Source: a virus. From it: a stretch of DNA of 36,750 bases. A model generated the notes under the pieces. The model was given only the letters and a program-made list of their open reading frames with translations, was not told the DNA's origin and ran no database searches. The stretch lies in the IMG/VR virus record IMGVR_UViG_3300009506_000108, positions 1-36,750 of that record; one strand, written 5' to 3'. Each line of letters begins with the position of its first letter. Within the stretch, counting starts at the first letter, position 1. This document shows, one piece after another, positions 1 to 36,750 of this stretch. A program made the position numbers and the translations under genes.

Positions 1-960
1 GACTTCTTCTCGATAAGTCTCAGCCTGAGCACCAGTCGTAGCTAATAAATCCTTTAAAGCTTCTAATCGACCTAAAACACCAAATAATCCTCTTGAATTC
101 CCCTCAAACACTTCTTTCAAGTGCATAAGGGTTGACATTAAACCTTTTTCTCTTAATTCCTTATGAAGATCAGCGTATGTTAAATTAACAGACTTCAATG
201 CTTCAACACCTCGATTAGTTTGCCGCGTCATAGCAGCAAACACTGAGGTCATCTGAGTAATAGCTTCAGAAGCTGGAACTCCTAACTTCGTCACTGTCGC
301 GAAGTTAGCGGCAACCTCTTCGAAACTCACACCCATCTGTGCTGCGAATGGAACAACATTCGCTAAGACAGGTGCTAAGTCTTTTGCTTCAGCACCACCA
401 TCTCGAATAGCGCGAGTTAATACATCTGCTGCGTGCGCCGCAGACATATTCTCTATACCGTAAGAATTGATAACCGCTGTTAATGCACGAGCAACAACAT
501 TCGTTTCACCGAGTCCTGCCGCAGATGCTTTAGCCGCAATATCTAAAATTTCCATTGCGGTCTTCGTATCGGCAACTGTCGAAGATACAGCGTACATACC
601 TTCGGCTAATGCGACTGGACCAATACCAACAGCAGGAGCTAAATCGAGGATGTGTTGCTTGACACCGGCGAGTTCTTCTTTAGTAACACCAGCGAGGGAG
701 ACTAACTTAGAAGTAACTGATTCAAAATCCCCACCAAACTTAAGAGAAGCAGCGGCAGCTCCAAGAATTGGCAGCGTGACCGCTGCCGTCATTACAGTTC
801 CAATTTGGCGGAGACCACGCCCAAATAATGTCAACTGATAAGTGGTCATCCCCATTGCATTGTTGAGACGACCAATAGATTTCTCTACATGAGCTATACC
901 TTCACTAGCTTCATCTTGAACACGAAAAACAGCGACTAAGTCACCGACATTAACCATCAT
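1..960 (-). CDS. Tail tape measure protein, N-terminal part (TP901-like), runs off the window
   Basis: This open frame of 320 codons starts ATGATG at 960 and is still open at base 1, so only the N-terminal part is present. The product resembles the core of TP901-family tape measure proteins. An early segment around LFGRGLRQIG is followed by a hydrophobic Ala/Val stretch, then repeated helical segments with 'SVFAAMTRQTNRGVEAL' near residue 245. Tape measure proteins set tail length and occupy the tail lumen before DNA ejection. The position directly after the frameshifted tail assembly chaperone is the classical siphovirus/myovirus order. Its ATG overlaps the TGA of the frameshift product (CCATGATG), so translation is probably coupled. 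Confidence 0.9.
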   Translation of the reverse strand, partial: MMVNVGDLVAVFRVQDEASEGIAHVEKSIGRLNNAMGMTTYQLTLFGRGLRQIGTVMTAAVTLPILGAAAASLKFGGDFESVTSKLVSLAGVTKEELAGVKQHILDLAPAVGIGPVALAEGMYAVSSTVADTKTAMEILDIAAKASAAGLGETNVVARALTAVINSYGIENMSAAHAADVLTRAIRDGGAEAKDLAPVLANVVPFAAQMGVSFEEVAANFATVTKLGVPASEAITQMTSVFAAMTRQTNRGVEALKSVNLTYADLHKELREKGLMSTLMHLKEVFEGNSRGLFGVLGRLEALKDLLATTGAQAETYREEV

Positions 961-1657
961 GGTTTTTTCTTAGCCTCGGCTAGTCGCTCTTTCTCCAATT
1001 CCCAAACCACATCTTGAACACGTTCAATAGAAGGTCCTTTTGGACGCTTAGTTACATCTTGAATTTGCTGTCCCTCCTTATACGCTGTGTAAGCTTCTGC
1101 GTAAGAACGCAGATCCATGATGATAAATAAGAGATTACCTACACTATTATCTATAGCTTCAATAGCCGCATCTGGAAGGCAATGAAACTCCTCACAAACG
1201 CGGCTAATGATCCATTCCTCAATGGGGTCCCCGTTTCCATCCAGATACTGATGGAAACGCTTTATTCGTTTTTTACTTCTTCCTTAGTCTCGGGGCGGCT
1301 AAACTCAAAGATAGCTTCTGCTAAGAATTTAGCCGTAGGCTCGTCTAAATCATCGGTAGCATTGGGGAGTTTGGCTTCATAACCCCACGATACAATACCA
1401 GTCTTCAACAATACATCTCGGTCATAATTCGAGAGCACAGCTTCCTGTGCATCCTGAATTTTCTGAATCCGAGAAGAATCCGCATCACGGAGAGCTTTCA
1501 GCAATTCTCCGCCTAATTCACGCATGAAGCCAACACCTTCGCTCTGCCGTTTCTTCGCAGCAGCGCGGAGCTCCACATGGCTTAACTTACGAATGACTAC
1601 ATCAACCCCTTCTACTGGGATGGTAATATTCTTAGTGATTTTAGTAACGAGCCCCAT
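957..1657 (-). CDS. Tail assembly chaperone, long form made by -1 frameshift (lambda gpGT-like)
   Basis: Reading codons 1-130 of the short form and slipping back one base at A AAA AAC (1274-1268) gives CGA ATA AAG and so on. There are then 103 open codons to a TGA at 959-957, for a fusion of about 233 aa. The extension contains 'DLRSYAEAYTAYKEG' and ends in charged helix (ELEKERLAEAKKKP). There is no separate start with a ribosome site for this second frame, which fits expression only by frameshift. In lambda, gpGT is the minor form that recruits the tail tube subunit to the tape measure. Protein evidence would be a low-abundance peptide spanning the slip. Confidence 0.82.
1232..1274 (-). promoter_or_regulatory. 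Programmed -1 frameshift signal: slippery heptamer plus stem-loop
   Basis: On the minus strand the heptamer A AAA AAC (1274-1268) sits in the zero frame as X XXY YYZ, three bases before the zero-frame stop. After an 8-nt spacer comes a perfect 10-bp stem, CGTTTCCATC (1259-1250) with GATGGAAACG (1241-1232), and an 8-nt loop. Heptamer, spacer length and stem are all the canonical design for -1 frameshifting. Confidence 0.88.
1262..1657 (-). CDS. Tail assembly chaperone, short form (lambda gpG-like)
   Basis: 131 aa, starting MGLVTKITKN at 1657 behind GGAG about 6 nt upstream. The frame stays open upstream to 1861, but that stretch is a GC-rich spacer with no ribosome site, so I reject the longer start. 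It is acidic and helical, has no signal peptide or membrane segment, and lies between the tail tube genes and the tape measure gene. In phages this place is held by the tail assembly chaperone, which coats the tape measure protein during tail assembly. The frame ends with GTA AAA AAC GAA TAA, which contains a slippery heptamer. The function comes from position and the frameshift rather than from sequence similarity. Confidence 0.8.
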   Translation of the reverse strand: MGLVTKITKNITIPVEGVDVVIRKLSHVELRAAAKKRQSEGVGFMRELGGELLKALRDADSSRIQKIQDAQEAVLSNYDRDVLLKTGIVSWGYEAKLPNATDDLDEPTAKFLAEAIFEFSRPETKEEVKNE

Positions 1658-1826
1658 GACAATCTCCAATGTGATGACGCGTTTAAATGCCCTGTAAACC
1701 GTTTTGTTACCCGCCCATAGCCAACCCTTACCGGGTAAGTCAAGTGCCCGCCACGGGCATCCCAGGCCGGTCAAAATGGCCCTATGCCGCCCGGCAATGC
1801 GGCACCTAACCCACCCGGCTAGAGGC
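1658..1826 (-). other. 169-bp GC-rich intergenic spacer with three small hairpins
   Basis: No gene fits here. The minus strand can form TGCCGC/GCGGCA (8-nt loop), GCCCG-TGG-CGGGC, and a small TACC/GGTA element. None is followed by a T-run, so they are not intrinsic terminators. They could slow transcription between the tail tube and chaperone genes. Word use (short palindromes of CCGG, GGGTAA, GCGG; almost no GA or TC between 1677 and 1822) resembles the island at 19311-20440. Confidence 0.5.
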
Positions 1827-2255
1827 TTACGACCACACCCCGGCTGACTTCTGACGCACAAGTGCCTGATACTGCGTCAGAGCATCTCGAGCAAGGATGA
1901 CGTCGTACTTAACGAGATGAACAGTTACGGTGAATGTCTTGCCAGTAGCCGCCACAATGATAAGTTCACGCCCAACGCTGGATGGCGACTTATCAGCAGC
2001 AGCAATCTGGAATACAACGTGCGGGCCAACCGTAGCCGTATCATCAAAGTAACCGCCGATAGGAATATCGGCCGTTTTGTCGATCCCGATTGGCGTATGC
2101 TCCTCTGAGGACACACCAAAAGGATTCGTCTGCTCCGTAATTGACTCAATACTGAGCGCACCAATAGTGGTGACATACGGAGTGATGTCCCGAGAGGTTC
2201 CGCCCGGCGAATCCTCAATGGAAATGGTAACTTCTGATGGGGAATGTTTCGCCAT
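1827..2255 (-). CDS. Tail tube-like protein, short paralogue
   Basis: 142 aa with AGGAGG upstream of the ATG. It carries the signature 'TNPFGVSSEEHTPIGIDK', closely matching 'THPFGEGSEENTPIGIDK' in the neighbouring 327-aa product. The rest also aligns, including a 'KYDV..ARDALT' segment in both. The location between connector genes and the tail chaperone is where the major tail (tube) protein normally lies. I infer that one of the two is the tube subunit and the other a tube or tail-tip variant. Nothing in the sequence decides which is the major form. Confidence 0.6.
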   Translation of the reverse strand: MAKHSPSEVTISIEDSPGGTSRDITPYVTTIGALSIESITEQTNPFGVSSEEHTPIGIDKTADIPIGGYFDDTATVGPHVVFQIAAADKSPSSVGRELIIVAATGKTFTVTVHLVKYDVILARDALTQYQALVRQKSAGVWS

Positions 2256-2267
2256 TTAGGTGTCCTC

Positions 2268-3251
2268 CTAGTATCGCTTGAATCCTGTGAAAACTGTAAT
2301 CGTTCCTGAACCACTTACTGTGCCGGTTGAAGCTAAATATCTATCTACTGTACCACTAACCGTAATCCTTTCCTTCGCTGGAGCAGCGGTAATAGTAGAG
2401 AAGGTGATTAAAGTTGAATAAGTTATGTCATCGGGGCTGTCAGTAATTCGAACTACTACGTTTGTGAATCCAGCATACTGAGAGCACTGAAGATAACCTA
2501 CTCCTCCAGCGTTTGTACTGGTTCTTACGAAAGAACCACCTGTGCCTCCAATTGTAACGTTGACAGGAACAGTAAATGTATTCGTTCCAGTAACCGTCGC
2601 AGTATACTCACCATTAATTGTTGGAGTTGAACCAGTAACTCCAGAAATAAGAACTTTATCACCAGTCGTTAAACCATGCGGTGTCGTACACGTAACGACA
2701 GTTGGGTTAGCGACTGAGTTCGAGGTGATTTCTACAGGACGATTGGCGGTATCATCAGCTAAATCAACAGGGGCATCTGGGGCACCGGCTCCACCAGTCT
2801 TTGTATCCCAATCCGCAGAATATTGAGTGAGTTGCTGAACAATAACCCCTTCATCAACAGCACCAGAAACTAAGTAAGTGACATTAGCCTTGGTCAGCGC
2901 ATCGCGCGCATCCATGACATCATATTTCTGCGAATACGGTCCAGCAAATCCCATAAACGGAAGACCAGCAACATTCCCAAAAATAGCAGCACAGACAATA
3001 CGACTAACACCAACCACAGAACCAATAGCATTATGGAGAGCATCAGTGGTTTCATCGTAAATCCCTCCACCTGCCACTAATGTCCCCTTATCAATACCAA
3101 TAGGGGTATTTTCCTCGCTACCTTCTCCGAATGGATGGGTTTCTTCGGTAGTTACCTCGGATCCCATCGTAGCTCCATCCATTACAGCTGGAGCTAGATT
3201 ATACCCATCGACTAAAAGTACGGAGAAATTGGGACCTGCATATTTACTCAC
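2268..3251 (-). CDS. Tail tube-like protein, long paralogue with a C-terminal beta domain
   Basis: 327 aa from a GTG start (AAGGTGG upstream, overlapping the previous stop). The first 130 residues are homologous to the adjacent 142-aa protein (T-x-PFG...SEE-x-TPIGIDK). Around residues 185-240 there is a segment 'GLTTGDKVLISGVTG' followed by 'INGEYTATVTGTNTFTV'. That pattern resembles the small beta domain often annotated in phage proteins as E1 FCCH-like. The C-terminus (residues 245-327) looks like another beta sandwich. Such add-on domains are typical decorations on the outer surface of tail tubes. The role as tube protein is inferred from position and family resemblance. Confidence 0.6.
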   Translation of the reverse strand: MSKYAGPNFSVLLVDGYNLAPAVMDGATMGSEVTTEETHPFGEGSEENTPIGIDKGTLVAGGGIYDETTDALHNAIGSVVGVSRIVCAAIFGNVAGLPFMGFAGPYSQKYDVMDARDALTKANVTYLVSGAVDEGVIVQQLTQYSADWDTKTGGAGAPDAPVDLADDTANRPVEITSNSVANPTVVTCTTPHGLTTGDKVLISGVTGSTPTINGEYTATVTGTNTFTVPVNVTIGGTGGSFVRTSTNAGGVGYLQCSQYAGFTNVVVRITDSPDDITYSTLITFSTITAAPAKERITVSGTVDRYLASTGTVSGSGTITVFTGFKRY

Positions 3252-3537
3252 TGGTCACCACCTTTTCGACCCCATGCAGATGTACTGGAGTATCTGCTCC
3301 AAATGATGGGTTGGTTCGAGGGATTACCCAACCACGATTGATGTAGATTCCTAAAGCTGGCTGAGGCATATCAGAACAATCATCACCAGCCTTAACCGTC
3401 TTGAAAGAAATCCGCTCTCGCTGGTCATCAGTGAGTTTAGAAACCCCACCAGCCTGTCGGACTAACTGTAAGCTGATAGCATCAGCCGGATACGTAAATT
3501 CGTGTCCTTCTGCTACGATGTAATTGTGGGCTTCCAT
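3244..3537 (-). CDS. Hypothetical tail-region protein, 97 aa
   Basis: Starts MEAHNYIVAEG with AAGGAG five bases before the ATG. It overlaps the 3' end of the upstream 63-aa gene by 25 bp and the start of the downstream tube-like gene by 8 bp, so all three are probably translationally coupled. The composition is that of a soluble globular protein, with two prolines flanking a 'RGWVIPRTNPSFGADTP' loop. I recognise no family. The location suggests a tail completion or tube-accessory role, without proof. Confidence 0.65.
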   Translation of the reverse strand: MEAHNYIVAEGHEFTYPADAISLQLVRQAGGVSKLTDDQRERISFKTVKAGDDCSDMPQPALGIYINRGWVIPRTNPSFGADTPVHLHGVEKVVTSE

Positions 3538-3704
3538 TTTAACTCCTTAAATTCGTATCCACAAACACAGATTAGATAAGGTGTACCAAACCCACCAGAA
3601 GGAACACGTTTTGAAGGATCTCTTCCACAACTTGGACAAGGCGCATAACGTTCCGATTCTACAGGCTTACTATCCGGCCCAAGAATTACAGGTTTGGCTT
3701 CCAT
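3513..3704 (-). CDS. Small zinc-ribbon protein, 63 aa
   Basis: The product has CPSCG near residue 23 and CVCG near residue 47. Two CxxC-like knuckles this far apart are typical of a rubredoxin-like zinc ribbon. It lies between the tail terminator-like gene and the 97-aa gene, overlapping both ends. The function is unknown. Zn ribbons of this size occur widely in phage morphogenesis operons as small accessory proteins. Confidence 0.6.
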   Translation of the reverse strand: MEAKPVILGPDSKPVESERYAPCPSCGRDPSKRVPSGGFGTPYLICVCGYEFKELKWKPTITS

Positions 3705-4096
3705 TAATCAGGCCGTTTCTCAGTCCAAAAATTGCAAACAATTTCGTAACGGTTATTTTCATCTTTCCCTAATGAGAACGGATTCTGCTGTGGATCTACA
3801 GTTAAGAATTCAACACCATTAAGAGTTATAGCCTGAAGTTGTGCTAAATATCTCATCGCAACTAAACACTTCTGCATTGGGGTATCATAATCGTGGGGGT
3901 CTCCACGAAATAAAACTTGAAATGAAGGCTTTTCGTAATAAATACCCTTCTGCCCAAATTGACGTTCTCCAGCACGCCCGCCGTATTCAGCAATCACACC
4001 AATAGCATCAGGTTTTGCTGGCACTTCACCAACAATTATCGTCCCTAAAGTGCCTAGGGAATCAAGTTCCCCCTTAATATGGTCACCTAGCGTCAT
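3704..4096 (-). CDS. Tail terminator / minor tail protein-like, 130 aa
   Basis: I prefer the start MTLGDHIKGEL at 4096 (GGGG five bases upstream). An in-frame ATG at 4129 would add 11 residues inside the upstream gene. The sequence pattern 'AIGVIAEYGGRAGE....KPSFQVLFRG' with 'TVDPQQNPFSLGKDENNRYEIVCNF' near the end is like phage minor capsid/tail terminator proteins (DUF3168 or Gp11-like fold). Those form the ring that ends tail tube growth and joins tail to head. The order gp10-like, terminator, tube agrees with that role. Confidence 0.65.
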   Translation of the reverse strand: MTLGDHIKGELDSLGTLGTIIVGEVPAKPDAIGVIAEYGGRAGERQFGQKGIYYEKPSFQVLFRGDPHDYDTPMQKCLVAMRYLAQLQAITLNGVEFLTVDPQQNPFSLGKDENNRYEIVCNFWTEKRPD

Positions 4097-4472
4097 GTCC
4101 CCACCGCCGAGCTGCGGCAATGTATCCACTTCGTATTTCAGGTATAAATTTCGTAACAGCAGCTTCTAGATACTTAGCTTGCCCATTAGGATGTTTAACA
4201 TTTAACTTTTCATGGACTGCAACAGCATAATCTGTTTCTTCATTACCATAATGGATTGTACCCGCTGCTTCTTTACCTGAAACGATTACTCCCCAATCTC
4301 CAGTAGCTTTTAATGCACCTGTTTTGACTGGAACCAATCTCTGAGATTCATCAAACACAGTTTCAGTAACTACATAAGTTTCAGCAATCAATCGCTGAAA
4401 ACATTCGTTAACACGTCTCTTCACATTAGCAAGAACAATCCGTTCACCAATTACTTGAACACCATTAGCCAA
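4083..4472 (-). CDS. HK97 gp10-like head-tail component, 129 aa
   Basis: Contains the family hallmark: an N-terminal helix, then 'AQRLVPVKTGALKATG'-type text (here ESQRLVPVKTGALKATGD), then 'IHYGNEETDYAVAVHEKLNVKHPNGQAKYLEAAV'. This is the usual HK97 gp10/tail-component pattern, with the xVPVxTGxL motif and YAxxxHE. These proteins act at the head-tail junction or tail completion. It overlaps the upstream gene by 8 bp and the downstream gene by 14 bp. Confidence 0.8.
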   Translation of the reverse strand: MANGVQVIGERIVLANVKRRVNECFQRLIAETYVVTETVFDESQRLVPVKTGALKATGDWGVIVSGKEAAGTIHYGNEETDYAVAVHEKLNVKHPNGQAKYLEAAVTKFIPEIRSGYIAAARRWGHDAR

Positions 4473-4857
4473 GAATCACCTCGACCATGTAAGGTGAATC
4501 AGAAAACTGATTTTCTAATCCTTGCACATCTTTAATAGGCCCAGTATAACCGTTAGGTAATACAATCTTATCGCGTAAATCAATAGGCTCAAATCGATTA
4601 GCAGCTCCATTTGCTGCAATCGGTTCTAAAAATGTTACAACAGCTTTCTGAATAAAATCTTGACCTTCTAATCTAATTAAACGCTGTTTCATTTCGACTA
4701 ATGCTAATCTAGCTACAGGGTCATCATAAACCGGTTCACCATGAACAGCGCCATCCGCAATCCAAGCATGATGCTGAACAGTGACTAATAATTTTCCATT
4801 ATTAGCCACTTTCTTGGCTATTGCAATCGAATTACGAATAACCGTAGCGAGTGGCAT
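4465..4857 (-). CDS. Head-closure-like protein, 130 aa
   Basis: The start MPLATVIRNS at 4857 is chosen because the upstream gene ends in TAAG immediately before it. The longer frame (to 4887) would overlap that gene. The sequence has an N-terminal helix, then a beta-rich middle (LLVTVQHHAWIAD) and 'FLEPIAANGAANRFEPIDLRD', ending in 'SPYMVEVILG'. Position between connector and gp10-like genes is that of head-closure/stopper proteins. The assignment is mainly positional. Confidence 0.55.
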   Translation of the reverse strand: MPLATVIRNSIAIAKKVANNGKLLVTVQHHAWIADGAVHGEPVYDDPVARLALVEMKQRLIRLEGQDFIQKAVVTFLEPIAANGAANRFEPIDLRDKIVLPNGYTGPIKDVQGLENQFSDSPYMVEVILG

Positions 4858-4858
4858 C

Positions 4859-5317
4859 TTACTCTCGAACAATTGCGGAAACGTCAACCACGCCGTTTGT
4901 AGCTAGATTCCAAAGAACTATTGTTCCAGCAGCAGGAATATAAAGTCCTTCATCAAACGTCCACAGAATGCTAGCTCCGATTGTAGCTGGGAACCCAATA
5001 CGCTTGAAGAACTGCGCCGGGATTGTTGGCGCAGTAGTCGTCCAAGCGATAGCTGTTTTACTCTGAATTTCCCCAGATGCATCACCAGTTGTATACATCG
5101 AGAGGAGAGTAACTGGTGAAGTTGGGCCAACTCCGATAGCGGCTGGTCGACCTAATCCATAAGTGCTGGCAGTCGCAGCTGCTAGTGAAACTTGCATTTC
5201 CATGAGATAGCATCCACGATTAGGTGGAGCAATTAACTCATAGGCTGGTGAACCACTAGTTCCACTAGAAGTTCTACGAGCGAGCATTGCGCGCCGATAG
5301 GCAGATGGGGATGGCAT
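4859..5317 (-). CDS. Hypothetical beta-rich virion protein, 152 aa
   Basis: Begins MPSPSAYRRAMLARR with GAGAGGG upstream. The remainder is rich in Ala, Thr, Gly and Ile with alternating hydrophobic residues ('AAIGVGPTSPVTLL', 'FDEGLYIPAAGTIVLWNLA'), as in small jelly-roll or decoration proteins. There are almost no charged residues after residue 40 apart from 'FFKRIG' and the C-terminal RE. It is encoded between the adaptor and head-closure genes. The general pattern also resembles the 157-aa protein at 6222-6695, so both may be capsid decoration or head-fibre proteins. Confidence 0.5.
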   Translation of the reverse strand: MPSPSAYRRAMLARRTSSGTSGSPAYELIAPPNRGCYLMEMQVSLAAATASTYGLGRPAAIGVGPTSPVTLLSMYTTGDASGEIQSKTAIAWTTTAPTIPAQFFKRIGFPATIGASILWTFDEGLYIPAAGTIVLWNLATNGVVDVSAIVRE

Positions 5318-5318
5318 A

Positions 5319-6176
5319 TTACGCCCTCTCTAGATCGATGTTAATTCCTAATAGTGAACTGTAATACCACGATGAATTTAACAAATTCCAAACTATCGTT
5401 GGAATTACAGGGGGTCCAGGATTAACCCCATCTTTAAATTTAATGGTAACAGGACCAGCCCGCAGATGTACAATCCCGTTAGTGTCAACATCAAATTCAG
5501 CGGTTCTGTCTCCGTTAATAAGTAATCGTGCGAGTTCAAATTGAGCCCATTTAACACGATCTGGGATGGCACTATCTGATACATATACCAGCCCCTCTTT
5601 TTCCCACATTCCAGTTCTAGGCCATGCGAGACTCTGTGTGAGGGAAGCTGGGAAGCCTGACCATTCAATAATGGACTCCATTAACTGAGTAGCCATTATT
5701 AAAGCAGGATTCTTAGTGGCTTCAATAGAACTGCCTCCTACGAAAGAAGTAGAAGCAGTAACAGGGATTACTGTAACTCCAGATCCACTAGCTACAGCCG
5801 TAAATTCAGAAATTGCATCGATAACTGCGGCGACTAAAGTTGCTGTATTTTTAGTCGCATCTAATACGCCAGCACCGTCTGTTCCTAAAGTGACAGTTAG
5901 TGCAGTTCCAACTAAAGCAGCAGAAAGAGGGATATTAAGACCAGAACCAGCAACAACTTCTACAGTGTAACTATTTCCATCAGAACCAGGTTCAACAACA
6001 GTGATAGTAACTACACCATTAGTTCCAGATCCGATAGTTATAGACGCAGCTATATTGGTAGGCCACGGAACATCCGTGTGCAAAACTGAGTCGTGATACA
6101 CATCGGCTTCTGCTAAGGTGCCGTAAGAATTGGCATTAGCAGCTCCGACGGTAGCGATGACAGTCGGAATCGCCAT
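5319..6176 (-). CDS. Head-tail adaptor (DnaT-like family) interrupted by a beta-domain insertion
   Basis: Residues 1-40 ('GAANANSYGTLAEADVYHDS') and 153-225 ('MATQLMESIIEWSG', 'SLAWPRTG', 'IPDRVKWAQFELARLLI') together match the phage head-tail connector family often named DnaT-like. Between them, about residues 42-152 are a Gly/Val/Thr-rich segment (GVVTITVVEPGSDGNSYTVE and onward). It has no counterpart in the usual family member, which is around 160-180 residues. Here the protein is 285 aa. The ATG has AAGGTG upstream and is preceded by a 10-bp hairpin (6188-6212). I infer a connector whose surface loop has been replaced by an immunoglobulin-like domain. Confidence 0.7.
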   Translation of the reverse strand: MAIPTVIATVGAANANSYGTLAEADVYHDSVLHTDVPWPTNIAASITIGSGTNGVVTITVVEPGSDGNSYTVEVVAGSGLNIPLSAALVGTALTVTLGTDGAGVLDATKNTATLVAAVIDAISEFTAVASGSGVTVIPVTASTSFVGGSSIEATKNPALIMATQLMESIIEWSGFPASLTQSLAWPRTGMWEKEGLVYVSDSAIPDRVKWAQFELARLLINGDRTAEFDVDTNGIVHLRAGPVTIKFKDGVNPGPPVIPTIVWNLLNSSWYYSSLLGINIDLERA

Positions 6177-6187
6177 GGATCACCTTA

Positions 6188-6212
6188 GTGGGGGATCAAC
6201 AGGATCCCCCAC
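6188..6212. other. Perfect 10-bp hairpin before the adaptor gene
   Basis: GTGGGGGATC and GATCCCCCAC flank a 5-nt loop. In the mRNA it lies just upstream of the ribosome site AAGGTG of the adaptor gene. There is no T-run, so an RNA stability or translation-tuning role is likelier than termination. Confidence 0.55.
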
Positions 6213-6221
6213 CTATGAATG

Positions 6222-6695
6222 TTACGTAACGGGATCAGCCGTAAATGTCAGGAACACGTCAACCCCCGTAGAGGTAGCAAGCGCACTCCCAACATTATCG
6301 ATGGTGATGGCCGTATTTGCGTCCATCGCCAAGAATGACGCGCCGTCTGCTAAGACAGCTACGTTCGAATCACCAGCACGGCAAACCGTGCTTCGAGTGA
6401 GGGCTGCGACAGCAGCGGCTAAGAGCTGAACAGCAGATCCAGCACTAGTTCCAATGATATTGACCGATGTAGCGCCCGAGGCGTTACCGCCCAGAGCGAT
6501 AAGGGTCATATCCAGGATCCGCCATTTAACACCGGGGAGTGCAGGGAGAAGAGTGAACCCTGCATTGACCTGTGCGGTAGTGAGTCGAGTTCGCTGGACT
6601 TTTGCTCCACCGAAATCAACCCACGTCCCCTGAATCGGACGAGCCTTTGGCTGACCCGATCCAATAGGGTACATACGAGAATCAACACCAGACAT
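6222..6695 (-). CDS. Putative capsid decoration / head fibre protein, 157 aa
   Basis: Starts MSGVDSRMYPIGSG with AAGGAG upstream. The N-terminal 30 residues are extended (QPKARPIQGTWVDFGG), followed by a beta-rich Ala/Thr/Val domain without cysteine clusters ('LIALGGNASGATSVNIIGTS', 'ALATSTGVDVFLTFTADPVT'). It is encoded directly downstream of the major coat gene, the usual place for decoration proteins. A hairpin between the two genes (6716-6739) could adjust relative expression. The function is an inference from position. Confidence 0.5.
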   Translation of the reverse strand: MSGVDSRMYPIGSGQPKARPIQGTWVDFGGAKVQRTRLTTAQVNAGFTLLPALPGVKWRILDMTLIALGGNASGATSVNIIGTSAGSAVQLLAAAVAALTRSTVCRAGDSNVAVLADGASFLAMDANTAITIDNVGSALATSTGVDVFLTFTADPVT

Positions 6696-6715
6696 GTTCT
6701 ACTCCTTGTTTTTGA

Positions 6716-6739
6716 AGGGGCAGACTTTACCCTGCCCCT
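6716..6739. other. 8-bp hairpin between coat and decoration genes
   Basis: AGGGGCAG and CTGCCCCT flank an 8-nt loop, just after the coat protein stop codon. On the minus strand it is followed by TTCAAAAAC, not a T-run. It is therefore a weak terminator at best, or an mRNA end-stabiliser after the abundant coat message. Confidence 0.5.
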
Positions 6740-6761
6740 CCAGCTGATTCCTCAGCAGCGA

Positions 6762-7898
6762 TTACTCACCAGCGATTACACAACCGAACTGCGGGAGAGG
6801 AGCGCCAACACCACAAAGGATGTCATAGCTCCACCGAGTACGCTTGTGCTGGCGGGTGACCTCCAGCCTAAGAGCGAGCCCCGAAATGGGGTCCACAGCT
6901 GACTGGAAGGTACCGAGCCCCATCGGATCCGCACCGGCAAACGGCCGCGAAGCCAGAGCCAGCGCATCCCGGTGGAACAGGAAGTTCTGCCGATGCGACG
7001 CCTTCACCGTAACCGTCTCAGTAGACGACTTTGCGGTGATCAGGTTGGGAGCGACCGTAATGGCCGTCGTGGGAGCAGTACCAGTAGCGGTGAGAACAAC
7101 GTAGGTCTGAGTATCAGCCCCGGAGAACGTAATTTTATCCCCCGCAAGGATTGAACCCGTACCACCAGTCAGGTTGACAGTTGCCTGACCAGCCGCGTTC
7201 GTACCAGTCGTAGTGCCAACGTTCGTCCAGGTGCCAGCCGTATGGCGAGTGAGATTCTGATCCATGAACCAGAATGCACCCATCTTCTCACCAATTTCAT
7301 TACGGATGATACCGGCCGTATCACCACGGTAAGAAGTATCCTGGAACGCCCGCAGACCCATAGCATTAGCCTTCGCCCTCGAACTCATCGCCACAAAGCG
7401 ATTATCCGAAGGAGCAAGCCAATCGTTGAGCTGCGCATCCGCGTCGAGGAACTCGCTGAGATCGTTGGCAAACGGAGTAACACCAGCGACTCCAGCATAG
7501 TTGTAGAACTGAGCTTCAGCCTTAGCGATCAACAGGCCATCCACCTTGTTCGCCAGAGACTTAATCGCCTCAGAAGCCTGCATCGGAAGAATACCAGCAC
7601 GGGCTTCCAGGAGATCCTTATCTGACATGAAGAAGGGGGCCTCCCACCACTGGTCCAGAGCGATCGAAACCTTGGTGGGCGTCACGCCAGAGTCATCCGG
7701 CGGAACGTAGGAAGGAGTAACCTGCTGAGCAGTGATCGCCGAAGGGATGGGAACATCAATAGACGATCCCTTTTCTCCGGCGATTGTCTCATAACCGCGA
7801 TTGACATATCGCGGCATGATAGCCATCTGGCGCAGGGCGAGCATCCCCTGAGCCAGAAGCTGTGGAATTACATTGGTAAGGGTATTCGTATTTGCCAC
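6762..7898 (-). CDS. Major capsid protein, P22 coat-like
   Basis: 378 aa from a GTG start with a very strong AAGGAGG eight bases upstream, as expected for an abundant virion protein. The N-terminal half has the P22 gp5 family pattern: 'RYVNRGYETIAGEKGSSIDV', 'IPSAITAQQVTPSY', 'VSIALDQWWEAPFFMSDKD'. Residues about 228-300 form a Thr/Gly-rich insertion (TNVGTTTGTNAAGQ...) in the place of the P22 insertion domain. The C-terminus 'RTRWSYDILCGVGAPLPQFG' is also typical. The scaffold gene is directly upstream. The function is assembly of the icosahedral shell. Confidence 0.88.
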   Translation of the reverse strand: MANTNTLTNVIPQLLAQGMLALRQMAIMPRYVNRGYETIAGEKGSSIDVPIPSAITAQQVTPSYVPPDDSGVTPTKVSIALDQWWEAPFFMSDKDLLEARAGILPMQASEAIKSLANKVDGLLIAKAEAQFYNYAGVAGVTPFANDLSEFLDADAQLNDWLAPSDNRFVAMSSRAKANAMGLRAFQDTSYRGDTAGIIRNEIGEKMGAFWFMDQNLTRHTAGTWTNVGTTTGTNAAGQATVNLTGGTGSILAGDKITFSGADTQTYVVLTATGTAPTTAITVAPNLITAKSSTETVTVKASHRQNFLFHRDALALASRPFAGADPMGLGTFQSAVDPISGLALRLEVTRQHKRTRWSYDILCGVGAPLPQFGCVIAGE

Positions 7899-7951
7899 GT
7901 TAGGACCTCCTTAAGGTAACTCTTAATTCGGCCCTAACGGGGCATCGCCTC

Positions 7952-7968
7952 GAACCCCTCGGGGGTTC
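7952..7968. other. Hairpin in the leader of the coat gene
   Basis: GAACCCC-TCG-GGGGTTC lies in the 109-bp gap between scaffold and coat genes. It has no T-run. I see no promoter matching the local consensus in this gap, so the hairpin may be a processing or stability element for the coat message. Confidence 0.4.
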
Positions 7969-8007
7969 TGCGCAATCGTGGATTCTGCGCCCACGCACGC
8001 ATTAGAA

Positions 8008-8772
8008 CTAGGGTTGGACTACTGTCTCTCCCTTTGCGATGGATTCAAGATTCTTACCGAATTCTACTGGATCACTTGAGATAACCTTAGTGACCACTGG
8101 GCCAGCACCCGGACCAGATCCAGGAGCGCCACCACCCTTTGAAGTCTTGAAGAGGAACGGAGCATCCTTACGAAGACCTTCCGCCCACTCTTCCATTCCT
8201 AACTCTTCAGTTACATTAGTTTTTGAGAAGATTGGAGTATCATTTCCATTACGAGCAACAACCTTACCATCAACATTCTTGAAAATCTTTAATCCGCGAT
8301 GAATAAAGTCTTCCATCGCACGATCATCAACTTCTGCCTTAACACCAATTTCTCGAATAGAACTTTCTAGATTCTTCTGAATAACGAGAGCCTGTGCAGC
8401 CTTCTCAGATTCCTCACGAATACGAAGTTGTTCCTTTAGAGGTTCAACAGCTTCTTTAACAGCTTTAAGAATCTGTTCAGCAACGCTATCTTTGCTAGTC
8501 ACGCCAGCCTTCTCGAGTTCAGCAATCTTAGCCTTTAACTTACCATGTTCAACAGGATCGATATCCTTGAACTTATCTAACTGCCCAGTAAGATCAGTAA
8601 CCTTACCATTTAAAGTTCGGTTATTATCTCGAAATTCAACCAACTTTGTATTAGCCTCTGTGACCAAGGGGTGTTCACCTTCCAACTTAAGAACAAACAC
8701 CCCATTTTTCTCTTCGTACTCGCCACGAAGCGCCTCGGCCACATCGTCTAATTTTTGAATCACGGCCCTCAT
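8008..8772 (-). CDS. Capsid scaffolding protein
   Basis: 254 aa, highly charged and predicted helical. A long coiled region spans roughly residues 40-145 (e.g. 'LTGQLDKFKDIDPVEHGKLK'). Near residue 215 there is a flexible 'KGGGAPGSGPGAGP' linker, and a short C-terminal helix ends QP. This composition and the location between portal and coat genes are standard for phage scaffolds, which nucleate procapsid assembly and then leave or are degraded. GAGGG precedes the ATG, and a sigma-70-like promoter lies just upstream at 8789-8817, so head genes may get an extra boost. Confidence 0.75.
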   Translation of the reverse strand: MRAVIQKLDDVAEALRGEYEEKNGVFVLKLEGEHPLVTEANTKLVEFRDNNRTLNGKVTDLTGQLDKFKDIDPVEHGKLKAKIAELEKAGVTSKDSVAEQILKAVKEAVEPLKEQLRIREESEKAAQALVIQKNLESSIREIGVKAEVDDRAMEDFIHRGLKIFKNVDGKVVARNGNDTPIFSKTNVTEELGMEEWAEGLRKDAPFLFKTSKGGGAPGSGPGAGPVVTKVISSDPVEFGKNLESIAKGETVVQP

Positions 8773-8788
8773 ATAACACCCTCAGTGT

Positions 8789-8817
8789 AGGTTAGCACAA
8801 ATTAACGGTAAACGCAA
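8789..8817 (-). promoter_or_regulatory. Promoter for scaffold and coat genes
   Basis: TTGCGT, 17-bp spacer ending GTGC, TAACCT, read on the minus strand. It matches the window-wide TTGCAA-17-TATAAT design with two changes in each box. It lies in the only large gap between portal and scaffold genes. Confidence 0.5.
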
Positions 8818-8871
8818 GGACTAGTTAAGTCAAACTATAAGACATTGTAAGTTTTAAACCTCCTTCTTAGA

Positions 8872-10308
8872 TTACGTTTGGGCTAATTTTTCGTTTGGCC
8901 CAAGTTTAGCCGCAGATGCCAATGGAGCGATTCCAAGAATTGGCGGCTGAGACTGGATGTCCTTAATCTCCTCCTCATCCGAAATACCCTCACGCATCCA
9001 ACCAGCCCCGGAGAGCCGAGCGTAGAAGGTTTTGTACGAAATAGAATTGGACTGTAAAGCCAAAAGCATTGCACGTAATTCGTCAGCCGAAATTGTCTGA
9101 TCAAAGAACGTTTTGTTAAGCTCAACATTCTCTGGCATATCTGTGACAAGATTCTTACTATTTAACCACCAACCATGAACTTTCAAAGCCCATGTGAGTT
9201 GCTGTTCAACAATCTGTGCCAATGTTCTTAACGTCGCAAAATCTGAACTATGACGCATACTAACAGAAAGTGCTGTTTCTGCATATCGAGGTGGTTCCTG
9301 AAGGAGGCGGGCTCCAAGAGAAGCCATCATCTTCTGCATCTCGTCCATATCTGTACGAATAGCACCTAATCCTCTACCAGTAAACTCTAGCATACCAGCG
9401 CGGCCATTCACATCTAATGCCCACGCTGTTCCACTTCCAATCTTAAGAGGTTTATTCTTATCACCAGTATAACCAGATACCCATGGAGTGGGTAAAGCAG
9501 TCATATGTAAACCGTGCTTTAAATCAGCAGACGCACGGTAATGACTTAGATTGACATCTACAAGATCTAACAGCGGTGGAGCATTGACCGCCCACGGTAA
9601 TGCAAATGGAATGAAATTTAAGGCTCTTCCTCGTCGCTCAGGAATCATTACATCACCAGGAACATATTCATCAGCATCAGAACCATTACCTCCTTTACGG
9701 CGATAAATCTGCTGAGAATAAATACCATCTGATGATAATCGTAAAACACGATACTGAGTGACAATTTTAGCAATAAATTCATCTTTAGGGTCAATATCTT
9801 CACTAGTTTCCCGTAAAACCACCAGACTTAATTCCTGGTCACCACCCATCTTCTTGAAACGCCAATTAATAATATCTTCAGCTCGATATCCTGCCCAATA
9901 TGGTCGAGGTTCCACAGCTTCCTCAGTTGCCATATCGACCAGAATACCGTATCGTCCAGTCGTTAAATACTCTTTAGTAGTTTTCAATGCAAACATATCT
10001 AAAGGCTCACCTGTTAAAGTGATATCTTTAGCATGTTCAGTTACATCAGCACTTGGGGTTTCTACTGAAGGTGCTTTTTGGAAAATTCCACCTGACAAAC
10101 CAGCTACAGTTCGTCCAGTAGCATTATAAAATAATGCTCGCTTAATATAAGCATCATATTTAGTAACATCTTCCTTATGACTATCCAGTGCAGGAAGATA
10201 TAAGACACCTTTCGCCTTCACAGCATCAGTACCGGCTACAACATCACGACAACGCATCCACTGAGGTGCTAACTGTTTATACGTAGCGTGAGGGTCCATG
10301 ACAGGCAT
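8872..10308 (-). CDS. Portal protein, DUF4055-like
   Basis: 478 aa. The N-terminal third has the DUF4055 pattern: 'QWMRCRDVVAGTDAVKAKG', 'YLPALDSH', 'YDAYIKRALFYNATGRTVAG' and 'LSGGIFQKAP'. This family takes the portal position in many phages with P22-like coat proteins. The middle ('INWRFKKMGGDQELSLVVLRE') and the long helix near residues 320-400 fit a portal wing/stem arrangement. It follows the large terminase by 3 bp. The portal dodecamer is the DNA entry channel and motor docking site. Confidence 0.82.
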   Translation of the reverse strand: MPVMDPHATYKQLAPQWMRCRDVVAGTDAVKAKGVLYLPALDSHKEDVTKYDAYIKRALFYNATGRTVAGLSGGIFQKAPSVETPSADVTEHAKDITLTGEPLDMFALKTTKEYLTTGRYGILVDMATEEAVEPRPYWAGYRAEDIINWRFKKMGGDQELSLVVLRETSEDIDPKDEFIAKIVTQYRVLRLSSDGIYSQQIYRRKGGNGSDADEYVPGDVMIPERRGRALNFIPFALPWAVNAPPLLDLVDVNLSHYRASADLKHGLHMTALPTPWVSGYTGDKNKPLKIGSGTAWALDVNGRAGMLEFTGRGLGAIRTDMDEMQKMMASLGARLLQEPPRYAETALSVSMRHSSDFATLRTLAQIVEQQLTWALKVHGWWLNSKNLVTDMPENVELNKTFFDQTISADELRAMLLALQSNSISYKTFYARLSGAGWMREGISDEEEIKDIQSQPPILGIAPLASAAKLGPNEKLAQT

Positions 10309-10311
10309 AAA

Positions 10312-11835
10312 TTATCCCCATTGTATCTGCATTTCTTGAACTGCAAATGTGAATCGCTCTGGAGCTGCTGCGAGCATTAAAGCTTCAGCTTTATTAGGTG
10401 ATGGAATAGTTTTTCCATTTGCATCTTTTCTTTTATCTGCAATCTTTAATTTACCATTACTACGACGTTCATAACGAATAGATAATAATTCAGCCGCTAA
10501 ATCATCATCATCTGAATCAATATCAATCAACCCACGTTCAAATAAATCTCGGACATTCCACCACAACTCAGCTTTTAAGTTCAAAAATCTTTCATCAGAA
10601 GATTGATCATCTTCTGTAGCTCCTTCACCAACATTAATCCCTATAAAGGGTTTACCAAGCTCCATACCACGATTAACAACACCCCATCCAATCCCAATCT
10701 TATCAATCTTTACACATGAAGCTTTCGTAATCCTTAAATCTTCGATTATTTTACCACACTGAGACATTGTGTCTGGATCATTATCAGAACGAATAATCCT
10801 AAACACATACCCACGTCGTTGACATACTTCTGAATTATCACCACCAGCGCCAATATCAGCACCTAACTCATTTGGCCCATCTTTTATAGTAGAAGATAAA
10901 TCACGTAATTGAGCGCCTTTAATCCACGAAATAGGAATAAGCCCATTTTCTGTAGTTTTCTCAGGAAATTCTCCTAAAATCTTTGACATCCATAAAGGAT
11001 TAACATTTCGATCATTTTTAGCATCTATACCTTCTGGTGGAACACAAGCACCGCCATCAGGAGTCCATCTCCAATGAGGAGCCCATTTTCTACGCTTTTC
11101 TTCTACATACACCTTTCCAATAAGTTGTTTTGCAACAGTTTTTGGAATATCTTCCCCTGTAAAATTAGGGCTCTCAAAAGCAGATATATGAATTACTTTC
11201 CAACCAGATCCAGGTTTAGATGCTTCGTAAAATTCACCTTCTGGGTCATCAGGGTTACCAATCATTACAATTTTAGAATCATCATTTGCAATTAAAGATT
11301 CTGCAGCTTCATGTAACGGTCCTCGAACACCATTAGCTTCATCAATTAACATTAATACACGAGGTGCATGGATACCCTGAAACGCTGCCGGATCGTAATC
11401 GTCAGGTTTACGACCAAAAGCTACTAATTCTTCTTTCCCATTAACCGTCATGTACCATTCAGTCTGGTTTACACGACCAGCTAACCGCCCTCGCATAAAA
11501 GCTCGACCAATCTCTTTCCACAAAATAGCCTTAATCTGTGGATTCGAGGGAGCAGTAGTGACTACAAAGGCAGAACCAGCGGGCCAAGCGTCTAACCACC
11601 ATGCTGCGATACGTCCAGCAAGCCACGATTTTCCAACTTCGTGACATGAAACAATAGCAACACGACGATAAGCTTCAACAGCGCGAAGAATTTCCTTCTG
11701 TTTAGACCACACAAACTCCTTCAAACGCTCTTCAACCCACTGTTCAGGTCGTTCCTGCCAGTTACGACGTTGTAGTTCCGCTTCAATAGCCGCTAAAGCA
11801 GCTATCGGATCGGCAACTTGGAGTTCAGAGCTCAT
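10312..11835 (-). CDS. terL: Terminase large subunit
   Basis: 507 aa. The ATPase domain shows Walker A 'CHEVGKSW' (about residues 64-71), Walker B 'LMLIDEA' (161-167) and a coupling motif 'IVMIGNPDDPEGEF' (about 193-206). The RNase H-like nuclease begins 'LGADIGAGGDNSEV' near residue 328, with a second acidic segment 'SCVKIDKIGIGWG' and a late acidic cluster 'DIDSDDDD'. The ATG overlaps the stop of the upstream gene (ATGA). It pumps and cuts DNA during packaging. It is unusually far (about 7 kb) from the likely small subunit, with tail-fibre genes between them. Confidence 0.93.
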   Translation of the reverse strand: MSSELQVADPIAALAAIEAELQRRNWQERPEQWVEERLKEFVWSKQKEILRAVEAYRRVAIVSCHEVGKSWLAGRIAAWWLDAWPAGSAFVVTTAPSNPQIKAILWKEIGRAFMRGRLAGRVNQTEWYMTVNGKEELVAFGRKPDDYDPAAFQGIHAPRVLMLIDEANGVRGPLHEAAESLIANDDSKIVMIGNPDDPEGEFYEASKPGSGWKVIHISAFESPNFTGEDIPKTVAKQLIGKVYVEEKRRKWAPHWRWTPDGGACVPPEGIDAKNDRNVNPLWMSKILGEFPEKTTENGLIPISWIKGAQLRDLSSTIKDGPNELGADIGAGGDNSEVCQRRGYVFRIIRSDNDPDTMSQCGKIIEDLRITKASCVKIDKIGIGWGVVNRGMELGKPFIGINVGEGATEDDQSSDERFLNLKAELWWNVRDLFERGLIDIDSDDDDLAAELLSIRYERRSNGKLKIADKRKDANGKTIPSPNKAEALMLAAAPERFTFAVQEMQIQWG

Positions 11836-12176
11836 GCTTGATAAACCGCCACCTGCTCGGCTTCCCCATTAGGAAAATATACTACTTTTCCAAATCCATC
11901 AACAACTTTCCATCTTAATTGGTAAATCTGTTTCACTGTTACCCCGGCAGTCCATGTAAAATCAGTATCTACAGGGGAGTAACTAACCTGACCACGATTA
12001 GTAACCTGGTCTGGGTCTACTGTGACAGTCCCACCTGCTTCAGTAGTTGTATCATTCCATTTATGGAGTATTAATGTAACAGTCATACCAGATAAATCAA
12101 CAGTGGCACCATCAATTTTAAGTGTAAATGGCCCTAATACTCCAGTCCAACCAGCAGCTACTGATAGTAAAGCCAT
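11832..12176 (-). CDS. BppU-like N-terminal domain protein, 114 aa
   Basis: The sequence 'LKIDGATVDLSGMTVTLILHKW' followed by 'RGQVSYSPVDTDFTWTAGVTVKQIYQLRWKVVDGFGKVVYFPNGE' resembles the immunoglobulin-like N-terminal domain of upper baseplate protein BppU and related phage fibre anchors. It sits between the repeat fibre gene and the large terminase, overlapping the latter by 4 bp. AGGAA precedes the ATG. I infer a small baseplate or fibre-attachment protein. Confidence 0.55.
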   Translation of the reverse strand: MALLSVAAGWTGVLGPFTLKIDGATVDLSGMTVTLILHKWNDTTTEAGGTVTVDPDQVTNRGQVSYSPVDTDFTWTAGVTVKQIYQLRWKVVDGFGKVVYFPNGEAEQVAVYQA

Positions 12177-12178
12177 AT

Positions 12179-15067
12179 CTATTCCTCGAATATAACGGTT
12201 CGAATAGGTTCATCAACCGTTACTGTGTAAACAAATTCTGTGAAACTTAAACTGTAATTCTTTTCTGTGTACTCAACAGTTGTGTGATTAATATTTTCAG
12301 GTAAAGCCCCAAAGATTAACACAAATCCAAGAATACCGTCACTCTGAACACCTGTTAAGCCTACAGTTCCATCATTAGTCTTACCAACAGAACCAACAGC
12401 TGAGAGAGCTCCGATTCCTACTAAGGTTAAAGAACGTGGAGCCGCAATTGAGCCTAAACTTACGACTACTTCGCTACCATTTAATATATGCCCGCGTGTA
12501 ACAAATAGATTATCAATATCACCGACTATTTCAACTCCGGAAATTTGCTTAATTCGATCGATTAATACTGAGCCAGTGGCGCTGGTTACTTCTTGACCAG
12601 TAAGTTCAAATTCTCGTAAAAATCCTACTGATCCAATAGCACTAGTTGTTCCAACTCCTGTAAGCCCTAGTGTTTGATCAGCACTTGGGGAAACAGTTCC
12701 GACTGCTGTAGCAGCTGAAACACCTGAAAGGCTTGCGCTCCCTTCTGCACTAGCTCCAACCGACCCTGTAGCAGCAGTTCCTTGAACACCTGTAATAGCA
12801 ACTATTCTAGAAGTAGTTACTGATTCAATAGCAGAAGCGGCTTCTATCCCTGTAGCAGCTTTATTAGTCGAGGGTGTAACTGAACCCTCTGCGGAAGTAG
12901 CTTCTACTCCAGTTAAAGCATCTTGGACATCAGCCCCAGCACTAACTGATCCAACAGCACTAGTAGCCCCATCCCCTGATAATGATTTAGAAGTGGATGG
13001 AGAAAGTGTTCCTATTCCGATAGTAGATTCAATTCCTGTTAAAGCAACCTGAACATCAGCACCGGCACTAACATTTCCTTCAGCACTAGTGGCTTCACTA
13101 CCTGTAAGAGCTTTTGAAGTCGCTACTCCTAAATCATCAACTGCGCTAGTTACTTCAATCCCCGTTAGAGCTTCCTGAACATCTGCTCCAGCAGTTACAT
13201 CCCCTACAGCACTAGTCGCGCCAGTTCCGGTTACAGCTTTAGAAATAGATGGTATTACACTTCCAACAGCACTAGCTCCAGAAACTCCAGTTAAGGTGGC
13301 ACCTCCGGGGACAACCACCCCAACTGAACCGATTGCACTAGTTCCTTGAACCCCTATTATATCAATATTAGTGTCAGGTGTTACATCATCAACTGCTGAA
13401 GCAGCTACAAACCCACTTATATCCTGAGAAATTCCAGGAGTAGAAGATTCAACCGCACTTGTTCCTTGGACACCACTAACAGCCCTCAAAATAGAAGGTG
13501 TTAAGGCCCCAACTCCACTAGTTCCTTGTACTCCTGTTAATGGTTGAGTTAATCCTGGAACAGAAACTGTTCCAACTGCGGTGGTAGCTGCTTCACCTGT
13601 AAGTATTTTAGATGTAGATGGCGCTACATCATCTACAGCACTAGTGCCTTCTTCACCAGAAAGTGGTTTGGATGTGGATACTCCAACATCTCCTATCGCA
13701 CTAGTTCCTTCAACTCCAGTTAAAGCAGCTTGAACATCAGCACCGGCACTAATCGAACCAACCGCACTAGTAGTTTCTTCACCGGTAATAGCTTTAGTAA
13801 TTGATGGAGCTACATCATCTACAGCACTAGTAGTTGCTTCTCCTGTAAGAGCTTTAGATATTGATTGTATTACATCATCTACAGCACTAGTAGCTTCCTC
13901 TCCAGAAATAGCTTTAGAAATCGAAGGAGTAACTGTTCCAACACCAGTTGTTCCAACAACACCGTGTAAAGCAGTTCCTAAATGAGAAGCAATAGCTTCA
14001 ACACCGGTAACCCAAACTGTAGTTGATGGATCTACAGCTTCTATCGCACTAGTTCCAGCAACTCCTGTTAAAGTTTCTTCAACATCCGCGCTAGCACCAA
14101 CTGAACCGACTGCACTAGTGCCTTCTTCACCTGTAATAGCTTTCGAAATTGATAAAGTTATATCTTCAATCGCACTTGTAGCTTCAACACCTGTAATGGC
14201 AACAGAAATTATAGAGGTAATCGATTCAATAGCACTTGTTGAACCTATTCCTGTAAGAGCTTCTTCAGCTCCACCTTCAACAGTTACACTTTCAACGGCA
14301 CTGGTCGCTACTTCTCCAGTAATAGGTACAGTAATCGAGTGGGTAACACTCTCAATAGCTGAAGTTGCTACTTCTCCAGAGATTGCTTTCGAAACACCGA
14401 CTGAAGCAATATCTTGAATTGCTGCTGTAGCTGCTACTCCAGTTAATGCAACAGCGACCGCTACTCCAAGAATTCCCCGTGCTGAGGTTCCAAGTACCGT
14501 TGTCAGAGGTTCAGACACTGATCCAGGAGTATACTGGACCGTAACAACAACCCAATCTTGTCGGAGTGAGACTACAGCTGACCCACTATTACCTGTACGT
14601 GGAGATCCTGTTAATCGTAACCGAATTGACGTATTTGACGCATCCGTCAATCCGGTAATAGCAGTTCCAGATTGTGTAGCCCAACTAGTTGTTGATGAAA
14701 ATGCTTGTGCAGACGAAAATGTCCCGCGTAATACTCCAGTTCCATCACGAAGATCAGCTGGCCCAGATTCGTTACTGGTACCAGTGTCCCATTCTGCACA
14801 CTTCCAATCGTAATTTAGATTGACTTCAGTAACAGTCGCGCCCGCCGGGACATTCAGATCCTCCCACGTCCCTGCCCACTCCCAATACGATCCGGCCGAG
14901 TTGTCGTTCTTCCCGGCCGAGCGCATCTGCATGACACCAGTGCCAGCGTTGGTGTCATTCGGGCTATCCTCGGTGGTATCTCGAGTCCCAGCGGCGGATC
15001 CAGAGGGTGTGAACGCCCAACTCTCTAAAGTGGAATTAAACGAGAAAGAGCGAGAGGCTTCAGCCAC
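12179..15067 (-). CDS. Long repeat-rich tail fibre / receptor-binding protein
   Basis: About 962 aa. I take the GTG at 15067 because it has GAGGAGG upstream; a TTG at 15085 is the alternative. Residues 1-190 look like a beta-sandwich with Trp-rich strands (SWAFTPSGSA, WEWAGTWEDLNVPAG). After 'LTTVLGTSARG' there follow about 35 tandem units of 20-22 residues of the form LTGvxaTSAvgsVxpSisK. They end with a unique C-terminus 'NHTTVEYTEKNYSLSF'. The late repeats are more degenerate. Such repeats form extended beta fibres. The neighbouring 417-aa product ends in the same 'LTTxLGTSAxG' junction. Unequal crossing-over between units may vary fibre length. Confidence 0.7.
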   Translation of the reverse strand: MAEASRSFSFNSTLESWAFTPSGSAAGTRDTTEDSPNDTNAGTGVMQMRSAGKNDNSAGSYWEWAGTWEDLNVPAGATVTEVNLNYDWKCAEWDTGTSNESGPADLRDGTGVLRGTFSSAQAFSSTTSWATQSGTAITGLTDASNTSIRLRLTGSPRTGNSGSAVVSLRQDWVVVTVQYTPGSVSEPLTTVLGTSARGILGVAVAVALTGVAATAAIQDIASVGVSKAISGEVATSAIESVTHSITVPITGEVATSAVESVTVEGGAEEALTGIGSTSAIESITSIISVAITGVEATSAIEDITLSISKAITGEEGTSAVGSVGASADVEETLTGVAGTSAIEAVDPSTTVWVTGVEAIASHLGTALHGVVGTTGVGTVTPSISKAISGEEATSAVDDVIQSISKALTGEATTSAVDDVAPSITKAITGEETTSAVGSISAGADVQAALTGVEGTSAIGDVGVSTSKPLSGEEGTSAVDDVAPSTSKILTGEAATTAVGTVSVPGLTQPLTGVQGTSGVGALTPSILRAVSGVQGTSAVESSTPGISQDISGFVAASAVDDVTPDTNIDIIGVQGTSAIGSVGVVVPGGATLTGVSGASAVGSVIPSISKAVTGTGATSAVGDVTAGADVQEALTGIEVTSAVDDLGVATSKALTGSEATSAEGNVSAGADVQVALTGIESTIGIGTLSPSTSKSLSGDGATSAVGSVSAGADVQDALTGVEATSAEGSVTPSTNKAATGIEAASAIESVTTSRIVAITGVQGTAATGSVGASAEGSASLSGVSAATAVGTVSPSADQTLGLTGVGTTSAIGSVGFLREFELTGQEVTSATGSVLIDRIKQISGVEIVGDIDNLFVTRGHILNGSEVVVSLGSIAAPRSLTLVGIGALSAVGSVGKTNDGTVGLTGVQSDGILGFVLIFGALPENINHTTVEYTEKNYSLSFTEFVYTVTVDEPIRTVIFEE

Positions 15068-15308
15068 GTTCTCCTCCTCGCCCAATTGCTAGAAGAGCTG
15101 CGTCGTTTGAATACTGTGGGTTCACACCAAAACTGAGGATGACAAATCCAAGATGTAAGTCAACATACGGGCCATATCGCATACCCGTATCCCCTCGACG
15201 ACGCGCCCGCCAGTCCACATGAATTCCAAGCGACAGCCAACCATTCAGCTGCCATTGGATCATCCACCATGATCCACTCCGGATATTCCATGCAGACATA
15301 TTTGACAT
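15060..15308 (-). CDS. Small conserved-type phage protein, 82 aa
   Basis: Starts MSNMSAWNIRSGSWW with GGGGG upstream. The frame is open further upstream but that part is a shadow of the 417-aa gene. The core 'SLGIHVDWRARRRGDTGMRYGPYVDLHLGFVILSFGVNP' has alternating aromatic and hydrophobic residues and looks like two beta strands. I recall similar small proteins from other phages, but with no known function. It overlaps the fibre gene start by 8 bp. Confidence 0.6.
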   Translation of the reverse strand: MSNMSAWNIRSGSWWMIQWQLNGWLSLGIHVDWRARRRGDTGMRYGPYVDLHLGFVILSFGVNPQYSNDAALLAIGRGGERG

Positions 15309-15310
15309 AC

Positions 15311-16564
15311 TTACACCCCCGTCATAGCTACCGTATGAACGGGGTGAGTTGTGCCTTGTGCAGAAGTCCCAAGAGTAGTCGTTAAAGCTGCTGAACCCCC
15401 TCCACCACCAGCTAGTTCTAGCGAAAATGCGAAAATCGTTCGATACTGCCACGTCGAGGACGTGCTCGATCCATGACCATCGACATCAATTGTGTAGGTC
15501 GTAGACCCGGTCGCACTCAGTACCGTCTGGAGCGTGATCGTAGCTTCGTCACGTGCGTCCTTACCACCAAACGTCTGCGCGTCGGACGTTTGTGTCGCCG
15601 GATCATCTGTGTTGTCGATCTGGAGCCGAGCGCACGCTGTCAGGAAGGCCCCACCCGTGTCGAAACCGTGCCAGCTACCAATAACGCACGGTCCAGAGGT
15701 GTCTGGTGTGAAGTCAAGCGTCTGGATCTGGTTCGCCCAAGATGTTGTACTCGCGGTCTGATCGGCCTCCGTGTAGGCGAAGCCGTGGTTCTCGAATACG
15801 TCCAGGTTCAGAGCGAACATTCGGCTACTGAGCCGCGTATGTGTCGTACCCGAGTGCTGCGAGCTTTGCTCAGCGAACGTGTTCGAAGACGCGGTCAATG
15901 CGAATACACGCAACGCATTCATCAACCACGACAGTGTGTATGGGTCGGCATAGCTCTCAATCGTGCTCGACGGGATACTGCTCGATGCCTCACCGCTGCG
16001 CGTGATCTGGTGGATGACAGATGTTGTGTTGTCGCCATAGTAGTACTGCGCATTCGAGATCACCAGCCAGTCAGACACGCCGCTCGGCGTGAATGTGATG
16101 CTCGCACCTGTCTGCGGCGTGGTCGTGAGTGTGTCATCCGTCTCGTACTCGCTGAAGAACCAGTCCGTGTTCTCAGTCAGGTCGTTCAGGTCGATGGCGA
16201 TGAGCACGATCTGGTCGATGGAACTCACCTGCCCCGTGTGTCCTTTATGCTCAATAACAAGATTCTCCGACGAAACTGCTGTCCAAACATCGACCCATCG
16301 ATACGTCGTAGCTGCGTTAGCCGTGGCCTGCGACGCAGCCCCGTCAAATAGCGAGTCAGCAAACTCGGTCGAACCGTGTAAAACGTGACACATGGCCGAA
16401 GCTGCTGCGCTGGATGAGTAGAGGTTTGCAGTGCAGAGAATAAGGTACTTATGACCGGCCGTCAGGTTCGACGACGATAGCGTCAGTACAGTCTCCCACA
16501 CGCTCGACGAGGTGATGTCGTGCGGCGTGGTCAGCGTGGCGATGGCATAGTCGAGTGCAGCCAC
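15311..16564 (-). CDS. Tail fibre / virion surface protein, 417 aa
   Basis: A GTG start with GGGAGG upstream. The protein is beta-rich, with many Ser, Thr and Ala, and has two similar halves typical of lectin-like phage proteins ('WVDVWTAVSSENLVIEHKG', 'TYTIDVDGHGSSTSSTWQYRTIFAFSLELAG'). After a Gly-rich linker it ends 'LTTTLGTSAQG...AMTGV', almost the junction that begins the repeat region of the 962-aa fibre. It therefore looks like a fibre of the same family that stops at its first repeat. The codon third positions are GC-richer than in the repeat gene. Confidence 0.65.
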   Translation of the reverse strand: MAALDYAIATLTTPHDITSSSVWETVLTLSSSNLTAGHKYLILCTANLYSSSAAASAMCHVLHGSTEFADSLFDGAASQATANAATTYRWVDVWTAVSSENLVIEHKGHTGQVSSIDQIVLIAIDLNDLTENTDWFFSEYETDDTLTTTPQTGASITFTPSGVSDWLVISNAQYYYGDNTTSVIHQITRSGEASSSIPSSTIESYADPYTLSWLMNALRVFALTASSNTFAEQSSQHSGTTHTRLSSRMFALNLDVFENHGFAYTEADQTASTTSWANQIQTLDFTPDTSGPCVIGSWHGFDTGGAFLTACARLQIDNTDDPATQTSDAQTFGGKDARDEATITLQTVLSATGSTTYTIDVDGHGSSTSSTWQYRTIFAFSLELAGGGGGSAALTTTLGTSAQGTTHPVHTVAMTGV

Positions 16565-16565
16565 G

Positions 16566-17060
16566 TTACAGGTCGCCTCCCTTTCGATCCCGGTAGAGCA
16601 CGCGCAGCGCGCGGCCGATCAGCGCGAACATCTCCTTGGCCGCGACGAGCTTGTCGGCCGACGTCATCGCGTCCCAGTTCTGAATGTTGGCAAGATAGGC
16701 GGGGCGTCCGTCAAGAAGTGCTTGCCAGTCTGCTTCATCAAGAACCTTCCGCTGCTGCTCCAACGAATCTTGCGCCGAGTCGTGTGCATCAAGGATGGCG
16801 TTGAGCGCATCAATCTGCTCTTGCGTTGGCTCAGTTTCAGAGTAGAACCGAATCTCACCGGGCTCTGCGGTATCCTCGACGCGCACGCCGTTAGCAACCG
16901 TCACCCCGACAACGGTTGCTGTCGCCTTAGGTGTGCGACGTTCGTCTGGAAGCCTATTGAACCCAGCGAACGACCAACTTGTAATTGGTGCGCTCGCTAG
17001 GTCCTCTCGGAGTAGTGAGAGATTAAAGTTTTTGAGTTTGGTAATAACTGTCGTTACCAT
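16566..17060 (-). CDS. Hypothetical fibre-associated protein, 164 aa
   Basis: The start at 17060 (AAGGTG upstream) removes one residue from the longest frame. Residues 1-70 look beta-stranded ('TKLKNFNLSLLREDL', 'VVGVTVANGVRVEDT'). Residues 75-165 are helical ('QEQIDALNAILDAHDSAQDS', 'ADKLVAAKEMFALIGRALRV'). A beta head plus helical C-terminal tail is common in small fibre proteins or chaperones. No family is recognised. Confidence 0.6.
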   Translation of the reverse strand: MVTTVITKLKNFNLSLLREDLASAPITSWSFAGFNRLPDERRTPKATATVVGVTVANGVRVEDTAEPGEIRFYSETEPTQEQIDALNAILDAHDSAQDSLEQQRKVLDEADWQALLDGRPAYLANIQNWDAMTSADKLVAAKEMFALIGRALRVLYRDRKGGDL

Positions 17061-17118
17061 CACAGCACCTTAATTTCACACTTTACTAATACCACAATCC
17101 AATGAGTGCCCCACGGCA

Positions 17119-17571
17119 CTACTCCCCAGATGGCTGGCCGATCCGCAGCCCACTCGGGGCAGGTGGGCGAGTCGCTCCTCCTATAAAAGGGAGCGATGGC
17201 TGACTCCCTGCACTCCAGTCCACCGAATTGTGTGCATAAAGCCGTCCAGTGTAGGTGCCGAGTGGGAGCGCCAGCAAAATGTCACCGGTCTGCGCGACGT
17301 ACACGCAGTCGGCCGCGCTCGGGTTTGCTGGATCGTCCCACCACACGTGAGTGGGGTTGACTGTGCCTTCGCCGGTCGCCTTTGGCTGTCCGCACTGAAC
17401 GCTCGTCGCCGGGAATTCGAACGGTCCCACCGTCGTCGGCTGACCAGTCTCGGTCAGGAACACGAGTCTGTAACTGTCGGTCGGTGGATTTTGCGCTAAC
17501 GCGGGCGCGTTCCCGAGCACTACGAAGAGCAATACGAGCGCGACTGAGAACCAAATCTTCGATGATTTCAT
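17119..17571 (-). CDS. Secreted small protein with signal peptide, 150 aa
   Basis: The start MKSSKIWFSV at 17571 has GGGG seven bases upstream. Residues 1-26 form a clear Sec signal: KSSK, then a hydrophobic core, then ALA just before QNPP. The mature part has two cysteines (VQCGQ, ADCVY) that could pair, and a fibronectin-like 'APSGLRIGQPSG' tail. It is odd in a virion operon: an exported protein could be a superinfection or receptor-masking factor. That idea is speculative, and the function is unknown. Confidence 0.65.
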   Translation of the reverse strand: MKSSKIWFSVALVLLFVVLGNAPALAQNPPTDSYRLVFLTETGQPTTVGPFEFPATSVQCGQPKATGEGTVNPTHVWWDDPANPSAADCVYVAQTGDILLALPLGTYTGRLYAHNSVDWSAGSQPSLPFIGGATRPPAPSGLRIGQPSGE

Positions 17572-17740
17572 ACTGAACCCCTTTGTATCGGTTGTGAGAA
17601 ATCCACTCATCAAGAATAGCACCTTTCACATCAAACGCAACGTGGTGCGCATCATGGTGTCGAGCTCGTGTGCATATCCACCCTAAAGGTCCTAGAACTC
17701 TGCACCATTCCTCCTCAGGATCCGCTGGTCGAAACTCCAC
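17282..17740 (-). CDS. Possible overlapping gene; only its first ~50 codons look real
   Basis: The N-terminus 'EEWCRVLGPLGWICTRARHH' with 'DAHHVAFDVKGAILDEW' looks like a genuine small Cys/His protein and fills the gap between the 87-aa and secreted-protein genes. It overlaps the 87-aa gene by 26 bp. The frame then continues for about 290 bp through the secreted-protein gene in Arg-rich text typical of an out-of-frame shadow. It may be a real long overlap, or a gene whose 3' end was overwritten by insertion of the secreted-protein gene. Confidence 0.35.
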   Translation of the reverse strand: MEFRPADPEEEWCRVLGPLGWICTRARHHDAHHVAFDVKGAILDEWISHNRYKGVQYEIIEDLVLSRARIALRSARERARVSAKSTDRQLQTRVPDRDWSADDGGTVRIPGDERSVRTAKGDRRRHSQPHSRVVGRSSKPERGRLRVRRADR

Positions 17741-17978
17741 TTAATGCTTCCACTTCTAATTTAGATTTCCCGCACCACCTACATCGTGACAGTGGTGCGG
17801 GGCCGTTATCTGTTTCTACCATTGACGTATGGAAGCTATGCGGCTCTGGTTTGTGATGCACCAAATTGAATCGCGTATTCTCAGGGTGCGTTCCACAATC
17901 CTTACACCCTATACAAGGAGGTGAAGGATAATTACCCCAAGATACAGTCTTCCCGCATTGACAAGCGTAAGTCTGCAT
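17715..17978 (-). CDS. Zinc-binding small protein, 87 aa
   Basis: Cysteine pairs are seen as CQCG (residues 6-9), CIGCKDCG (22-29) and CRWCG near residue 66, with several His between. This is a typical treble-clef or zinc-ribbon layout. The ATG follows the upstream stop by only two bases and has no good ribosome site, so it is likely translated by reinitiation. The function is unknown. Confidence 0.6.
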   Translation of the reverse strand: MQTYACQCGKTVSWGNYPSPPCIGCKDCGTHPENTRFNLVHHKPEPHSFHTSMVETDNGPAPLSRCRWCGKSKLEVEALSGVSTSGS

Positions 17979-17980
17979 CG

Positions 17981-18436
17981 TTACGCGATGCGAATAAGTC
18001 CAGTAGTACCGTCATCCGTCGGCATGGTGAGAGTGAAGTCACCAGCCGTAACAGTCTGGCTACCAAACGTAAAGACAGCAATGGACTTATCAGACTGAGT
18101 GGAGTTGTACAGCATGACTGCATCGAACGCCGTTGCCAAGGTAACGTTCGTATACACAATCGACGCACTAGGTGTCCAATGTGCAGTCGTGCCATCGAGG
18201 GAAGGAGCTGTGGCGTTCGTGACGGTCACACCACCGGCGCTGTAGTTCGTTCCAGAAACCTCACCAGTCGCCGTATACGTGGTATCCGAAGGGCCACGAC
18301 TAGCTGTAGCCAAGAACAGAGCAGCCTTAATCGTATCAGCCGTTGTAGCCCCACGAGTGACCGTAGTTCCGAGCGCGTGATACGCCATCAAGATATCACG
18401 CTTGAAACTGGAACACATACCCTGAGTATTCGCCAT
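17981..18436 (-). CDS. Conserved phage virion-type protein, 151 aa
   Basis: AGGAGG precedes the ATG. The pattern 'CSSFKRDILMAYHALG', then 'DTIKAALFLATAS', 'TYTATGEVSGTNYSAGGVTV', 'DAVMLYNSTQSDKSIAVFTFGSQ' and 'GLIRIA' is one I recognise as a widespread phage protein family of unknown exact role, usually encoded among structural genes. The predicted all-beta fold and lack of enzyme motifs fit a virion or decoration component. Confidence 0.7.
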   Translation of the reverse strand: MANTQGMCSSFKRDILMAYHALGTTVTRGATTADTIKAALFLATASRGPSDTTYTATGEVSGTNYSAGGVTVTNATAPSLDGTTAHWTPSASIVYTNVTLATAFDAVMLYNSTQSDKSIAVFTFGSQTVTAGDFTLTMPTDDGTTGLIRIA

Positions 18437-18445
18437 GAGAGCCTC

Positions 18446-18676
18446 CTAGAGAGTCGCTGCTGCAAGTTTTGATGCAACATTCTTCTTTGTGATGACGTGT
18501 GCGTTCCGTCTCACCACGCCAGCATTGACGTCACACTGCTCACAATTCTGGTGTGGAGTCTTCAGTGTGTAGATCTCCACAATGGTCATCTCTTCCAGAC
18601 CATCAGTAAACTGCACGACACGATTGAGAAAGTCCTCGTCCATGTCCCCGTGGGTGGTGTGAAGTAAACGACCCAT
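18446..18676 (-). CDS. Hypothetical protein, 76 aa
   Basis: A strong AGGAGGG is eight bases before the ATG. The sequence contains 'CEQCDV' (one CxxC) in the middle and a basic C-terminus. It begins 'GRLLHTTHGDMDEDFLNRVV'. It is the second gene of the late operon after the terminase small subunit-like gene. No family is recognised. Confidence 0.6.
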   Translation of the reverse strand: MGRLLHTTHGDMDEDFLNRVVQFTDGLEEMTIVEIYTLKTPHQNCEQCDVNAGVVRRNAHVITKKNVASKLAAATL

Positions 18677-18685
18677 GACGCCCTC

Positions 18686-19087
18686 CTAATTAACCGAGTT
18701 TCCCATCGGCACAACTACCGGACCACCCGGCTTGGCCGACTTACGAAGTGCTTCCGCAATGTAAGAAGCTCTCTCCGCCAGCTCTTCGCGGGACAGCTCC
18801 GACAAATCCATGATATTCGCATTCACGTCCACAGTACTCTTCGGTCCAAACCCGGTTCTATCGAGGACAATCTGAGCGGCTTTGATGGCGTTGTTAAAAT
18901 CGGCGTGGAGCATCGCATCGTACAGCGTTTCGAGGGACGCTTCCACCATATCGTGGAGTTTTAATTGCCCTTCTCGAAATTCAGACGGTGAAATGGATTC
19001 ACGATGTTTGCTTCGGGAACGCCGATGCTTCTTACCCTCAGCCTGTGGGGTGGGAGTTTCTAAGTCGTCGTAAACGCTTTGGGCCAT
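18686..19087 (-). CDS. Possible terminase small subunit, 133 aa
   Basis: First gene of the late operon. The basic N-terminus (KKHRRSRSKHRES) is followed by helices, then 'NAIKAAQIVLDRTGFGPKST' and 'DLSELSREELAERASYI'. The LDRxGxGP segment followed by a short acidic helix is common at the C-terminal part of phage small terminase proteins. No helix-turn-helix is obvious. There is no clear ribosome site before the ATG. The small subunit recognises the packaging site, and the anomalous island lies directly upstream. Moderate confidence only. Confidence 0.5.
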   Translation of the reverse strand: MAQSVYDDLETPTPQAEGKKHRRSRSKHRESISPSEFREGQLKLHDMVEASLETLYDAMLHADFNNAIKAAQIVLDRTGFGPKSTVDVNANIMDLSELSREELAERASYIAEALRKSAKPGGPVVVPMGNSVN

Positions 19088-19138
19088 GTGATATACACTT
19101 TATGATAGGGTAAATGGTTAGATCAACTCGCCGTTACT

Positions 19139-19167
19139 AGGGTAGCATAACGGGGCGCGGATTGCAA
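19139..19167 (-). promoter_or_regulatory. Likely late promoter for the virion operon
   Basis: On the minus strand: TTGCAATC, 17-bp spacer, TACCCT. The -35 box and its TC extension are identical to the other promoters in the window. The -10 box is poor, which may mean it needs an activator. Transcription would start about 45 bp before the first late gene. Confidence 0.5.
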
Positions 19168-19310
19168 GCCTATAAAAGAGGTACGGCGGGGAGTTTTAAA
19201 CGATTTGTTTGAGGAGGGACGTGAAAATTTGGAGGGAGAGTTTTTAGAAGAGGTTGGCGGATCACATCTGGCGGGTGGCGAACATCGGCACCGTGTAAAT
19301 TTTACTTTGA
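19168..19310. other. Purine-rich spacer before the GA/TC-free island
   Basis: This stretch is crowded with GAG, GAA and GGA on the plus strand and ends with the last GA before the island (19309-19310). A short plus-strand frame passes through it and into the island but lacks a ribosome site. I see no gene here. Confidence 0.5.
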
Positions 19311-19320
19311 GGGGGTGGGG

Positions 19321-19336
19321 TGGCACGCGGTTTGCA
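19321..19336 (+). promoter_or_regulatory. Sigma-54-like -24/-12 motif 1
   Basis: TGGCACGCGGTTTGCA matches the YTGGCACG-N4-TTGCW consensus, with GG and GC separated by exactly 10 bases. It lies just inside the left edge of the island. No plus-strand gene follows closely, so it could instead be a protein-binding repeat. Confidence 0.4.
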
Positions 19337-19345
19337 TACGGTGGC

Positions 19346-19363
19346 TTGGCACGGTTTATGCTT
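19346..19363 (+). promoter_or_regulatory. Sigma-54-like -24/-12 motif 2
   Basis: TTGGCACGGTTTATGCTT keeps GG-N10-GC, with one mismatch in the -12 element. It is 25 bp after motif 1, in the same orientation. Confidence 0.35.
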
Positions 19364-19370
19364 ACACTGT

Positions 19371-19410
19371 GGGTAAGGTTGGGTTAGGTTGGGTATAGGT
19401 TGGGCTGGCG
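19371..19410 (+). repeat. Telomere-like G-rich repeats
   Basis: GGTTGGG and GGTTAGGTTGGG units repeat with small changes, giving seven G-runs within 40 bp. The strand could form a two-layer G-quadruplex. The same GTTAGGTTGG word recurs after the plus-strand promoters at 20658 and 33363. Confidence 0.55.
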
Positions 19411-19510
19411 GTATATGGCGGGTTAGCCTAGCCTGTAGGTTACCCCGTAAACGTGCTAGGCTGGCGCGTAACAGGTAAACGGCGGGCGGGCCATACTACC
19501 CTATGCGGGC

Positions 19511-19547
19511 AAACAAAAAGGGCCTGTAGGCAAAGCCTACAGGCCCT
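19511..19547 (-). terminator. Strong intrinsic terminator after the island ORF
   Basis: On the minus strand a perfect 12-bp stem (GGGCCTGTAGGC with GCCTACAGGCCC, 3-nt loop) is followed by TTTTTGTTT. It begins 22 bp after the stop codon of the island ORF. This is the strongest sign that the ORF is transcribed. Confidence 0.85.
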
Positions 19548-19569
19548 TGCGGGCGGGCTGGCGGGTTAC

Positions 19570-20232
19570 TTACCCAACCTTACTAGCATGGCCCTTACTG
19601 GCGGGCTGGCTGGCTTTGCGGGTTGCCGCCGCAACCTTACCAGCCGCAACCTTACCAGCAGTGGCGGCAACCTGCGCCGGGGTTGCCACGGGGTTACCGG
19701 TAGCATTGGCAACCCCAACATTACCAGCCGCAACCTTAGCACTAGTAACCCCGGCGGCCGGCTTAACGGCGGGTTGCGCCAGCGTAACCCCGGTAACCGC
19801 AAGGTACGCGGGCGGGTTGCCGCCAGTAAACCAGCTAGCGGCAACCTGTAGGGTGCCCGTTACCCCAGGCACGTGGTAATTGTACCGCCCGCAGGCGGCG
19901 GTACTAAGGTACGTAAGGGCATTGGCTGGCGGGTTGCTGGCGCATGGGGTAACCGTTATGCTGGCGGGCCAAGTAACCACGGGCGGGTTACCGGCGGGTT
20001 GCACTAGGTTACCGTTTACAAAGGCAATGCCTTTGCAACCTGCTACCCCGTAGCTAGCATACTGGGTAGCATTGCGGGTATGCACCCTGCGGTACTGCCA
20101 TTGCTGGCTTGTGGGCTGGCTGGCGGGCTGGCTGGCGGGCTGGCTGGCGTTTGTAGTGTTACCCAATGTAAACCTACCTTGCTTGTGGTAACCCGGTATT
20201 GGGCTAGCACGCCATAACCCATAGCAACCCAT
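19570..20232 (-). CDS. Island ORF: 220-aa protein without any Asp or Glu
   Basis: The ATG at 20232 opens 220 codons; a TTG at 20262 would add ten. Because GA never occurs, no Asp or Glu codon is possible and the product is very basic. An Ala/Ser/Gln/Pro repeat (ASQPASQPASQPTS) lies near residue 30. A mixed middle part follows (GIAFVNGNLVQPAG, TACGRYNYHVPGV), then a Lys/Ala/Val-rich tail (AGKVAAGKVAAATRKA) like nucleic-acid-coating proteins. An intrinsic terminator follows. Upstream is GTTTAAAACCGTGG, the spacer text of other phage promoters, but without TTGCAATC. No Shine-Dalgarno is possible, since GGAG contains GA. Lack of TGA stops also lengthens chance ORFs, so coding is uncertain. Confidence 0.45.
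   Translation of the reverse strand: MGCYGLWRASPIPGYHKQGRFTLGNTTNASQPASQPASQPTSQQWQYRRVHTRNATQYASYGVAGCKGIAFVNGNLVQPAGNPPVVTWPASITVTPCASNPPANALTYLSTAACGRYNYHVPGVTGTLQVAASWFTGGNPPAYLAVTGVTLAQPAVKPAAGVTSAKVAAGNVGVANATGNPVATPAQVAATAGKVAAGKVAAATRKASQPASKGHASKVG
20113..20148 (+). repeat. Three perfect copies of a 12-bp tandem repeat
   Basis: GGGCTGGCTGGC occurs three times head to tail. Read on the minus strand it encodes the repeated Ala-Ser-Gln-Pro units of the island ORF. It is a likely slippage hotspot. Confidence 0.8.
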
Positions 20233-20452
20233 ATGCCACGGTTTTAAACCCCAAAACCCCAATACCGCAAACCATATGCCACATTTTTATACGGGTTTTT
20301 GTATTACCATATTGTAGCAAACGCGCTAACCCGTTTGTTTACAATGGTTTATAGCAAACCAAACTTTTGGTTGGCCCTACGGCTTTTTGGTTTTAGGGCA
20401 AACGCCCGCCGTTTGCAGGTTGTATGCAAACGCCATGCCGTCGCGCGCGACC

Positions 20453-20545
20453 AAAGTTGGCACGGGATTTGCGAGCGACGCCGTACCAGTAGGATCCATC
20501 CAAGGACCCCGAGCTCACAGCCGATCCCTCCAAATTTCATCCTCC
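20453..20545 (+). repeat. Intergenic repeat R, copy 1
   Basis: Shares with 21336-21431 an ordered series of blocks: GTTGGCAC, CCGTACCARTAG, AAGGACCCCGAGCTCAC and TTTCATCCTC. A more diverged relative lies at 26188-26263. Confidence 0.7.
20457..20473 (+). promoter_or_regulatory. Sigma-54-like motif 3, within repeat R copy 1
   Basis: TTGGCACGGGATTTGCG has exact GG-N10-GC spacing. CCGTGCCA on the minus strand and TGGTACGG nearby also make an imperfect inverted repeat, so an operator is the alternative reading. Confidence 0.4.
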
Positions 20546-20657
20546 ATCAGCTGATCCATCCATCATCCCGATATCCCCGAGAGTGACAGACGGACAGATC
20601 TATCCGTCACGCGATGGACGGACGGACGTCCATGCGATATCGCGGCGATCATCCAGT

Positions 20658-20686
20658 TTGTGGTCAACTAACGTGCATGGTATACT
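20658..20686 (+). promoter_or_regulatory. Promoter for the 134-aa plus-strand gene
   Basis: TTGTGG, 17-bp spacer ending CATGG, TATACT. The predicted start of transcription leaves a leader of about 33 nt before the GTG start codon. Confidence 0.65.
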
Positions 20687-20725
20687 GTGGGTGCCGGTAA
20701 TACCACCGGTAGGAGGTTATCAACA

Positions 20726-21130
20726 GTGGCACACGAACTATTCAACTTGTGGGTTAGGTTGGAAGGAAGGAAGGAGGCCCTTGTAACCAAACACCAGAGT
20801 GATGGAACTCACGCCATTGGGCAAAACCTGTGCGCCGAGTGCATGGCAGCAATAAACGATTCTGTCGCCGCGCACATGGCACTACAGGCTTTAGGTGATG
20901 CTCTACTAGCCCAATTGCCGAGGGTCCCCGCTGGCTACTACATTGCCAATTGTGCTGACCCCGAGGGAGGTTGCATTGGTTGGCATTGCTTCGAACATGA
21001 CGGTTACGAGCCTCCGGGTGAAGTGGAGGGAGGGACCTACCCCACGGGTTATTACTACTGCGATGGAGGGCACCCTACCACACTCGCATGGCTGCGCGGG
21101 GAACTGACCGATAAGGTGCTACCCGAGTAG
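20726..21130 (+). CDS. Hypothetical protein, 134 aa
   Basis: A GTG start nine bases after AGGAGG (20711-20716). The frame is open upstream but lacks a better start. The sequence has 'CAECMAAINDSVAAHMALQA', then 'CADPEGGCIGWHCFEHDGYEPP' with three Cys and two His that could bind zinc, and ends in 'TTLAWLRGELTDKVLPE'. It is a single-gene unit: its own promoter before it and an intrinsic terminator after it. It is the only plus-strand gene in the accessory zone. Function unknown. Confidence 0.7.
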   Translation: MAHELFNLWVRLEGRKEALVTKHQSDGTHAIGQNLCAECMAAINDSVAAHMALQALGDALLAQLPRVPAGYYIANCADPEGGCIGWHCFEHDGYEPPGEVEGGTYPTGYYYCDGGHPTTLAWLRGELTDKVLPE

Positions 21131-21139
21131 TTGATAATA

Positions 21140-21165
21140 GGGCGGGCTTCGGCCCGCCCTCAATT
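21140..21165 (+). terminator. Intrinsic terminator
   Basis: GGGCGGGC-TTCG-GCCCGCCC followed by TCAATTTT, ten bases after the stop codon. The stem with a UUCG tetraloop is very stable. Confidence 0.85.
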
Positions 21166-21239
21166 TTGGGGCATGTAGTCCGTGCGATATCCACTCGAAC
21201 AGAATAACATTTGATCTATTTAGAGATTACGAATTTAGG

Positions 21240-21287
21240 AACTTCACAACTTCATAGCTTCGCAATTTCATAAGTTCACAACTTCAA
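21240..21287 (+). repeat. 8-bp tandem array 1 (six units)
   Basis: Units: AACTTCAC, AACTTCAT, AGCTTCGC, AATTTCAT, AAGTTCAC, AACTTCAA, with no gaps. A 13-bp motif copy begins three bases later. Confidence 0.8.
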
Positions 21288-21335
21288 AGCGATGTCGCGT
21301 AGATATAGAAACAAAACATCGAGACGATGTCGCAC

Positions 21336-21431
21336 CGAGTTGGCACAAGAATTGCGACAGAGGCCGTACCAATAGGGAACTCTTAAGGACCCCGAGCTCA
21401 CGGCGGACGCCACTAATTTTCATCCTCTTCC
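21336..21431 (+). repeat. Intergenic repeat R, copy 2
   Basis: Same ordered blocks as copy 1: GTTGGCAC, GGCCGTACCAATAG, AAGGACCCCGAGCTCAC and TTTCATCCTC. The text between blocks differs. Confidence 0.7.
21340..21356 (+). promoter_or_regulatory. Sigma-54-like motif 4, within repeat R copy 2
   Basis: TTGGCACAAGAATTGCG keeps GG-N10-GC. No plus-strand gene follows; the next genes are on the minus strand. Confidence 0.35.
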
Positions 21432-21559
21432 GCAAGATTATTCCTGAATTCAAAACGGAAATCGATACAATATTCGGTGCGATATCCGCGTGACGCGCGC
21501 GACCAAGACAAGAGGCGAGCGGTGTAATACCCCACCGCCCGCCTCCGTCAAGGCCAGGA

Positions 21560-21982
21560 CTACGACTGGGTCGCAGCCTCAGCCTTCGCCCGCGCCGCCG
21601 CCAGCTGCGCCTCGGCCTTCGCAGCCTTCTCCGCCGCCTTGCGCTGCGCGGCCTCCATCCGCTCCTGCGCCTTGCGCGCCTTTTCCTCGGCGCGCTTGGC
21701 GATGGCCTCCGCCCGCTCCTTCGCCTTGTCAGCCTTGGGCGCGACCATCTCGCAGGAGAGCGTGATCTCCTGCGGTGGCACGCCACCGGCGAACAACGTG
21801 TTGAAGAAGACCACGTTGCCGGGGTGACCGGGGATGGTGAAGCTGGACCGGTTCGACGGGTGGTCGGCGCGGTGCAGCTTGATGGTGTAGTTCGGCCCCG
21901 CCTGCGGAGCCTCGGTCTCGGCGACGGCCGGCGTAGCAGCCGCCGTCTCCTCAACCACGGTGCCCTTGGTCTTGTTACTCAT
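21560..21982 (-). CDS. Beta-domain plus Ala/Lys/Glu coiled-coil protein, 140 aa
   Basis: AGAGGTG precedes the ATG. Residues 30-80 hold a small beta domain ('YTIKLHRADHPSNRSSF', 'IPGHPGNVVFF', 'PPQEITLSCEMVAPKAD'). Residues 85-140 are an almost pure Ala/Lys/Glu/Arg helix (KAKERAEAIAKRAEEKARKA). The protein at 35893-36294 has the same plan with alignable blocks (GxPGxVxF, PPQxxxL, PxAD), so the two are paralogues on opposite strands. It is transcribed from the promoter at 22052-22080. A DNA- or membrane-associated structural role is possible but unproven. Confidence 0.75.
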   Translation of the reverse strand: MSNKTKGTVVEETAAATPAVAETEAPQAGPNYTIKLHRADHPSNRSSFTIPGHPGNVVFFNTLFAGGVPPQEITLSCEMVAPKADKAKERAEAIAKRAEEKARKAQERMEAAQRKAAEKAAKAEAQLAAARAKAEAATQS

Positions 21983-22051
21983 CTGCTCACCTCTTCACTC
22001 TAACGTGTTTACAGGTTGGGCGCGGGCGAGTGCGCCCTTACTTACAGGACC

Positions 22052-22080
22052 ATTATACCACCGGGTTTTAAGGATTGCAA
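22052..22080 (-). promoter_or_regulatory. Promoter for the 140-aa coiled-coil gene
   Basis: TTGCAATC, 17-bp spacer with TTAAAAC and GGTGG, perfect TATAAT, on the minus strand. The leader is about 60 nt. Confidence 0.8.
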
Positions 22081-22107
22081 GCATCTTTTTACAATTTGCA
22101 AATTTAG

Positions 22108-22163
22108 AAGTTTCGAATTCCTCAACTTCGTAACTTCATAATTTCATAAGTTCTTAGTTTCAA
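22108..22163 (+). repeat. 8-bp tandem array 2 (seven units)
   Basis: Units run AAGTTTCG, AATTCCTC, AACTTCGT, AACTTCAT, AATTTCAT, AAGTTCTT, AGTTTCAA. A variant of the 13-bp motif follows within four bases (22167). Confidence 0.78.
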
Positions 22164-22191
22164 AATGACATCGGCATGACTCTCAGAGTCA

Positions 22192-22216
22192 CAAGAAAAG
22201 AGCAGCTGAGCTGCTC
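22192..22216 (-). terminator. Intrinsic terminator of the 22.2-22.9 kb cassette
   Basis: On the minus strand GAGCAGC-TCA-GCTGCTC is followed by TTTTCTTG, 16 bp after the stop at 22232. Confidence 0.8.
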
Positions 22217-22231
22217 CTTCCTTGCCAGGAT

Positions 22232-22426
22232 CTACGACAAGCGATCAAACGCTGCCCGCCCGCGTGTGTCCAACGTTGGACGGATACGAAACGCAAGCGG
22301 CATGTCGAAATCGGCGTAGAAATTCATGAATTTCAGAAGTTGGTCAATGGAAACTTCCCACGTTATTGTAGTGCCCGCCGGCCCGCCGTAGGAGTCAACC
22401 AAATTTGTGACAAGCAGCGTAACCAT
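22232..22426 (-). CDS. Hypothetical protein, 64 aa
   Basis: AAGGAGG precedes the ATG and overlaps the end of the upstream gene, so expression is coupled. The sequence 'ITWEVSIDQLLKFMNFYADF' followed by 'PLAFRIRPTLDTRGRAAFDRL' suggests a small alpha/beta protein. Third and last gene of its cassette. No family recognised. Confidence 0.7.
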   Translation of the reverse strand: MVTLLVTNLVDSYGGPAGTTITWEVSIDQLLKFMNFYADFDMPLAFRIRPTLDTRGRAAFDRLS

Positions 22427-22436
22427 CGTAGCCTCC

Positions 22437-22667
22437 TTAAAACCACCCGGCGTTTACGTCGTAGTCGGGGTTGATTCCATCCTTGCCCACGGGCTTAACC
22501 GTCAGGTCTGGGTTGTAGTACCCGGCGCACAGCAAACACTGTGACCACCAGTGGCCCTGATCATGAACCTTGAAAGCCCGGATGATGACATGCTTGCCAT
22601 CGGGGTGCTCCTCGGGGGATCCGCAGGTGGGGCACGTCAGTCCGTTTACAACCTTAATGGTAACCAT
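22437..22667 (-). CDS. Zinc-ribbon protein, 76 aa
   Basis: The start MVTIKVVNGL at 22667 follows GAGGTG; the longer frame runs into the upstream gene. CPTCG near residue 12 and CLLCAG near residue 43 form a two-knuckle zinc site. The C-terminus 'DLTVKPVGKDGINPDYDVNA' is polar. Middle gene of the cassette. Function unknown. Confidence 0.7.
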   Translation of the reverse strand: MVTIKVVNGLTCPTCGSPEEHPDGKHVIIRAFKVHDQGHWWSQCLLCAGYYNPDLTVKPVGKDGINPDYDVNAGWF

Positions 22668-22675
22668 GTTGCACC

Positions 22676-22939
22676 TCAGTCGTTCCACACAACAAGCATC
22701 CACTCGGTATCGCGCGTGCAGTAAGTGTAGCCAGCCAGTTCGTTGTTCACGTGGAAGGGGGCCACCTTGTGGAACATCACCCCCTCACCCTCAAGGTTGG
22801 TATCCTTCATTAGTGTAATGAAGTCTGGCCAATAACCCGGCCGCAACCCAATCGTGCTCGCCTCAGTTGTCAGCTTGGGCTTCTCATCCTTCCCTTTGTA
22901 CCATAGGCTACACTGTTTAACGTGGGCGGCGTGGAGCAT
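22676..22939 (-). CDS. Hypothetical protein, 87 aa
   Basis: A strong AGGAGGG is placed six bases before the ATG. The protein has 'GLRPGYWPDFITLMKDTNLE' and 'MFHKVAPFHVNNELAGYTYC', ending 'EWMLVVWND'. Aromatic residues are frequent and the fold is probably alpha/beta. First gene of a three-gene cassette served by the promoter at 22984-23012. No family recognised. Confidence 0.7.
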   Translation of the reverse strand: MLHAAHVKQCSLWYKGKDEKPKLTTEASTIGLRPGYWPDFITLMKDTNLEGEGVMFHKVAPFHVNNELAGYTYCTRDTEWMLVVWND

Positions 22940-22983
22940 CTTACCCTCCTGTGGCTTGGGCGGTATTGCCCACTAACAAGACC

Positions 22984-23012
22984 ATTATACCACAGGTTTA
23001 AAACTGATGCAA
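22984..23012 (-). promoter_or_regulatory. Promoter of the 22.2-22.9 kb cassette
   Basis: TTGCAT, 17-bp spacer containing GTTTTAAAC and ending GTGG, perfect TATAAT on the minus strand. Two overlapping copies of the 13-bp motif lie 20 bp upstream of the -35 box (23032 and 23043). Confidence 0.8.
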
Positions 23013-23073
23013 GCATCTTAATCATCGCTACGATATCGGCGCGATGTCGCCGCGAACTACGAGAGGTGAAGGA

Positions 23074-23097
23074 TAGGGCGACTTTGCAGCCGCCCTA
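23074..23097 (-). terminator. Possible terminator of the 23.1-23.8 kb cassette
   Basis: AGGGCGGC-TGCAAA-GTCGCCCT stem, six bases after the stop at 23103, but followed by ATCCTTC rather than a T-run. Weak or factor-dependent. Confidence 0.45.
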
Positions 23098-23102
23098 GTC
23101 GG

Positions 23103-23234
23103 TTACTTCGGCAGTTCGTTGAGAGCAGCCACGATCTTTTCGGACAGCTCGATGGTGTCCATCACTGTGAGCTGCTTGAACTTACCCTTCAGCACCTCAG
23201 CGACGACTTTCACTTGCTCAATGGTGACAGGCAT
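23103..23234 (-). CDS. Very small protein, 43 aa
   Basis: ATG at 23234 with GGAGGG seven bases upstream. The product begins MPVTIEQVKVVAEVLKG and ends 'ELSEKIVAALNELPK'. The whole peptide looks like two amphipathic helices. It follows the zinc protein gene directly, with no gap. It is a good candidate for a small regulatory or anti-host peptide, though there is no direct evidence. Confidence 0.7.
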   Translation of the reverse strand: MPVTIEQVKVVAEVLKGKFKQLTVMDTIELSEKIVAALNELPK

Positions 23235-23489
23235 CTAACCCTCCAACTTTTCCAGTGTTGAGTAATCGTACTTCTGTCCACAGCCGGTGCCAAGACCAGA
23301 TCCGTGGTGGCGGTGACAAGTGGGGCACATGATGGCCCAGTAACCGAGGCGGGTGCGGCCGTCGATAAAGACGGTAGTGAGGGGCGTGTGACAAATGTCA
23401 CATTTGTCCGGTGTGCTGCCCATCCAATACTTCTTGGGCTTCTGCTTCAAATTGCTCAGTTGCGGCGCTTGGGTTAGGCGGCTCATCAT
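23235..23489 (-). CDS. HNH-like zinc finger phage protein, 84 aa
   Basis: AAGGAG precedes ATGATG. CDICH (residues 30-34) and CPTCH (55-59) plus 'RHHGSGLGTGCGQKYDY' give a zinc site with extra His. The text 'FIDGRTRLGYWAIMCPTCH' matches a small phage protein type that I have seen repeatedly without assigned function. It lacks the full HNH catalytic set, so nuclease activity should not be assumed. Confidence 0.7.
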   Translation of the reverse strand: MMSRLTQAPQLSNLKQKPKKYWMGSTPDKCDICHTPLTTVFIDGRTRLGYWAIMCPTCHRHHGSGLGTGCGQKYDYSTLEKLEG

Positions 23490-23813
23490 TCACTCCTTCT
23501 CCATAAGGGTAATGGCGCGTAGCGGAACCTCTGGGTGGTGCTTAAGCAGATACGTTATAGCAGCCGCATCATCTTCAACCGGTATGTGCAGCACCACCAC
23601 TTTCCCTCCTTTCTTGTAAATCACCTTGTAACCTTTATTACTGCCCGGCAACGCCCCTTGAGCTTTCTGCTCTTCGTATAGTTTTACGATTTGTCTATAC
23701 TGAGCAGCCTGATTGTGATCAGTGACTAATCGCCAAAAGATGCCAACCACCGCCACAAGGAACGCTATAATGCCGACCAGAAAGACAGCTACCAAAAACG
23801 CGGCCGTAACCAT
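23490..23813 (-). CDS. Membrane-anchored small protein, 107 aa, apparently leaderless
   Basis: The ATG at 23813 lies six bases after a perfect TATAAT, i.e. exactly at the expected transcription start, with no Shine-Dalgarno. No other Met occurs in the first half, so this start is firm. Residues 2-28 form one hydrophobic segment (TAAFLVAVFLVGIIAFLVAV). The rest is cytoplasmic or periplasmic: 'QIVKLYEEQKAQGAL', 'YKVIYKKGGKVVVLHIPVED'. The topology cannot be fixed. First gene of its cassette. Confidence 0.75.
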   Translation of the reverse strand: MVTAAFLVAVFLVGIIAFLVAVVGIFWRLVTDHNQAAQYRQIVKLYEEQKAQGALPGSNKGYKVIYKKGGKVVVLHIPVEDDAAAITYLLKHHPEVPLRAITLMEKE

Positions 23814-23819
23814 AGAACT

Positions 23820-23848
23820 ATTATACCACGGTTTTAAACTGATTGCAA
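23820..23848 (-). promoter_or_regulatory. Promoter giving a leaderless mRNA
   Basis: TTGCAATC, 17-bp spacer with GTTTAAAACCGTGG, TATAAT, then AGTTCT and the ATG. The seventh base after the -10 box is the A of ATG. Confidence 0.85.
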
Positions 23849-23912
23849 GCTCTTTCTGCGTCGGCCGATCATCTAGTGTGCAAGGTCGTGCCGATATCGC
23901 CGAGACTGCCAA

Positions 23913-23934
23913 AGATGGGTCCGTAGACCCATCT
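23913..23934 (-). terminator. Terminator of the 23.9-25.0 kb cassette
   Basis: AGATGGGTC-TACG-GACCCATCT on the minus strand, then TTGG. It begins a few bases after the stop at 23941. The stem is good but the T-run short. Confidence 0.6.
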
Positions 23935-23940
23935 ACCTCC

Positions 23941-24351
23941 CTAGATTACTCCCCGACGCCGATACTCATCCCGTCGCTTCTTGTCACACATGCGCCGGAA
24001 CTCGAGCTGCTCAGCATGGGTACGGCCGATAGTCTGCAAACCGCCGCCGCGTGCCCAGTGTTCGCGCCAGCGTTTGGCGGTTGACTCTCGAGTACGCCGC
24101 ATCAAATCGAGAGGGCTGAGGTGGTGCGGCCTGAATTCGAAGTTCGGCCCAGGATAAACCCACGGCCAGCCGTTGTAGAGGCGATTGACCGCGTAAAGCG
24201 CCCGCCCAAGCGGATACGAGAGGTTGAGCTTGCGCGCTATGGTGTAGAGCTCAACGACACGCATATTGAGCTGACGGCTATCCACTTCGCACTTGCGAAA
24301 TGGCGGCATAGGACCGAAAAGAATGTCGTAGCTGTCAGATTCGTCGGACAT
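23941..24351 (-). CDS. Hypothetical basic protein, 136 aa
   Basis: I choose MSDESDSYDILFG at 24351 (GGGGAG eight bases upstream, overlapping the previous gene by 17 bp) over the longer frame. Residues 28-60 look helical ('NMRVVELYTIARKLNLSYPL'). The C-terminal third is rich in Arg (TRESTAKRWREHWARGGG, RRMCDKKRRDEYRRRGVI), suggesting nucleic-acid contact. Last gene of a five-gene cassette. No family recognised. Confidence 0.65.
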   Translation of the reverse strand: MSDESDSYDILFGPMPPFRKCEVDSRQLNMRVVELYTIARKLNLSYPLGRALYAVNRLYNGWPWVYPGPNFEFRPHHLSPLDLMRRTRESTAKRWREHWARGGGLQTIGRTHAEQLEFRRMCDKKRRDEYRRRGVI

Positions 24352-24580
24352 CAGTCGGCTCCCCTGGGACTGCGACCCAGTTCGTTTTGCGCCACGTTTC
24401 CATCTGTTTGAGTTGGTTGACAACTTCCATAGCGGACAGGAAGTCGGTAAAGGTGCGGGCATTGGCCCGCACCTCCGTCGCCATGCCGCTGGCTGTGAGA
24501 TAGATCAACTGCGGTGGCTTGCCGTAACGGGTAAGCTCCGTCGCAGCAACCACCCACTCGCGTGGGGTTATTCCATCCAT
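24335..24580 (-). CDS. Hypothetical protein, 81 aa
   Basis: Starts MDGITPREWVVAATELTRYG. The ATG overlaps the upstream gene by 13 bp and has only a weak ribosome site, consistent with coupled translation. The middle is helical (TFTDFLSAMEVVNQLKQMET). The composition is that of a soluble protein. No family recognised. Confidence 0.6.
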   Translation of the reverse strand: MDGITPREWVVAATELTRYGKPPQLIYLTASGMATEVRANARTFTDFLSAMEVVNQLKQMETWRKTNWVAVPGEPTDVRRI

Positions 24581-24759
24581 CGCGGCACCAGCAGCACATC
24601 GATGTTACCGTGAACATCCACCGCAAGCTCCACTCGGTCAATGTTACGGACGGTCGGTGTAAGCTCCGTCTGCACCTTAACCATTACGGCGGGGCGATTG
24701 TGGGCGTCGAGCAACCGCTTTGAGGTTGCCAGCTTTTCGATCAACGTGCTGAGCTCCAT
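24568..24759 (-). CDS. Hypothetical protein, 63 aa
   Basis: GGGGG precedes the ATG. The product begins MELSTLIEKLATSKRLLDAH and has a beta-like second half (VELAVDVHGNIDVLLVPRW). Its predicted helix-then-strand layout is common in small phage regulatory proteins, but no family is recognised. It overlaps a possible 55-aa gene in another frame. Confidence 0.6.
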   Translation of the reverse strand: MELSTLIEKLATSKRLLDAHNRPAVMVKVQTELTPTVRNIDRVELAVDVHGNIDVLLVPRWME

Positions 24760-24844
24760 TGTTTACCCCCTGTGATGCTAAGAACTTCATTGCATCGGCT
24801 AACCGCTTGTTCGCCAGTAACCAACCGCGTGGGTCGGGGCGCAT
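24677..24844 (-). CDS. Possible small gene, 55 aa
   Basis: The ATG overlaps the previous stop as TAATG, a typical coupled start, and the first 28 codons (MRPDPRGWLLANKRLADAMK and on) fill an otherwise empty 82-bp gap. The last half lies out of frame over the 63-aa gene and looks like shadow text. It may be real with a long overlap. Confidence 0.45.
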   Translation of the reverse strand: MRPDPRGWLLANKRLADAMKFLASQGVNNGAQHVDRKAGNLKAVARRPQSPRRNG

Positions 24845-25020
24845 TACTGGCACCCCTGACATTCGTACTGTTCGCCGCGGCCGAAGGGCAGCCGCTTGAG
24901 GGTCAGCGTAATGGCGGGCACCACATCGCCACACTTGGCGCAGACGCCAACCACTTGGGTCGGTCCCTCGGTAAAATACCACCTACCGGGCACCATTTTG
25001 TCGGCAGTAACATGGTCCAT
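24844..25020 (-). CDS. Zinc-ribbon protein, 58 aa
   Basis: The start MDHVTADKMV at 25020 follows AAGGG. The frame is open upstream to a GTG at 25083 that lies inside the promoter, so I reject it. CAKCG (residues 27-31) and CQGC at the very end form one zinc site. The intervening 'VVPAITLTLKRLPFGRGEQY' is a beta hairpin. First gene of its cassette. Confidence 0.65.
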   Translation of the reverse strand: MDHVTADKMVPGRWYFTEGPTQVVGVCAKCGDVVPAITLTLKRLPFGRGEQYECQGCQ

Positions 25021-25073
25021 CGTTCTACCCTTTGTGGGCGTGGCGGTATTGCCGTCGCCCAACCTTACATACC

Positions 25074-25102
25074 ATGTTACCACGGTTTTAAACTGACTAC
25101 AA
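25074..25102 (-). promoter_or_regulatory. Promoter of the 23.9-25.0 kb cassette
   Basis: TTGTAGTC, 17-bp spacer with GTTTAAAACCGTGG, TAACAT on the minus strand. The spacer text is identical to that of the 23820 promoter. A 13-bp motif copy lies 26 bp upstream (25128). Confidence 0.7.
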
Positions 25103-25153
25103 CGGTCTATTTCTCGATTGTCTCCACGATATCAGCACGAATAAATAGATAAG

Positions 25154-25175
25154 AGGGTGAGCCGAAGCCCACCCT
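25154..25175 (-). terminator. Terminator of the 25.2-25.9 kb cassette
   Basis: AGGGTGGGC-TTCG-GCTCACCCT on the minus strand, then CTTATCTATTT. It begins six bases after the stop at 25181. Confidence 0.75.
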
Positions 25176-25180
25176 AACCT

Positions 25181-25381
25181 CTACTTCATAATCTCCTCAA
25201 GGGTGCTGATCCTCGCATTAAGGATAGCCAACACGTGATCCCTCTCAAGGTAGAGCACCCCATCGATCTCAGTTGGGGAAAGATCCTTGATGTTGCGTTG
25301 AAGGTCCTTAAACCCACGCAAACGCCCTTGACGTAGAGTAAGCAGATCATCGCTTTGACCGGGCGGCAAGTTATCGCGCAT
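25181..25381 (-). CDS. Hypothetical protein, 66 aa
   Basis: AGGAG precedes the ATG, which overlaps the previous stop (TGATG). Residues 15-30 are basic (LRQGRLRGFKDLQRNIKD) and the C-terminus is an amphipathic helix (HVLAILNARISTLEEIMK). It could bind nucleic acid or act as a small dimer. No family recognised. Confidence 0.65.
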   Translation of the reverse strand: MRDNLPPGQSDDLLTLRQGRLRGFKDLQRNIKDLSPTEIDGVLYLERDHVLAILNARISTLEEIMK

Positions 25382-25503
25382 CAGTCTATCTCCTGTTTAG
25401 CCGTGTGAAATAATCGCACAGCAGCATAGTAGATCACATCTGGGTCTTGGGACAACCAGACAACCCAAAACCGTCGTAACGCTATGCTAAATAGTAGACC
25501 CAT
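25381..25503 (-). CDS. Very small protein, 40 aa
   Basis: ATG at 25503 with GGAG about nine bases upstream. It starts MGLLFSIALRRFWVVWLSQD and ends AVRLFHTAKQEID. The N-terminal 17 residues are hydrophobic with two Arg, so it may lie at the membrane. Start and stop are both tightly coupled to neighbours (TGATG at the 3' end). Confidence 0.65.
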   Translation of the reverse strand: MGLLFSIALRRFWVVWLSQDPDVIYYAAVRLFHTAKQEID

Positions 25504-25505
25504 GA

Positions 25506-25940
25506 TTAGTTCTCCAGATCATCCATCGTTGGGTGCTTACCTTTACTATAGCACGGCGCGCAGACCGTTTCGAAAGCTCCACTTGCTACGGCGCGGCAGG
25601 GTTCGTCATCAGCTGCCCCGCAACTGCCGCCTTCGTACCACCAGTCACCTTCGTCTTCGGCGGGGCACTTGCACAAGTCGCCAGCGGCACAGTGCGGGCA
25701 CGGCCCCGAACATCCAGGGACCTTGCGGTGCTTTAGGCACGTTTTACAGATGGTCAGCTTACCCCAGTTCGGCACAATCCAATAGTCGTTGGTGCCCGGC
25801 CCGTGGATCGTACACTGAGCATACGATCCGTCGGCCTGTTGGGTGTAGGTGGTGGCGTAGGCATATCGCTCAAGTTCGGCGGTAGTACCCTTGCCATAGT
25901 AACGTGGATCACGTTCGGGCAGGTCAATTGTTACCCGCAT
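25506..25940 (-). CDS. Cysteine-rich zinc protein, 144 aa
   Basis: The start MRVTIDLPERD at 25940 has GAGGTG just upstream. After about 60 residues of ordinary alpha/beta text come CKTCLKH, CSGPCPHCAAGDLCKC, then GGSCGAADDEPC and CAPCYSKGKH. That gives at least twelve Cys, enough for two or three zinc sites. This is rich for a phage of this size. First gene of its cassette. Its partner is unknown. Confidence 0.7.
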   Translation of the reverse strand: MRVTIDLPERDPRYYGKGTTAELERYAYATTYTQQADGSYAQCTIHGPGTNDYWIVPNWGKLTICKTCLKHRKVPGCSGPCPHCAAGDLCKCPAEDEGDWWYEGGSCGAADDEPCRAVASGAFETVCAPCYSKGKHPTMDDLEN

Positions 25941-25985
25941 GATCACCTCGTGGCTTGGCGGGCGGTATTACCCGCCATTTAGACC

Positions 25986-26014
25986 ATTATACCACGTTTT
26001 AAACCCGACTGCAA
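25986..26014 (-). promoter_or_regulatory. Promoter of the 25.2-25.9 kb cassette
   Basis: TTGCAGTC, 17-bp spacer with GTTTAAAACGTGG, perfect TATAAT on the minus strand. A 13-bp motif copy follows at 26034, 20 bp upstream of the -35 box. Confidence 0.8.
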
Positions 26015-26053
26015 GCATCAAATAAGTCGTCCTGATGTCGTCTCGAAGTCTCA

Positions 26054-26069
26054 TGGCACGCTTTTTGCT
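26054..26069 (+). promoter_or_regulatory. Sigma-54-like motif 5
   Basis: TGGCACGCTTTTTGCT matches the consensus including GG-N10-GC. It lies 8 bp after a 13-bp motif copy. The next 1 kb has no plus-strand gene. Confidence 0.4.
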
Positions 26070-26509
26070 ATAGCAAACCCTATACCCGACCCACTAACCA
26101 GCCCAAAAACTCGCGGCGATGTCGGCACGAAGCCCAAAACGTCCTTATGATGTCGCGGCGAGCCATTTTTGGTCCAAAGCGTCTGTCGACGTCGCCGTAC
26201 CAATAGTATATTAGAGTGGAACCCAAAAAAGTCGGGGAGCTCACCGCAATTTTTGCTGAAAATCCCGTGACTTCTGCGGATTTGTCGGGCCACGGGTCGC
26301 CGAGATGTCGCGGCGATCCGCGTGACACGGACGGACGGACCGATGGTGGACATCACATCGCTCGGATCGCGGTGGTCGAGGGTTGGATGAAGCTTCACCC
26401 GCTGGCGATAAACGTGAAATCAGCGCGGGCTGCGGGTCTTCGTGGCGATATCGCGCCGAACTTTACCCGTGAAATGCTGACTGGTAGCGGGTAGCAAAGT
26501 GGGTTGACT

Positions 26510-26850
26510 TGTAATATTTGTAATACGGAATTTGTTCGGCGGGCTGGTCGCCAATTTCGAGGTGTAATATTGACTGCCATTTGTAATATGTGAAATATTA
26601 CAGAGTTAAAAACGGTCAAGTTGTTGCAAACAAAGGTTGTTACCCGAGATGTAATATTTGTAATATGTAATATCATTATATTATAGGTTATAGGTAAATA
26701 CCGTGAATTTAAACTTATACATATAGCATACATAGGCAACTGTTGAAGTGCCTTTTTGGTATTACACCATATTACAAGGGTTAACCCCTTTGTTTACAAT
26801 AGGTTAGCCGTAATATTGTTGTAATATTCAAATATTACAATATTACATCC
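26510..26850. repeat. Cluster of GTAATAT / ATATTAC boxes
   Basis: About a dozen copies in both orientations, often as TGTAATATTTGTAATA pairs or AATATTACAATATTACA at the right end (26830-26848). The half-sites make TGTAATATTACA-like palindromes. The region is AT-rich within a GC-richer neighbourhood. Typical of operator clusters or initiator-protein iterons. Confidence 0.75.
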
Positions 26851-26954
26851 ATAGCATCATGCACCAGACATTACTCTCGAGTACCAATCCAACTCGCCTC
26901 CCGCCGACCATTGACCTATCCTCTCGCCCAGAATTACAGAATTTGGGATTTGCA

Positions 26955-27002
26955 AATTTCACAACTTCACAACTTCAAAAGTTCTTAATTTCAAAATTTC
27001 CT
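26955..27002 (+). repeat. 8-bp tandem array 3 (six units)
   Basis: AATTTCAC, AACTTCAC, AACTTCAA, AAGTTCTT, AATTTCAA, AATTTCCT without gaps, preceded by TTTGCAAATTT as in array 2. Confidence 0.8.
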
Positions 27003-27056
27003 GGCCGTCCAGAGTAATAGGATGTAATACCCGCCACTCGCGAACCACCCAAAAGT

Positions 27057-27275
27057 TCACCGTTTCGAAACTTCTGTGATAGCCACATTAGCAATTCTCG
27101 CAGCTTCCGTCCCACCACTCACTCGAGCAATCTCATCTAAAGCCAACCGCATCCTTCTATTCTGCGCGGTTATACGATTACGCCAACTCTGAATCATCAA
27201 AGTCAAAATAATCACAATTGTCAAAACTGTAACGAGTATCCCAATCATCGCAAACGGGATTAACCATTTAGACAT
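27057..27275 (-). CDS. Small membrane protein, 72 aa
   Basis: Starts MSKWLIPFAM with GAGGG upstream, and the ATG overlaps the previous stop (TAATG). Residues 4-29 are one transmembrane helix (GILVTVLTIVIILTLMIQS) followed by a basic stretch (WRNRITAQNRRMRLAL) and a soluble tail. The layout suits an N-out single-span protein with a cytoplasmic tail. It could be a spanin- or superinfection-type protein, but nothing specific supports that. Last gene of the nine-gene operon. Confidence 0.65.
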   Translation of the reverse strand: MSKWLIPFAMIGILVTVLTIVIILTLMIQSWRNRITAQNRRMRLALDEIARVSGGTEAARIANVAITEVSKR

Positions 27276-27559
27276 TAGCGCACCCTCATCACAATTTCTA
27301 CAGTCCCTACAATATCGATAGTTAATGAAGCGGACATAATACGAGCACGGTACTTTTGTTTCGCAATCCGCACCCCAACATCCCCGCCGTAAACGAAAGG
27401 ACGCACAGTATCAAATACCTTGTGGACTTGATTTCGTCTTGGGGTGCCATTCCATTCCACAGTAATGTGGAAGAACGCATCTTCCTTAATAGATTTGATA
27501 TAGCCGATTTTGATGCGACCAAGCGTGACTAAATCCCCAATCTTAATGTCTTTAACCAT
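27275..27559 (-). CDS. Hypothetical beta-barrel protein, 94 aa
   Basis: AAGGTG precedes the ATG. The text 'KIGDLVTLGRIKIGYIKSIK' and 'FFHITVEWNGTPRRNQVHKV' suggests a small SH3-like or KOW-like barrel. The C-terminal part is alternately hydrophobic (ASLTIDIVGTVEIVMRVR). It might bind nucleic acid or another small protein. No family is firmly recognised. Confidence 0.6.
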   Translation of the reverse strand: MVKDIKIGDLVTLGRIKIGYIKSIKEDAFFHITVEWNGTPRRNQVHKVFDTVRPFVYGGDVGVRIAKQKYRARIMSASLTIDIVGTVEIVMRVR

Positions 27560-27562
27560 ATC

Positions 27563-28018
27563 TTACACCTTCGCAACTAGACCAAAGTCCACAGCTCTCG
27601 TAAAGGAATCGTCGGCTCCACGTTCGATCATCCAATCATATCCTTTAATCTTGTCTAATTTACAACCCTCACATGTAAACTCATGGACCATATTGAGATA
27701 GCACAATGGACAACGAGACCAAACTCGTCCACGGTGTTGCTCGCCGTAACGCTCAAGATCCACAGGATCCTCAGGACCAGATTGAAGAAAGTAGAGGGGT
27801 GTTCCACCAGCAAGTTCAATGAGTCTAAAACAATTAGACACAATCGCCCAATGGGCGTGGAGAAGAGGATCAAATGACTCCTTAATTGTCTCTCGTTCCT
27901 CTAGCTCCATCCGCATCCTATCGAGAGCTACCTCAGCAGTAGGGGAGACAAGTGAGGTTAATCCACGTTCATCAATAGCTTTTCTAAGATCTGCCCAGTG
28001 GTCTTCACAGAATCTCAT
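27563..28018 (-). CDS. Conserved-type phage protein, 151 aa, zinc-binding
   Basis: AAGGAGG precedes the ATG. The opening 'MRFCEDHWADLRKAIDERGL' is one I associate with a widespread phage protein of unknown function. The protein has 'CPLCYLN' and 'CEGCKLD', giving one zinc site, and 'FDPLLHAHWAIVSNCF' in the middle. It is the largest product of this operon. The role is unknown. Confidence 0.7.
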   Translation of the reverse strand: MRFCEDHWADLRKAIDERGLTSLVSPTAEVALDRMRMELEERETIKESFDPLLHAHWAIVSNCFRLIELAGGTPLYFLQSGPEDPVDLERYGEQHRGRVWSRCPLCYLNMVHEFTCEGCKLDKIKGYDWMIERGADDSFTRAVDFGLVAKV

Positions 28019-28027
28019 TTCTCCTCC

Positions 28028-28114
28028 TTACCATGCACTACGCATATCAGCAATCAAGAAGACACCAAAAACTAACAGAATCAGAATTCCCGCCACGATT
28101 CCTAGAACTAACAT
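28028..28114 (-). CDS. Single-span membrane micropeptide, 28 aa
   Basis: ATG at 28114 with GGAGG six bases upstream, TAA at 28028. The peptide starts MLVLGIVAGILILLVFGVFL and ends ADMRSAW: one transmembrane helix and a short tail. It fills the gap between two good genes, overlaps the upstream stop by 7 bp, and its own 3' end precedes the next gene's AAGGAGG. These points make it a real gene despite its size. Confidence 0.75.
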   Translation of the reverse strand: MLVLGIVAGILILLVFGVFLIADMRSAW

Positions 28115-28365
28115 TTCTTACCTCCTTCATCACTTTGGGCGCGGCATGGGATTCCACAGCCGTACTTCACGGCTGCATTTTCACGCCGTGTTACGCCGCA
28201 ATCAGCGCAACTGCCTTGTGGCTCAATCCAGCGATGACGCGCCTTTTGCTTTGGCGGCCTGTTGAGGTAGTCCTCTATTGCCCTGATTGTTTCGAGGAAC
28301 CGTTTGACTTCCTCGTCACTGATCGACAGGGGATGCCTACCCGCCCACGGCGTTTCGTGCATCAT
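28108..28365 (-). CDS. Zinc-binding protein, 85 aa
   Basis: GAGGG precedes the ATG. The N-terminal half is helical (SDEEVKRFLETIRAIEDYLN). The second half holds CADCG, then CGIPC and a final Cys, which could form a zinc site. Member of the operon read from the promoter at 29591-29619. Function unknown. Confidence 0.65.
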   Translation of the reverse strand: MMHETPWAGRHPLSISDEEVKRFLETIRAIEDYLNRPPKQKARHRWIEPQGSCADCGVTRRENAAVKYGCGIPCRAQSDEGGKKC

Positions 28366-28368
28366 GGC

Positions 28369-28695
28369 CTATCCCTCGCCCTGGGCGCGGATGGCGGCAG
28401 CGTCATCACGCATCGCCTCGGCGCGACACATTGCCCGCGCTCCGCCCACACCATCATTGTGCTCGAAGCAGTATCGAGCCGTGGCGTCCTCGGCTACTGC
28501 TCGCTCCTCTAGCACCCGCGCGTCCCGCTCGCGCTGGGCGGCCTCCGCCTTTTCTGGGGCGTCATATCCCACGGCGGCTCGCGGCCGATCAACCTCTGCA
28601 CGCAGCCGCGCGTTCTCCTGCTGCGCCTGCGCGAGGGCGACGAGAAGACGCTCGTAGTGTAGCCGCTCCACCTCCATCTTCGCGTCGTCACTCAT
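28369..28695 (-). CDS. Coiled-coil protein, 108 aa
   Basis: The start MSDDAKMEVERLHYERLL at 28695 overlaps the previous stop (ATGA). Nearly all of it is charged helix with Ala, Glu and Arg (AQAQQENARLRAEVDRPRAA, EKAEAAQRERDARVLEERAV). Codon use is GC-rich compared with the neighbours. A dimeric coiled coil is likely. The adjacent 129-aa protein has a similar helical second half, so they may associate. Confidence 0.65.
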   Translation of the reverse strand: MSDDAKMEVERLHYERLLVALAQAQQENARLRAEVDRPRAAVGYDAPEKAEAAQRERDARVLEERAVAEDATARYCFEHNDGVGGARAMCRAEAMRDDAAAIRAQGEG

Positions 28696-29081
28696 GACGC
28701 GCCACCTGCCATGCGTAGCACCCACAGTTCAGCCATGAGCGCGCGAATTGTCTCCTCAGCCGCAATTCGTGTCGACACTTCGCGTCCGTAAGAAACTTGT
28801 AAATCAGCCAGTTCATTCTCGTGGGCAGCAATAAGCTCCTGGGCGAGTTCCAATTTCATATTTTTATTGGCCACGAGGGCGAGAGTACATTTCGTGCAGC
28901 ACTCCCCGCCTTCGTAATCGCTGTGCCGACAATTCGATTCTTCGTTGAGTTCACGAATCGCTTGTCGCATCGCTCTGTCTGCGCGCGCTTGCTCCGCCGC
29001 CTTCGCCTGCACGTCGTCACCTTTGTCAATGGCCGGCCCACTCATGGCCATACCAGCTATGTGTTCATTGTTGTCACTCAT
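28692..29081 (-). CDS. Coiled-coil and CxxC protein, 129 aa
   Basis: The start MSDNNEHIAG at 29081 is inside the end of the upstream gene (overlap 8 bp); the longer frame is rejected. Residues 25-50 are basic helix (KAAEQARADRAMRQAI). 'CRHSDYEGGECCTKC' in the middle could bind zinc, and the C-terminal half is helix (NMKLELAQELIAAHENELAD). No family recognised. Confidence 0.65.
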   Translation of the reverse strand: MSDNNEHIAGMAMSGPAIDKGDDVQAKAAEQARADRAMRQAIRELNEESNCRHSDYEGGECCTKCTLALVANKNMKLELAQELIAAHENELADLQVSYGREVSTRIAAEETIRALMAELWVLRMAGGAS

Positions 29082-29259
29082 GGCGCACCTTCTGAATCGG
29101 ATGCGCGGCCCACGAGTGCGGCCCCTCATGCTTCGGCTTCAGGTTGCAGCGCCGGAGCGGCAGCGGCTTGGCGAGATCCGTCTGCACTGCACCGCAGATG
29201 GTTCGGCCATTGACGCTTACGCGATCTGGCCCTTTGATTGTGCTGATTGGTTTTGCCAT
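29074..29259 (-). CDS. Small protein, 61 aa, with C..C..HEGPHSW motif
   Basis: GAGGTGAG precedes the ATG. The text 'ICGAVQTDLAKPLPLRRC' followed by 'KHEGPHSWAAHP' is a recurring pattern in small actinobacterial and phage proteins, where two Cys and the HxxxH could hold a metal. Similar CxxxH logic is seen in the possible gene at 17282-17740. Function unknown. Confidence 0.65.
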   Translation of the reverse strand: MAKPISTIKGPDRVSVNGRTICGAVQTDLAKPLPLRRCNLKPKHEGPHSWAAHPIQKVRHE

Positions 29260-29260
29260 C

Positions 29261-29566
29261 TCACCTCTTCACTTTCTTTTGAGACTTTACATACTTTTCA
29301 ACGTCCTCAGGTTTGAGTAAATATCCAACTCGCATTCCAACACCTGTTTTTGTCAGCCAATAGATTTCAGTTTTCGTCACTTCAACTTGGAATTCTAAAG
29401 TAATTTTACCTATATCAGTTGCAAAGGTTGGAGGGCTATCTATCGGAATAAGCCATTTATCTGGTGCGGATTCGTCTACTAATGTTTCTCCCACCACTCG
29501 AACTTTAAGATGACCATCACCGCCCGTTGGCTTTCTTGAAGGTGCGAATACCGGGAATTTAATCAT
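29261..29566 (-). CDS. Hypothetical protein, 101 aa
   Basis: AGGAGG precedes the ATG. First gene of the operon. It has a beta-rich central part ('HLKVRVVGETLVDESAP', 'DIGKITLEFQVEVTKTEIY') and a Lys-rich C-terminus (VEKYVKSQKKVKR). It may be a small nucleic-acid-binding protein. No family recognised. Confidence 0.65.
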   Translation of the reverse strand: MIKFPVFAPSRKPTGGDGHLKVRVVGETLVDESAPDKWLIPIDSPPTFATDIGKITLEFQVEVTKTEIYWLTKTGVGMRVGYLLKPEDVEKYVKSQKKVKR

Positions 29567-29590
29567 CTACACCTCCTGCTACCTGTTATT

Positions 29591-29619
29591 ATAATAGCAC
29601 AGTTTTAAACAGAATACAA
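29591..29619 (-). promoter_or_regulatory. Promoter of the 27.1-29.6 kb operon
   Basis: TTGTATTC, 17-bp spacer with GTTTAAAACTGTGC, TATTAT on the minus strand. The first gene's AGGAGG is about 20 bp downstream. No 13-bp motif lies upstream; the end of the primase gene is there instead. Confidence 0.7.
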
Positions 29620-29620
29620 C

Positions 29621-31666
29621 TTAGTCATCGTTGAGTTCTTGCTGGCCCTCCAGCGGGCGGCGTTCATATCCTAGAAAAGGTTTATTGTTATTCACATCTG
29701 CACGTCGTAATGTCTTACGTACGAAACCTAGTTTGTTAAACGCATCCAAGAAACGACGTTTGGCTTTGGTGTCGCGGCGATCGATTGGTATGGCGAGAGG
29801 TGCCCACGCTTCTTCAAGTGTGAGCTTATGCCATTCATCAGGTGGGAAACTCTCGGCCAGACGTTCTTCCCAAGGATCAACAACCCTGCGTCGTTCTTGT
29901 TGGAAGGCCGCATGGTCATAAAGTGAAGTTGGGAGGCGAATGCTTGCGCCTTTCTGTTCTTTGGCGTAAGCTTCAGCCCAGAGCTGTTCTTTGTTAGCAC
30001 GGATCCATTCAATGTCAAATTTCTGAATCCGCATAGGCCAAAACCGGCGGTTGCCTGTCGGATCCATTAAATAGTTATACGAGTTAGTGGTGCCAACGAT
30101 GATAAACTGTCGTGGCTGCTCGACAGGCAGACGCCCGTAAGCTAATCGCACAGGCCCATCAACCTGACGAGACAACATGGCTTTCAAATGCTCAACTTGG
30201 CTGGCCCGCATTCCTGATAAATCGGAGGCTTCAATTATCCATTTACCAAGCGTGCGCTCTACGACTTGTTTAGCATCGACATTTAACGGTAAATCATCAC
30301 TGAACCAACGCTCATCAGGGCATAAGGTCCGGAGTGCAGTACTCTTGAATAGACCCTGAGTGCCGCTTTCTAATACCACCATCTCGTCATACTTACAGCC
30401 GGGGTCCGTTACTCGCCGAACAGCAGCCAGTAACATGATAGCACTGACGGCTTTCACATAATCTGAGTCTGCTGCACCAGCACTCTTAATAAGCCATGTC
30501 TCAAGTCGTGGGATACCATCCCACGTAAGCATCGACAAATAGTCTAACACCGGGTGGAACTTGTTATGGTAGGCAAAATTCGAAACTGCATCAAAGAAGA
30601 ATTCCTTGGGCGGGCGGAACTTAAACTTTGTATCTACTTCAAACCAGATAGCCTTAATGATTTCATCACCAATCGCACCATTGTAAGAATTACCATTACC
30701 AGAGCCAGGATAGTCTATCAAAGGCTTATGTGAGAACATATCGTATGAGAGTTGCACATCTAGTTTCTGCAACGCTATACGGACATTCTCTTGACTTGTA
30801 GGAATGACAACGCCTTTGGCATTTTCTAAGAAATCACTACCACCAAGCCATTCTCTGACTCGTGTAACTATCTTCTTTCCATCATCACCTATGGCTTTAA
30901 TGAGAGCTGTGCGCCCGTGTATAGGTTCATTATTCCTAAATCGTTGCGAAGTAGTCTTAACAATAAGCTCAAAATCTGCTACATTATTGCCACAAGCCTC
31001 TGCGATAGCGCAACCTACGAGAAGTGTTTCATCATATGAACAACCAGAAGTGAGCAGGAATCCTGCGAGTGCCATCCTATTATCGTGGAGCAACCCTCGA
31101 TGGCCCATTACAGAGTAGAACATACAGGCTGTCGCATACAGAGCAACATACCGCTCTAACTGTTCGACATGCCCAATGTCTTCATCCATTAACAGATTCA
31201 ACACCTCTCCACTCGGGTGGACAGAGGGTGGAATCATAGTCTGGAGTCCTACTGTTCCATCTTGTTTCGTGCCACGTAACTCGACGAATGGTTTGCCGTC
31301 GATATTATCGTAGGATCGAGAGATGAGAGGCTCTGGTGTGGTGTAGAATGAATGGCTGATTAAGCGGCTCGGTCTGCCAAATCCGAATCCTGTAGGTGGG
31401 AGGATCCGTTTGGCCATCGCCAAACCATCAGTCCAATCAAAATCTACATCTGCTAGAAACTTGCCGGGAGAGATTTCGTGTCCGGTGAAGACACCAATAT
31501 TCTGACCCGCTTTGTATTCTTCTATTTTGTCGCTTCGTTCAGTCCATTTTAGTGCTGCCTGACCCTCAGGTCCTTTGTGGCGTGCATCATAAAATATGAG
31601 GCGAAAGCCACGCTCATAATACTTTTTCAACCATGATGGAGTTTGAGGGAATTCGACTACACTCAT
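29621..31666 (-). CDS. Bifunctional primase-polymerase / VirE-type helicase, 681 aa
   Basis: The N-terminal PrimPol-like domain has 'LADVDFDW' (residues 71-78, acidic metal site) and 'PPSVHPSG' (146-153). The C-terminal domain is like the virulence-associated E family: Walker A 'ESGTQGLFKST' (433-443), 'WFSDDLP', Walker B-like 'KWIIEASDL' (475-483), 'GTTN' (525-528) and 'TGNRRFWP' (537-544). This combination unwinds DNA and makes primers at the phage fork. It is the only clear replication gene in the window. It overlaps the 82-aa gene upstream by 4 bp and shares that gene's structured leader. Confidence 0.88.
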   Translation of the reverse strand: MSVVEFPQTPSWLKKYYERGFRLIFYDARHKGPEGQAALKWTERSDKIEEYKAGQNIGVFTGHEISPGKFLADVDFDWTDGLAMAKRILPPTGFGFGRPSRLISHSFYTTPEPLISRSYDNIDGKPFVELRGTKQDGTVGLQTMIPPSVHPSGEVLNLLMDEDIGHVEQLERYVALYATACMFYSVMGHRGLLHDNRMALAGFLLTSGCSYDETLLVGCAIAEACGNNVADFELIVKTTSQRFRNNEPIHGRTALIKAIGDDGKKIVTRVREWLGGSDFLENAKGVVIPTSQENVRIALQKLDVQLSYDMFSHKPLIDYPGSGNGNSYNGAIGDEIIKAIWFEVDTKFKFRPPKEFFFDAVSNFAYHNKFHPVLDYLSMLTWDGIPRLETWLIKSAGAADSDYVKAVSAIMLLAAVRRVTDPGCKYDEMVVLESGTQGLFKSTALRTLCPDERWFSDDLPLNVDAKQVVERTLGKWIIEASDLSGMRASQVEHLKAMLSRQVDGPVRLAYGRLPVEQPRQFIIVGTTNSYNYLMDPTGNRRFWPMRIQKFDIEWIRANKEQLWAEAYAKEQKGASIRLPTSLYDHAAFQQERRRVVDPWEERLAESFPPDEWHKLTLEEAWAPLAIPIDRRDTKAKRRFLDAFNKLGFVRKTLRRADVNNNKPFLGYERRPLEGQQELNDD

Positions 31667-31911
31667 CCACCGTTCCTGTTAGAATGATTTCCATTCCGAG
31701 CCTTAATAACTGCGTGTCTCCACTCAGCATGAGCCTTCTTTGCTTGTGTGCGTAGATCTTGTAATCCTTCGTAACGTAACAAGAATATATGCAGTCTTCG
31801 AGCGTTACGAGGGAAGAGTTTATCTTTATGGGCGTGGCGGGCGAATGAGCCCACAGCGTCGTTACGTTGGGTCTGTTGACCCAACCAATCATAAAACGTG
31901 AAGGGAACCAA
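31663..31911 (-). CDS. YozE-like small protein, 82 aa, TTG start
   Basis: The TTG at 31911 lies eight bases after GGAGG; the nearby ATG is out of frame and stops after a few codons. The sequence 'FYDWLGQQTQRNDAVGSFAR' followed by 'DKLFPRNARRLHIFLLRYEG' resembles the YozE/SAM-like helical family (F..WL..Q..R.D.VG..A). The C-terminus is basic. First gene of the replication operon. The rare start codon may keep its level low. Confidence 0.6.
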   Translation of the reverse strand: MVPFTFYDWLGQQTQRNDAVGSFARHAHKDKLFPRNARRLHIFLLRYEGLQDLRTQAKKAHAEWRHAVIKARNGNHSNRNGG

Positions 31912-32020
31912 CGGTCATCCTCCGTTAGGGTGGGTGACAGCTTGGAGGCTTACAGAATGGGATGAGCATTCTGTAACTTTGGCTTCGGGCCTGAAGAGGC
32001 CACCTGCCAAGCAGAAATAC
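31912..32020 (-). promoter_or_regulatory. Structured 5' leader of the replication operon
   Basis: On the minus strand: a nested stem TTGGC (32010-32006)...GCCAA (31983-31979) enclosing GGCCT-CTTC-AGGCC, then a second hairpin TTACAGAATG with CATTCTGTAA (31976-31950, 7-nt loop), then the ribosome site. Two stable hairpins in an unusually long (about 100-nt) leader suggest translational or transcriptional control. No known riboswitch is recognised. Confidence 0.55.
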
Positions 32021-32049
32021 ATTATAGCACACTATAAAGTTGATTGCAA
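32021..32049 (-). promoter_or_regulatory. Promoter of the replication operon
   Basis: TTGCAATC, 17-bp spacer ending GTGC, perfect TATAAT on the minus strand. It is back to back with the plus-strand promoter at 32078-32106. Confidence 0.8.
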
Positions 32050-32077
32050 ACCGTGAAAAGTTTAAAACTAGACCATG

Positions 32078-32106
32078 TTGCAATCTTTTAAATTATATGT
32101 TATAGT
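32078..32106 (+). promoter_or_regulatory. Promoter giving a leaderless mRNA, plus strand
   Basis: TTGCAATC, 17-bp spacer, TATAGT, then TGGGGC and ATG. The seventh base after the -10 box is the A of the start codon at 32113. Confidence 0.8.
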
Positions 32107-32112
32107 TGGGGC

Positions 32113-32355
32113 ATGAAAATAAGCGCCATGAATATTAAGCCACGGAGAATCCCACCGATGCAAGAACCCCCAAATAAGATTAAATTAGGCCACCCAGATT
32201 ACGAGGTATCTCTTGAGGGAACTGTGCGACGTAAAATACCTAAAATAAAAGGTAAGGCGGCTCGAAAGAAGTTCAAAAAGGAGCAGCGTCGTGCTCAAAA
32301 CAACTCCGTGGCTCCTAGACCAAACCCGCCCGTTTCGGAGACAACAGGTGACTAA
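32113..32355 (+). CDS. Basic protein, 80 aa, apparently leaderless
   Basis: The ATG falls exactly at the predicted transcription start, so the message seems leaderless. The product begins MKISAMNIKPRRIPPMQEPP. 'GHPDYEVSLEGTVRRK' in the middle resembles the start of NUMOD4-type sequence, followed by a very basic stretch (KIKGKAARKKFKKEQRRAQ). It likely binds nucleic acid. It is followed by a gene whose GTG overlaps its stop. Confidence 0.65.
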   Translation: MKISAMNIKPRRIPPMQEPPNKIKLGHPDYEVSLEGTVRRKIPKIKGKAARKKFKKEQRRAQNNSVAPRPNPPVSETTGD

Positions 32356-32560
32356 GCAACATTACGATCATCCTGTCTACTGGCGCTTGCCTGATGATGG
32401 CGCTCTCTTCAAATGCGCTGAATGTGAACAGCGATTCAAACATGATAAAGTGATCTTAACACAAATTCCCAAGGATGACTCTCGTACTGTTCTGTGTCTT
32501 GAATGTGTTGACCCCTATTGGTTAGAGATCGCTAAGGATCTAGGAATCTACCCCGACTGA
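32348..32560 (+). CDS. Zinc-ribbon protein, 70 aa
   Basis: GTG start (GGAG seven bases upstream) overlapping the previous stop as GTGACTAA; the longer ATG-started frame lies inside the previous gene. CAECE and CLECVD form one zinc site. 'HYDHPVYWRLPDDGALFK' at the N-terminus and 'YWLEIAKDLGIYPD' at the C-terminus flank it. Function unknown. Confidence 0.65.
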   Translation: MTKQHYDHPVYWRLPDDGALFKCAECEQRFKHDKVILTQIPKDDSRTVLCLECVDPYWLEIAKDLGIYPD

Positions 32561-32561
32561 T

Positions 32562-32590
32562 TTGTGTTCGCCGGGCATAGTGTGTTACCT
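32562..32590 (+). promoter_or_regulatory. Weak promoter for the 56-aa gene
   Basis: TTGTGT, 17-bp spacer ending GTG, TTACCT. The spacing is right but the -10 box is poor. Confidence 0.4.
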
Positions 32591-32620
32591 TATTAATAGG
32601 TTGGTTTCAGGAGGTAGCAC

Positions 32621-32791
32621 ATGTCTCTTCCGGAATTAGTTCAGTCTTTTGTAGCGCAGGGATTTGATCACGTTCACACTGTTGAACCACCTCGACGTGC
32701 CCCACTATTGTTTTATAGGCGGGAGCAGGATGATGCGTGGGTGATTCTTGGCACTAACCGTGTGGAATATCTGACTGTGGGGAATGTATGA
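32621..32791 (+). CDS. Hypothetical protein, 56 aa
   Basis: AGGAGG precedes the ATG by six bases. It starts MSLPELVQSFVAQGFDHV and ends 'VILGTNRVEYLTVGNV'. A helix followed by an antiparallel sheet is predicted. Its stop overlaps the next start (ATGA). No family recognised. Confidence 0.7.
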   Translation: MSLPELVQSFVAQGFDHVHTVEPPRRAPLLFYRREQDDAWVILGTNRVEYLTVGNV

Positions 32792-33030
32792 CTCCTGATT
32801 TTGATGCACAACTTGCTGAAGGAAATCGGCATAAGAATCTCTACAAAGCTATCGAAGCAATGAACGCAATGGTAATCCCCTGTGAAAGAAAACCCCGAAT
32901 TCTTGGGATTATTCCTCGTAGACAGCACCATTTTGTTGACGTAACTCACGTTCTTAATACATTTACATTTACGACAATGGATCGTTGTCGTGACTGTGGA
33001 TTAATTGAAATTTCTCTCGCGGATTATTAA
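32788..33030 (+). CDS. Hypothetical protein, 80 aa, with one CxxC
   Basis: ATGA overlap with the previous gene. The protein begins MTPDFDAQLAEGNRHKNLYK and has a helical N-terminal half, then 'FTFTTMDRCRDCGLIEISL' with one Cys pair near the end. The His-rich 'RRQHHFVDVTH' could complete a metal site. It precedes the tRNA gene. Confidence 0.65.
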   Translation: MTPDFDAQLAEGNRHKNLYKAIEAMNAMVIPCERKPRILGIIPRRQHHFVDVTHVLNTFTFTTMDRCRDCGLIEISLADY

Positions 33031-33031
33031 C

Positions 33032-33118
33032 GCCACTGTGGTGGAACTGGCAGACACGACAGACTTAAAATCTGTTGACCGAAAGGTCGTGCGGGTTCGA
33101 TTCCCGCCGGTGGCACCA
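33032..33118 (+). tRNA. tRNA-Leu(UAA)
   Basis: The 7-bp acceptor stem GCCACTG/CGGTGGC, D arm, anticodon loop CTTAAAA (anticodon TAA), long class-II variable arm, T arm GCGGGTTCGATTCCCGC and encoded CCA are all seen. Length and long variable arm fit leucine. Confidence 0.95.
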
Positions 33119-33132
33119 AAGGATAGTCTATT

Positions 33133-33357
33133 ATGAGTTATGCACAGAAAGTCGCTAGAGCCCACAAACAGTTAATCCAGATCCGAAAGGATCCTACTAA
33201 GACTGAAGCGCGGTACGATGAAATTATCGAACTGCGTATGTTGCTTCTCGATATTTTGGAAACAACCATTGGTTTAGAATTGCCCGAACTAAATGATCTT
33301 ACTGTGGTAATCCAGAAAAGAGCTGCTAAGTGGGGTCTAAAAGGTGACTGCGTATAG
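33133..33357 (+). CDS. Hypothetical helical protein, 74 aa
   Basis: AAGGA precedes the ATG. It starts MSYAQKVARAHKQLIQIRKD. Most of it is amphipathic helix (RYDEIIELRMLLLDILETTI), with a basic end 'IQKRAAKWGLKGDC'. It lies directly between the tRNA and the Ro60 locus promoter. No family recognised. Confidence 0.65.
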   Translation: MSYAQKVARAHKQLIQIRKDPTKTEARYDEIIELRMLLLDILETTIGLELPELNDLTVVIQKRAAKWGLKGDCV

Positions 33358-33362
33358 AGGTG

Positions 33363-33391
33363 TTGCAATCTGGTTTTAAGTATGGTATACT
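33363..33391 (+). promoter_or_regulatory. Promoter of the tandem RNA / Ro60 locus
   Basis: TTGCAATC, 17-bp spacer containing GGTTTTAAG and ending ATGG, TATACT. Transcription should begin near 33398, 16 bp before the first structured RNA. Confidence 0.8.
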
Positions 33392-33413
33392 GGTTTGTAA
33401 GTTAGGTTGGAAC

Positions 33414-33499
33414 GGCGGCATGGTGTAGGACTTGGTTACTTCATCCATTGACATGAGCGGAGCGTAAGCTCCTTTCCAAGTTCGCCCTTTCCTGCCGCC
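33414..33499 (+). ncRNA. Structured RNA A, upstream of Ro60
   Basis: The outer stem is GGCGGC/GCCGCC and the second stem ACTTGG (33430-33435) with CCAAGT (33476-33481). An inner hairpin is GGAGC-GTAA-GCTCC (33459-33472). The unpaired segments TGGTGTAG, GGTTACTTC and TTTCC..YCTTTCC are shared with RNA B while the stems differ in sequence but keep pairing. This is covariation between two copies. A Y RNA-like partner for the Ro60 protein is the natural inference. Confidence 0.75.
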
Positions 33500-33510
33500 T
33501 TTCAAGTGTC

Positions 33511-33605
33511 GCGCCGTGGTGTAGAGAACGGTTACTTCTTGGCTAAAGAGCGGTTGGGTGAAACTCCCGACCATTTCCGTTCTCGCTCTTTCCCGGCGCT
33601 TTTTT
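33511..33605 (+). ncRNA. Structured RNA B, upstream of Ro60, ends in a terminator-like T-run
   Basis: The outer stem is GCGCCG/CGGCGC and the second stem GAGAACGG (33524-33531) with CCGTTCTC (33577-33584). The inner hairpin spans 33552-33572. Loop text TGGTGTAG, GGTTACTTC and CTTTCC match RNA A. The outer stem is followed by TTTTTT (33600-33605), so a transcript of both RNAs could end here, with some read-through into the Ro60 gene. A second pairing, AAAGAGCG with CGCTCTTT, is also possible (alternative fold). Confidence 0.75.
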
Positions 33606-33617
33606 GTGGAGTGACTG

Positions 33618-34943
33618 ATGCGTACCAATATTCGTGTGGTCAATTCAACTTTGAAAACCCATGAGGGTGCTCCAGCTGCCCACCTCACTCCTTTGAAGGA
33701 ACTCCGTAGGTCAGTACTTACGGCGCTTCTCTGGGAAAACCTCTTTTACGAGGGTGGTAAGGAACACGCGCAGCGTGTTCAGGACCTCGTAGCCCGCTGC
33801 AAGCCAGAGGATGTAGCTAATCTGGCTATCGAAGCCCGCGACTTGATGTATCTGCGTCATGTCCCGCTGTTCCTGGTTCGTCAGTTGGCGCGTATTAAGG
33901 GTAATGGTACGCTCGTGGCGTCGACGCTGGCGAATGTCATTCGTCGTCCAGATGAGCTTACCGAATATCTGGCAATGTATTGGGAGGGTGGTACGACGCG
34001 GCCCCGTCCGGAGCCTTTGTCGGCTGGCTCGAAGCGTGGGCTTGCCCGCGCCTTCAAGAAGTTCTCAGCCTACAGTCTGGCCAAGTACGATCGCGATACT
34101 GGGGTGAAGTTGCGCGACGTTCTCCGAATGGTTCACGCCAAGCCAACGGATGGCGAGGAATCGGCATTGTGGAAGCAGGTATTGGATCGTAGCTTGCCGA
34201 CTCCTGATACTTGGGAGGTCGCCCTCTCGGGCGGCGCGGATAAGCGCGAAGTGTTCGAGAGGCTCTTAGCTGAAAAGAAGCTCGGAGCACTCGCGTTTCT
34301 GCGAAACTTGCGTAACATGATCGAAGCCAAGGTGGACCCTGCTCTGATTCGAGAGCGGTTTGCCGGAAAGCTCGATCAGGTGTTGCCGTTTCGGTTCATC
34401 GCCGCAGTTCGTCATGCACCTGCATTCGCACAGGACTTGAATGACGCAATGTTGCGGGCAGTCGCAGATTACCCACGTCTGCCAGGACAGACGATTGTCT
34501 TAGTCGATGTTTCTGGGTCGATGACTTGTCAGTTGTCTGAAAAGTCAGATATGAATCGTATGGATGCGGCGGCTGGTCTGGCAGTTCTCATTCGTGAGAT
34601 TGCTCAGGATTGCCGTATCTTCACGTTCTCGCAGGACGTTGTTGAAGCACCTGCCTATCGTGGATTGGCATTGGTGGATGGGATCATCACGTCTCAGCCT
34701 TATGGTGGCACCTATCTTGGAGAGGCTGTGCGACGAATTCAGGCGCGGTATCCGCATGATCGGTTGATTGTGGTGACTGATGAACAGTCCCACGATGTGG
34801 TGCCGAATCCAAATAGGACTGGATATATGATCAATGTGGCACCTTACCAGCATGGTGTCGGTTATGGACCTTGGGTTCATATTGATGGTTGGTCTGAGCG
34901 CGTGATGGACTTCATTCGGGAATTGGAGGCAGAAGAGAACTAG
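33618..34943 (+). CDS. Ro60 (TROVE domain + vWA) RNA-binding protein
   Basis: 441 aa, with GGAG seven bases before the ATG. Residues 1-285 form the helical-repeat TROVE-type ring (e.g. 'DLMYLRHVPLFLVRQLARI', 'FLRNLRNMIEAKVD', 'VLPFRFIAAVRHAPAF'). Residues 292-441 are a von Willebrand A domain with an intact metal site: 'DVSGS' (297-301), Thr365 in 'GGTYLG', Asp388 in 'VVTDEQ'. Ro60 proteins bind misfolded RNAs in the central hole and Y RNAs on the outside. Bacterial forms act with exonucleases in RNA quality control. The three structured RNAs around this gene are candidate Y RNA partners. Confidence 0.9.
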   Translation: MRTNIRVVNSTLKTHEGAPAAHLTPLKELRRSVLTALLWENLFYEGGKEHAQRVQDLVARCKPEDVANLAIEARDLMYLRHVPLFLVRQLARIKGNGTLVASTLANVIRRPDELTEYLAMYWEGGTTRPRPEPLSAGSKRGLARAFKKFSAYSLAKYDRDTGVKLRDVLRMVHAKPTDGEESALWKQVLDRSLPTPDTWEVALSGGADKREVFERLLAEKKLGALAFLRNLRNMIEAKVDPALIRERFAGKLDQVLPFRFIAAVRHAPAFAQDLNDAMLRAVADYPRLPGQTIVLVDVSGSMTCQLSEKSDMNRMDAAAGLAVLIREIAQDCRIFTFSQDVVEAPAYRGLALVDGIITSQPYGGTYLGEAVRRIQARYPHDRLIVVTDEQSHDVVPNPNRTGYMINVAPYQHGVGYGPWVHIDGWSERVMDFIRELEAEEN

Positions 34944-34946
34944 AGG

Positions 34947-35019
34947 TTGCGACGGGTAGTAAGGGTCTGTGGGGGATCCCGGGCAATTCCCTGCCTCGCA
35001 TACCTGCTATCCGTCGCAA
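34947..35019 (+). ncRNA. Structured RNA C, downstream of Ro60
   Basis: The terminal stem of 14 bp, TTGCGACGGGTAGT (34947-34960) with GCTATCCGTCGCAA (35006-35019), is extended by A-T and two G-C pairs across one bulged A. A long terminal stem with a single bulge leading to a pyrimidine/purine loop is reminiscent of Y RNA. An inner TGTG/CGCA pairing closes the loop. It lies between the Ro60 stop and the next gene, with no T-run. Confidence 0.6.
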
Positions 35020-35055
35020 TATAAACGTCGGTAACCTTGCTCCGAAAGGACGGTT

Positions 35056-35271
35056 ATGAAACGATTCTACTGCACGGTTTGTCGGCAAGTCAGACGGGTC
35101 CGTAATTGGCCCACCATCCTGTCTAAGCCAAACGAAGTTTCTCCTGGCAAACGTGAGGGGAAATGTGATTGGCATTCTGGTGTTCCAAGGGTAAAGAGGA
35201 TTCCTAAGAAGGTATTCACCTCTAAGCCCAAGACCCCACCGAAGCAACAGCAAGGAAAGAAGCGTCGGTAA
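35056..35271 (+). CDS. Small zinc/basic protein, 71 aa
   Basis: AAAGGACGG precedes the ATG. It starts MKRFYCTVCRQVRRVRNWP with a CxxC, has 'CDWHSG' later, and ends in a Lys/Pro/Gln-rich tail (KTPPKQQQGKKRR). Nucleic-acid binding is likely. It directly follows the Ro60 gene and RNA C, so a functional link is possible. Confidence 0.65.
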   Translation: MKRFYCTVCRQVRRVRNWPTILSKPNEVSPGKREGKCDWHSGVPRVKRIPKKVFTSKPKTPPKQQQGKKRR

Positions 35272-35291
35272 TTGTTGAGTTGAGGTGAATT

Positions 35292-35789
35292 ATGGCTGAC
35301 CAAATGAAGGCATTACAGTCTGCAACTTCGTGTATTGATGAATACATTGCTACACTTGAAATTCGTAAGGCGAAGGCCAGTTCCTATCGAGAGGAGCAGC
35401 AGATCGCTATGGAGTTTGTTCAGGCTTTTCCTGAGGGAAATCCTGAACCTGGAGAAGAAAGTTATTCATCTCCAGATACAAGGGTAGCCTTCTCCCTCGA
35501 TACTGGTTGCATCAACGCTATCATGCTCAATTGGGACTGTACGACTGGTCTTGCTGATGTGAAACCCCGTCTCAAGTGGCTTGCTGATCGTCTTGGAAAG
35601 TATACAATCAATAATGATCCACACGCGCAACGAAAACAGTACATCTTTCGAGATGGACGTTTCTTCTTTCAGGTGTTCTTTTGGAAGCCTAATGCTGTTT
35701 GCAAGTTTGTCCAGACTGGAGTGAAAGAAGAACCTGTGTACGAATTCAAGTGTTCTGATGGGTCTACAGATGGAGCCGTAGCTGAATAA
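35292..35789 (+). CDS. Hypothetical protein, 165 aa
   Basis: GAGGTGA precedes the ATG. The N-terminal 55 residues are helix (ATSCIDEYIATLEIRKAKAS), followed by an alpha/beta part with many aromatic residues ('LKWLADRLGKYTINNDPH', 'YIFRDGRFFFQVFFWKPNA'). No catalytic motif is visible. It is 20 bp from the preceding gene, so probably in the same transcript. Confidence 0.65.
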   Translation: MADQMKALQSATSCIDEYIATLEIRKAKASSYREEQQIAMEFVQAFPEGNPEPGEESYSSPDTRVAFSLDTGCINAIMLNWDCTTGLADVKPRLKWLADRLGKYTINNDPHAQRKQYIFRDGRFFFQVFFWKPNAVCKFVQTGVKEEPVYEFKCSDGSTDGAVAE

Positions 35790-35817
35790 AATTCTTGTGG
35801 TGGATTGCTTTTGTCCT

Positions 35818-35846
35818 TGCAATTCGCTAGTTTTTGTGGTAGGATG
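35818..35846 (+). promoter_or_regulatory. Promoter for the 133-aa coiled-coil gene
   Basis: TTGCAATT, 17-bp spacer ending GTGG, TAGGAT. The leader is about 40 nt. Confidence 0.65.
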
Positions 35847-35892
35847 GTTACCGTTACGTGGCGGTAACTCGTTAACCTTTGCAGGAGAAGTT

Positions 35893-36294
35893 ATGGCTCT
35901 TCGGACTCTTCAGTTCAACCGCATCCACAAGAACGGCTGGCTCTCGTGGAAGCTCGTCGGTGTCCCCGGTGCAGTCTTCATCGATAAGCGAATGCTCGAT
36001 GAGGAGACCCTCGCCAATCCCCCGCAGACTCTTGAGCTGGATGTCCCCGGAATGAAGGAGCCGGGTGCTGACGCTACGGCACAGGCCGAGGCGAAGGCGA
36101 AGGCCAAGGCGGAGCGCGATGCTAAGAAGGCAGAGCGCGCTGCGGCTCAGGCTGCCAAGGCTCAGGAGCGACTCCAGAAGCTCCAGGAGAAGGCTGCTGC
36201 GGCACAGGCTAAGGCTGATGCTGTCGCTGCGAAGGCGGCTGCGGCGGTCAGTGGGCAGAGTGCTGAGGGTTCTGCTGACTCCCCGGATATGTAA
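35893..36294 (+). CDS. Beta-domain plus Ala/Lys/Glu coiled-coil protein, 133 aa
   Basis: AGGAG precedes the ATG; the longer frame is rejected. Residues 1-55 form a small beta domain ('LQFNRIHKNGWLSWKL', 'GVPGAVFIDKRMLDEE', 'PPQTLELDVPGMKEPGAD'). Residues 60-120 are Ala/Lys/Glu helix (AKAKAERDAKKAERAAAQAA). Same architecture and conserved blocks as the 21560-21982 product. Codon third positions are strongly GC-rich compared with the neighbouring genes, as expected for a highly expressed gene. Function unknown. Confidence 0.75.
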   Translation: MALRTLQFNRIHKNGWLSWKLVGVPGAVFIDKRMLDEETLANPPQTLELDVPGMKEPGADATAQAEAKAKAKAERDAKKAERAAAQAAKAQERLQKLQEKAAAAQAKADAVAAKAAAAVSGQSAEGSADSPDM

Positions 36295-36300
36295 ATTCTA

Positions 36301-36389
36301 GTAACGGCTCTGTCCGCGGCACGGCCGTTATGAGGTGACCAGGCACCGAAATTGGGAGCCGGCCTGGATTTCGGCTCCCGGTCTCCCTC
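36301..36389 (+). promoter_or_regulatory. Structured leader with the ribosome site held away from the start codon
   Basis: Hairpin 1: TAACGGC (36302-36308) with GCCGTTA (36324-36330). Then GAGGTGA (36332-36338), a hairpin closed by GACC/GGTC (36337-36340 with 36380-36383) with inner GGGAGCCG/CGGCTCCC, then TCCCTC and the ATG. No ribosome site lies next to the ATG. Folding would bring GAGG near it, or GAGG could pair with CCTC and block it. Confidence 0.5.
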
Positions 36390-36707
36390 ATGACAACTTT
36401 AACTTCGGGAAAACAGTGGATAGCCCATTGTGGAAAAGGGGCGCGTCTGCGTTACCTGAAGCAACGCTGTAATCCTATCATCCGCAGTAAAGACCCGCAA
36501 ATTCAATCCGCCCTCGCCAGAGTAAGACAATCCCTCGAACAACATCCAGAAAAAGACTTTGGTCTTTTGTGGGTTGTATCAAAAGCCTTATCTATTATCG
36601 ATGATACAGGGGTAGGTGCGGATTTCGCTCTCAATTATCTAATGGATCAGTGGGATGCTGATCAAACACTTAAGGTGAAATTACCAGTCGCTAAAGGTGC
36701 AGCATGA
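36390..36707 (+). CDS. Hypothetical protein, 105 aa
   Basis: Starts MTTLTSGKQWIAHCGKGARL directly after the structured leader, without a nearby Shine-Dalgarno. Middle: 'KDPQIQSALARVRQSLEQHP' and 'DFGLLWVVSKALSIIDDTG', likely helical, ending 'LKVKLPVAKGAA'. Its stop overlaps the next ATG (ATGA). No family recognised. Confidence 0.65.
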   Translation: MTTLTSGKQWIAHCGKGARLRYLKQRCNPIIRSKDPQIQSALARVRQSLEQHPEKDFGLLWVVSKALSIIDDTGVGADFALNYLMDQWDADQTLKVKLPVAKGAA

Positions 36708-36750
36708 AATGTGATATCTGCCGTGGTGCTTGTTGCGAAAGCCTCAATTT
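36704..36750 (+). CDS. Cysteine-rich protein, N-terminus only
   Basis: Runs off the window. It begins MKCDICRGACCESLN, with four Cys in ten residues. The CxxCxGxCC pattern is common at the start of small phage proteins and of YkgJ-like zinc/iron cluster proteins. AAGGTG precedes the ATG. Only 15 residues are visible. Confidence 0.6.
   Translation, partial: MKCDICRGACCESLN

What the first reader, a model, noticed from the sequence alone, without database searches (positions are those of the whole stretch)
19311..20440. A 1,130-bp island in which GA and TC never occur
Seen directly: there is no GA and no TC on either strand from 19311 to 20440, while AG and CT are frequent. The flanks are rich in GA/TC and the borders are single-base sharp. 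By rough composition about 60-70 of each would be expected, so chance is excluded. The rule covers coding, promoter-like and terminator DNA, so it acts at the DNA (or both-strand RNA) level, not on protein. Inference: protection from or avoidance of something specific for GpA. Base modification in GA context is known in phage (as I recall, a 7-deazaguanine in GA and GGC context in phage CAjan), and a nuclease or toxin with GA specificity is another idea. The place, directly upstream of the possible small terminase, is also where packaging sites lie.
Basis: partly seen in the sequence, partly recalled or inferred. Interest (0 to 1): 0.95.

Follow-up and report, generated by a model that had tools for sequence, protein, structure and literature searches.

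The report
Gene free of DNA-modification target sites
A soil phage and its relatives each keep one small gene unit completely free of a single two-base step (GA/TC here, CA/TG in cousins), most likely so that this unit carries none of the bulky base modifications on the rest of their DNA and the host can read it at once.

Summary
It is not unique. In 165 terminase-region contigs (2.69 Mb), extreme dinucleotide-depleted blocks are very rare, and the strongest cluster about 1-8 kb upstream of terL. GA/TC-poor blocks occur in relatives G005 and G010. In a second clade, one CA/TG-free unit per genome recurs in at least eight phages. There the free stretch starts near the promoter and ends at or soon after the terminator; most remaining TGs are forced by the code, and two genes lack any NTG start. 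Two homologous units separated by 202 substitutions hold 3-8 CA/TG where 57 would arise: strong purifying selection. TC and TG are the thymidine-hypermodification contexts reported for phages M6, ViI and phiW-14. Relatives G001, G010 and G024 encode 5-hmdU DNA kinase; the window ends just before the syntenic module. Phosphorylated 5-hmU templates are poorly transcribed by E. coli RNA polymerase (PMC6457204). Best explanation: a modification-free transcription unit readable by host polymerase on modified virion DNA. Rule and conservation are shown; mechanism is inferred.

The parts
19311..20440 (.). GA/TC-free island (1,130 bp), 57.8% G+C in a 49% G+C record
19570..20262 (-). island gene: 230-aa ORF with no Asp or Glu, Ser only from AGY, basic Ala/Lys-rich C-terminus; no Pfam, PHROG or structure assignment. 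A canonical Shine-Dalgarno core (GGAG) is impossible in GA-free DNA; the start (TTG at 20262 or ATG at 20232) is uncertain
   Evidence: weak similarity of its C-terminal half to the 21560-21982 family
19518..19548 (-). intrinsic terminator of the island gene (14-bp stem, 3-nt loop, T-rich tail), about 20 bp after the stop codon
   Evidence: sub-threshold Rfam hit BjrC68 over 19511-19589
20311..20370 (.). promoter-like region of the island; shares AACCC[CG]TTTGTTTACAAT with 26783-26798
   Evidence: consensus resemblance only
26621..26830 (.). second GA/TC-poor stretch (5 found, 21.5 expected in 26621-26820), noncoding, with the same promoter-like element
19214..19237 (+). left arm of an imperfect inverted repeat flanking the island, GA-rich (GAGGGACGTGAAAATTTGGAGGGA)
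20525..20548 (+). right arm of the flanking inverted repeat, TC-rich (TCCCTCCAAATTTCATCCTCCATC)
18686..19087 (-). probable terminase small subunit, next gene downstream of the island
   Evidence: weak PHROG 2538 hit; 45-51% identical homologs directly upstream of, or within about 1.1 kb of, terL in G005, G006, G001
10312..11835 (-). terminase large subunit, used to find relatives
21560..21982 (-). 140-aa gene on the far side of the island, homologous to the gene that flanks the GA-poor block in G005
35797..36750 (+). right end of the record, syntenic with G001 1.0-3.9 kb, just before G001's polymerase / 5-hmdU kinase / glycosyltransferase / thymidylate synthase module

Best explanation
The island is a transcription unit (promoter region, small gene, terminator) kept free of the target dinucleotide of the phage's own sequence-specific DNA hypermodification. 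In this clade the target is most likely T in TC (TC/GA), in the sister clade T in TG (TG/CA). Elsewhere the genome is densely modified, which protects it from nucleases but hinders host RNA polymerase. The island stays chemically plain on the incoming virion DNA, so host polymerase can transcribe it at once. Each modified base would impair the template, so new sites are strongly selected against. Shown: the rule, its position, its fit to a transcription unit in the CA/TG clade, purifying selection, kinase genes in close relatives. Inferred: that this phage carries the kinase, that TC is modified, that transcription by host polymerase is the selected function.
For: (1) Same place in the genome: GA/TC-poor blocks in G005 (15 seen, 60.6 expected per 400 bp) and G010 (23 vs 63.7), each the strongest GA depletion of its genome. 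(2) Sister clade: CA/TG-free units in L176, L166, L168, L189, L172, L111/G016 (two genomes), L225, L227, holding 1-5 CA/TG in 600-840 bp where 72-100 are expected in the five with a computed expectation. (3) The free stretch covers the promoter side, gene and terminator; in L176 and L227 the first TG comes right after the terminator's T-run. Most leftover TGs are ATG/GTG starts or Trp TGG; L189 and L166 appear to start at ATA and ATC. (4) 202 substitutions between the two G016 islands should create 57 CA/TG (minimum 39 in 2000 simulations); 3 and 8 are seen. (5) 5-hmdU DNA kinase (PF18723) in G001 (closest relative with a long contig), G010 and G024, with thymidylate synthase-like, HD-nucleotidase and glycosyltransferase genes in G010 and apparently G001; the G001 kinase is 43-46% identical to those of M6-like phages. 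The window and G005 end before the syntenic module. (6) Resistant sites in M6, ViI and phiW-14 DNA point to TG or TC as the modified context, and kinase-treated SP8 DNA resists cleavage at TG/TC sites (PMC6449724; PMC7653180). (7) Kinase-phosphorylated 5-hmU template gives 37% of the transcription of plain DNA, and bulkier groups none, with E. coli RNA polymerase (PMC6457204). (8) In M6-like isolates Ab18, PaMx11 and Epa5 the strongest TG+TC depletion lies just upstream of the same gene cluster.
Against: No kinase is seen in the window itself (a fragment) or in G005 (whose contig ends before the module). The CA/TG clade has no PF18723 hit; its candidates, Thy1 and a flavoprotein, are only correlated with the island. 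G024 has the kinase but no detected GA/TC island. M6 context is TG and TC together, whereas each island avoids only one. In the window the GA-free stretch runs about 200 bp past the terminator, so the fit to one transcription unit is looser than in the CA/TG clade. Modification, expression time and host are unknown.
Confidence: 0.6

Rival explanations
1. The island avoids a 7-deazaguanine (or other purine) modification in GA, as in Queuovirinae; same logic, different chemistry and enzyme (DpdA).
For: In CAjan and Iggy the most GA-poor window lies in what looks like the same gene.
Against: No TGT/DpdA family hit in the window or 13 relatives; CAjan and Iggy have no island; the relatives encode thymidine-modification genes; it does not explain CA/TG islands.
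Confidence: 0.12
2. A dinucleotide-specific nuclease (phage, host or rival) cuts at GA/TC (CA/TG in the sister clade) and the unit must survive intact; the dense flanks would be cut close to its borders.
For: Near-zero tolerance inside, dense sites in the flanks.
Against: The rest of each genome is full of the sites; the free stretch ends at or soon after terminators; no such nuclease was identified.
Confidence: 0.1
3. A protein that binds the dinucleotide-rich flanking arrays and spreads along DNA must be kept off this gene.
For: Arrays with opposite TG/CA strand bias on the two sides, including repeats with TTGAGTTG.
Against: A single binding site should be tolerable, yet start codons and Trp residues are affected.
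Confidence: 0.08
4. Mutation or low-complexity growth: a deaminase-like process or slippage removed the dinucleotide without selection.
For: The island has repeated words; DddA-like deaminases prefer TC (own knowledge).
Against: No excess of the product dinucleotides beyond a maximum-entropy fit; islands are G+C-rich; homologous islands diverged by 202 substitutions stay nearly free.
Confidence: 0.03
5. Assembly or sequencing artefact.
For: None found.
Against: Independent contigs from many metagenomes show the same rule at the same place; L224 and L226 agree at 12,351 of 12,363 positions and L039 equals L040.
Confidence: 0.02

Closest known systems
Thymidine hypermodification systems (5-hmdU DNA kinase pathway; phages M6, ViI, phiW-14)
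   Same: Target contexts TG/TC; kinase, thymidylate synthase-like, HD-nucleotidase and glycosyltransferase genes in close relatives of the window; strongest TG+TC depletion upstream of one gene cluster in M6-like isolates
   Different: No full-length modification-free gene is seen in the M6-like isolates examined; the window fragment itself does not contain the kinase; the CA/TG clade lacks PF18723
Queuovirinae 7-deazaguanine DNA modification (CAjan, Iggy)
   Same: GA is the modified motif, so GA avoidance would have the same meaning
   Different: No DpdA in the related genomes and no island in CAjan or Iggy
Restriction-site and CRISPR-PAM avoidance in phage genomes
   Same: Counter-selection of a short DNA word
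   Different: Those act genome-wide on longer words; here avoidance is near-absolute, of a dinucleotide, and confined to one unit

Membership tests
Thymidine hypermodification phage (5-hmdU kinase pathway) | Encodes 5-hmdU DNA kinase (PF18723) | tested here: inconclusive
   Absent from the 36.75-kb window, which ends before the syntenic module; present in G001, G010, G024
Thymidine hypermodification phage (5-hmdU kinase pathway) | Modified T in TG/TC context in virion DNA | not testable with these tools
   Needs virion DNA; context reported for M6, ViI, phiW-14 (PMC6449724)
Thymidine hypermodification phage (5-hmdU kinase pathway) | dUMP hydroxymethylase (thymidylate synthase-like gene) | tested here: inconclusive
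   Pfam hit in G010, apparent homolog in G001; that part of the window's genome is missing
Queuovirinae GA modification | DpdA transglycosylase (TGT fold) | tested here: not met
   PF01702: 0 of 14 related records; the window is a fragment
Queuovirinae GA modification | GA-free island in known members | tested here: not met
   Longest gaps 81 (CAjan) and 171 (Iggy), first 50 kb of each
Genome-wide site avoidance (restriction or CRISPR escape) | Depletion across the genome | tested here: not met
   GA/TC odds near 1 outside the island
Low-complexity or tandem-repeat DNA | Few words, repetitive | tested here: not met
   All 48 permitted trinucleotides occur; other dinucleotides near maximum entropy

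The most novel reading that the evidence does not exclude
Hypermodified phages keep one protein-coding transcription unit chemically unmodified by purging the modification enzyme's two-base target from promoter to terminator, even giving up Asp/Glu, His/Gln/Cys or standard start codons, so that host polymerase can start the infection programme; the purged dinucleotide reads out the specificity of an unknown modification enzyme directly from sequence.
Probability: 0.55. Interest if true: 0.95.

Novelty: categorically new. Interest (0 to 1): 0.92.

Why it matters
It would show how a phage with bulky modified DNA solves the problem of being read by the host at the start of infection. It would let modification specificity be inferred from metagenome sequence alone, point to new modification enzymes (for example the Thy1/flavoprotein pair that tracks with CA/TG islands), and provide genes that appear to be translated from ATA and ATC starts. 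The effect is strong and directly testable.

Tried and rejected
Close relatives of the island gene by protein search: none in viral contigs, nor in the phage records. DNA similarity of 18-25 kb to phage records: none. TerL in bacterial genomes: three distant hits with A5, none with A3. DpdA/TGT in relatives: none. CAjan and Iggy as carriers of a GA island: no. Deaminase-type mutation: rejected by maximum-entropy fits. Rfam: no family for the island above threshold. AlphaFold of the window's island protein failed (pLDDT 33); the CA/TG-clade protein gives a confident helical model (pLDDT 82.7) without a PDB match at E <= 0.001. The PNAS 2018 and NAR 2022 thymidine papers and the two NAR deazaguanine papers are not in the held library; they were not used as evidence. 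Literature searches gave no report of dinucleotide-free islands.

Full report
What is there. The window is a 36,750-bp virus record, classed as linear and cut inside the tape-measure gene. GA/TC is absent for 1,132 steps; the next longest gap is 83. Shuffled island sequence holds 137 GA+TC on average and never fewer than 106. The island holds one minus-strand ORF of 230 codons followed about 20 bp later by a strong intrinsic terminator. It lies between a 140-aa gene (21560-21982) with a homolog in G005 and the probable small terminase. The ORF has no Asp or Glu. Since the Shine-Dalgarno core contains GA, the unit cannot have a canonical one, so translation of the ORF is plausible but not proven.

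Not a mutation bias. If GA/TC had been converted in one direction (for example TC to TT) the products would be in excess. With GA and TC forbidden and the base composition fixed, the other dinucleotides lie within 0.88-1.2 of a maximum-entropy expectation. The CA/TG islands likewise show no TA excess (0.47-0.94).

Relatives of the window. Terminase searches gave 165 contigs or genomes, 2.69 Mb. Only 29 events (400-bp windows) reach ln P < -12 for any dinucleotide, and the strongest lie upstream of terminase genes. G005 (TerL 70% identical) has a GA/TC-poor block at 23280-24780, between the homologs of the same two genes that flank the island here. G010 (TerL about 56%) has a GA/TC-poor block just upstream of terS. 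In both, GA is the strongest local depletion, but incomplete (about 0.4-0.5 of expectation), so the window is the extreme case. G001 and G006, the closest relatives by TerL, end 0.2-0.5 kb upstream of terS, so their island region is not in the contigs.

A second clade with a different word. Phages with TerL about 38-41% identical carry one CA/TG-free block per genome: L176, L166, L168, L189 (= L226 with 12 differences), L172, L225, L227, and two genomes joined in G016 (L111). They hold 1-5 CA/TG in 600-840 bp where 72-100 are expected. The free stretch begins just after an upstream hairpin, covers a TACGCT-like promoter element in several of them, the gene and its terminator, and ends 0-40 nt beyond in the cases read by eye. 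Seven of these genes form one protein family (A7), with 31-54% identity to the first row; it has no His, Gln or Cys and no internal Met (read from the sequences). Most remaining TGs are ATG/GTG starts and a conserved Trp TGG, which two members replace by Leu. L189 and L166 have no NTG codon at the start and appear to begin at ATA and ATC after purine-rich ribosome-binding sequences.

Selection. The two G016 islands share 77% of aligned positions. Applying the same 202 substitutions at random would create 57 CA/TG (minimum 39 of 2000 simulations); the compared parts hold 3 and 8.

What the forbidden words share. GA/TC and CA/TG contain T followed by C or G. In phages M6, ViI and phiW-14 restriction-resistant sites point to TG or TC as the hypermodified thymidine context, and M6 5-hmdU kinase was reported to act on TG (PMC6449724); kinase-treated SP8 DNA becomes resistant only at TG/TC sites (PMC7653180). 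G010 encodes 5-hmdU DNA kinase (PF18723), a thymidylate synthase-like protein, a TET-associated glycosyltransferase and a YfbR-like protein. Kinase genes are also in G001 and G024. G001's kinase is 43-46% identical to those of M6-like Pseudomonas phages. Synteny places the kinase module about 5 kb beyond the window's right end, and beyond the left end of the G005 contig. So the window's lack of a kinase is uninformative. In the CA/TG clade no PF18723 was found, but Thy1 and a flavoprotein occur together in most island genomes (G012 flavoprotein only, G023 Thy1 only, G014 a short contig with neither) and are missing from seven of eight relatives included as having no island; G029 has Thy1 only. 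PaMx11 also has an annotated FAD-dependent oxidoreductase beside its kinase. This is correlation only.

Why keep a unit free. With E. coli RNA polymerase, phosphorylated 5-hmU template gives 37% of plain DNA and 10% of the 5-hmU template, and bulkier groups none (PMC6457204). An incoming, already modified genome may therefore need a plain unit that the host can read. The fit of the free stretch to a transcription unit, the second GA/TC-poor region of the window at a promoter-like sequence, and the TG+TC-poor region upstream of the same gene cluster in Ab18, PaMx11 and Epa5 agree with this. The last signal is moderate (ln P -8.5 to -10.6), and the three genomes are related, so it counts once.

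Limits. No chemistry, no transcripts, no host. G024 has the kinase without a detected island. The window's free stretch runs about 200 bp past its terminator. Why each clade avoids only one of TC and TG is unexplained; different kinase specificities are the simplest idea.

Verdict. A real, strongly selected and apparently undescribed feature; the best reading is a modification-free transcription unit (0.6). The novelty claim rests on searches of the held open-access library only.

Noticed in passing
L189 5518; L166 6060: Genes of the CA/TG-free family whose conserved reading frames have no NTG start and appear to begin at ATA and ATC.
   Followed up: partly
L063 5845-6440: 595-bp AG/CT-free, largely GG/CC-free block made of CAC/GTG/ACG words upstream of terL; low complexity, a different kind of island.
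   Followed up: partly
G016 (IMGVR_UViG_3300046533_000294): 130-kb contig is a join of two related phages of about 65 kb, meeting at their islands; about 265 bp of noncoding island sequence are 93% identical between them.
   Followed up: partly
L168 5600-6020, L176 4200-4600, L189 5100-5440: Repeat arrays with TTGAGTTG and GGCTTACGC upstream of CA/TG-free islands; downstream flanks CA-rich with hardly any TG.
   Followed up: partly
CAjan (L004) 39051; Iggy (L005) 42651: The most GA-poor window of both GA-modified phages lies in what looks like the same gene, between a nuclease and an AAA/repair gene.
   Followed up: no
L231 1-507, L232 28143-28667, L233 15600-16200: M6-like phages: strongest TG+TC depletion of the genome just upstream of the helicase-led gene cluster; the region has an inverted copy upstream of terS in PaMx11.
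   Followed up: partly
window 33032-33115 and 33618-34943: A tRNA gene next to a TROVE/Ro60-like RNA-binding protein.
   Followed up: no
G005 genome: Pfam hits to major vault protein domains and SPFH/Band 7 proteins in a phage.
   Followed up: no
window 20441-20660: The flank right next to the island is dense in GA/TC words (GATCC, TCCATC).
   Followed up: partly

What the first reader, a model, noticed from the sequence alone, without database searches (positions are those of the whole stretch)
33414..33605. Tandem covarying structured RNAs in front of a phage Ro60 gene
RNAs A and B share the unpaired words TGGTGTAG, GGTTACTTC and CTTTCC, but their two main stems have different sequence and still pair perfectly (GGCGGC/GCCGCC vs GCGCCG/CGGCGC; ACTTGG/CCAAGT vs GAGAACGG/CCGTTCTC). 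That is compensatory change, strong evidence for selected RNA structure. The next gene is Ro60, whose known partners are Y RNAs. The conserved loops do not match a Y RNA type I recognise, so this may be an undescribed Ro60-linked RNA class, or a cis-acting leader.
Basis: partly seen in the sequence, partly recalled or inferred. Interest (0 to 1): 0.88.

Follow-up and report, generated by a model that had tools for sequence, protein, structure and literature searches.

The report
Tandem Y RNAs beside phage Ro60
The two structured RNAs in front of this phage's Ro60 gene are real: they carry the same module as the small 'Y RNAs' that sit beside Ro60 genes in bacteria, so the phage probably makes its own Ro60 RNA-protein particle, built from an RNA form that current databases miss.

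Summary
RNA A (33414-33499) and RNA B (33511-33599) share one fold, their stems are compensatory, and the next gene (33618-34943) is a TROVE/vWA protein, Ro60.

The reading is half right: strongly Ro60-linked, but not a new RNA class. Their conserved part is a module found at 78 of 80 protein-retrieved bacterial Ro60 loci: outer stem / TGGYGNAG / 7-bp stem ending GG:CC / TACTTC ... CGNNNNTTCC / outer stem. All 14 base pairs covary. A model built without the window finds exactly A and B in it (E 5.6e-13, 1.8e-13). In 142 sampled alphaproteobacterial genomes it rang twice, both times beside TROVE. The word GGUUACUUC also occurs in the Deinococcus radiodurans Y RNA, a known Ro60 partner.

Many sister copies carry the YrlA-type tRNA mimic in the variable arm, including copy 2 of the closest relative. 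A and B do not, and Rfam misses them.

Best reading: phage Y RNAs that bind and gate phage Ro60. The module is shown by sequence; binding and function are inferred. In 8 of 69 viral loci the RNAs lie only downstream of Ro60, against a pure leader. A weak vault RNA match was followed and not supported.

The parts
33363..33391 (+). sigma-70-like promoter TTGCAA-17-TATACT with TG before the -10; predicted start about 33398
   Evidence: 9 of 12 consensus positions; the scan finds about 1.4 such sites by chance in this region, so position rather than score is the argument
33414..33499 (+). Y RNA A: Ro60-binding-type module with a short hairpin apical arm (GGAGC-GTAA-GCTCC), no tRNA-like domain; stem may extend to 33407-33505 with a bulged C at 33413
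   Evidence: (52.9 bits, E 5.6e-13, model without window copies)
33511..33599 (+). Y RNA B: same module, apical hairpin GGTTGGG-TGAAACT-CCCGACC, no tRNA-like domain
   Evidence: (54.6 bits, E 1.8e-13)
33600..33605 (+). T6 run directly after the closing stem of B: possible intrinsic terminator or RNA 3' end
   Evidence: sequence; not listed by the simple terminator scan, which allows only short hairpins
33618..34943 (+). phage Ro60 (TROVE + vWA), 441 aa; GGAG ribosome-binding site 33608-33611; MIDAS motif D297-x-S299-x-S301; H173 and K156 align with human Ro60 H187 and K170
   Evidence: role of H187 in Y RNA contact from PMC4030889
33032..33118 (+). tRNA-Leu(UAA) gene upstream; neighbour, not part of the RNA pair

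Best explanation
A and B are two tandem Y RNAs of the phage's own Ro60 particle. A promoter at 33363-33391 would make a transcript of about 200 nt that contains both RNAs and may read on into the Ro60 gene (inferred). Each RNA closes its 5' and 3' ends into a two-part basal stem with a conserved asymmetric internal loop, which is the part shared with Y RNAs beside Ro60 genes in bacteria (shown by sequence). Phage Ro60 would bind this basal module on the outside of its ring (inferred from the conserved Y RNA-contact histidine and from known Ro60 biology). The variable arm would decide what the particle does. In many sister copies it is a tRNA mimic, proposed to tether exoribonuclease PNPase or tRNA-handling enzymes; in A and B it is only a hairpin. 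So A and B most likely act as gates: they occupy and stabilise Ro60 and control which phage or host RNAs reach its cavity, rather than tethering a tRNA-recognising partner. Identity as Y RNAs of the phage Ro60: about 0.9; the gating role: about 0.5.
For: Model R1, built without window copies, finds exactly A and B in the window. All 14 pairs of the module show changes on both sides in 25 copies; 90.9% of cells paired versus 58.7% in shuffles and 33-48% when slid. With copies picked by words alone, stems pair in 82% (57 viral/plasmid copies) and 83% (154 bacterial copies) of cells versus 54% after swapping strands. 78 of 80 protein-retrieved bacterial Ro60 loci carry it (74, 4 more). Genome-wide specificity for TROVE neighbourhoods. 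Viral contigs found by words alone: 46 of 52 with TROVE. GGUUACUUC and the preceding AAG are in the Rfam D. radiodurans Y RNA consensus, and Rsr binds the lower stem of that RNA (PMC4726728). Closest relative L054 (Ro60 74%) has copy 1 like A and copy 2 with a YrlA-type tRNA module. Ro60 H173 aligns with human H187, a residue essential for Y RNA contact (PMC4030889).
Against: No binding or expression data exist. Rfam's Y RNA models do not match A or B, and RF01053 matches module-bearing relatives only weakly (15-19 bits), so the tie to the biochemically proven Y RNA rests on the shared word, similar geometry and Ro60 linkage. The gating role is extrapolated from D. radiodurans and animals. Six viral contigs carry a strong copy and no recognisable TROVE gene.
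Confidence: 0.75

Rival explanations
1. Cis-acting leader: A and B act only as a 5' element of the Ro60 mRNA, for instance Ro60 binds its own leader and represses its translation.
For: They lie between promoter and start codon, B ends 18 nt before the ATG; copies are upstream of Ro60 on the same strand in 61 of 69 viral loci and 71 of 71 bacterial loci with copies.
Against: In 8 viral loci copies lie only downstream of Ro60; arrays of up to 6 copies with interchangeable tRNA-mimic arms fit separate RNAs better; known Y RNAs are separate RNAs. Autoregulation in addition to Y RNA function is not excluded.
Confidence: 0.12
2. Members of an undescribed RNA class that is Ro60-linked but not Y RNA.
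For: Rfam gathering scan finds nothing; neither Y RNA model reaches A or B.
Against: The same basal module carries the YrlA tRNA-like arm in many copies (12 of 18 relatives match RF02553 at E 2e-6 or better) and shares GGUUACUUC with the D. radiodurans Y RNA.
Confidence: 0.05
3. Vault-type RNA: the TROVE-binding part is shared with animal vault RNAs, whose protein TEP1 also has a TROVE domain.
For: Best Rfam match of B is Vault RF00006, full length, 18.8 bits, E 0.11; the vault consensus has GGUUACUUC after a 7-bp stem ending GG and a CGCUGUCC 3' loop; home-made profile score 25.2, reached by 0 of 1500 shuffles.
Against: Below the 34-bit cut-off; A does not match; none of the 27 vault-model hits in 30 Ro60 genomes falls on a known Y RNA copy (positions compared by hand); the 5' word is not shared; vault UAGCUCAGCGGUUA is the Pol III box A, which alone explains part of the likeness.
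Confidence: 0.04

Closest known systems
YrlA (Rfam RF02553), bacterial Y RNA with tRNA-like domain
   Same: Encoded beside Ro60/Rsr, ends closed in a basal stem, tandem copies known (Salmonella rsr-yrlBA-rtcBA, PMC7790460); sister copies of A and B carry this tRNA-like module.
   Different: A and B lack the tRNA-like domain; the basal stem words of the RF02553 consensus differ and the model does not find A or B.
Deinococcus radiodurans Y RNA (Rfam RF01053)
   Same: Shares AAG - stem - GGUUACUUC on the 5' side and a 3' loop starting CG (consensus printed); bound by Rsr at the lower stem (PMC4726728).
   Different: 5' internal loop differs (CCGAAG versus TGGTGTAG), long apical arm; model does not reach A or B.
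Vertebrate Y RNAs (Rfam RF00019)
   Same: Partner protein Ro60; lower stem made by the two ends with an irregularity that Ro60 reads.
   Different: Vertebrate site is a 7-bp helix with a bulged C9 and GGUCCGA (PMC4726728, PMC11277228); here it is a large asymmetric internal loop. No Rfam match.
Vault RNA (Rfam RF00006)
   Same: GGUUACUUC after a stem ending GG; similar overall size; partner of a TROVE protein.
   Different: Match below cut-off, not reproduced in other copies; part of the likeness is the Pol III box A.

Membership tests
Y RNA (Ro60-associated RNA) | gene linked to a Ro60/Rsr gene | tested here: met
   Window: 18 nt before the Ro60 start; relatives
Y RNA (Ro60-associated RNA) | 5' and 3' ends form an interrupted basal stem under selection | tested here: met
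   Covariation at 14 of 14 pairs; word-only selection 82-83% paired versus 54%
Y RNA (Ro60-associated RNA) | same Ro60-contact sequence as a biochemically proven Y RNA | tested here: inconclusive
   GGUUACUUC and AAG shared with the D. radiodurans Y RNA consensus, but the RF01053 model does not match A or B
Y RNA (Ro60-associated RNA) | physically bound by Ro60 | not testable with these tools
   Only indirect: Ro60 H173/K156 align with human H187/K170
YrlA (RF02553) | tRNA-like domain (T arm, acceptor-like stem, D arm) | tested here: not met
   Window has only chance-level matches, 11.7-12.3 bits, not at A or B; A and B arms are simple hairpins
YrlA (RF02553) | scores above gathering cut-off (69 bits) | tested here: not met
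   relatives with the tRNA-like arm reach at most 50.5 bits
Deinococcus Y RNA (RF01053) | match to the family model | tested here: not met
   No match at E up to 10
Vault RNA (RF00006) | match above gathering cut-off (34 bits) | tested here: not met
   18.8 bits for B only; no vault hits at Y RNA copies in 30 Ro60 genomes
Ro60 / TROVE protein | TROVE ring and vWA domain with MIDAS motif | tested here: met
   Pfam TROVE 40.4 bits, vWA matches just below cut-off; D297, S299, S301 invariant in 26 relatives; matches solved Ro60 and Rsr
cis-regulatory leader | always upstream of and co-oriented with the regulated gene | tested here: not met
   8 of 69 viral loci have copies only downstream

The most novel reading that the evidence does not exclude
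Minimal Y RNAs (basal module with only a short arm) are a phage tool in their own right. Six viral contigs of 13-82 kb carry one strong copy of about 66-70 nt and no TROVE gene, which would fit a trans-acting decoy or gate aimed at a Ro60 encoded elsewhere, such as the host's. The tRNA-mimic-free pair A/B would be the same tool kept together with its own Ro60.
Probability: 0.15. Interest if true: 0.8.

Novelty: new variant of a known kind. Interest (0 to 1): 0.55.

Why it matters
Ro60 is a human autoantigen with bacterial orthologues, and most work on bacterial Y RNAs has followed the tRNA-mimicking YrlA. This locus leads to a sharp, testable consensus for a Ro60-linked module that spans phages, plasmids, Acidobacteriota, Alphaproteobacteria, Bacillota and Deinococcota. 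It makes Y RNAs findable where Rfam sees nothing, shows that the functional arm is swapped in and out on a constant base, and gives phage systems (for example Caulobacter phage CcrColossus, Xanthomonas phage Olaya, and with weaker RNA evidence the crAss-like phages) in which Ro60 particles could be studied. crAss001 transcribes its TROVE gene early in infection (PMC10136315).

Tried and rejected
Rfam gathering scan: only the tRNA-Leu. Vault RNA: followed because of TROVE = telomerase, Ro, vault, then not supported. First pattern with variable gap of 2-12 nt: only the gap of 5 is enriched (44 of 131 hits); other gaps are nearly all chance hits in coding DNA. A pure leader: weakened by downstream copies. 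PADLOC: no defence family for Ro60 or five neighbours. RtcA/RtcB-type RNA repair genes near the window RNAs: none among the ORFs scanned, but most small ORFs were not scanned and the contig may be incomplete. Chen et al. 2014 and the Sim and Wolin review on bacterial Y RNAs are not in the held library, so whether phage Y RNAs or this consensus were mentioned there could not be checked.

Full report
1. What is there. The window is a linear IMG/VR virus record with terminase, portal, scaffold and major head genes. Downstream of a tRNA-Leu(UAA) and a 74-aa ORF lies a sigma-70-like promoter, TTGCAA-17-TATACT, at 33363-33391, then RNA A (33414-33499), RNA B (33511-33599) with a T6 run, and 18 nt later a 441-aa gene with TROVE and vWA domains, that is Ro60. 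One correction: the GG of GGTTACTTC is paired.

2. It is a conserved RNA module. Scanning 2.9 million viral contigs with a DNA pattern that uses no protein information, GGTGTAG-N(2..12)-GGTTACTTC, gave 120 loci; only a gap of exactly 5 is enriched (44 of 131 hits), and nearly all Ro60 neighbours are at gap-5 loci. A structure-aware scan gave 113 hits against 6 in reversed sequence. In 80 bacterial Ro60 loci fetched by protein alone the module was found in 74 loci, 200 copies, against 3 in reversed sequence; the covariance model added 4 more loci. Copies chosen by words alone, with no pairing rule, still pair in 82% (57 viral/plasmid copies) and 83% (154 bacterial copies) of positions, against 54% when strands are swapped between copies. 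In a 25-copy alignment all 14 pairs have changes on both sides. The consensus is: outer stem of 6-7 bp; 5' loop TGGYGNAG; inner stem of 7 bp ending GG:CC; TACTTC; variable arm of about 11 to over 100 nt; 3' loop CGNNNNTTCC; outer stem.

3. It is tied to Ro60. The model R1, built without window copies, finds only A and B in the window (E 5.6e-13, 1.8e-13). In 12 bacterial genomes 24 of 26 hits lie within 2.5 kb of TROVE (the two others are on contig 24 of one genome). In 142 sampled alphaproteobacterial genomes R1 rang in 2, both beside TROVE (one of the two is the genome used as the centre of the sample), while TROVE occurs in 4. Two stricter word patterns brought 52 further viral contigs, 43 with Ro60 in the fetched locus and 3 more with TROVE elsewhere on the contig (L238, L239, L258). 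Copies on the Ro60 strand lie upstream only in 61 viral and 71 bacterial loci, downstream only in 8 viral loci. Loci are not all independent (repeated contigs, many Bradyrhizobium and Acidobacteriota).

4. It belongs with bacterial Y RNAs. In many copies the variable arm is a permuted tRNA-like module that matches Rfam YrlA (E down to 4e-12, below the 69-bit cut-off); by a simple T-arm/D-arm search 17 of 42 viral and 36 of 109 bacterial copies have it, and 16 and 27 have short arms. The YrlA model recognises that arm and does not align the basal module well, and it misses A and B, whose arms are plain hairpins. The Rfam consensus of the D. radiodurans Y RNA, whose lower stem is bound by Rsr (PMC4726728), reads ...CCgaAG-uGGuCaC-GGUUaCuuC..., the same word after the same kind of stem. 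In the closest relative (L054, Ro60 74% identical) copy 1 resembles A and copy 2 carries the tRNA mimic, so the window phage seems to have a hairpin where the relative has a tRNA mimic (inference).

5. The protein side. Phage Ro60 aligns end to end with solved TROVE-domain structures 9l5y and 9kop, and the profile of its relatives matches human, Xenopus and Deinococcus Ro60 in the later part of the chain. A weaker stretch of the same profile puts human K170 and H187 on phage K156 (invariant in 26 relatives) and H173 (at least 90%); H187 is reported as essential for Y RNA contact (PMC4030889). The MIDAS residues are invariant.

6. How it most likely works. Known Ro60 is a ring; Y RNAs bind its outside, are stabilised by it and gate access of other RNAs, and in D. 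radiodurans also tether PNPase (PMC4030889, PMC4726728, PMC8394870). By that analogy A and B are made from the promoter before them, are processed or folded as two RNAs, bind phage Ro60 through the basal module, and act as gates. Without a tRNA mimic they should not tether partners that read tRNA shape. Shown: module, covariation, linkage, conserved contact residues. Inferred: transcription, binding, gating. What the phage gains is unknown; protecting or clearing tRNA and rRNA fragments during infection is the reading I favour, in line with a review that places phage TROVE proteins among RNA repair functions (PMC7824862).

7. Novelty. Phage TROVE genes are known (PMC7824862, PMC10136315, PMC12363180), and so are bacterial Y RNAs. 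I found no description of phage Y RNAs or of this module consensus in the held library, but key papers and reviews are not held. Hence: new variant of a known kind.

8. Vault lead. B's best Rfam match is vault RNA, an attractive thought because vault protein TEP1 has a TROVE domain. It failed the wider test: vault-model hits in 30 Ro60 genomes do not fall on Y RNA copies, although the bare consensus resembles the module more than 1500 shuffles do. Left as an open, unlikely possibility.

Noticed in passing
L228:2470-2535 -, L230:2574-2641 +, L232:2830-2899 -, L245:6669-6736 + (same sequence as L230), L262:9252-9320 +, L070:2041-2107 +: Solitary minimal copies of the module (50-59 bits) on viral contigs of 13-82 kb with no TROVE gene on the contig and no tRNA gene in the fetched locus: possible decoys for a Ro60 encoded elsewhere, or incomplete contigs.
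   Followed up: partly
OQ622092.1 20624-20691 (L131:2331-2398), NC_019406.1 109217-109284 (L132:1664-1731): Genes annotated as tRNA-Thr and tRNA-Gln upstream of phage Ro60 lie inside Y RNA copies; the tRNA-like module seems to have been misread as a tRNA. A tRNA-Ser in ON529850.1 (L134:2269-2343) may be a third case (weak model hit).
   Followed up: partly
L132, L133 (Caulobacter phages CcrColossus, CcrPW), L152, L169, L171, L214: Arrays of four or more Y RNAs before one Ro60 gene, with arms of very different length within one array.
   Followed up: partly
window 33407-33413 with 33500-33505: The stem of A can extend by 6 bp beyond a bulged C (33413), reminiscent of the bulged C9 of vertebrate Y RNAs; seen in one copy only, may be chance.
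   Followed up: no
G084 contig C24:4217-4463: Two model hits in an Asticcacaulis genome on a contig without a detected TROVE gene.
   Followed up: no
window 2268-3251 -: 327-aa ORF with a sub-threshold match to the ubiquitin-activating enzyme E1 FCCH domain (25.6 bits, cut-off 29.5), probably a structural look-alike.
   Followed up: no
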